DNA from: Desulfohalobiaceae bacterium
GTDB lineage: Bacteria > Desulfobacterota > Desulfovibrionia > Desulfovibrionales > Desulfothermaceae
Direction of reading: 5' to 3'
DNA length: 33,034 nt
NCBI GenBank assembly: GCA_021737615.1
Contig: JAIPDR010000018.1
Coordinates: 1-33,034 of the forward strand
Shown: piece by piece, positions 1 through 33,034 of the stretch
How positions within the stretch are numbered: the stretch's first letter is position 1
How the letters are laid out: each line of letters starts with the position of its first letter
The notes under the pieces: generated by a model
Told to the model about the DNA's origin: nothing
What the model saw: only the letters and a program-made list of their open reading frames with translations
Database searches by the model: none
Made by a program: the position numbers and the translations under genes

Positions 1-700
1 GTTCCATGGCCCTGAGGTTGATCCGGCCGCACTCCAGGACCAGGTTGACCCAGTCGTCCAGGGTGAGATCAAAGCGCAGGGTAGCGGCCAGCCCCTTCTG
101 GATGAATTCGTAGACTTCCTCGTCCTCCTGCCCCAGGATTTGGGCATGGTCGGCATAGGCGGCCAGCCCCTTGATCCCGTATACCAGGGATTCCTTCAAG
201 GACTTGATGTCCTCGTTGGCTTCCGGGTCATTGGGGATGGCGTGCTCACGGCCCTGCTCGATCATGCCGTCCAGGGTCCCGGCCGGTTGAAACGTGGCCG
301 GCCCCTCAGGGAAGTGGGCCTGAGTGCTTTCGTCTTTCAGGCCGACGGCCCGCTTGGCTTTGGTCCACAGGGTCTCGTCCCTGGAGGCCGATTGTTTGAT
401 CTTTTCCTTAAGCCCTTCGCGCAGTTGCACGGCCTTGTTGACATACTCGACAAAGCGTTCCGGGTCGAAGTTGACGTTGGTCAGAGTGGAAAAGGAGGCC
501 TGGCAGGTAAAGACATTGACTTCGGGGTCGTTGATGCCCATCTCTCTGGCCTGCACAGCCACCTGGGACAGGCCTTTCAGAGCGTAGACCAGCAGATCCT
601 GCATGGCCGCGACTTCCGGTTGTTTGCCGCAGACACCGACCTTGGTGCAGCCTTCGCTTTTTGCCGTTTGCTCGCATTGGTAACAGAACATGTCCAACAT
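1..700 (-). CDS. hcp: Hybrid-cluster protein (hydroxylamine reductase), N-terminal part
   Basis: The first ~233 residues of Hcp; the rest lies beyond the left edge. The protein opens with a cysteine-rich segment, Cys6, Cys9, Cys18 and Cys24, the last inside a GVCGK motif, which is the N-terminal iron-sulfur cluster signature of the family. The hybrid-cluster ligands would be in the missing C-terminal part. Hcp proteins are cytoplasmic and act on NO or hydroxylamine during nitrosative stress. The start at 700 is preceded by an AAGGAG ribosome binding site six bases away; a second ATG three codons in is less well placed. An FNR-type promoter lies upstream. The family call is firm; whether the in vivo substrate is NO or hydroxylamine cannot be told. 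Confidence 0.93.
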   Translation of the reverse strand, partial: MLDMFCYQCEQTAKSEGCTKVGVCGKQPEVAAMQDLLVYALKGLSQVAVQAREMGINDPEVNVFTCQASFSTLTNVNFDPERFVEYVNKAVQLREGLKEKIKQSASRDETLWTKAKRAVGLKDESTQAHFPEGPATFQPAGTLDGMIEQGREHAIPNDPEANEDIKSLKESLVYGIKGLAAYADHAQILGQEDEEVYEFIQKGLAATLRFDLTLDDWVNLVLECGRINLRAME

Positions 701-782
701 AGTCTTCTCCTTGGTAATACGTTTATTGTTTTCAATTCAAGGGCAACCTGAAACAGGCCGCCTCACCGAGTCGTTGGATAGA

Positions 783-824
783 AGCATACTTTTTCCGGGA
801 TGAGGTTTCTTTGATCCACATCAA
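783..824 (-). promoter_or_regulatory. FNR/CRP-family dependent promoter of hcp
   Basis: Positions 811-824 read TTGAT-CCAC-ATCAA, an exact match to the FNR consensus TTGAT-N4-ATCAA. On the minus strand a -10-like hexamer TATGCT lies at 783-788. If transcription starts near 776, the box is centred at -41.5, the classical position for class II activation. The leader to the hcp start would be about 76 bases. In deltaproteobacteria hcp is commonly controlled by the FNR/CRP-family regulator HcpR; no such regulator gene is in the window. Confidence 0.65.
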
Positions 825-851
825 AAAGAGCCTCGAGGCTCTTTTTGATGT
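818..851. repeat. 34-bp perfect palindrome between hcp and the cyclase gene
   Basis: The 34 bases are their own exact reverse complement, with GAGCC/GGCTC arms around a TCGA centre and A5/T5 flanks. The left end shares seven bases with the FNR box at 811-824. It could form a hairpin with a T-tract on either strand, like a bidirectional terminator, but it sits between two divergent genes, where a terminator is not expected. A dimeric-protein operator is the alternative reading. Confidence 0.75.
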
Positions 852-962
852 AATGACAGGAGCAGCCTAGTGAAGCCGTCAAGAAGGCAAATCAAGGTTT
901 TTTGTTTGTAATGGTTTGAAATTATGGTTTTAATATACAGTACTATGCTTGTTGCTTCCGTG

Positions 963-990
963 TTGATTCTAGTCATAAAACATATATACT
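963..990 (+). promoter_or_regulatory. Sigma-70-type promoter candidate for the cyclase gene
   Basis: TTGATT (963-968, 4/6) and TATACT (985-990, 5/6) are separated by 16 bases in an AT-rich stretch. A start near 997 would give an ~80-base leader before the ATG at 1077. The rest of 701-1076 shows only this, the hcp promoter and the palindrome; no gene is seen there. Confidence 0.45.
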
Positions 991-1076
991 GTACCAGCAG
1001 GCGGCCCAAATTGCACTGAAAAATCAGCCAAAACCTTAAAATTTAAAAAATCGTAATGTATGAGGGCGGTTAGTAT

Positions 1077-2279
1077 ATGGCCCAGTATTTCAAAGACAGG
1101 TTCGAGGTCTTTCGCCAGGTCACCTTCAAGCTTTCCACGCTCCTGGAGGTCAACGAGATCCTGGAAACGATAAGGGAAGAAGAAAAGCGCCACATTCCCT
1201 CTGCCAAGGAAGTCTGCGTCCTGCTCCTGGACCCGGAAGCCCATAAGTATACCAAACCGCTGCAGTGCGCCCTGTACGACAGGCCGCTCAACTGTTTGCT
1301 CTGCAAACGGAACAGGGCAGCGGTCCAAAAAGCCCTGCGCAGAAGGAAGGGCTCCGTTATCTCCAAAAACGAACCGATAATCAGACACGACGGAACCCAG
1401 GTTTCCACAGGGCCGGAAGCAGCCATCCCCGTCTTTGTGGACGGCGAGATCGTGGCGGTCATCAACGTGGTCGCCCTGCCCGGGATCAGGTTCACCAAGA
1501 AGGAATTTCTCCTGATGAAAGACATTTCGGAATTGACCGGGGTGAACATTTTACGGGGCCGGCGGCAGTGGGAAAGCGCCCAGGAAAAGGTCAGGATCAG
1601 CAGCATGCTGTCCCGCCTTTCTCCCTTTGTGCCCAAATCAGTGCGGGAGATTGTGGAAAACAATCCCGATCTATTCAATCAGGACAAGGCGGAAAAAGAG
1701 GTCACGGTCCTCTTTCTGGACCTGGAAGGCTACACCAGACTCTTCAAGAACCACTCAGAACTGGAGGTGAACAGATTCATCGAAGATTTCTTTTCCAACC
1801 TCATCGACCCCATCCACCGCTCGGGCGGGGATATCAACGAGACCGCCGGAGACGGATTGATGATCATCTTTCAGGACGAAGACGCGGGAAAAAACGCAAT
1901 GAATGCAGTCCAGACCGCGTTCGACATCCAGAAAAAATGCGAGGAGTTCAAGAGTGAGCTAAAGGGGGACTTCCATCCCCTGAGCGTGAACATCGGTATC
2001 GATTCCGGGAAGGTCCTTTTAGGGATGAGCCGGTTCAAAGGATCATTCGAGACCAGGATGACCTATACGGCCACCGGTTCGGTGACCAATATGGCGGCCC
2101 GGCTGGCTGACCAGGCCGAGGGCGGGGATATCCTGATCGGGGAGAGCACCAGGGAACTGGTTGAAGGACTGTGGCCGATATTCGACCGCGGCCGGATATC
2201 CTTGAAAAACATGGACGGTCCGGTTCCGGTCTACTCGCTCAAGCCGAGGGGCCATGTCTTCGAGGTGGAGCGGGCTTAA
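1077..2279 (+). CDS. GAF-like sensor / class III nucleotide cyclase
   Basis: A 400-residue soluble signalling enzyme. Residues ~15-160 look like a GAF-type sensor domain and contain an unusual cysteine group (Cys64, Cys73, Cys76). Residues ~205-390 are a class III cyclase catalytic domain. The metal-binding aspartates are Asp215 and Asp259, and the transition-state residues Asn338 and Arg342 are present, so it should be active. The two base-recognition positions are not the adenylate pair Lys/Asp: they read Glu255 (four residues before Asp259) and Thr329 (before Tyr330). Glu at the first position is what guanylate cyclases use, so cGMP is possible. No membrane segment is seen. The gene stands alone and is divergent from hcp. 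ATG 1077 has only a distant GAGGGCGG as ribosome binding site. Confidence 0.85.
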   Translation: MAQYFKDRFEVFRQVTFKLSTLLEVNEILETIREEEKRHIPSAKEVCVLLLDPEAHKYTKPLQCALYDRPLNCLLCKRNRAAVQKALRRRKGSVISKNEPIIRHDGTQVSTGPEAAIPVFVDGEIVAVINVVALPGIRFTKKEFLLMKDISELTGVNILRGRRQWESAQEKVRISSMLSRLSPFVPKSVREIVENNPDLFNQDKAEKEVTVLFLDLEGYTRLFKNHSELEVNRFIEDFFSNLIDPIHRSGGDINETAGDGLMIIFQDEDAGKNAMNAVQTAFDIQKKCEEFKSELKGDFHPLSVNIGIDSGKVLLGMSRFKGSFETRMTYTATGSVTNMAARLADQAEGGDILIGESTRELVEGLWPIFDRGRISLKNMDGPVPVYSLKPRGHVFEVERA

Positions 2280-2424
2280 GTAGTGCTTGGACGAAAACTC
2301 ACCCATCTACTTCGTCACTGCAAAATTTTGAAATCCTCATGTATTAGAATACACTGCGGTTTCAAAACTTATTGTTCCTCGTATCTGGGCAAGTTTACGT
2401 CCAATCACCATTTTCGTTCAGACA

Positions 2425-2655
2425 TTAACACTACAGCGAAAGTTTATGCTCACAAGCCTTTTTGTGCTGGGATCGATAGGTTCCAGCCCGGCATTGCGGA
2501 CCGCTAGGCACGCGCTTGAGGCGTGACTGGCTCTATACAAGATACGATTGTACCTGAAGTTTCGCTGTAGTGATAACAGTGATTCAATATTAAGGCTTTT
2601 TCCGCGTCTCTGCGCGGAAAAAGAGGCCCCTTCGGGGCAGTTTGCACTGAATCAC
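2425..2655. other. Gene-free, inverted-repeat-rich intergenic element
   Basis: The stretch 2280-2794 between two convergent genes holds no convincing gene. A 17-base inverted repeat (2425-2441 against 2560-2576, one mismatch) encloses ~118 bases that include a small CACGC/GCGTG hairpin (2509-2525). Directly after it, an 8-base stem (2579-2586 with 2648-2655) encloses two strong hairpins (2596-2623 and 2626-2638). The whole could be a small non-autonomous mobile repeat, a structured RNA, or a compound terminator. The sequence alone does not decide. Confidence 0.4.
2596..2638. terminator. Double hairpin between convergent genes
   Basis: An 11-base-pair stem (2596-2606 with 2613-2623) carrying T5/A5 at its outer ends is followed by a GCCCC-TTC-GGGGC hairpin (2626-2638). 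The position between the 3' ends of the cyclase gene and the HExxH-protein gene suits a bidirectional terminator. No clean T-tract follows on either strand, so the call is moderate. Confidence 0.4.
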
Positions 2656-2748
2656 GCGTAAATTTGTAAAGACCAACATATTTTGTTTGAAAATTCTGCT
2701 AAGCGTCTTGAGCAGTCGCAAGCACCCCTCTTTCGGTATTTCTTCCTC

Positions 2749-2783
2749 TTTAACCGTGAACTGTGAACCGTGAACCTGGAACC
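2749..2783. repeat. Seven-base tandem repeat (GTGAACC type)
   Basis: Three near-perfect units, GTGAACT, GTGAACC and GTGAACC (2756-2776), are flanked by degenerate units at 2749-2755 and 2777-2783. The array ends just 11 bases from the stop codon of the minus-strand HExxH gene. It is a simple short-period repeat likely to vary between strains. Confidence 0.7.
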
Positions 2784-2794
2784 CATTTTCATCA

Positions 2795-3406
2795 TCAGGC
2801 CAGGTCCAGCAGATCGGAAAAGCTCAGAAATCTGCCCGGATGACTCCAGATGGCGGTGACCTTGGCCCCTGGTTTGTGCACGCCCTGGCTGGACAAGCCG
2901 GCGACCGCCTCCAGGAGGTAGGTGCTGATGTCATTCCGGGGCAGGCGGTAACGGAATCCGTCGACAGTTATCTCCACCAGTCCGCCTGCAGGCAGCCGAA
3001 AGAGACCATGCTGGTTCAACCTGGTGTCGATGAACACGTTCCACAGCACAAGGAGACACTTTTCTGTGCTAAAGGACAGACTTAGCCGGGTGTCATGATC
3101 GTAATGGAAATCCGGGTTGAGCCGGTCCCCGATGTGTCCGAACTCGTGGTAGAGGATATACAGATCCCGCTCTGTGGGGCGAATCATGGGGTGGATGGCC
3201 AACTGGACATTGTTCCCCTCATCCATGCGCACATGGATGTTTTGATCAGTTTCCTCCTCGACACAGACCAGACTCAATTCGGAGGCCATATCCCTGTATA
3301 AAGGATGATGCTTGGTCACGATCTCGAGCAGCCGCTCGTCAACCAGATTTCGGGGATCGAATACTTTCATGTTATTGAGCCAAGTGTTTATGAAGTCATT
3401 GGCCAT
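2795..3406 (-). CDS. Putative zinc metallopeptidase-like protein (HExxH)
   Basis: A ~203-residue protein that I do not recognise as a named family. It contains HEFGH at residues 87-91 in a hydrophobic helix, the HExxH zinc-peptidase signature, followed about 25-40 residues later by a conserved-looking segment (Glu115, Asp127, Arg129) that could supply a third ligand. No signal peptide or membrane helix is evident, so it is probably cytoplasmic. The reading frame stays open upstream to 3601, but that extension overlaps the neighbouring ATPase gene and is poor in typical protein character. The start at 3406 is therefore preferred, although no clear ribosome binding site precedes it (an alternative is 3439). 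It lies 80 bases downstream of the ATPase gene and may be cotranscribed with it. Confidence 0.5.
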   Translation of the reverse strand: MANDFINTWLNNMKVFDPRNLVDERLLEIVTKHHPLYRDMASELSLVCVEEETDQNIHVRMDEGNNVQLAIHPMIRPTERDLYILYHEFGHIGDRLNPDFHYDHDTRLSLSFSTEKCLLVLWNVFIDTRLNQHGLFRLPAGGLVEITVDGFRYRLPRNDISTYLLEAVAGLSSQGVHKPGAKVTAIWSHPGRFLSFSDLLDLA

Positions 3407-3485
3407 TGGGAGTCTGATTAGAAAATATTCTATCAGCATCGCTTGGAACAGGTCAAGAAAGGGAAAAGGAAAGAATGTCCCCCTA

Positions 3486-4676
3486 TCAGGAAGGGAGTGA
3501 CCATGTTTCCCAGCCTGACACAACCGTGATTGCTGGTTCCAGGTCAAAGGCCATGTCGACCGGGCAGGCCAGATAGCCTGCCGAGACTTCGTCTTGGCCA
3601 TAAAATGCTCTCAGTCGAGTGATTCCTTTGGTATCTTTTTTTCCTGGTCGTTCCTTCAGCTTGCACTCGATGGCGATCAGCCTGCGGTCTTTTTCCAGAA
3701 CCAGGTCGACCTCGTTTCCCCCTTGATCACGCCAGTGCCAGAGCCCGAGGGAAGGCTCGCGCCAGTCTCTATAGCGCAGCCATTGGTTGATAACGTGATT
3801 TTCCCACAAGGCGCCGGCCTCCTTCGAAGACCAGAGGGAACTGGCTGAATCAAAGCCCATGAGGTAAGCCGCCAGTCCAGTGTCGGTGAAATAGAGTTTT
3901 GGGCTTTTGGACAGTCTTTTGCCCATGGACCTGTGGTATGGTTCAAGAAGATGAATCTGGTTTGATGCCTGGAGCACACTCAGCCATTGTTTGGAGGTGG
4001 GAGTCGAAATGCCCACATCTCTTCCCAGTTCTGAAAGATTGAGGATTTGACCGCACCGAACGGCACAGGCCCTGATGAATCTCTCAAAATCCCTTAGGTT
4101 GCCGACATTCAGAAGATTTCGAACATCGCGCTCCAAATAGGTGCTCATATACCCCTGATACCATCGTTGCCGTGACGGCCGGGCTTCGAGGTTGGCCCAA
4201 AGAGCAGGGAAGTAGCCGTTAAACAGAAAATCCTGCCACTGAAAATGGCGACTGACTTCTCCGGTCAGATTCCATTCTTTTCCGGAGAGGCCCAGGAAAG
4301 GCACAACCGCAACTCTGCCGGCAAGACTTTCAGAAAGGTTTTCCATGAGCATGAAGTTTTGTGACCCGGTGATGATAAAGAGCCCGTTTTCACCTTTTCT
4401 GGAATCCACAACGGTCTTTATGTATCGGAAAAATGATGGGGCGTACTGAACTTCATCCAGAACAACCGGAGGCGGAAACCGGTCGAGAAACTCCTGGGGT
4501 CTTGTCTCGGCTGCTTCCGCATTCATGGCCGCGTCCAAACTGGCATAGTGGTATTCAGGAAATTCTCGTTCAAGGATGGAGGTCTTCCCGGCTTGCCGGG
4601 GACCCACCAGGGCGACCACCGGAAAGGTCCTGGCCAGTGCTCTGAGTTCGTTTGACATTTCTCTTTCAATCCACAT
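3486..4676 (-). CDS. AAA-family ATPase with DUF4143 and nuclease-like C-terminus
   Basis: A 396-residue protein of the widespread AAA_14/DUF4143 group. Walker A GPRQAGKT is at residues 25-32, Walker B VVLDEVQ at 71-77 and an ITGSQ sensor near 102-106. A DUF4143 region covers roughly 160-320. The C-terminus has the NEVDLV...AIECK pattern of a PD-(D/E)XK nuclease fold. The biochemical role of the family is unknown; genes of this type are often horizontally spread. The frame opens at a TTG at 4712, but that TTG is the first three bases of a TTGACA hexamer, and the typical family start (MWIERE) is the ATG at 4676, so this start is chosen. The mRNA may be nearly leaderless. Divergent from the DUF364 gene. 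Confidence 0.82.
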   Translation of the reverse strand: MWIEREMSNELRALARTFPVVALVGPRQAGKTSILEREFPEYHYASLDAAMNAEAAETRPQEFLDRFPPPVVLDEVQYAPSFFRYIKTVVDSRKGENGLFIITGSQNFMLMENLSESLAGRVAVVPFLGLSGKEWNLTGEVSRHFQWQDFLFNGYFPALWANLEARPSRQRWYQGYMSTYLERDVRNLLNVGNLRDFERFIRACAVRCGQILNLSELGRDVGISTPTSKQWLSVLQASNQIHLLEPYHRSMGKRLSKSPKLYFTDTGLAAYLMGFDSASSLWSSKEAGALWENHVINQWLRYRDWREPSLGLWHWRDQGGNEVDLVLEKDRRLIAIECKLKERPGKKDTKGITRLRAFYGQDEVSAGYLACPVDMAFDLEPAITVVSGWETWSLPS

Positions 4677-4690
4677 AGTGACATATTTAA

Positions 4691-4712
4691 AGTTAAGGTT
4701 AATGTTTGTCAA
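4691..4712 (-). promoter_or_regulatory. Candidate promoter of the DUF4143 ATPase gene
   Basis: A perfect TTGACA (minus strand, 4712-4707) is followed after 16 bases by TTAAAT (4690-4685, 4/6). Transcription would then begin within a few bases of the ATG at 4676, giving a leaderless or very short-leader message, consistent with the absence of a ribosome binding site. Confidence 0.35.
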
Positions 4713-4720
4713 GATATAAT
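4692..4720 (+). promoter_or_regulatory. Candidate promoter of the DUF364 gene
   Basis: A perfect TATAAT lies at 4715-4720, 30 bases before the ATG at 4750; the -35 region (around 4692) is poor. The same AT-rich 70 bases also carry the candidate promoter of the divergent ATPase gene. Confidence 0.35.
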
Positions 4721-4749
4721 TTTATATATTTGAAAGAAACGAGTGAGCT

Positions 4750-5502
4750 ATGGAACTCAACCAGAAATTATTCCATCATTTTGCGCCCAAGGCGGACGGA
4801 ATCCGGGTGGAGCACCTGTGCATCGGACTGGGCTACACCGCGGTCGTCAACAGCCAGGGCGGAGTCGGCCTGGCCGGTACCATGTTTAAGGACACGGCCC
4901 AGTGTACAAAGGTCAGAGGCTACGTCGATTTTGAAGGCGGACCGGCCCTGACTCTCCTGGAGCACATCAAATCGTCAGATTCGATTCACCGGGCCATGGC
5001 TCTGGCCCTGATCAACAGCCTCAACCATGCAGATGCCCTGGCCCTGGACGAGGACCGGCAAAACAGGGCCTTGTTCGGCAAGCTGGCTCTGGGCAAGGGG
5101 ACAAGGGTGGCCATGGTCGGATATTTTCGGCCGATAGCCGTCTGGTTGAAAGAGCTGGGCGCGCAGCTGGAGGTGTTCGACCTGGGTCGCGGTCTGGGAG
5201 ACAGGGAAGAGTTTTACGGCAAATTGCGGGGCTGGGCCGAGGCCTTGATCATGACCTCCACCTCGATCCTGAATGAAACCACGGAAGAGGTCCTGGCCCG
5301 GGCGGGCAGAGGGCTGAAGACCGTCCTTCTCGGCCCCAGCACCCCTCTGGCGCGCGAGCCTTTTGCCCATCTGCCAGTGCACATGCTGGCCGGGATGGCG
5401 GTCCTGGATGGAGACAGGGTCGTAAAGGCCGTGCGTCACGGGACCGGAACCCCGGTCATCCAAAAATATGCCCGCAAGGTGTATCTGGACATTGAGGATT
5501 GA
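4750..5502 (+). CDS. DUF364-family putative heavy-metal chelation protein
   Basis: A 250-residue cytoplasmic protein. The N-terminal ~90 residues resemble DUF4213 (GLGYTAVVNS, then a glycine-rich AGTMF). Residues ~95-245 resemble DUF364, a Rossmann-like domain with an MVGYFRP turn and later LLGPSTPL and a glycine/histidine-containing C-terminal part. Members are annotated as heavy-metal chelation or metal-responsive proteins and often sit near molybdate, tungstate or siderophore transport genes. Here the neighbours give no metal context, except that a tungsten-type enzyme lies at the far right of the window. A weak GAGTGAG precedes the ATG. It ends convergently with the MBL-fold gene. Family fairly sure; function unproven. 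Confidence 0.72.
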   Translation: MELNQKLFHHFAPKADGIRVEHLCIGLGYTAVVNSQGGVGLAGTMFKDTAQCTKVRGYVDFEGGPALTLLEHIKSSDSIHRAMALALINSLNHADALALDEDRQNRALFGKLALGKGTRVAMVGYFRPIAVWLKELGAQLEVFDLGRGLGDREEFYGKLRGWAEALIMTSTSILNETTEEVLARAGRGLKTVLLGPSTPLAREPFAHLPVHMLAGMAVLDGDRVVKAVRHGTGTPVIQKYARKVYLDIED

Positions 5503-5506
5503 ATAT

Positions 5507-5535
5507 ATTTTAAAACGATCTTCCTGTTTTAAAAT
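5507..5535. terminator. Weak AT-rich hairpin between convergent genes
   Basis: A perfect 10-base inverted repeat (ATTTTAAAAC, 5507-5516, against 5526-5535) fills the 32-base gap between the DUF364 and MBL-fold genes. Only one G-C pair is present, so it is a weak candidate for a bidirectional terminator. Confidence 0.35.
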
Positions 5536-6179
5536 CACAGGTACTTGAAAAGGCCCTCGATCTCCTGAAAGTTGTTCCTGACCTCTTGCCTGCCTTGAAC
5601 CGGACCGCCGTGTCCGGGCAGGATGAGGTCTATCTCCAGGCCGGCCACCTTGCGGATACTCTCCTTGATCTCCGAGGCGCTGCCGCTGGGGAGGTCGGTC
5701 CGGCCCAGGGAGCCCTCGAACACGAGGTCACCGCTGAACAGGGTCTTGTGCCGCGGCCAGTAGATACAAATCTCGCCTGGGGAATGCCCCGGTGTCTCCA
5801 GGATCTCCAGATGGACGCCGCCCAGGACCAGTTCCCCTTCTGCCAAATACAGGTCCGGCTCGGGCAGGTTGACCTTGCCTGCGGTGTAATCGAGGATAAA
5901 ATCGTATTCCTCTTTGGAGATCCCGAAGCGGGTCCCGCTACCGAACTGGAGCACCCCCTCGATGTGATCCGGGTGAGCGTGGGTGACCAGGACCGCGTCG
6001 ATCTGACTAAGGGACATATTCAACGAGGAGAGGCCCTGCAGGACATGGTCAAAGAGATGACCGTGCCCGGGATCGATGAGGATGTTCTCCTTACCGAGGA
6101 TCAAATAGGTGTTGCAGTTGTTCTCCATGTGGCTGGTCCAGAAAAATGCGTAGAGATCGTCGAATACTTTGTAGAGCAT
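5535..6179 (-). CDS. MBL-fold metallo-hydrolase (glyoxalase II-like)
   Basis: A 214-residue metallo-beta-lactamase-fold protein with the complete dinuclear metal site: THAHPDH at 66-72 (His67, His69, Asp71, His72), His132 in a TPGHSPG turn, Asp151 in SGDLVF, and His190 in PGHGGP. The GSLGRTDLPSG segment (157-167) is typical of the hydroxyacylglutathione-hydrolase-like subgroup that hydrolyses thioesters or persulfide-type substrates. It is a cytoplasmic single-domain enzyme of usual length. The start has a good AGGTGA site a few bases upstream. Nothing in the neighbourhood fixes the substrate. Confidence 0.85.
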   Translation of the reverse strand: MLYKVFDDLYAFFWTSHMENNCNTYLILGKENILIDPGHGHLFDHVLQGLSSLNMSLSQIDAVLVTHAHPDHIEGVLQFGSGTRFGISKEEYDFILDYTAGKVNLPEPDLYLAEGELVLGGVHLEILETPGHSPGEICIYWPRHKTLFSGDLVFEGSLGRTDLPSGSASEIKESIRKVAGLEIDLILPGHGGPVQGRQEVRNNFQEIEGLFKYL

Positions 6180-6366
6180 ACTTCACCTCGTCCGTAGTTC
6201 ATTAAGGAGATGGCCAGAGTCCTGACTTTGCGCGCGGAATGAGTCTCCCGGGTCTATTGGCTTGCTGGTGTTGACCACCATTCTCCCTTTAAATAATCAA
6301 CCGCCTTTGCGGGCAGACTCAAGCCCATTGCAAGGCAAAACACGACAGAATGGCTGTTCATGGCTT

Positions 6367-7335
6367 TTACTCACAAGACGGTTTCTCGTCCGGTTTAGGC
6401 CTCTTCATGATCAGCAGGATCGGTCTCCTGTCGTTGGGAGACGCTTCCCTCGCCTGCCCGTTGTTGTCGAGGATGACATAGACCAGGTCATCGTCCATGC
6501 ACAGACCCTCCGCCCTGCCGAAACGCATGCTTGCGTAACGCAGTTCCGGGCTGGTGACAATGCTTTGGTATGACCAGGCCGAACCTTCCTCAAAACCCTT
6601 GTCTCCGGGCCTCATCCGACAGATCAGGTAGGCGCCCCGCTCCAGGACATAGAGTCCGCCTGCGTCCCGGAAAAGCCCGGAGAAGTCCGGGGATCTTCCC
6701 TTTGGAAAATGAAACTTGGATTCATCACGCTGGTAGGCCTTGACAGACAGTGCTTCCCCGAGCGAGAGTTCGATGATTCCCCTTGGCTGCCTCTCGGCGC
6801 AGAGCACAAATCTGCCTTCACCAACAGAGGCGATCCCCTCCAAGTATGCGTTTTCGACACGAAACAGGCCTCTGGCTTGGCCGTATTCTTTGAGGCTGGG
6901 CGTTATCCAGGCCGCCCTGCTTCCTGTCGGGCCGACCCGCAGGACGCGGCAGCGAGCCTCGCTGGCCAGGTAGAAATCACCCTCTTCATCGAAGGTGATG
7001 CCTTCGAAATCGAGCCTGCCGCCGGACAGGGCGGGCGCATCCTGAAAAACCACTGCTGGAGTTAGGATCGCAGCCTCTTTTTCTATCTTGATCTTGAAGA
7101 TCGTGGCGTCATGCCGGTCAGAGACGGTAAAAAGCGAAGAGCCCCGGATGGTCAATCCCGAGGGCTGTATGTTCGCCGGACCCTCAACTGGCAGCCACTT
7201 CACAAGCTCAAGGGGGAGAATCTCGTCTGCTTTGGCCCATGAACCCGCCAGCAGGAGCATAGCCAGCATCATTTTCATTGCTCGAGGGATCATGGCTTTT
7301 GTTCTGCCGGCAACATATGCTCTTATCGGCTTCAT
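6367..7335 (-). CDS. Exported esterase-like-phytase / SdiA-regulated-like protein
   Basis: A ~322-residue secreted beta-propeller-like protein. A basic n-region, a hydrophobic stretch and an AKA|DE junction around residues 36-39 make a plausible Sec signal peptide. The mature part has the SGL...VSDR and LDFEGIT patterns of the esterase-like-phytase family and repeated short beta-rich segments. The substrate is unknown. The frame continues upstream to a GTG at 7383 that overlaps the stop of the preceding gene by four bases, so coupled translation from there is possible. I prefer ATG 7335 because it gives a normal signal peptide (7293 is another option). It forms a two-gene unit with the exported protein upstream. 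Confidence 0.68.
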   Translation of the reverse strand: MKPIRAYVAGRTKAMIPRAMKMMLAMLLLAGSWAKADEILPLELVKWLPVEGPANIQPSGLTIRGSSLFTVSDRHDATIFKIKIEKEAAILTPAVVFQDAPALSGGRLDFEGITFDEEGDFYLASEARCRVLRVGPTGSRAAWITPSLKEYGQARGLFRVENAYLEGIASVGEGRFVLCAERQPRGIIELSLGEALSVKAYQRDESKFHFPKGRSPDFSGLFRDAGGLYVLERGAYLICRMRPGDKGFEEGSAWSYQSIVTSPELRYASMRFGRAEGLCMDDDLVYVILDNNGQAREASPNDRRPILLIMKRPKPDEKPSCE

Positions 7336-7379
7336 GAGCGATATCCGGCCTCTGTTTGGCAAAAACCAGGCACAGGGGC

Positions 7380-8147
7380 TCACTGCCCGACCACTCTGAA
7401 GACTGTCCGGTCCAGGCCGGTGTTTCCGTTTTCAGAATCGTACACATAGACCAGCACTTCGTAGACCCCTGGCTCATTGACCTCGAGTCTTCCCTGGAAT
7501 CGACTCGGGGTCCCGGCATATGGCAGATCGATATCAGCCACGCGCTGGCCGTCTTTGCTGACAAGCCCCTTTATGTCCATGGCGGCGGAATCCCATAGCC
7601 CGCCGGGCTCGAGAGGGCAGCCGCAGCCCATGCTGATGTTGGCCTCAACATCAATCGGCGTCCCGGATTCAAAGCGGCTGCTCGAGGCCGGGGCCAGGAT
7701 GTCCACGACCATACCCGGCAGGACGAGAAGGAAGGCGTCGCCTGCGGTGATGTCTTTTCCAGGGATGATCCACTGCGTTGCGCCGGCAGAGTGGGCGGAT
7801 TGCGGCTGAGCCAGGGGGCCATAAGCCTCAATTCGAATCAGGGTGGGCTCCTCGAGGTCGATGGTCGCGGTATAATGGGCTGCGTCTTGGCTGCTCAAGG
7901 GCTGTGTCGATCTGAGGGGTGTCTTCATGCTCCGTTTGGTATCGCCGGTACCACCTGCAGTCTTTCCCTCATCAAGAATCCTTCCGGTCATGGCATCCGT
8001 AAGGACAACCCTGGCCCCTCCCATGCTGCTGCCGATGAACTTCGAGCCTTTGGCCTTGACATACACCTTGATATCCGTGGGTTCTGCCTGCACCGTGGAG
8101 CAGGCAAGCAGAAGACAGAATGCATACAGCAGACAACGCAATTTCAT
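7380..8147 (-). CDS. Exported protein with Ig-like/regulatory beta-sandwich domains
   Basis: A 255-residue exported protein. The signal peptide is clear: Lys and Arg near the start, a leucine-rich core and a VQA|EP cleavage site near residue 22. The remainder is beta-rich. The first half resembles a carboxypeptidase-regulatory or invasin-like domain (variable assignment VVLTDAMTGRIL). The last ~100 residues resemble a bacterial Ig-like repeat ending in a typical EVLVYVYDSENGN strand pattern. A GCGC pair of cysteines near residue 178 may form a disulfide or bind metal. The start at 8147 has a perfect AAGGAGGTG site; the longer frame to 8213 is rejected on that ground. No named family recognised; probably periplasmic or surface-associated. 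Confidence 0.7.
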   Translation of the reverse strand: MKLRCLLYAFCLLLACSTVQAEPTDIKVYVKAKGSKFIGSSMGGARVVLTDAMTGRILDEGKTAGGTGDTKRSMKTPLRSTQPLSSQDAAHYTATIDLEEPTLIRIEAYGPLAQPQSAHSAGATQWIIPGKDITAGDAFLLVLPGMVVDILAPASSSRFESGTPIDVEANISMGCGCPLEPGGLWDSAAMDIKGLVSKDGQRVADIDLPYAGTPSRFQGRLEVNEPGVYEVLVYVYDSENGNTGLDRTVFRVVGQ

Positions 8148-8184
8148 GAGGCACCTCCTTGACTTGGATCCAAGTTCATCAAGA

Positions 8185-8213
8185 ATGATACTCTTCATGT
8201 CTCTTAAATTCAA
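8185..8213 (-). promoter_or_regulatory. Sigma-70-type promoter of the exported-protein pair
   Basis: On the minus strand TTGAAT (8213-8208, 4/6) and TATCAT (8190-8185, 5/6) are separated by exactly 17 bases. Transcription would start near 8178, leaving a 31-base leader with the strong ribosome binding site of the gene at 8147. Confidence 0.5.
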
Positions 8214-8251
8214 GGATCTCGAACCATAAACTCGGTGCCGGTCAAAACTGT

Positions 8252-8292
8252 TTAAAAAAAGAAAAGGGTTTCGGCAGGATGCCGAAACCCTT
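8252..8292 (-). terminator. Rho-independent terminator of tRNA-Ala
   Basis: A perfect 13-base-pair stem (8264-8276 with 8280-8292) with a three-base loop is followed on the minus strand by a T-rich tract (8263 down to 8254). It begins ten bases after the tRNA 3' end. Confidence 0.92.
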
Positions 8293-8301
8293 GAAAATTC
8301 C

Positions 8302-8377
8302 TGGTGGAGACGATGGGATTCGAACCCACGACCTCAGCCGTGCGAAGGCTGCGCTCTCCCAACTGAGCTACGTCCCC
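8302..8377 (-). tRNA. tRNA-Ala (anticodon CGC), CCA encoded
   Basis: A 76-base cloverleaf. The acceptor stem GGGGACG pairs with CGTCTCC and contains the G3-U70 wobble that marks alanine tRNAs. The D-arm (GCTC...GAGC), anticodon stem CAGCC/GGCTG with loop TTCGCAC (anticodon CGC) and the T-arm with GTTCGAATC are all complete. CCA is encoded at 8304-8302. No integrase or duplicated tRNA end is seen beside it. Confidence 0.96.
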
Positions 8378-8424
8378 GGAAAAGCTTGAGGAAGCCTGTA
8401 AAGCGGCCTCCGCCAGACAGGGCA

Positions 8425-8454
8425 TTTGTACTGTGCCTTGGCCCTGGCTGTCAA
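8425..8454 (-). promoter_or_regulatory. Promoter of tRNA-Ala
   Basis: A perfect TTGACA (minus strand, 8454-8449) is followed after 18 bases by TACAAA (8430-8425, 4/6). The predicted start near 8418 lies about 40 bases before the mature 5' end. Confidence 0.55.
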
Positions 8455-8527
8455 GCTTGAAAGGAGCTAATTTGAGTGCTCCGCCGGGCCTTCATCGAAG
8501 ACTAACAGATGAACCGGGGAAACAGTC

Positions 8528-10528
8528 TCAGGTGGTCCTGATCCCAAACTCCTGGAGCTTTCTGTAGAGCGTGCTTCTGGCGATTTTCAGCTCCCGTGCA
8601 GCTTGGGACAGGTTGCCGTCGCACTCCTCCAGGGTGGTCTCGATCATCTCCTTATAGCCGTTTTTCAGGGACCCTAACCGGTTCCTTCCGGCCCGGGCGG
8701 TTTTCGTCGTTCTCAAAGGCAGGTGTTCTTTGTGGATGGTCTCACCCTGACTCAAGAGCAGGGCCCGCTCCGCAACGTTTTCCAATTCCCGGATATTTCC
8801 CGGCCAGGGATATTTTTTCAAGGTCTCAAAGACCTTTTTATCCAGTCTGGGCTTTTGTATCCCGGCCTCGGAGCATCGCCTGTCCAGAATGTGCTGAAAC
8901 AGGAGTTCGATATCCTTGGGTCGATCTTTCAACAGGGGTAGGAAGATCTCAATCACGCTCAAGCGATAGTATAAATCTTTCCGAAAATCCCCTTGTTCCA
9001 CTTCTTCCATCAAATCAGTGTTGCTCGCGGCAATAATCCGAACATCAATCGGGATCGTTCTGGCATCTCCGATGCGCATGATTTCATTCTGCTGCAGGAC
9101 TCTGAGGATCTTGACCTGGAGGTCCAGGGGAAGGCAGTTGATCTCATCAAGAAACAGGGTCCCTTTATTGGCCAGTTCAAACTTGCCGATCATCCCTTTT
9201 TGACGGGCTCCGGTAAAGGCCCCTCCTATATATCCAAACAGCTCGGATTCGATAAGATCTCTCGGGATCGCCGGGCAGGATATGGCCACAAACGGTCCTT
9301 TTTTCCTGTTGCTGTGATTGTGGATGGCCTGGGCGAACAGCTCTTTTCCGGTCCCGCTGGCGCCGATGATGAGCACCCTGGAGTTCGTTTTCGCGGCTAT
9401 CTTGGCGGTCTCGATTTGCTTGGTGAATTTTGAGCTCTTCCCCTTGATATCATTGAACTCATATTTGGCGTAGTTTCCTCCCAGCTTCTTGGCTAGATTC
9501 AGGAGCCTGCTTTTTTCAGATATAGTCATGATCGAGCCGAGGATCTTGAAGGAGGCATTCCGGATGGGATCCACCCGTGCCATGTAGTTCCGGGCTCCAT
9601 CAGGACAAAGAAAAGTGACTTCTGTCGGTTCTATCGGTTCACCGGAGTCAAACCAGTTATCCGTCGTCAAACCGGATTGAATTAAATTTTCAATGCCCTG
9701 TCCGGTGAGGGAATCGGGTTTGACTCCCAGCATCCGGCTGGCGGTCTGGTTCAAATGGGTAATGATCTTATTGTTATCTGTGGCGATGAAACCATCGGTC
9801 ACAGAATTGTAAATGCTGGTCAGCATGATGTTCAAGCGTTGCGTTCTTTCGACCAGGCTCCTCTCCCGCAACTGCATTTCTATGGTTTTTGCCGCGGAGG
9901 TGACCAGAGCCAGGGTATGCTGATGCCGTCCAATTGAAGGGCCGGACAGGGTGAGGGCCCCGAGAAGCCTTTCCTGTACGTCTTTGATGGGTGCGGATGA
10001 ACAGGTCCATGGATGGTGGTACAGGTTGAAATGTTCAGCCCCGGTCAGCTGGATGGCCTTTCCCTCTTCAAGACAGAGTCCGATGCCATTGGTCCCGGCA
10101 TTTTCTGTGGAGCGGATACAACCAGGGATATAAAAATTCTGCTCAGCCATGGCCATGACCTTCCGGTCGCCTTTGACCGCAAGCACCTGGCCTTTCGCGT
10201 CAGCCAACGTTTCAATAAATCCGGTGCCTCGGACGGAAATCTCAATCATTTCCATAATCGGCGTCGCGATCTTGATGAACTCCTGATACTCGGTTAGTAA
10301 TGCAGAGATGCTTTCCTGGGAAAGTACGGGTGGAGAAGGAGGTTTTATGGGATCGAGGCCCAGTTTTAAGCATTTCATCCAGGACCTGAGGACTATGGCT
10401 CGAATTGAATCAGTTGGTGCCGCTTGCCCTCTTTGAACTACCTTTTCCCAGATCGGCTTCACCGGATCAGTGGAATCGATCCCCTGTTTTTTCTTCATCC
10501 GAACTTCATTTTGGGGCGTATCCGTCAT
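8528..10528 (-). CDS. acoR: Sigma-54-dependent activator, AcoR type
   Basis: A 666-residue regulator with the AcoR layout: a GAF-like sensor (~75-222), a PAS domain (~232-345), a sigma-54 AAA+ domain (~358-590) and a Fis-type helix-turn-helix (~622-663). Walker A reads GASGTGKE (389-396), with Ala where most relatives have Glu. The sigma-54 contact loop GAFTGA is intact (436-441), and the arginine-finger region and PWPGNIREL are present. Proteins of this type sense acetoin or a related compound and drive -24/-12 promoters. The gene follows lipA by about 50 bases on the same strand and is divergent from the E1-E3 genes, whose promoter carries a matching -24/-12 element. ATG 10528 has a weak ribosome binding site; the ATG 10 codons later is possible. 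Confidence 0.88.
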   Translation of the reverse strand: MTDTPQNEVRMKKKQGIDSTDPVKPIWEKVVQRGQAAPTDSIRAIVLRSWMKCLKLGLDPIKPPSPPVLSQESISALLTEYQEFIKIATPIMEMIEISVRGTGFIETLADAKGQVLAVKGDRKVMAMAEQNFYIPGCIRSTENAGTNGIGLCLEEGKAIQLTGAEHFNLYHHPWTCSSAPIKDVQERLLGALTLSGPSIGRHQHTLALVTSAAKTIEMQLRERSLVERTQRLNIMLTSIYNSVTDGFIATDNNKIITHLNQTASRMLGVKPDSLTGQGIENLIQSGLTTDNWFDSGEPIEPTEVTFLCPDGARNYMARVDPIRNASFKILGSIMTISEKSRLLNLAKKLGGNYAKYEFNDIKGKSSKFTKQIETAKIAAKTNSRVLIIGASGTGKELFAQAIHNHSNRKKGPFVAISCPAIPRDLIESELFGYIGGAFTGARQKGMIGKFELANKGTLFLDEINCLPLDLQVKILRVLQQNEIMRIGDARTIPIDVRIIAASNTDLMEEVEQGDFRKDLYYRLSVIEIFLPLLKDRPKDIELLFQHILDRRCSEAGIQKPRLDKKVFETLKKYPWPGNIRELENVAERALLLSQGETIHKEHLPLRTTKTARAGRNRLGSLKNGYKEMIETTLEECDGNLSQAARELKIARSTLYRKLQEFGIRTT

Positions 10529-10578
10529 GATCGCTGCCTTTTACTTTAGTTATTGCCGGAAAGACCCATTCCTTAGTT

Positions 10579-11496
10579 TTAGTCCGGGCGATTTCCCGGA
10601 CTTCTCTTTTGCAAAGATTTTTTCATTCCATAGACTGATCCAATTCTGGTTCTTTCAAAAAGTTCTTCGGCTCTGTAGGAGCTCCTGACCAGAGGCGCAC
10701 TGGCCACTTCTGAAAACCCCCGTTGTCTGGCCTCGTGGTCATACCTGGCAAATTCCTCGGGATGCACATAACGGACAACTGGGTGGTGCCTCTGGGATGG
10801 CGCCAGATACTGGCCGATGGTCAGCAGCCGGCATCCGTTTTCACGGAGATCATCCATGACCTGGAGCACTTCTGTCGGAGTTTCTCCGAGCCCGAGCATC
10901 AGGCCTGACTTGGTAATACAGGCTTCGGCGGCCAGTTTCAAGACCCCCAGGGATCGTTTGTAGTCGGCCTGAGGTCGCACAACCCCGTACAATCTGGGAA
11001 CAGTTTCCAGATTGTGATTCAGCACGTCCGGCTTTTGCCTGAGGATGTCATTCAAGGCCCGAGGGCTGCCTTCCAGGTCGGAGATCAAAACCTCGATTCT
11101 GATCCCGGAGTCCTGGTTATGTATGGATTCCAATGTCTTGGCCACATGCCTGGCGCCACCATCTTCGAGATCGTCGCGGCTGACCATGGTCAAGACGCAG
11201 TATCGAAGACCCATTTGGTAAACGGCCTCGGCTATTCGCCAGGGTTCTTGAGGGTCCGGGGGGTGGACCGATGTTTTGCCCACTGCGCAAAAGGTGCATC
11301 TTCGGGTGCATGTCGGCCCAAGAAGCATGAAGGTCGCGGTTCCCCGCTGAAAACACTCGAGCTGATTAGGACAATGAGCCTCAACGCAGACAGTGCACAG
11401 CGCCCTTTGTTTTATCCCGGCAAACAACTCGGTTTCCTTTTTTGCAGCAGGGATTTTGATTTTCAGCCAGGCTGGTTTCTTATCGTCAGTCATCAT
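10579..11496 (-). CDS. lipA: Lipoyl synthase
   Basis: A 305-residue radical-SAM enzyme that inserts two sulfurs into octanoyl groups to make lipoyl cofactors. Both iron-sulfur sites are visible: the auxiliary cluster cysteines in the order C-x4-C-x5-C (37, 42, 48) and the radical-SAM CxxxCxxC (63, 67, 70). The C-terminal RSSY motif (271-274) that contributes the serine ligand is also intact. The start at 11496 (or the adjacent ATG at 11493) follows an AAGGAAG site; the longer frame to 11682 runs into the regulatory region. Placement beside the lipoyl-dependent complex matches the acoS-type gene of Pelobacter acetoin loci. No octanoyltransferase (LipB) gene is in the window. Confidence 0.95.
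   Translation of the reverse strand: MMTDDKKPAWLKIKIPAAKKETELFAGIKQRALCTVCVEAHCPNQLECFQRGTATFMLLGPTCTRRCTFCAVGKTSVHPPDPQEPWRIAEAVYQMGLRYCVLTMVSRDDLEDGGARHVAKTLESIHNQDSGIRIEVLISDLEGSPRALNDILRQKPDVLNHNLETVPRLYGVVRPQADYKRSLGVLKLAAEACITKSGLMLGLGETPTEVLQVMDDLRENGCRLLTIGQYLAPSQRHHPVVRYVHPEEFARYDHEARQRGFSEVASAPLVRSSYRAEELFERTRIGSVYGMKKSLQKRSPGNRPD
10581..10602 (-). other. Hairpin at the lipA stop codon
   Basis: A perfect 8-base inverted repeat (10581-10588 with 10595-10602, six-base loop) covers the last codons of lipA, just before the acoR-type gene. It lacks a T-tract on the minus strand, so it may modulate rather than end transcription. Confidence 0.35.
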
Positions 11497-11601
11497 TTGC
11501 TTCCTTTCCCGGTCGACCGGGGATTTGGTACCCTTGCAGAGGCCCCTGCTAATCCAAGACAGAGCAGCCCTGACCGAGCGTCGGCCGCATTTGCAATGTA
11601 A

Positions 11602-11638
11602 TTGTCCTGATTTGAAACAGTTGTCCTGTTTTCGAACA
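11602..11638. promoter_or_regulatory. Direct repeats, candidate AcoR upstream activator sites
   Basis: Two 18-base copies, 11602-11619 and 11621-11638, agree at 15 of 18 positions and share TTGTCCTG. They are 19 bases apart, close to two helical turns. The second copy is also an imperfect TGTnC...GnACA palindrome. They lie about 150-185 bases upstream of the predicted sigma-54 start, a usual distance for enhancer-like activator sites. Confidence 0.5.
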
Positions 11639-11760
11639 TATGATGAAAATATAGTATTGTGGTAACCAAATGGAATTGTCAAGCAAAGTTTAAAAATAGA
11701 GGTAATCGACTAAGGCCCTTATCTGAAAACTGGTTCTGACAGGTGCTGATTCTGCCATAC

Positions 11761-11777
11761 ACGGTATTGCATTTGCA
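11761..11777 (+). promoter_or_regulatory. Sigma-54 (-24/-12) promoter of the E1-E3 operon
   Basis: GG at 11763-11764 and GC at 11775-11776 have the required ten bases between them, and the -12 part is a full TTGCA (11773-11777). The start would be near 11788, with a 46-base leader to the E1 alpha ATG. A second, poorer GG-N10-GC match lies ~20 bases upstream. The nearby AcoR-type activator supports the call. Confidence 0.65.
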
Positions 11778-11833
11778 GATGTAGGTGGGGCAAAGGAATG
11801 AACACACCAATGTTGTCTTGTCGGAGGATCTCA

Positions 11834-12805
11834 ATGAAACTAAAAATAGATGTGATGGTTGATCTTTACAGGACCATGAAAACTATCCGTGAGTTTGAGG
11901 AGAGGATAGTGGATCTCTACGCAAGAGGTCTTGTGCCGGGGCTTGCGCATCTGTATATCGGAGAAGAGGCAGTTGCCGCCGGAGTCTGCGCCACCCTGGC
12001 CCAGGATGATTATATCACCAGCACGCACAGGGGGCACGGCCATGTCATCGCCAAAGGGGCTGAGTTGAAGCGCATGATGGCGGAACTCTTCGGGAAAAAG
12101 ACCGGATACTGCAAAGGCAAAGGCGGCTCTATGCACATCGCGGACATGGAGGCCGGGATTTTGGGGGCCAACGGCATTGCCGGCGGCGGACTGCCCATAG
12201 CCACCGGCGCGGGCTGGTCGGCCAAATGGCGCAAAACACAGCAAGTTACGGGCTGTTTTTTTGGCGATGACGCCTCCAATAACGGAACATTTCACGAAAG
12301 CCTCAACCTGGCCTCCATTCACAAGTTACCGGTTGTTTATGTCTGTGAAAACAACCTCTACGGGATTTCGGTCTGCCAGGCCAAACACATGCCAATTTCA
12401 GACATCTCAATCCGGGCCACTGCCTATGACATCCCAGGGGTGACAGTGGACGGCAACGACGTGATCGAGGTCTATCAAGCGGCCTTCAAGGCCGTGGAGA
12501 GGGCCAGGGCCGGAGAAGGCCCGACGTTGATCGAATGTAAAACATACCGCTGGCGCGGGCACCACGAAGGAGACCCGAATCAGGGGGGTCGATACAGGGC
12601 CAAGGACGAAATCGAATCCTGGAAGGAGAAATGTCCCATTGCCCGATTAGCCGGGAAAATGATCCAGAACAAGCAAATCACCGAAAAAGGACTGCAGGAT
12701 ATCGATGACCAGGTGGTCCGGGCCATTGAAGAGGCGGTTGCATTTGCCAAACAAAGCGAGTTTCCTGATCTTGATGAGATGTATGAAGATGTTTTGGTGA
12801 ATTAA
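11834..12805 (+). CDS. acoA: Acetoin/2-oxoacid dehydrogenase E1 component, alpha subunit
   Basis: A 323-residue thiamine-diphosphate-dependent E1 alpha. It has the HRGHGH segment (65-70), the KGKGGSMH loop (94-101) and the cofactor motif running from 144 to the Asn pair at 173-174. That motif reads G-D-D-A rather than the usual G-D-G-A. With E1 beta it decarboxylates or cleaves the substrate and passes the acyl unit to lipoyl-E2. The short length and operon with an AcoR-type activator and lipA favour acetoin dehydrogenase over pyruvate dehydrogenase, but E1 alpha of the two is hard to separate. The start at 11834 has a GGAGG site; an upstream in-frame ATG (11798) lacks one. Confidence 0.85.
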   Translation: MKLKIDVMVDLYRTMKTIREFEERIVDLYARGLVPGLAHLYIGEEAVAAGVCATLAQDDYITSTHRGHGHVIAKGAELKRMMAELFGKKTGYCKGKGGSMHIADMEAGILGANGIAGGGLPIATGAGWSAKWRKTQQVTGCFFGDDASNNGTFHESLNLASIHKLPVVYVCENNLYGISVCQAKHMPISDISIRATAYDIPGVTVDGNDVIEVYQAAFKAVERARAGEGPTLIECKTYRWRGHHEGDPNQGGRYRAKDEIESWKEKCPIARLAGKMIQNKQITEKGLQDIDDQVVRAIEEAVAFAKQSEFPDLDEMYEDVLVN

Positions 12806-12817
12806 GGGGAAGGGAAG

Positions 12818-13795
12818 ATGCGAGAGATCACCTATTGCGAAGCGTTGAATGAGGCCTTGCGGGAATCCATGCGCACCGATGAACGGGTTGTGATCCTGGG
12901 CGAGGATGTCGGGTGCTACGGAGGAATATTTCAGATTACCAAAGGGTTGCAGGACGAGTTCGGACCGGACAGAGTGGTGGACACGCCTATCGCCGAGGCC
13001 GGGTTCGTCGGGGCCGGAGTTGGGGCCGCCCTGACCGGCATGCGCCCGGTGGTGGAGATCATGTTCATTGATTTCACCACGGTCTGCATGGACATGATCA
13101 TCAACCAGATGGCCAAGATGCGCTACATGTTCGGAGGCAAGGGGAAAGTGCCCATGGTCCTCAGAGTGAATATCGGCGCAGGCCGGGGAACGGCGGCTCA
13201 GCATTCTCAGAGTTTTCACTCCCTGTTCATGCATATTCCCGGTCTCCTGGTGGCTGTGCCGGCTACGGCCTATGACGCTAAAGGCCTGCTCATGGAGGCC
13301 ATTCAGAACGACAACCCGGTTATCTTTGTCGAGCACAAGAGGTTGTACAATACCAAGGGGGATGTGCCTGAAGAGAGCTACACCATTCCTTTCGGCCAGG
13401 CCGAAATAAAAAGAGCGGGCACAGACGTAACGGTGGTGGCCACTCATGCCCTGGTCACCGAGGCCCTGAAAGCGGCAGAAGAGGCGGCCGAGAAGGGAAT
13501 AGAGGTGGAAGTCGTCGACTTGAGGACCCTGGTCCCTCTGGACAGGAAAACAATTCTTGATTCGGTCAAAAAGACCGGACGGCTCCTGGTGGCTGATGAG
13601 GACAACATCACCTGCGGGGTCGCCTCGGAGGTATCGGCCCTGGTTGCAGAAGAGGCTGTTTACGCCTTGAAGGCGCCGATTCTCCGCAATGCTTCCCCGG
13701 ATACGCCGGTTCCTTTTTCTCCGCCTCTGGAAAAGGCCTATATGTTCGGGCAGGAACGGCTGATGCAATCAATCCGGAATCTCATGAAATACTGA
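12818..13795 (+). CDS. acoB: Acetoin/2-oxoacid dehydrogenase E1 component, beta subunit
   Basis: A 325-residue transketolase-like E1 beta. LGEDVG (28-32) and DTPIAEAGFVG (55-65), with the catalytic Glu60 that activates the thiazolium, are intact. His129 in AAQHSQSFHS and the C-terminal transketolase domain (~200-320, VVDLRTLVPLD) are typical. It forms the alpha2-beta2 E1 with the preceding gene, from which it is separated by 12 bases with a strong AAGGGGAAGGGAAG site. Same uncertainty as E1 alpha about acetoin versus pyruvate as substrate. Confidence 0.87.
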   Translation: MREITYCEALNEALRESMRTDERVVILGEDVGCYGGIFQITKGLQDEFGPDRVVDTPIAEAGFVGAGVGAALTGMRPVVEIMFIDFTTVCMDMIINQMAKMRYMFGGKGKVPMVLRVNIGAGRGTAAQHSQSFHSLFMHIPGLLVAVPATAYDAKGLLMEAIQNDNPVIFVEHKRLYNTKGDVPEESYTIPFGQAEIKRAGTDVTVVATHALVTEALKAAEEAAEKGIEVEVVDLRTLVPLDRKTILDSVKKTGRLLVADEDNITCGVASEVSALVAEEAVYALKAPILRNASPDTPVPFSPPLEKAYMFGQERLMQSIRNLMKY

Positions 13796-13808
13796 GCACG
13801 GGGGGAGT

Positions 13809-15143
13809 ATGGCTACAGAAGTTGTCGTCCCCATGCTTGGGGTCACGGTGGAAAAGGGAAAGATTGTTGAATGGCTCAAATCTGAAGGCGATCAGGTCGA
13901 GAAAGGGGAAGCCCTGTTCGTGGTCGAGGCCGAGAAGGTCACGACAGAAGTCGAAGCTCCGGCCACGGGCGTTCTGGCCAAAATTTTCATACCAGCGGAC
14001 AGGGAAATGCCGGTGTTGTCTCTGGCCGGATTGATCATCGAGCCAGGAGAAGAGATCCCGGAGGAATATAGGAAAGTAGCTTCGCCCGCTCCACCGGAAA
14101 AGGGTGGAGGATCCTATCCGGAGCAGACTCCGGATAGGAAAAAAAACGCACCTGAGGCCAGGGATACTGCAGTCAAGGCCGTACCGGCCGCCAGAAGGCT
14201 GGCCAGGAGAAAGGAGGTCGACCTGGCAGGTCTGTCAGGGACCGGACCTGACGGAATCATCCGCTACCAGGATGTTGAACAGGCAGCCGTTCAAGCACAA
14301 GAAACAACAGCCAAAGCCTCGACTCTGGCCTCGCGTTTTGCCGCCAAACAAGGGGTTGACCTGGACCAGGTCCAGGGAACGGGCGTTCGCGGACGCATTA
14401 TGCAAAACGATGTGCAGGAGGCCTCGTCAGAACAGACAGCGCCCGGTTTAGGCAAGGTCATCCCCATGAATTCCATGCGCCAAGTCATTGCCAGGCGCAT
14501 GTCGGAGAGCGCCTTCACCGTCCCGCACATTTCCTTTTTTTCGGATATCGTTATGGATCCGCTTCTTGCCTTTCGCAAGGCCATTCTGCCGGATTTCGGG
14601 GAGCAATTTGATCTCAGGCCTTCTGTCAATGATTTTCTCATCAAAGCGGTTTCTTTGAATATTCTGGATTTTCCTATGCTCAACGCACAGCTGAAGGAAA
14701 ACGAAATTCATATCATGCCCGAGATCAATGTCTGTCTGGCTGTGGCCTTGCCGGAAGGGCTGATTGTTCCGGCCCTTTCCCAGACAGACCAGGCGGGGTT
14801 CGCGGACCTGGTCAGACAGCGACGGGACCTGGTGAACCGGGCCAAATCAGGGACATTGACCATGGACGAGCTGCAGCGGGGGACCTTTACCATCTCCAGT
14901 CTGGCCCAGTTCGATATCACCCATTTCACGGCCATCATCAATCCGCCCCAGAGCGGAATTCTATCGGTGTGCAAGGCCAGAGATGAACTTTACCTGGATG
15001 ACGGCCAGGTCAAGACCCGAAAAGTCATGACCCTCGGTCTATCCGTGGATCACCGGATTATCGACGGGGCCATGGCGGCGGATTTCCTGCAGCATCTCAA
15101 AAAAAGGCTTGAAAGGCCGCAGATGACCTTTCTTTGCGTCTAA
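13809..15143 (+). CDS. acoC: Dihydrolipoamide acyltransferase E2 with two subunit-binding domains
   Basis: A 444-residue E2. The lipoyl domain occupies ~1-80, with Lys43 in the hairpin turn as the lipoylation site. A charged, Pro/Gly/Lys-rich linker follows (90-122). Then come two peripheral-subunit-binding-like domains, ~124-157 and ~170-203, each with the Arg-rich first helix, a V-D-L turn and a G-T-G loop; most E2 proteins have one. The catalytic domain is ~215-440, with DHRIIDG (414-420, His415). It transfers the acyl group from the lipoyl arm to CoA and forms the core of the complex. Gaps to E1 beta and E3 are 13 and 20 bases. The linker DNA carries a perfect hairpin. Confidence 0.88.
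   Translation: MATEVVVPMLGVTVEKGKIVEWLKSEGDQVEKGEALFVVEAEKVTTEVEAPATGVLAKIFIPADREMPVLSLAGLIIEPGEEIPEEYRKVASPAPPEKGGGSYPEQTPDRKKNAPEARDTAVKAVPAARRLARRKEVDLAGLSGTGPDGIIRYQDVEQAAVQAQETTAKASTLASRFAAKQGVDLDQVQGTGVRGRIMQNDVQEASSEQTAPGLGKVIPMNSMRQVIARRMSESAFTVPHISFFSDIVMDPLLAFRKAILPDFGEQFDLRPSVNDFLIKAVSLNILDFPMLNAQLKENEIHIMPEINVCLAVALPEGLIVPALSQTDQAGFADLVRQRRDLVNRAKSGTLTMDELQRGTFTISSLAQFDITHFTAIINPPQSGILSVCKARDELYLDDGQVKTRKVMTLGLSVDHRIIDGAMAADFLQHLKKRLERPQMTFLCV
14112..14139 (+). repeat. Perfect 12-bp inverted repeat inside the E2 linker
   Basis: Arms 14112-14123 and 14128-14139 are exact reverse complements with a four-base loop, followed by a run of eight A (14139-14146). It encodes part of the flexible linker, in frame. 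Confidence 0.8.
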
Positions 15144-15163
15144 GCGGCTTGAATGGAGGAAAA

Positions 15164-16546
15164 ATGTATGACTTGGTAGTCGTCGGCGGCGGCCCCGGCG
15201 GTTATGTGGCCGCCATTCGCGGAGCCCAAGCAGGATTGAAGACCGCGCTCGTGGAAAAAGAAGCCCTGGGCGGCACCTGTCTGAACAAGGGCTGCATCCC
15301 CACGAAGTGTTTGGTTCATGATGTCAACCTGTATGACCAGTCCAGAAAGTCGCGGGTCTTGAGCGGCCGGGAACACCTGCAGATCGACCTGGACGCTGCG
15401 GTCAACCGAAAGCGTCAGGTGGTCGATCGCCTGGTGGGTGGTGTTGCTTCTTTGCTCAAAAAGCAAAGAGTTGAGGTTTTCAAGGGAACCGCCAAATTGA
15501 TCGAGCCGGGGAGAATCCGGGTCGACGGCGGGCAGGAATCCAGCCGGACTCTGGAGGCCTCCTGGCTCATCCTGGCCACGGGTTCCAGGCCGTCCGTGCC
15601 GGGATTCATCGATGTGGACGGGTATTTTGTCCAGACTACGGATCAGGCCCTGGAGGCCACGAAGGTTCCCCGGCAGGTGGTCATCATCGGGGCTGGGGTC
15701 ATCGGCATGGAGATGGCCGGTATATACAGCAGGATCGGGGCCGGGGTGAGCATTGTGGAGATGTTGCCGGACATCCTGCCCGGCGAGGACCGGGACATCA
15801 GGAAGGTCATGACCAGGGAGCTGAAGAAAGCCAAGATCAGGCTCCACCTCGGGGCAACGGTCCGCGAAGTCAATGGTCAGCACCGGGAAGTCCGGTTCCA
15901 GGATAACAAGGGGGAGGAGCAGGTCCTGGCCTGCGATCTGGTCATCGTGGCCACCGGCAGGTCCCCGGTGATGACCGGACTTGAGGCGGTCGAACCGGGA
16001 CTCGACATGGAAGGTCCCTTTATCCGGGTCGATGCATTTCAGCGGTCCAACCTGCCCGGGGTCTATGCCATCGGAGATGTGGTCGGCGGGATGATGCTGG
16101 CCCATAAGGCGTCGGCCGAGGCGGAGGTCGCCGTGGACCACATCCTGGGCAAAAAAAAGCGGCTCAACCATCGCAACATCCCTCGCTGCGTCTGGGGCCT
16201 GACCGAAATAGGCGCTGTCGGGCTGTCCGAGGAAGAGGCGATTGAGGCCGGTTACGTCGTCAAGACCGGGACCTTTCCCGTGAAAGCCAGCGGAGCGGCC
16301 CAGGCCATGGACAGTCCCCAGGGGATGGTCAAGATCGTGGGCCAGCGCGAGACCGGAGAAATTTTGGGGGTGCACATCATCGGCCCCCGCGCCACGGACC
16401 TCATCGCCGAAGCCGCAACCACCATGTCCATGGAAGGGGCGGTGGAGGACCTTTATGAGACGGTCAAGCCCCATCCGACCTTGAGCGAAGCCGTTATGGA
16501 GGCCGCCATGGACTGGAACACGAGGGCCATACATAAAACAGGATAA
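15164..16546 (+). CDS. lpdA: Dihydrolipoamide dehydrogenase E3
   Basis: A 460-residue FAD-dependent disulfide reductase that reoxidises the dihydrolipoyl arm of E2 with NAD+. The FAD motif GGGPGG is at 8-13. The redox-active disulfide is Cys39/Cys44 in GGTCLNKGC. An NAD-binding GAGVIG lies mid-protein, an AIGDVVGG FAD motif follows, and the C-terminal HPTLSE carries the His/Glu active-site pair. The start at 15164 follows GGAGGAAAA directly; the frame extends 10 codons further upstream but into the E2 stop region. It completes the E1-E2-E3 set. Confidence 0.93.
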   Translation: MYDLVVVGGGPGGYVAAIRGAQAGLKTALVEKEALGGTCLNKGCIPTKCLVHDVNLYDQSRKSRVLSGREHLQIDLDAAVNRKRQVVDRLVGGVASLLKKQRVEVFKGTAKLIEPGRIRVDGGQESSRTLEASWLILATGSRPSVPGFIDVDGYFVQTTDQALEATKVPRQVVIIGAGVIGMEMAGIYSRIGAGVSIVEMLPDILPGEDRDIRKVMTRELKKAKIRLHLGATVREVNGQHREVRFQDNKGEEQVLACDLVIVATGRSPVMTGLEAVEPGLDMEGPFIRVDAFQRSNLPGVYAIGDVVGGMMLAHKASAEAEVAVDHILGKKKRLNHRNIPRCVWGLTEIGAVGLSEEEAIEAGYVVKTGTFPVKASGAAQAMDSPQGMVKIVGQRETGEILGVHIIGPRATDLIAEAATTMSMEGAVEDLYETVKPHPTLSEAVMEAAMDWNTRAIHKTG

Positions 16547-16600
16547 CCCCTTTGCTTCTGACAGGGATAGCCCAGAAAATCAAGATACCGGTTGGAATTC

Positions 16601-17347
16601 ATGAAATTCAATAATAGCATTGCCTTGATCACCGGAGGCGGGAGGGGCATCGGCAGGACCACGGCCATGGAGCTTGCAAAAGCCGGTGCCCGGGTTCTGA
16701 TTTGGGATGTCGGCGCAGAGGACGGGGAAAAAACGGCCAATGAGATCGACTCCCAAGGAGGGACGGCCTTTTTTTCCACTGTGGACATCTCTCAAGTCGG
16801 TCAGATCCGTGGTGCTTACCAGGAGATCAAGAACCGTTGGGGCCTAGTCGACATTTTGATCAATGCTGCCGGAATCTGCAACGCCCAGCCCATTGAATCG
16901 ATAACAGAAGAAAAGTGGGATCGGCTTTTTTCCGTGAACCTGAAAGGGACATTCTTTTGTTCCCAGGTGGTCATGGACGGAATGAAGAAGCAAAAACAGG
17001 GAAAAATAGTGAATATGGGCTCAGTGGCCGGTAAATTGGGAGGCATTGCCGCAGGTGCTGACTATGCTGCTTCAAAAGCCGGCGTCATGTGCCTGACGAA
17101 ATCTTTTGCCAGAACGCTTGCGCCGTATAATGTCCAGGTGAACGCAGTAGCTCCCGGGGTGATTGAGACTGAAATGACCAGGCAGCTCTCAGGCGGGAAA
17201 TGGGAAAGATACCTGGACACGATCCCGCTCGGTCGCATCGGCAGCGTCCTTGATGTGGCCAAGCTCATTATGTTCTTGGCCTCGAAAGACGCGGATTACA
17301 TCACCGGAGAAATCATTGACATCAACGGGGGACAGTACATGGACTGA
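16601..17347 (+). CDS. SDR-family oxidoreductase 1
   Basis: A 248-residue classical short-chain dehydrogenase. TGGGRGIG is at 11-18; NAAG at 88-91 is a minor variant of NNAG. The catalytic Ser141, Tyr155 and Lys159 are present, and the C-terminal ITGEIIDINGG is typical. Asp36 after the second strand suggests NAD rather than NADP. FabG, butanediol dehydrogenase and gluconate-5-dehydrogenase types cannot be told apart by eye. Its position directly after E3 (54-base gap) suggests it oxidises a hydroxyl group of the compound that feeds the complex, for example a 2,3-diol to a hydroxyketone. ATG 16601 is chosen over a TTG three codons earlier. Confidence 0.85.
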   Translation: MKFNNSIALITGGGRGIGRTTAMELAKAGARVLIWDVGAEDGEKTANEIDSQGGTAFFSTVDISQVGQIRGAYQEIKNRWGLVDILINAAGICNAQPIESITEEKWDRLFSVNLKGTFFCSQVVMDGMKKQKQGKIVNMGSVAGKLGGIAAGADYAASKAGVMCLTKSFARTLAPYNVQVNAVAPGVIETEMTRQLSGGKWERYLDTIPLGRIGSVLDVAKLIMFLASKDADYITGEIIDINGGQYMD

Positions 17348-17403
17348 GCCTCGTTCACAGAATGGTCAAAAATATACTAGCCACTAACAAGGAGAAGTTG
17401 CAC

Positions 17404-18177
17404 ATGTCTTCGTACTTGGAAATTTTTTCGCTTCAGGGACAGGTCAGTTTAGTCACAGGCGGGGGGCGGGGTATTGGACGCGGGATAGCCAAGGCCTTGG
17501 CCGGGGCCGGGTCCGATCTCATGCTCGTAGCCAGGACCAAATCCCAGTTAGAGGAGACAGCTCAGGAAATAACCACAGCCACTGGACAACGGGTTGAAAT
17601 CATGGTGGCTGACGTCAGTCAAGTCGAAAACCTGGAGCTGATTTCAACAGAAGCCCAGAAGGCCTTCGGCCATATCGACATCCTGGTCAATAATGCCGGT
17701 TCAAACATTCGAAAACCTTTTTTCGAAGTAACCGCTGAAGATTATCAGATGCTCATGGATCTTCATCTTCGTTCTGCCTATTTTTTGAGCCAGCAGATTG
17801 GAAAAAAGATGTCTCAAAGGGGGAGAGGGAAGGTTATCAACCTGGCGTCTCTGACCAGTAAGATTGGCATACCCGATATTTCAATATACGGTGCAGCCAA
17901 AGGCGGGGTCTTTGCCTTGACCAAATCTCTGGCGGTTGAGCTGGCTCCCTACAAAATCAATGTCAATGCGGTTGCCCCCGGGTATGTGAGAACGGCCATG
18001 ACCGATCCTGCCTTTCAAGACAAAGAACGATACGAAGCCATGCTCTCCAGAATCCCATTGAAAGAGTTTGGAAAACCGGAGGATATCGGAAATACGGCCT
18101 TGTTCCTGGCTTCACCGGCCTCGGATTACATCACCGGTGAAGTCATCTTTATCGACGGCGGCTGGATGGCGGCCTGA
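17404..18177 (+). CDS. SDR-family oxidoreductase 2
   Basis: A 257-residue classical SDR, distinct from the preceding one. TGGGRGIG is at 18-25, NNAG at 96-99, catalytic Ser149, Tyr162 and Lys166, and YITGEVIFIDGG near the C-terminus. Arg44 after the second strand (LVARTK) points towards NADP preference, in contrast to SDR 1. The general pattern resembles gluconate-5-dehydrogenase or FabG-like reductases acting on polyols or 3-keto compounds. The start has an AAGGAGAAG site; the upstream frame from 17362 is not used. Likely cotranscribed with its neighbours (56 and 23 bases). Confidence 0.85.
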   Translation: MSSYLEIFSLQGQVSLVTGGGRGIGRGIAKALAGAGSDLMLVARTKSQLEETAQEITTATGQRVEIMVADVSQVENLELISTEAQKAFGHIDILVNNAGSNIRKPFFEVTAEDYQMLMDLHLRSAYFLSQQIGKKMSQRGRGKVINLASLTSKIGIPDISIYGAAKGGVFALTKSLAVELAPYKINVNAVAPGYVRTAMTDPAFQDKERYEAMLSRIPLKEFGKPEDIGNTALFLASPASDYITGEVIFIDGGWMAA

Positions 18178-18200
18178 AGATAAAAGGCATACTGACAGCT

Positions 18201-19244
18201 ATGAAGTGCTTACGCAAACTAGATACCGGACCGGGAAATGTCCGTCTGGTTGATTTGCCCAAACCCAGGCCTCAGCCGGGCCAAGTTCTGGTTCAAGTCA
18301 AACGAGCCGGTATTTGCGGAACCGATCTGCATATATTCCATGGCCAGTTTTCCAAGGTCAGGCCTCCTGTCACCCTGGGCCATGAAATATCCGGCGTGGT
18401 GGCCGAGGTGGGGTCAAACACAGCATCCTGGACTCCCGGCGAACGGGTAACCGTTGAAAGTGAAGCCGCGACATGCGGGCAGTGCCGTTTTTGCCAAACG
18501 GGCCGCACCAACCTTTGTCCTCAGCGTCTGGCCCTCGGCTATGGCCAGGATGGAGGATTCGCCGAGTTCGTGCTCGTCCGGGAATCCGCTTTGCATAGGC
18601 TCCCGGACAAAGTCGGTTTTTCAGAAGGGTCTCTGTGCGAACCATTAGCCGTCGCGGTGCACGCTGTCAGAGAAGTCTGTCACATAAACCCGGACTCATC
18701 CGTGTTGATCACCGGGCCCGGAACGATCGGCCTCCTGGTCCTTCAGCTGGTTCATCTTGCAGGGGCACGGGCCTTTCTGGCAGGGCTTGAATCAGACGAA
18801 CTGCGTTTTGAGGTTGCCGAGAAAATCGGCCAGAAGGCCGTCCTTCGGGCCGGACAAGAACCGATTTTCAGGCAGGTCGCTCAGTTGTGCGGTCAGCAGG
18901 GCGTTGATGTGGCCTTTGAGTGCTCCGGCAGCAGTCAGGCCTTGAACGAGGCCCTGCAGTGCCTCAAGCCGGGAGGTTCCCTGGTACAGGTGGGATTGTT
19001 CGGAACAACTGTTCAGATCGATTTTGACCAGGTGGTCGCCCGGGAATTGAATCTTCACGGTTCCTTTGTGCATACCCGGAAGAACTGGGAAGAAGCGCTC
19101 CGTTTGCTCAGGGCAGGACAAATCGATCTCCAATCTATGATTTCTTTGGAGTTACCGATTGCTGAATGGCGCAAGGCCTTTGAGGTAGCCGGACAAGGGA
19201 GGCAGCTGAAGGTAGTTCTTTCTGTTGATAATTCTGAAAACTGA
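18201..19244 (+). CDS. Zinc-dependent alcohol/polyol dehydrogenase 1
   Basis: A 347-residue medium-chain dehydrogenase of the sorbitol/threonine/butanediol dehydrogenase group. The catalytic zinc site is Cys39 with GHE at 60-62, and Glu147 in CEPLAVA is the usual third ligand of this subgroup. The structural zinc is bound by Cys92, Cys95, Cys98 and Cys106. The nucleotide-binding GPGTIG lies near 171-176. Such enzymes oxidise secondary alcohols of diols and polyols with NAD. Operon position next to two SDRs suggests consecutive or stereospecific oxidation of the same substrate. Function at the level of the family only. Confidence 0.85.
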   Translation: MKCLRKLDTGPGNVRLVDLPKPRPQPGQVLVQVKRAGICGTDLHIFHGQFSKVRPPVTLGHEISGVVAEVGSNTASWTPGERVTVESEAATCGQCRFCQTGRTNLCPQRLALGYGQDGGFAEFVLVRESALHRLPDKVGFSEGSLCEPLAVAVHAVREVCHINPDSSVLITGPGTIGLLVLQLVHLAGARAFLAGLESDELRFEVAEKIGQKAVLRAGQEPIFRQVAQLCGQQGVDVAFECSGSSQALNEALQCLKPGGSLVQVGLFGTTVQIDFDQVVARELNLHGSFVHTRKNWEEALRLLRAGQIDLQSMISLELPIAEWRKAFEVAGQGRQLKVVLSVDNSEN

Positions 19245-19275
19245 GTCTAAATACAAAATATAGGGGAATACAGTT

Positions 19276-20469
19276 ATGATTAACTTTCAGCAAGACACGG
19301 CCAGTTCTTGTTTGGTGCCGAGACAGATTGTCTTCGGCGACGGGGCATCAAGGACGATTGCCGATCACTTGAAAAACTGGTCAGTGTCCACAGGACAAGT
19401 TTTGGTGGTATCGGACGCTGAAATCTCAAAAATGGGATTCCTGGACCCGGTGATGGACGCGCTCCAGAAGGGCGGGTTTTCCTGCAGTTTTTTCGATGAG
19501 ATAGCAGGTGAACCGGATTTATTTATTGCCAATGAACTGGTCAACCGGGTGCGTCGGGACCCATTCACGGCCGTAGTCGGTGTCGGGGGGGGGAGCGCCA
19601 TGGATATGGCCAAACTGGCAGCGGCCTTTGCCGGCAATCCTGGACAGGTGGAAGAGAATCTGGGGCCGGCCAAATTCGAACACCAGCCACTCCCACTCGC
19701 ACTGGTGCCGACAACCGCTGGAACTGGATCCGAAGCCACGGCCATCTCGATGCTCTCGGTGGACGACAAGAAATCGATCGTTCTCAGTCCGCATCTCGTC
19801 CCCTTGATCGCTGTTCTCGACCCGTTGCTGACCAGGAGCCTCCCTCCCAAGGTCACAGCGGCCACCGGACTGGACGCCTTGAGTCATGCTCTGGAAGCCT
19901 ATATGTCGACTCGTGCAAACCCTTACACCGATTTGCACGTTTATAGAACCTGTCAAATTATTGCTGCCTTTTTAAAAAAAGCTTACGAGGACGGGACAGA
20001 CCTGGAAGCCAGGCGGGCCATGCTTTTTGCGGCCCATAGCGGGGGGATTTGTCTGAATGCCGGTGTCGTCCTGGGGCATTCCGTGGCTTACACCATATCA
20101 AACAGAACACATTACCCTCATGGCACTTGCTGTGCTATGTCGCTTCCGTATGTCCTGGCTTATAACAGTTCAGCTTGTCTGGAGCGGTTAAAAGCCCTTG
20201 CCTTTGAAATCATTGGTCTTGAAGATGCAAGTCCGAAAAATCTAGTCACCTGGGTTTCCAGCCTGGCCACAGATCTCGGGATTCCCGGATCGTTGCAGGA
20301 AATCGGCCTCTCTTTGAATGATCTTGGAGAAATGGTGGACGAATGCCTGAACAGGTATCCCCGCCCGAACAATCCTGTCGCCCTCGAGGAAAAAAGATTG
20401 ACAAAGATGTATAAGGCATTTTTTGAAGGAGATCCTCTAGGTTATTACGATAGAATCGAACAGGAATAG
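19276..20469 (+). CDS. Iron-containing alcohol dehydrogenase
   Basis: A 397-residue group III alcohol dehydrogenase. The nucleotide motif GGGS is at 104-107. The iron ligands are Asp200, His204, His268 and His282 (LDALSHALEAY; GHSVAY; HYPHG). PTTAGTGSEAT (145-155) is the conserved cofactor segment. Members interconvert primary alcohols or diols and aldehydes; here it could handle the aldehyde released by the complex or a 1,2-/1,3-diol. Length is normal and the gene looks intact. The gap to the preceding dehydrogenase is 31 bases, with only a weak ribosome binding site (GGGGAA). Confidence 0.88.
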   Translation: MINFQQDTASSCLVPRQIVFGDGASRTIADHLKNWSVSTGQVLVVSDAEISKMGFLDPVMDALQKGGFSCSFFDEIAGEPDLFIANELVNRVRRDPFTAVVGVGGGSAMDMAKLAAAFAGNPGQVEENLGPAKFEHQPLPLALVPTTAGTGSEATAISMLSVDDKKSIVLSPHLVPLIAVLDPLLTRSLPPKVTAATGLDALSHALEAYMSTRANPYTDLHVYRTCQIIAAFLKKAYEDGTDLEARRAMLFAAHSGGICLNAGVVLGHSVAYTISNRTHYPHGTCCAMSLPYVLAYNSSACLERLKALAFEIIGLEDASPKNLVTWVSSLATDLGIPGSLQEIGLSLNDLGEMVDECLNRYPRPNNPVALEEKRLTKMYKAFFEGDPLGYYDRIEQE

Positions 20470-20517
20470 GAATCATGTTTTTTCAAATATGAACCTTTAA
20501 ACTAAAGGAGTTTGACC

Positions 20518-21726
20518 ATGAAAACCTGTATGCGCATCGGCCTGTTCATTTTGTTGGTAGGATCTTTCTTTTCCACACACCTTGTTTTTGCGGAAACCTT
20601 GAAAATTGGAGCCCTGTACCCGCGATCCGGTAGCTTGGCTCTGCTGGGGGAAGAAAGCTGGAGGGGAGCGGAAATCGCCCGTCTTGAAAAAAACAGGCAG
20701 GGCGGCATCAACGGACAAACAATTGAATTTATCAATGCTGATGGCCCGACTCCTTCTGCAGCCCGCTCCGAAGCCGAGCGTTTGATAGAGCAGAAAAACG
20801 TCGGCATCATTCTCGGCACCTATTCCAGCTCACGTTGCATGGCCGCCACTGAAGTCGCTGCCAGGAAACGCATCCCTTACTTTGAGCTGGGGGCCATTGC
20901 CGTGCCGATTACCGACCGTGGCTACAGTACGGTCTACCGGACCTGCCCCAATGCCTCCTATTTCAGTAAATCGCAAATTGATTTCCTCATTGACTTTTAC
21001 AGCAAAGAAATCGGAAAGAAACCTTCGGAGCTCAAGGTGTCGATTGCACACGAAGACTCAGATTATGGAACCTCAGTCGCGGACAGTTTTTCAGAATATG
21101 CCGACGAGAAGGATATTCCGGTTATATCGATAGAGCCTTACAGCGCAAACTCTTCAGACCTCTCTTCAGTTATCTTCCGCTTGAAACAAAAAGACCCGGA
21201 CATTGTCGTGCTGGTTTCCTATGCGCAAGACGCAATCCTTTTTTCCCGCCAGGCCCATGAACTGCAGTTCGACACACAGTTGTTCGGAACCGGCGGCGGG
21301 CACAGCCTGTCGTCTCTTGTCGACGCCCTGGGTGCGGAAAATGTAGAGGGTGTATTGAACGTCGACTTCACCCAGTACGAAGTGAACAAGGACTTTACCC
21401 CGGGGTTGGATAAATTTCTCGAACTCTACAAAGAAACCTTCAACGAACCTCCGAGGTCCGGCCATTCCCTGGCCAATTACATGGGGGCCAACGTCCTATT
21501 CGAGATTCTGGAAGCAACCGGCGGCAGTTTGGACCCATCTAAAATTGCAAAGGTAGCAGAGAAAATGGATAAACCCCAAGGGAGAACCGCCACAGGATGG
21601 GGGGTTAAGTTCTCAGATAAGAATCAAAACCTGCGGGCCAATCCGTTGGTCACCCAGTGGAGAGACGGCAAGCTGGTCACCGTCTGGCCGGAAGGGGCTG
21701 CGGTCATGGAGCCGCTCGTCCAGTAA
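20518..21726 (+). CDS. ABC transporter periplasmic binding protein, HAAT family (set 1)
   Basis: A 402-residue Leu/Ile/Val-binding-protein-like receptor. Residues 1-25 form a Sec signal peptide with a VFA|ETLKIG junction. The mature protein has the Peripla_BP_6 pattern: KIGALYPRSGSLALLG at the start, a GTYSS binding loop and a C-terminal GWGVKFSDKNQN. It delivers a small solute to the permease encoded downstream. HAAT receptors bind amino acids, amides, aromatic acids and other compounds, so the substrate cannot be inferred from the family. AAAGGAG precedes ATG 20518. It is separated from the permease gene by two hairpins. Confidence 0.9.
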   Translation: MKTCMRIGLFILLVGSFFSTHLVFAETLKIGALYPRSGSLALLGEESWRGAEIARLEKNRQGGINGQTIEFINADGPTPSAARSEAERLIEQKNVGIILGTYSSSRCMAATEVAARKRIPYFELGAIAVPITDRGYSTVYRTCPNASYFSKSQIDFLIDFYSKEIGKKPSELKVSIAHEDSDYGTSVADSFSEYADEKDIPVISIEPYSANSSDLSSVIFRLKQKDPDIVVLVSYAQDAILFSRQAHELQFDTQLFGTGGGHSLSSLVDALGAENVEGVLNVDFTQYEVNKDFTPGLDKFLELYKETFNEPPRSGHSLANYMGANVLFEILEATGGSLDPSKIAKVAEKMDKPQGRTATGWGVKFSDKNQNLRANPLVTQWRDGKLVTVWPEGAAVMEPLVQ

Positions 21727-21734
21727 TCACTTTG

Positions 21735-21807
21735 TGCCGGGAAACGCTGATGTGTGTTTCCCGGCAGATCCGGTCCGGCAGACCCTCAAAGCGGGTTCTG
21801 CCGGACC
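21735..21807 (+). terminator. Two hairpins between binding-protein and permease genes
   Basis: The first is a perfect 11-base-pair stem (21735-21745 with 21756-21766). The second is a GC-rich stem of ~14 pairs with one bulge (21772-21785 with 21793-21807), followed by ATTTTAG. The poor T-tract suggests partial termination or 3'-end protection, which would leave more binding protein than permease message. Confidence 0.5.
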
Positions 21808-21890
21808 ATTTTAGGAGTTCTTTGCATCGCCGTATGGGGGCATGCCCGATCTTGATGGTTGAGAACTGAAGAGAAAAAGGATTACCACTA

Positions 21891-22778
21891 ATGGAGTTAA
21901 TGATTCAGGTCTTCGTATCAGGGCTTTTGCTTGGCGGAATTTATGCGATTATCAGCATCGGTTTGAATTTGATTTTTGGTATTGTTCGCATAATAAATTT
22001 TGCTCACGGCGAAATGGTAATGATTGCCATGTACTTAACGTATTGGTGCAATGTACTCTACGGTATTGACCCATACGTTTCGATTTTAATTGTTGTTCCA
22101 ATAATGTTCTTCATTGGTGTGATTATTCAAAGAATTGTTATTCAACCAATTTTAGAAGCATCTTCCATAATGAGGATTTTCACTACGGTTGCTCTCTCTT
22201 TAATACTTCAAAACATCGCATTGATAATATGGAAAGGGGACTTTAGATCTGTTCAGACATCTTATTCAATGTCCACGGTACAATATTATGATATTATATT
22301 CAGCGTTCCAAGGCTTATTTCTTTCATAGTAGCGCTTATTTTTTTGGTTATACTTTATTATTTCCTGAAATATACTTTTGTTGGGAAAGCGATGCGAGCA
22401 ATTGTCGAAGACTATTCTGTTTCTAGGTTAATGGGCGTAGGTGTAGAAAAAATGTATATTTTTGCTTTTGGTCTTGGGTCGGCGTTTTGCGGTCTCGCGG
22501 GTGCTCTCTTAATGCCTTTTTCTTCAGTCTATCCTACGGTAGGACTTCATTATACACTTGTTGCGTTTGTTGTCGTTGTCCTTGGAGGGCTGGGCAATAT
22601 GGGCGGGACTCTTTTAGCTGCACTTTTCATTGGTATCGTTGAGTCCTTCAGCGGAACTTATTTGGCACCAGCCTTGAAAGAAACCGTCTACTTCTGCATT
22701 TTTATCGCCGTACTTTTAGTCAGGCCCCAGGGATTATTCGGAAAGGGAAAAGGCACTGAGGAGGTGGGCTTAAAGTGA
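21891..22778 (+). CDS. livH: ABC transporter permease, LivH type (set 1)
   Basis: A 295-residue integral membrane protein with about eight hydrophobic segments. The LivH signature is at the start (GLLLGGIYAIISIGLNLIFG then INFAHGEMVM), and GGLGNMGGTLLAALFIG forms the cytoplasmic loop near the C-terminus. It forms the membrane channel with LivM. Base composition is markedly AT-richer than the catabolic genes: three consecutive 60-base lines (from 21901) contain 27, 19 and 24 G+C. The start has AAAAGG about ten bases upstream. It overlaps the following gene by four bases. Confidence 0.9.
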   Translation: MELMIQVFVSGLLLGGIYAIISIGLNLIFGIVRIINFAHGEMVMIAMYLTYWCNVLYGIDPYVSILIVVPIMFFIGVIIQRIVIQPILEASSIMRIFTTVALSLILQNIALIIWKGDFRSVQTSYSMSTVQYYDIIFSVPRLISFIVALIFLVILYYFLKYTFVGKAMRAIVEDYSVSRLMGVGVEKMYIFAFGLGSAFCGLAGALLMPFSSVYPTVGLHYTLVAFVVVVLGGLGNMGGTLLAALFIGIVESFSGTYLAPALKETVYFCIFIAVLLVRPQGLFGKGKGTEEVGLK

Positions 22779-23728
22779 AGACAAAAGTATATCAAACAGC
22801 TGCAATCCTTGCCGCTTTTCTGGTTTTATTGGTACCGCTGGTTATAGAGTCCTCTTTTGTCCTGCACATGTTCATCCTGATCTTTTTTTATGTCGCCTTG
22901 ACCAGTGCCTGGAACATTCCTGTGATTGGAGGGAAGCTTTCCCTGGGACATGCGACCTTTTTCGGGATAGGCGGTTACACCGCCGCCATATTGTATGTCA
23001 AATTAGGGATTACACCCTGGCTGGGTATTTTTGCTGCTGTTTTTGTTTCTTTGATCGTCGCTGGAATCATGAGCCTGCCCCTGATCCGATTACGTGGACC
23101 ATTTTTTACCCTGACCTCGATTGCTTTTGCGGAGATATTACTGCGAATAGCCATTTATTGGCGAGATTTGACCAACGGTACCGTTGGCATCAACATCCCT
23201 TTTAAACCGGCCCTTCTCAACCTGACCTTTCAAAGCAGCAAGCCGTTTTTTTATCTTGTTTTTCTATTAGCAGTCATCATTGTCTATATCACCTATCGTA
23301 TTCGGTCATCAGCACTTGGCTATCACTTACGGGCAGCAGCCTCAAATGAAGATGCGGCAAAGGCTCTGGGCGTGAATGTCTCTTTGGTTCAGATCGTCTC
23401 TCTTATGTGGAGTGCGGGACTGACAAGCTTTATCAGTGTTTTTTATGTCTTTTATATTTATACGATAGAACCACATACTCTTTTTTCATTCACCCTTTTT
23501 TCCCTGCAGCCTGCCTTAAATGGTATTATTGGTGGATTGGGTACCCTCTGGGGGCCTGTTATCGGTGCCATTCTCATGACGCCGTTTGGTGAATTTTTGC
23601 GTTTTTATCTTGGTTCCATTCAGCAAGGCTTGAACTATGTCGTCTATGGTGTTGTTTTGATCATTGTCGTTGTTTATATGCCAGGAGGCATCGACTCCAT
23701 TTTGAAGAAATATTTCAGGCGAAATTAA
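22775..23728 (+). CDS. livM: ABC transporter permease, LivM type (set 1)
   Basis: A 317-residue membrane protein with about nine hydrophobic segments and the LivM signature GKLSLGHATFFGIGGYTAAIL (~50-75), followed by LIRLRGPFFTLTSIAFAE. It pairs with the preceding LivH. It starts with GTG inside the LivH stop (GTGA) after a strong AGGAGGTGGG site, indicating translational coupling. Composition is still somewhat AT-rich towards the 3' end. Confidence 0.92.
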   Translation: MKTKVYQTAAILAAFLVLLVPLVIESSFVLHMFILIFFYVALTSAWNIPVIGGKLSLGHATFFGIGGYTAAILYVKLGITPWLGIFAAVFVSLIVAGIMSLPLIRLRGPFFTLTSIAFAEILLRIAIYWRDLTNGTVGINIPFKPALLNLTFQSSKPFFYLVFLLAVIIVYITYRIRSSALGYHLRAAASNEDAAKALGVNVSLVQIVSLMWSAGLTSFISVFYVFYIYTIEPHTLFSFTLFSLQPALNGIIGGLGTLWGPVIGAILMTPFGEFLRFYLGSIQQGLNYVVYGVVLIIVVVYMPGGIDSILKKYFRRN

Positions 23729-23764
23729 AGCCAAATCTTTACTCTTTAATTTTAGGAATATTCT

Positions 23765-24487
23765 ATGACGTTACTGCAGGTGACAGATATTTCAAAGCGT
23801 TTTGGTGGGGTCAAGGCCGTTGAAAAAATGCAATTCGATATTGGAAAAGGCGAGATCGTCGGTCTGATCGGTCCGAACGGCGCCGGGAAAACAACGCTGC
23901 TGAATCTCATTTCCGGCCTCTATTCTTGTGACTTCGGCCATATCTATTTGGACGGCTTAGAGATTACAAACATGGCTCCTCATAAAAGAAGTCTAGTCGG
24001 GATCGGAAGAACCTTCCAAGTCGTTCAGCCTTTTGAGATGACCGTTTTGGAGAATGTCATGGTCCCGGCCCTGGCCCGGGAAAGGAACCCACACAAGGCA
24101 CGGACGATGGCCCTTGAAGTGCTCGAGTTTATGAAGCTTGAAAAGTATTGCAACCTAGAGCCGGAAAATCTGACCCTGGCCATGAAAAAAAGGATCGAAG
24201 TCGCCAGAGCCCTGGTCACCCGACCGAAGCTTCTGCTGCTTGACGAAGTGTTGGCCGGCCTGAATCCTACTGAAATTTCAGAAAATTTACCGCTCATCAC
24301 CCAGGTTCGCGACACCGGGATCACCATTCTCTACATCGAACATATAATGGATGCCATCATGAAGGTTTCGGAACGGATCCTGGTTATGAATGAAGGAGAA
24401 CTCATTGCGACAGGAACACCTGAAGAGGTGATCCAGACAGAATGTGTGATTAAGGCCTATCTCGGTGAGGAGGTACTTGAATGTTGA
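23765..24487 (+). CDS. livG: ABC transporter ATPase, LivG type (set 1)
   Basis: A 240-residue nucleotide-binding subunit. Walker A GPNGAGKT is at 36-43, the Q-loop in GRTFQVVQP near 81-89 and a Walker B LLLLD at 156-160. Two departures from the usual LivG: the signature motif, normally LSYGxQ-like, reads LTLAMKK (136-142), and the Walker B is followed by E-V instead of E-P. With an intact LivF partner one of the two ATP sites may be degenerate. It overlaps livF by seven bases. Confidence 0.9.
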   Translation: MTLLQVTDISKRFGGVKAVEKMQFDIGKGEIVGLIGPNGAGKTTLLNLISGLYSCDFGHIYLDGLEITNMAPHKRSLVGIGRTFQVVQPFEMTVLENVMVPALARERNPHKARTMALEVLEFMKLEKYCNLEPENLTLAMKKRIEVARALVTRPKLLLLDEVLAGLNPTEISENLPLITQVRDTGITILYIEHIMDAIMKVSERILVMNEGELIATGTPEEVIQTECVIKAYLGEEVLEC

Positions 24488-25185
24488 ACGTTCAGGAAGT
24501 TGAAAGCTATTACGGTGAATTTCAGGCTCTTAGAGACCTCACCTTCGACGTTCCGGAGGGAAAGATCGTGGCCTTGCTCGGACCAAATGCCGCCGGAAAG
24601 ACAACCACACTGCGGACTATCAGTGGAGAAGTTCAGTGCCGCAGAGGGGAGGTCAGCTATGCAGGCCAGCGGATCGACGGACTGAAACCGGAAAAGATTG
24701 TCGATATGGGCATTTCTCAGGTTCCCGAAGGACGCAAGCTTTTCAATTCCATGACGGTCAGGGAAAATCTGGAGCTCGGGGCCTATACCAAAAGGGCGCG
24801 GACCTCCTTGAGAAAAAACCTGGAAAAAACATACCATATTTTTCCAATCCTCTACGAAAGATCAAATCTTCTCGCAGGTCATCTCTCCGGCGGCGAGCAG
24901 CAAATGTGCGCCATCGCCCGCGGTCTGATGTCGAATCCAAAACTGTTGATGATCGATGAAATGTCGCTGGGTCTCTCCCCGGTCTTAGTGAAACAAATGT
25001 TCGATATGGTCAGGACAATCTCCACAACTGGTGTCACGATTTTGCTCGTCGAGCAGCAGGTCAATTATGCCTTGAAGATCTCAGACTTTGTTTACATAAT
25101 GGAAAATGGGACAATCATTCTTTCTGGTCCTGCCCGGGAAATTTCCGGCAATGAACATGTCAAAAAGGCATACCTCGGGATATGA
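24481..25185 (+). CDS. livF: ABC transporter ATPase, LivF type (set 1)
   Basis: A 234-residue ATP-binding subunit. Walker A GPNAAGKT is at 34-41, LSGGEQ at 135-140, and Walker B LLMIDEM follows. VPEGRKLFNSMTVRENL is the segment typical of LivF. It forms the ATPase dimer with LivG. Start codon overlaps the end of livG (seven bases), so the two are translationally coupled. It completes HAAT set 1. Confidence 0.92.
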   Translation: MLNVQEVESYYGEFQALRDLTFDVPEGKIVALLGPNAAGKTTTLRTISGEVQCRRGEVSYAGQRIDGLKPEKIVDMGISQVPEGRKLFNSMTVRENLELGAYTKRARTSLRKNLEKTYHIFPILYERSNLLAGHLSGGEQQMCAIARGLMSNPKLLMIDEMSLGLSPVLVKQMFDMVRTISTTGVTILLVEQQVNYALKISDFVYIMENGTIILSGPAREISGNEHVKKAYLGI

Positions 25186-25237
25186 GGGGCCTTGAAACAC
25201 CACCCGAAATAACTTTCCACCAGCGGAGCAGTTATTG

Positions 25238-26263
25238 ATGCGTGCCTTTGTGAAGTATGAGCACAAACCGTATGCCGCGGAGTTACGAACAGTGGACATT
25301 CCCCGGCCAGGTAAAGGGGAAGTGCTCGTCAAAGTGGCCGCATGCGGGATCTGTGGCAGTGACTTGCATGCCTACCGTGGGGCTCCGGGGTATGAATGGG
25401 TGACACCGCCCCTGATCCTCGGTCATGAGTTCAGCGGCACGGTTTGCGAAACAGGGCCGGAGACGAGCCGCTTTGGAGTGGGGAACCGAGTGGCGGTCAT
25501 CGGGATCCAGGGCTGCGGCGCGTGTTGGGACTGTTGCGCCGGCCGCACCAACCTCTGCCGGCGACGTCGCGTCATCGGCTTGAGCATGGACGGAGGAATG
25601 GCCGAGTATGTCCTCGTCAATGAGAAGGACCTCCTTCCCATCCCCCAGGAGGTGGACCTGAAGCAGGCCGCTCTGGTGGAACCTTTGTCCGTGGCCGCCC
25701 ATGCCCTGGCCAAGGCCCGCCCCTACCCCGGGCTGAAGACAGTCGTCACCGGCCCCGGGCCTATTGGACTGTTCTGCGCTCTCATCTCAAGGCATTCAGG
25801 AGCGCCGACACTTCTGGTCGGGACTGAGCAGGACTCAGGGACCCGACTCCCGGTCGCGGAGCGTCTGGGACTGTCCACCCTGACCCTTACCCAGGATGAG
25901 ACTGAAGCGGACAGCTCTTCCTTTTTCCAAGGCGGGCCACCCGATCTCTGGGTCGAAGCCTCGGGCTCCCCCCAGGCCCTGGATCTGGCCCTGCGCTCAG
26001 TGGGTCGGGGGGGGAGCCTCATTGTCGTCGGCATGTATGAAGCCGCCTCTACCTGGCAGCCCACCCAGAGCGTCAGGGCCGAGCACAGCCTTTTTTTCAG
26101 TTATGCTTCAACCTGCAGCGACTACCGGTTTGCCTTTGATTTCATGGTTGATGGTCAAATGAACACGGACAGCATCGCCACTTGTTATTCCTTAAAAAAT
26201 GCCGGTTCCGCATTCAATGCCGCCATAAAAGGTCAAACCGTCAAACCGTTGCTTATCCCCTGA
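25238..26263 (+). CDS. Zinc-dependent alcohol/polyol dehydrogenase 2
   Basis: A 341-residue medium-chain dehydrogenase, same group as the one at 18201 but clearly divergent. Catalytic zinc: Cys39, GHE at 62-64 and a Glu in VEPLSVA. Structural zinc: Cys93, Cys96, Cys99 and Cys107, with an extra Cys100. The nucleotide-binding GPGPIG is mid-protein. The region around 220-235 (QDETEADSSSF) is shorter than usual for the family. ATG 25238 is preceded by GGAG; a TTG one codon earlier is ignored. It sits between the two transporter sets, 52 bases after livF. Confidence 0.84.
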   Translation: MRAFVKYEHKPYAAELRTVDIPRPGKGEVLVKVAACGICGSDLHAYRGAPGYEWVTPPLILGHEFSGTVCETGPETSRFGVGNRVAVIGIQGCGACWDCCAGRTNLCRRRRVIGLSMDGGMAEYVLVNEKDLLPIPQEVDLKQAALVEPLSVAAHALAKARPYPGLKTVVTGPGPIGLFCALISRHSGAPTLLVGTEQDSGTRLPVAERLGLSTLTLTQDETEADSSSFFQGGPPDLWVEASGSPQALDLALRSVGRGGSLIVVGMYEAASTWQPTQSVRAEHSLFFSYASTCSDYRFAFDFMVDGQMNTDSIATCYSLKNAGSAFNAAIKGQTVKPLLIP

Positions 26264-26278
26264 CATGAGAGCAGGACA

Positions 26279-26653
26279 ATGAAATTGGAAAAAAATTTTA
26301 TAGACCTGTGCGACCTTGCAATGACCGCTGATGCAGCCGCCGCATTATTCGGGATCACAGCTGCATGCGACACAACCTCTGGGATCCCTTCACAGGTGGT
26401 TCAGAGCAGATCGGAAAAGGTTGCAGTTTTTCACCGCAAATACGGCTGCTTCAATGAACAGGAATATGCGGCCGGGGAGAGCCTGATGCTGCCGCAGCGC
26501 ATCATTGCGGAGATGCAGAAAATTTTTCCGGAGGACACAATCTATACCTGTGATGCCGGAGAAAACAAAAAGATATCATGTCGCCGCTTTTGGGGAAATG
26601 AGAAAACATTCATAGACACAAACAGACAGCCAGGGATCAGGATGTTCATCTGA
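26279..26653 (+). pseudogene. Remnant of a thiamine-diphosphate enzyme (acetolactate-synthase-like)
   Basis: A 124-codon frame that resembles an internal piece of an acetolactate-synthase/benzoylformate-decarboxylase-type enzyme of ~550-600 residues. Residues ~1-30 fit the end of the middle domain. Residues ~70-118 fit the start of the pyrophosphate-binding domain: LPQRIIAEMQKIFPED, then TCDAGEN (~89-95), then a W/F-rich segment and QPGI. The N-terminal pyrimidine domain with its catalytic Glu and the GDG...N cofactor motif are both missing, so it cannot be active as such. A weak AGGA precedes the ATG and the frame is open, so a short protein may still be made. It lies in the operon 15 bases after the second zinc dehydrogenase. 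Confidence 0.6.
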
Positions 26654-26713
26654 ATCAACGGGCCCTGTTTTGAAAAGCTCTTTGCTTCTTTCTTACTATA
26701 CGGGTTTCAGACT

Positions 26714-27586
26714 ATGGATTATTTGACAATGATCTTTGCCCAGGGACTCCACGGTCTCGTTTACGGGATGCTGCTTTTTTTGGTCGCCTCAGGCCTGACC
26801 CTGATTTTCGGGATGATGGGGGTCCTCAATTTTGCACATGGAGCCCTGTACATGCTTGGGGCCTATTTTTCTTTTTCCATTATGCAGACAACCGGTCAGT
26901 TTTGGCTGAGTCTCCTGCTGGCTCCGGTTGGCGTAGGCCTTCTGGGGGTTGTTATCGAGAGATTGTTTTTACGCAAAGTCCATAAATACGGACACGCCCA
27001 TGAACTGCTCCTGACCTTCGGTCTGGCCTATATCATCGAAGAGCTCGTCAAGTTGATTTGGGGAAATTATCCCCTGCATGTAGAAATTCCTAAGATTTTG
27101 TCGGGTTCCATCCAATTGTTGGGAGTCACTTTTCCAACCTATCGAATTTTCATTCTTTTCGCTTCGATCCTGGTCTTTTGTATTCTCTTTTTGATTCTTT
27201 ATAAAACACGGGCCGGCATAATCGTGAAAGCCTCGGTTGACAATGCAGATATGGTCAACGCCCTTGGGATCAACGTCCCCATGGTCTTCATGATCCTTTT
27301 CGGGGTAGGCGCCGCTCTGGCCGGATTTGCCGGGGTTATTGGAGGGCCGTATCTGATCACCAACCCCGCCATGGCGGCAACAATCATTATCGACCTCTTT
27401 GTGGTCGTGGTCGTGGGCGGTCTCGGTTCACTGCAAGGCGCCTTGCTGGCTGCCTTTCTTATCGGAGAGCTTCAGTCTTTCGGTATTTTATTCATCCCGA
27501 ATATGGCCATCGCACTTGAATTTCTCCTGATGGCCTGTGTTCTGGTGCTGAAGCCCGAAGGGTTATTGGGGGAAAAGACTTCATGA
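26714..27586 (+). CDS. livH: ABC transporter permease, LivH type (set 2)
   Basis: A 290-residue membrane protein with about eight hydrophobic segments and the LivH signature GLVYGMLLFLVASGLTLIFG followed by LNFAHGALYMLGAY. GGLGSLQGALLAAFLIGELQ is the conserved loop near the C-terminus. It is clearly different from the set 1 LivH and has base composition like the surrounding catabolic genes. ATG 26714 overlaps no upstream gene. Its stop overlaps the next start (ATGA). Confidence 0.9.
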   Translation: MDYLTMIFAQGLHGLVYGMLLFLVASGLTLIFGMMGVLNFAHGALYMLGAYFSFSIMQTTGQFWLSLLLAPVGVGLLGVVIERLFLRKVHKYGHAHELLLTFGLAYIIEELVKLIWGNYPLHVEIPKILSGSIQLLGVTFPTYRIFILFASILVFCILFLILYKTRAGIIVKASVDNADMVNALGINVPMVFMILFGVGAALAGFAGVIGGPYLITNPAMAATIIIDLFVVVVVGGLGSLQGALLAAFLIGELQSFGILFIPNMAIALEFLLMACVLVLKPEGLLGEKTS

Positions 27587-28536
27587 AAAAAAACTGGCAA
27601 AAGTTCGTCGTCTTCTTTCTGATCATTTGCCTCTTTGTGCTGATGCCGCTTATAATCAGTGAATACAGACTGAATCTGGTGATCACCATGTTGATCTATT
27701 CGCTGTTTGCGGTCAGCTACAATATCATATTCGGACAGGGAGGCCAGCTCTCCTTCGGACATGCCGCCTATTTTGGGACCGGAGCCTATACGTGTATCCT
27801 CTTGATTAAATATTTTGAATGCTCTTTGCCCCTGTCGATCGCTGCAAGCGGCTTGAGCGGAGGGCTCCTTGGCCTCTTGCTCGGGGCGTTTATTGTCAGG
27901 ATGAAAGGGGTGCCTTTTGCCTTGATCACCCTTGCTTTTAACCAGCTGATCTATATTTCGGCCGAGAAGTTCAGAGGGATTACCGGCGGAGAGGACGGGG
28001 TGGCTGCATATCGCCCCAATTTTTTCATAGGCGGTCTGGAGATCGACCTTTTTAGTACGATCAACTGGTATTATTTTGTTCTGTTTTTGGTCATCGTCTG
28101 TATTTTTTTCTGTTGGTATTTCACCCAAACCCCTTTGGGCCGACTGAATTTTTGCCTGCGGGACAATGAAGAAAGAGTCAATTTCATAGGATACAACAGC
28201 TACTTATCCCGCTTGTTGATTTACGGGTTCGCCTGTTTCTTTGCAGGAGTTGCCGGTGGACTTGCTTCCTCCTTTCAGGAGTTTGTGACCACTACCTTTA
28301 TCAATCTGGACAAGTCGTCTGAAGTCCTGATGATGACCTTTATTGGCGGTGGAGGGAATTTTATTGGACCTATCATCGGAGCCTTTTCCTTAACCTTTTT
28401 CAACGATATCATATCTGGCCTGACCGAACGATGGTCCTTGATTCAAGGAATTTTGTTTATTATTTTAGTATTGTATGCACCAAACGGCCTGTCGGGAATC
28501 TATCGATCCGTTAAAGATAAATACATGAGAAGATGA
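27583..28536 (+). CDS. livM: ABC transporter permease, LivM type (set 2)
   Basis: A 317-residue membrane protein with the LivM signature GQGGQLSFGHAAYFGTGAYT (~50-70) and VRMKGVPFALITLAFNQ. It forms the translocation pathway with set 2 LivH, whose stop codon it overlaps by four bases. About nine hydrophobic segments. GGGGNFIGPIIGAF near 268-282 is the second conserved cytoplasmic loop. Confidence 0.92.
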   Translation: MKKNWQKFVVFFLIICLFVLMPLIISEYRLNLVITMLIYSLFAVSYNIIFGQGGQLSFGHAAYFGTGAYTCILLIKYFECSLPLSIAASGLSGGLLGLLLGAFIVRMKGVPFALITLAFNQLIYISAEKFRGITGGEDGVAAYRPNFFIGGLEIDLFSTINWYYFVLFLVIVCIFFCWYFTQTPLGRLNFCLRDNEERVNFIGYNSYLSRLLIYGFACFFAGVAGGLASSFQEFVTTTFINLDKSSEVLMMTFIGGGGNFIGPIIGAFSLTFFNDIISGLTERWSLIQGILFIILVLYAPNGLSGIYRSVKDKYMRR

Positions 28537-28539
28537 CCC

Positions 28540-29292
28540 ATGAATAACGCACATACTATTCTCAAAGTGGAAAATGTGAAAAAAAATTTTTCTGAGGTCC
28601 AGGTCTTACAGGACATAAATATTGAAGTCATCGAAGGAAACAAGCATGCGGTCATTGGCCCGAACGGCGCAGGGAAAACAACTCTGTTCAATATTATCAG
28701 CGGCATGTTCCCTCCAAGCGGAGGAGAAATCTATTTCAAAGGACAGCCCATCACCAGGCTTTCACCGTACAAGAACAACCGGCTCGGAATATCCCGGTCA
28801 TTTCAAATTACGAATATTTTTCATAGAATGACCGTTTTTGAAAACATTCGAACGGCTATTTTTTCCAAGAAGAGGATCCTGTTTAATTTTTTCAAACCAG
28901 TATCCAGGTACCGGGATGTCAATGATGAAGCTCTGGAAATCCTCAGCATGATTAACCTTGACGACAAAAAAGATCTTCTGGCCGGCGCACTCTCCTACGG
29001 CGAACAGAGATCGCTAGAGATCGGTATCACTCTAGCGACAGATCCTGATCTGATCATGCTTGACGAACCAACTGCCGGGATGTCGGCTGATGAGTCGAAA
29101 GATATTGTAAAGATGATCAACAAGGTGTCCGAAAATAAAACGCTTCTCATTATTGAACATGATATGGACGTGATTTTTTCTCTTGCTGATATGATCAGCG
29201 TGATTCATTACGGGCATATCTTAGCATCTGACCTTCCAGACAGCATCAAAAAAAACGAACATGTTCGCAGCGCCTATTTAGGAGATCAATAA
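28540..29292 (+). CDS. livG: ABC transporter ATPase, LivG type (set 2)
   Basis: A 250-residue nucleotide-binding subunit with Walker A GPNGAGKT (40-47), a canonical signature LSYGEQ, Walker B LIMLDEP and the switch histidine in IIEHDMD. In contrast to the set 1 LivG, all ATPase motifs are standard. Separated from livM by three bases and from livF by two. Confidence 0.93.
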   Translation: MNNAHTILKVENVKKNFSEVQVLQDINIEVIEGNKHAVIGPNGAGKTTLFNIISGMFPPSGGEIYFKGQPITRLSPYKNNRLGISRSFQITNIFHRMTVFENIRTAIFSKKRILFNFFKPVSRYRDVNDEALEILSMINLDDKKDLLAGALSYGEQRSLEIGITLATDPDLIMLDEPTAGMSADESKDIVKMINKVSENKTLLIIEHDMDVIFSLADMISVIHYGHILASDLPDSIKKNEHVRSAYLGDQ

Positions 29293-29294
29293 GC

Positions 29295-30002
29295 ATGCTC
29301 GAACTACAAAACATCAATACCTTCTATGGCCAGAGTCATGTCTTACATGATGTGAGTCTGACAGTAAAGAAGTCGGAGATTGTAGCCCTGCAGGGAAGAA
29401 ACGGAGTCGGAAAAAGCACTACCATCAAAACGATTATGGGGTTGGTGGACAACAAACGGGGATCAGTCTTCTATAAAGGTCAGGACATAACACATCTCAA
29501 ACCCTATCAGATTTCACAGATGGGCATCGGTTTCGTTCCGGAGGAGCGATGGATATTTCCCTCGCTGACCGTTTATGAAAATTTGTTGATAGGTATGAAG
29601 GCCCAAAAAGAAAATGAAAAAACATGGTCAGTGGAACGGGTTTTCGAAAAGTTTCCTTCCCTGAAAACCAGGAGCAAATCAAAAGCTGGGAACATCTCCG
29701 GTGGGGAGAAACAGATGTTGACCATAGCCAGGACCCTTATGGGCAATCCCGAACTCATACTCATTGATGAACCAACCGAAGGCCTGGCCCCCTTAATCGT
29801 CAATCAGGTCGCTGAAATCATTCAAGAGATCAATGCGGAAGGCATCACGGTGTTCTTGGTTGAACAAAAGCTGTCCGTGTCCTTGAAACTGGCTGATCGA
29901 GTGTACGTGATGAGCAAAGGAGCCATCATGTGGCAGGGGACTTCCCTGGAACTTGGAGAAGATCACGAAGTCCGCAAACGATTCCTTGAAGTCGGTGTTT
30001 AA
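29295..30002 (+). CDS. livF: ABC transporter ATPase, LivF type (set 2)
   Basis: A 235-residue ATP-binding subunit. Walker A GRNGVGKS is at 34-41, the signature reads ISGGEKQ, and Walker B LILIDEP is followed by TEGLAP. VPEERWIFPSLTVYENL is the LivF-type segment. A GGAG site inside the end of livG serves the start. It completes the second set of membrane and ATPase subunits; the binding protein follows. Confidence 0.93.
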   Translation: MLELQNINTFYGQSHVLHDVSLTVKKSEIVALQGRNGVGKSTTIKTIMGLVDNKRGSVFYKGQDITHLKPYQISQMGIGFVPEERWIFPSLTVYENLLIGMKAQKENEKTWSVERVFEKFPSLKTRSKSKAGNISGGEKQMLTIARTLMGNPELILIDEPTEGLAPLIVNQVAEIIQEINAEGITVFLVEQKLSVSLKLADRVYVMSKGAIMWQGTSLELGEDHEVRKRFLEVGV

Positions 30003-30044
30003 TAACGTTATTTCTTGCATTGCAACCAAACAAGGGAGGTAAAA

Positions 30045-31259
30045 ATGAAAAAGAAAATCACAATCGTATTGGCTTTGGTGTTGGCGGTTCTCTTCAGCAC
30101 TGGTCTTTCCTGGGCGACTGACGATGTCGTCAATTTCGGCATCTGCGAAATTCGTTCCGGGGCCTTTAAAACTAATGGAGACAGAACTATCTGGGGCATT
30201 AAGGCCGCTGTGAAGGAGGCCAATGAAAACGGGGGCCTGCTGGGAAAGGAGATCAACCTGATCATTGAAGACAACCAGATGAAGGGGAACATCGCGGTCC
30301 AGAAAGTCAAAAAACTGGTCATGAAAGATGACTGTGTCGTTGTGATTCAAGGATCTTCAAGCGGCGTCGGAGGGGCCATCGGCCAGGCCATGCCCAGGCT
30401 GAAGAGAATCTATCTGGACACAAATGCCGAAGCCATGGGCATCACAGGAGAAAACTTCAACCCCTATGTTTTCAGAACCTGTTTGAACGCCGGGATGCAC
30501 GTGAAGGCCCTGGCTAATTACTTTGCCCATGAAACCGACCTTAGAAAAGTGTTTTTCGTTAACCAGGATTATTCCTGGGGCTATGATGTGGCGGAATATT
30601 ATGAAAACGCGATCAAAGAAATGGCTCCTGATACAGAGGTGGTGGGCAAGGAGTTTCACCCTGTTTTTAACAAGGATTTTGCCTCGTATGTCAATAAAAT
30701 CATCTCATCCGGAGCGGACTATGTGATCAGTGGGAACTGGGGAACAGACATGACCCAGTTGGTCGTCCAAAGCCGGAAACTCGGTATGGATCTTCCCATC
30801 GGGGCTACCTTTCTCGATGATGACGGTGTCATGAGTATCGCCAAAGAGGCTGCGAAAGGCTGTATCCAGGCCAACATGTATATTCTTGGGGTTGACACCG
30901 AACGGGCCAGGGAGTTTGAAAACACCTTTCATAAGTACAGTGACGGGAAGTGGCCTTCCTTTGTGATCATGGAAGCCTATATTGGCACAAAGATGTTTAT
31001 TGAGGCTGTCCGCAAGGCTGGATCATTTGATACTGAAGAAATTATCAAAGCTTTTGAAGGCATGACCTGGGAAGGACCCGTCGGAACCATCACCATGCGC
31101 AAAGAAGACCATCAGGCCCAGACTCCTGCCGTCATAGCCAAGTATGCGGAAAAAAACAAGTATTATGATCATCCTTACCTCACACCAGTGAAGATCATCC
31201 CTGCCGAAGATATTTCATTGACACTCGAAGAAAGCGGCTGGGAACCCTGGAAAAAATAA
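30045..31259 (+). CDS. ABC transporter periplasmic binding protein, HAAT family (set 2)
   Basis: A 404-residue receptor with a clear signal peptide (KKK n-region, hydrophobic core, SWA|TDD junction at ~24). The Peripla_BP_6 pattern includes GICEIRSGAF at the mature start, IQGSSSGVGGAIGQA as binding loop, and a region NQDYSWGYDVAEYYENAI typical of the second lobe. Sequence differs strongly from the set 1 receptor, so the two probably bind different ligands or different forms. A GGGAGG site precedes ATG 30045. It is the last gene of set 2, whereas the receptor of set 1 is first. Confidence 0.91.
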   Translation: MKKKITIVLALVLAVLFSTGLSWATDDVVNFGICEIRSGAFKTNGDRTIWGIKAAVKEANENGGLLGKEINLIIEDNQMKGNIAVQKVKKLVMKDDCVVVIQGSSSGVGGAIGQAMPRLKRIYLDTNAEAMGITGENFNPYVFRTCLNAGMHVKALANYFAHETDLRKVFFVNQDYSWGYDVAEYYENAIKEMAPDTEVVGKEFHPVFNKDFASYVNKIISSGADYVISGNWGTDMTQLVVQSRKLGMDLPIGATFLDDDGVMSIAKEAAKGCIQANMYILGVDTERAREFENTFHKYSDGKWPSFVIMEAYIGTKMFIEAVRKAGSFDTEEIIKAFEGMTWEGPVGTITMRKEDHQAQTPAVIAKYAEKNKYYDHPYLTPVKIIPAEDISLTLEESGWEPWKK

Positions 31260-31261
31260 AA

Positions 31262-31306
31262 ATCCAATTTGAGCCTCGAACCATTGGTTCGAGCCTCAAA
31301 TTGGAT
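31262..31306 (+). terminator. Long hairpin between binding protein and aldehyde oxidoreductase genes
   Basis: A 21-base-pair stem with one mismatch and a three-base loop (31262-31282 with 31286-31306) starts just after the binding-protein stop. A T-rich tract (31320-31337) begins 13 bases later, so termination is not classical. An 11-base piece of the right arm recurs at 31337-31347, allowing alternative pairing. Confidence 0.5.
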
Positions 31307-31370
31307 GACAGTAAGATTGCTTTTTTCTACTTTTCTTCAAATTGGATCCTCTTCCAAGGAGACGACTACC

Positions 31371-33034
31371 ATGGAATATCTGCTGCGAGTCGATGTCACG
31401 ACCCGGGGAGTCGCCTACGAGCCAGTTCCTGAAGCCTACAGGCCGCTCGGCGGGCGCATACTGACCGCCAGAATATTGAACGATGAGGTCAAACCTACTT
31501 GCGGGCCCCTGGGGAAAAACAACAAGCTTGTCTTTGCCACCGGCCTTCTGGCCGGAACCGCGGTCTCCAGTTCCGGACGTCTGTCCATCGGGGGCAAGAG
31601 TCCCTTGACCGGAGGCATCAAGGAGAGCAATTCCGGTGGGACCCTGGCCGCCCGCCTGGCCGGGATGAACATCAAGGCCCTCGTCCTGGAGGGGCTGCCG
31701 GAAGACCGGACTCCTTCGATCCTGGTCATCGAACCGGAGGGGAGCAGGCTGGTTTCGGCCGGCGCCTACGAAGAGATGGGAGTCTATGCCTTTGCCGAGG
31801 CCATGCGAGAAGAGTACCCCGGGGCCTCCGTGGCCTGCATCGGCCCGGCGGGTGAGCGTCGCTACAAGGCAGCCGGGGTGGCGATAACCGACAAGGACGG
31901 CTGTCCCAGCCGCTACTGCGGCCGCGGCGGCCTGGGGGCGGTCATGGGCGCCAAGGGCATAAAGGGCGTGGTCATCCCGGAGAAGAGAAAGGTCCCGGTC
32001 GTCCGGGAGCAGGCCTTCAAGGCCGCTCTGCAGCGATACACCAGGATCTTGAAGGATGCCCCGAGCACCCGGTCCTACCGGGATTTTGGAACAACAGCCA
32101 TGCTGGAGAGGGTCAACGACCTCAAGGGGCTTCCGGTCAGGAATTTCAGCAGCGGGGTCTTTGAACAGGCCTCTCGAATCGATGCCCGGGCCCTGGTTGG
32201 GAATATCTCGCAAAGAGGCGGCCAGGGACGGGTCTCACATGCCTGCATGCCCGGATGCATCATCCAATGCTCCAACGTCTATGTGGACGAGGCAGGAAAG
32301 ACCATGGTCGCGCCTCTGGAATACGAGACTATCGCCCTTCTTGGTTCCAACCTGGGCATAGGGGATCTGGACGCCATCGCCCGCTTGAACTGGGCCTGTA
32401 ACGATATCGGCCTGGATACCATCGAGATGGGCGGGGCTCTGGGCGTGGCCATGGAGGGCGGACTGGCCTCTTTCGGCGACGCCGGGGCGGCCCTGGATCT
32501 GTTGGAGGAAGCCCGGCAGGGCAGCCCTCTGGGACGGGTCCTGGGAAACGGCGTCGCTATCACCGGCGAGGTCTTCGGGGTGCCGAACCTGCCCGTGGTC
32601 AAGAACCAGGGCATGCCCGGCTACGATCCCAGGGCCATCAAGGGCATGGGCGTGACCTATGCCACCACGGCCATGGGGGCCGACCACACGGCCGGCCCCA
32701 CGGCCAGGGCCGAGGTGGATCATGCCTCTGCCGGAGACCAGGCCGATCTATCCCTTAAGATGCAGAAGCTGATCGCCATGTTCGACTGCAGCGGGCTTTG
32801 CCTGTTCTGCATCGGGGCGGTCGCGCCCCAGCCGGATCTCGTCCTCGAACTGATCAATGCCCGTTTTGGCTGGGACAAGGACCTGGATTGGCTGAACAGC
32901 ATGTATGTGGAGATGATGCGCCTGGAGCAGGCCTTCAACGCCCGGGCCGGGTTCACGAAACTGGATAACAGATTGAACGAGGCCTTCACCGAACGAGCGC
33001 TGCCCGAACTGGGGACGGTCTTCGACGTCCCTGA
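31371..33034 (+). CDS. aor: Aldehyde:ferredoxin oxidoreductase (tungsten type), partial
   Basis: The first 554 residues of an AOR-family enzyme; the C-terminus is beyond the right edge. The N-terminal domain has RLSIGGKSPLTGGI...SNSGG and GRGGLGAVMGAKGIKG (184-199), the tungstopterin-binding signatures. YDPRAIKGMGVTYATTAMGADH follows later. Iron-sulfur ligands are Cys292, Cys296 and Cys300, spaced C-x3-C-x3-C where the classical enzyme has C-x2-C-x3-C, and the DCSGLC segment near 465 supplies the fourth. The enzyme oxidises aldehydes to acids with reduction of ferredoxin. AAGGAG precedes ATG 31371. Downstream of an acetoin-type complex it would remove the released aldehyde. Confidence 0.9.
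   Translation, partial: MEYLLRVDVTTRGVAYEPVPEAYRPLGGRILTARILNDEVKPTCGPLGKNNKLVFATGLLAGTAVSSSGRLSIGGKSPLTGGIKESNSGGTLAARLAGMNIKALVLEGLPEDRTPSILVIEPEGSRLVSAGAYEEMGVYAFAEAMREEYPGASVACIGPAGERRYKAAGVAITDKDGCPSRYCGRGGLGAVMGAKGIKGVVIPEKRKVPVVREQAFKAALQRYTRILKDAPSTRSYRDFGTTAMLERVNDLKGLPVRNFSSGVFEQASRIDARALVGNISQRGGQGRVSHACMPGCIIQCSNVYVDEAGKTMVAPLEYETIALLGSNLGIGDLDAIARLNWACNDIGLDTIEMGGALGVAMEGGLASFGDAGAALDLLEEARQGSPLGRVLGNGVAITGEVFGVPNLPVVKNQGMPGYDPRAIKGMGVTYATTAMGADHTAGPTARAEVDHASAGDQADLSLKMQKLIAMFDCSGLCLFCIGAVAPQPDLVLELINARFGWDKDLDWLNSMYVEMMRLEQAFNARAGFTKLDNRLNEAFTERALPELGTVFDVP

Follow-up and report, generated by a model that had tools for sequence, protein, structure and literature searches.

A conserved family of GAF-class III cyclases in sulfate-reducing bacteria, predicted to make cyclic GMP

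Cyclic GMP is a rare signal molecule in bacteria and, to our knowledge, few bacterial guanylate cyclases are known, their signals and receptors being mostly open. The locus described here raises the question of whether a sulfate-reducing bacterium has such an enzyme and, if so, what might govern it and what might read its product. The window (the whole stretch of 33,034 nucleotides, from a Desulfohalobiaceae bacterium, that was analysed) had been proposed to encode a nucleotide cyclase, possibly a guanylate cyclase. The gene is indeed that of a nucleotide cyclase, a 400-aa open reading frame on the + strand in which residues 204-387 match PF00211 (Pfam search, E 2.5e-17). Its parts are the following (counts of 44 include the window protein itself):

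1077..2279, + strand: GAF-class III cyclase gene, predicted guanylate cyclase (400-aa ORF; 44 full-length relatives)
1077..1616, + strand: sensor half, residues 1-180, GAF plus flanking helices (GAF profiles; AlphaFold pLDDT 90.7)
1686..2237, + strand: class III cyclase catalytic domain, residues 204-387 (PF00211; fold match to CyaB and Cya2)
1839..1841, + strand: codon of Glu255, first base-recognition residue (invariant, 44/44)
2067..2069, + strand: codon of Thr331, second base-recognition residue (invariant, 44/44)
2088..2102, + strand: codons of Asn338 and Arg342, transition-state residues (Asn 43/44, Arg 44/44)

Together with PF00211, the window protein keeps both metal residues (Asp215 and Asp259) and the Asn338/Arg342 pair that mark class III nucleotidyl cyclases, and the original prediction was right to call the metal and transition-state residues intact. 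VIA-align of the cyclase domain model gave Z 25.1 to the adenylyl cyclase CyaB and Z 22.9 to Cya2, the guanylyl cyclase of Synechocystis (PDB 2w01), all rows with Z >20 being one fold. The full-length AlphaFold model had a pTM of 0.50. Pfam gave GAF and cyclase domains only, with no H-NOX haem domain in the window protein; the GAF match was weak for this protein by itself and firm once the sensor halves of the family were searched.

The case for GTP as substrate lies in the residues that recognize the base. The original prediction held that the Lys/Asp adenine pair was replaced by Glu255 and Thr329. In the sequence alignment Glu255 does occupy the first base position, opposite the Glu of Cya2 and the Lys of CyaB and CyaC, which we take to be class IIIb adenylyl cyclases (Lys/Thr). 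Thr329, though equally invariant, falls in the Asp column of ‘DYT’, two residues away from the second base position. That position belongs to Thr331, seven residues ahead of Asn338, where CyaB and CyaC have Thr and Cya2 has Gly. Since Thr is usual at this place in the cyclases compared (24 shorter homologues are Lys/Thr), only Glu255 departs from the adenylate pattern, and the alignment makes the window enzyme one of the Lys/Thr type in which Lys has become Glu. The Lys expected of a class IIIb adenylyl cyclase is Glu in 44/44 relatives. Glu255 lies four residues ahead of the second metal residue Asp259, a spacing that the part of PMC2576301 available to us also gives for the Chlamydomonas guanylate cyclase (Glu523/Asp527). 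According to the accessible text of PMC4215837, guanylate cyclases have C, S, T, H, A or G as second base residue, a list that includes Thr331. In Cya2, again from the accessible part of the source, the change Glu488Lys by itself turns GTP into ATP specificity (PMC5995499), in agreement with the guanine-selecting role that had been attributed to a Glu at the first site. Taken together, the published list and the Cya2 switch would make GTP the likely substrate, short of proof.

How general this arrangement is can be judged from its relatives. Protein and profile searches provided 44 distinct full-length sequences after removal of duplicates. They were found in 3/11 genomes of the host family, in 21/395 genomes drawn from the phylum (match E 1e-100 or better) and in 28/85 genomes of one class (that of G284). 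Asp215, Glu255, Asp259, Thr331, Arg342 and the sensor cysteines 47, 64, 73 and 76 are present in all 44 aligned sequences, and Asn338 in 43, the remaining one having Ile. The Glu/Thr pair was also found in twelve shorter relatives with different N-termini or cut by contig ends. The other rows that were not full-length had Lys/Thr (24), Lys/Ser (6), Gln/Ala (5), Lys/gap (3), Asp/Ser (2) and, once each, Gln/Thr, Ser/Ala and Lys/Glu. In a tree of 73 of the 100 rows, with the full-length ones thinned, all 29 Glu/Thr rows were set apart from the rest by a branch of SH-aLRT 100. Cya2 (Glu/Gly) fell outside this clade, which suggests separate origins for its Glu and that of the Glu/Thr enzymes, with the caveat of the long branch on which Cya2 sits. 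There was no match among plasmids at E 1e-20 and none among viral contigs, and a scan of genome contigs for close relatives, reaching outside the phylum, returned a single locus, in the record of the congeneric genome G001. A literature search, with subscription journals mostly outside its reach, found no published description of such a protein. As far as sequences can tell, this is a cyclase family conserved in one group of sulfate-reducing bacteria, and its conservation puts the observation beyond chance. With Glu in 44/44 relatives, a single clade and the Cya2 switch, guanylate cyclase is the best reading of the enzyme and a likely one, the specificity itself being predicted.

The host genome (G000, assembly 90% complete) has seven PF00211 matches, none of them with the usual Lys plus Asp, Thr or Ser. 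Their base pairs are Glu/Thr (the window cyclase), Gln/Ala (three), Asp/Ser, Lys/Glu and Asp/Arg. The Asp/Ser protein has a plant-type 2Fe-2S ferredoxin domain fused to the class III cyclase (L182:1575-2510, on contig G000:C85).

The next question is what the sensor half might respond to. The original prediction had pointed to three closely spaced cysteines (64, 73 and 76). All three are invariant; the count is four, as Cys47 has to be added.

1215..1217, + strand: codon of Cys47 (invariant, 44/44)
1266..1268, + strand: codon of Cys64 (invariant, 44/44)
1293..1304, + strand: codons of Cys73 and Cys76, C-X2-C (invariant, 44/44)

The whole pattern is C-X16-C-X8-C-X2-C, and Cys288 is outside the invariant columns. 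GAF_2 was matched by 44/44 sensor halves (E at or below 0.01, with the window protein falling just short of the curated cut-off) and the Pfam GAF profile by 42/44. The AlphaFold model of the 180 sensor residues (mean pLDDT 90.7) aligned with GAF structures, the highest Z being 15.8 (145 residues, rmsd 2.8). Its closest folds include the GAF domains of PDE5/6 and many others, at Z 12.5 to 15.8; the Foldseek and VIA matches to GAF subtypes differ by a few Z units at most, so that no ligand can be named from the fold. Profiles of free-methionine sulfoxide reductase matched the GAF weakly (E 0.003 to 0.17), and the aligned stretches have the cysteine of ‘IAC’ where the profile has no cysteine; in that reductase the ‘IAC’ cysteine is presumably the catalytic one. 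Selenocysteine in place of a sensor cysteine was considered and rejected, because the in-frame TGA of two relatives is an ordinary stop after residue 391. A profile of the sensor found 36 matches in the 85 genomes of the class, 32 of them strong and in cyclase ORFs of 392-466 aa, the rest being one 95-aa fragment and three weak matches (E 2.7e-12 to 5.3e-10). In the host genome the only match was the cyclase itself (1/1). In the genomes searched this sensor is thus fused to the Glu/Thr cyclase alone, and the two are inherited together.

The sensor region of the Staphylococcus aureus sensor kinase AirS is also a GAF domain. From what could be consulted of PMC4601167, AirS carries a [2Fe-2S] cluster on four cysteines that is reactive with S-nitrosoglutathione, NorR has a mononuclear iron in its GAF, and both N-terminal sensors react with O2/NO. 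Four conserved N-terminal cysteines (44/44) are found here too, but the AirS spacing, C-X7-C-X-C-X17-C in the accessible text, is a different one, albeit of the same kind, and the output is a kinase in AirS, a transcription activator in NorR and a cyclase here. The most likely role of the four GAF cysteines would be to hold a metal centre, whether an iron-sulfur cluster or Zn, or to serve as a thiol switch. We regard cysteine-based redox or NO control of the cyclase as plausible, at about even odds. A rival that we take seriously, while leaning against it, is that the enzyme is a guanylate cyclase whose cysteines hold a structural Zn and whose GAF senses a small ligand such as a nucleotide, a peptide or a thiol. 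It would fit the PDE5/6 GAFs among the closest folds, and the candidate receptor described below adjoins a gene similar to glutathione synthetase and another for a peptide-binding protein. It fits less well with the surroundings of the gene, where a regulatory box, hcp, an hcpR-like gene and nitrogen-oxide neighbours recur in several lineages.

The original prediction also held that the cyclase is divergent from a nitrosative-stress gene, and this gene is hcp. Two features upstream of the cyclase are concerned:

2..700, - strand: hcp (hybrid cluster protein; Prismane, hydroxylamine reductase; Pfam), divergent, cut by the contig end at base 1
811..824, strand not assigned: TTGATCCACATCAA, exact FNR/DNR/HcpR-type box in the intergenic region common to hcp and the cyclase (motif scan)

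In the accessible part of Rodionov et al. (PMC1274295) the HcpR box of delta-proteobacteria other than Desulfovibrio is TTGACN4GTCAA and that of DNR/FNR is TTGATN4ATCAA. The degenerate form TTGAYN4RTCAA, the sequence mark of an HcpR/FNR-type regulon, is present upstream of the cyclase and occurs 24 times in the 3.84 Mb host genome, versus 3 for the reversed control; further boxes precede a second hcp and the hcpR-like gene of contig C83 (open frame at most 100 nt from the box). An exact box within 350 nt upstream was found in 4/44 relatives, i.e., the window, its congener G001, G002 and G117. The G002 locus is a rearranged version of that in the window: a gene for a flavodiiron-like ODP protein takes the divergent place of hcp, and beyond it come a second box and hcp. 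In G117, which belongs to another family, an exact TTGACN4GTCAA box is located ~205 nt upstream of the start codon of the cyclase. Downstream on the cyclase strand come NapC/NirT and a multihaem cytochrome, and the distance to hcp is 4.6 kb. In 6/44 relatives, from two genera, the gene immediately ahead of the cyclase is hcpR-like and has the same orientation. In one family a molybdopterin oxidoreductase gene directly upstream nearly touches or overlaps the cyclase (8/44; L117:4340-6403 and seven similar loci). Both arrangements are restricted to family f54. In several lineages, as we see it, the neighbourhood points to redox or nitrogen oxides, but there is no fixed operon.

It may be, on the other hand, that the box and the proximity of hcp are incidental and that the cyclase is unconnected with nitrosative stress. 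We consider this somewhat doubtful, yet it deserves attention. No hcp was found in the stretch read for 40/44 relatives (the stretches being unequal in length and some of them short contigs), and 40/44 had no exact box within 350 nt; two of the four cases with hcp nearby come from sister species and have one arrangement in common. The box may also be there for hcp only. Against coincidence are the rearranged locus of G002, where box, flavodiiron-like gene and hcp are found again, and that of G117, with box, multihaem cytochrome and hcp in another family. The redox or NO input that had been imagined for this enzyme gains from the four invariant cysteines, the FNR/HcpR-type box and the hcpR-like partner, and loses from the rarity of hcp nearby (4/44); as a whole it is better supported than a first reading of the letters could show.

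The window has some other features of note. A perfect 34-bp palindrome (818-851; 17-nt arms without spacer, A5/T5 flanks) overlaps the box and, by its look, is a bidirectional terminator or else a strong hairpin between the two divergent promoters; G001 does not have it in intact form. Downstream of the cyclase (2425-2576) there is an imperfect inverted repeat, its 20-nt arms separated by 112 nt, which may be a small mobile element. At 8528-16546 a sigma-54 activator with GAF/PAS and a radical SAM gene are followed by an E1 alpha/E1 beta/E2/E3 set, an acetoin or pyruvate dehydrogenase-like cluster.

If the enzyme makes a cyclic nucleotide, something in the cell should bind it. Proteins that bind cNMP as a rule have an Arg-Ser/Thr-Ala motif. 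The CRP-like cGMP receptor that the original prediction proposed to look for was not found among the 12 cNMP-binding matches of the host genome; the hcpR-like regulator was discarded, having GEVPVFAGKTFPA in place of the phosphate-binding Arg motif. Two of the 12 were tested by co-occurrence. A tandem cNMP-binding protein (PRTAS motif) was rejected as a general receptor, being present in 7/85 genomes of the class and 1/28 carriers of the cyclase. The other, a membrane protein of 1116 aa encoded at C235:10953-14300 of the host genome, with a TLC/MFS-like part, HEAT repeats and a C-terminal cNMP-binding domain, fared very differently. In the same class it was matched (E 1e-40 or better) in 21/28 carriers vs 8/57 other genomes, and in 17/20 vs 3/28 when only genomes at least 90% complete were counted. 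Outside this class a whole-protein match (E 1e-30) was obtained in 15/16 carriers vs 7/48 others, a set of 64 out of 71 genomes with hand-picked, not random, controls; the other seven were carriers of the first class that were negative at the stricter limit, and the whole-protein query found the protein in two of them. Five of the seven non-carriers with the protein have a Glu/Thr cyclase of another architecture. When any Glu/Thr cyclase is counted, the protein is in 20/24 genomes vs 2/40 without, a genome being scored as lacking the pair when it gave no strong match, with the residues of weaker matches left unread.

The contrast is also seen within families (3/3 carriers vs 0/5 others in f1, 7/7 vs 0/2 in f21, where one genome has the cNMP domain as a separate adjacent gene, L228, and 15/17 vs 2/10 in f54 at 90% completeness). 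Family f96 runs against the link, with the protein in 0/2 genomes that have a Glu/Thr cyclase. Other class III cyclases matched in 38 of the 40 genomes without a Glu/Thr enzyme, so the membrane protein does not follow cyclases in general. The motif GEMALF...RSA(T/S) was found in 16/16 loci examined, though several of these represent one and the same protein; the motif does not tell which ligand would be preferred. We found no literature on this protein in a search that mostly did not reach subscription journals. The link is correlative, and as a candidate receptor the protein is a good lead. At L218:1865-6301 its gene is followed by the glutathione-synthetase-like and peptide-binding (SBP_bac_5) genes. 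This arrangement, TLC gene first, is shared by three species of the genus (G000, G001 and G002) and G191. In G227 the glutathione-synthetase-like homologue comes directly after the Glu/Thr cyclase, and the TLC gene is found 5.6 kb upstream.

These distributions bear on the substrate as well. An adenylate cyclase, or one of dual ATP/GTP use, that tolerates Glu at the Lys position and holds adenine by Thr331 seems unlikely to us. Thr331 is the usual residue of Lys/Thr enzymes and CyaB ranks above Cya2 as structural match, within what is all one fold. Also, the Ma1120 mutant K101E retained 40% or more of its ATP activity at pH 9 (PMC4215837), and Glu by itself is no proof of GTP specificity. Nevertheless, the same source has K101E nearly devoid of ATP activity at pH 7.5, with GTP activity raised; the Glu here is invariant (44/44); and the absence of the TLC-HEAT-cNMP protein from 38/40 genomes without a Glu/Thr cyclase, though 38/40 hold other class III cyclases, suggests that the Glu/Thr enzyme has a messenger of its own. 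Production of cCMP or cUMP, as by Pycsar cyclases, is very improbable: the base residues are unlike those of adenylate cyclases and PADLOC models of PycC do hit the catalytic domain (best E 2.9e-17), as we would expect given that they include a class III catalytic domain, whereas Glu suits the amino group of guanine and no recurrent TM or TIR effector was found beside the 44 cyclases (PADLOC itself covering two window neighbours only).

The guanylate cyclase reading also finds parallels in known systems. With Cya2 the window enzyme shares the class III fold, a homodimer-type active site and the Glu at the first base position, on which the proposed specificity is based; Cya2 differs in its second residue (Gly instead of Thr), in its CHASE2/membrane sensor, as far as the accessible text describes it, and in its place outside the Glu/Thr clade. 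CyaB and CyaC are similar in catalytic fold and in Thr at the second position, CyaB being the best match in both sequence and fold, but their Lys is Glu in all 44 relatives. The NO-sensitive soluble guanylate cyclase of animals has a related catalytic fold, and the proposed logic, from NO or redox to cGMP, would be alike; it senses through a haem H-NOX domain, none of which was found in the window protein (Pfam). XC_0250 of Xanthomonas campestris is a bacterial class III cyclase shown to make cGMP; in the accessible part of the paper it has no Asn/Arg pair, carries TPR repeats instead of a GAF and acts through a cNMP-GGDEF protein as receptor (PMC3770947). Its catalytic domain makes the family similar to known guanylate cyclases, while sensor, base pair and context set it apart.

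The best explanation as a whole, to which we give a probability of about 0.6, is a soluble guanylate cyclase under redox or NO control by a four-cysteine GAF, with the TLC-HEAT-cNMP protein as receptor. What we have directly in hand are the sequence, its conservation, the domain folds as models, the box and the co-occurrence; GTP specificity, cofactor, signal, co-regulation with hcp and receptor we infer. The C-terminal domain would act as a class III dimer in which Asp215 and Asp259 hold two metals and Asn338 and Arg342 stabilise the transition state, while Glu255 (facing the guanine amino group) and Thr331 (the carbonyl) would select GTP. A redox, oxygen or nitrosative signal received at the cysteines may be passed to the cyclase through the long helix 141-184. 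In the host genus the cyclase would be tied to hcp by their common intergenic region with its FNR/HcpR-type box, and the product would probably be read by the TLC/MFS-HEAT-cNMP-binding membrane protein encoded elsewhere in the genome.

In this way the cyclase may couple a membrane transporter to redox or nitric oxide stress. Whatever its signal, one conserved family joins a catalytic signature and a predicted receptor with a four-cysteine sensor that, among the genomes searched, accompanies the Glu/Thr cyclase alone. A bolder and rather speculative version is a complete pathway in anaerobic sulfate reducers, convergent with the animal NO-guanylate cyclase, in which an iron-sulfur GAF sensor on four cysteines would act through a guanylate cyclase and cGMP on a TLC/MFS-HEAT-cNMP transporter linked to the glutathione-synthetase-like gene. 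If the NO or redox input were true, the family would represent a bacterial counterpart of NO-cGMP signalling made of other parts.
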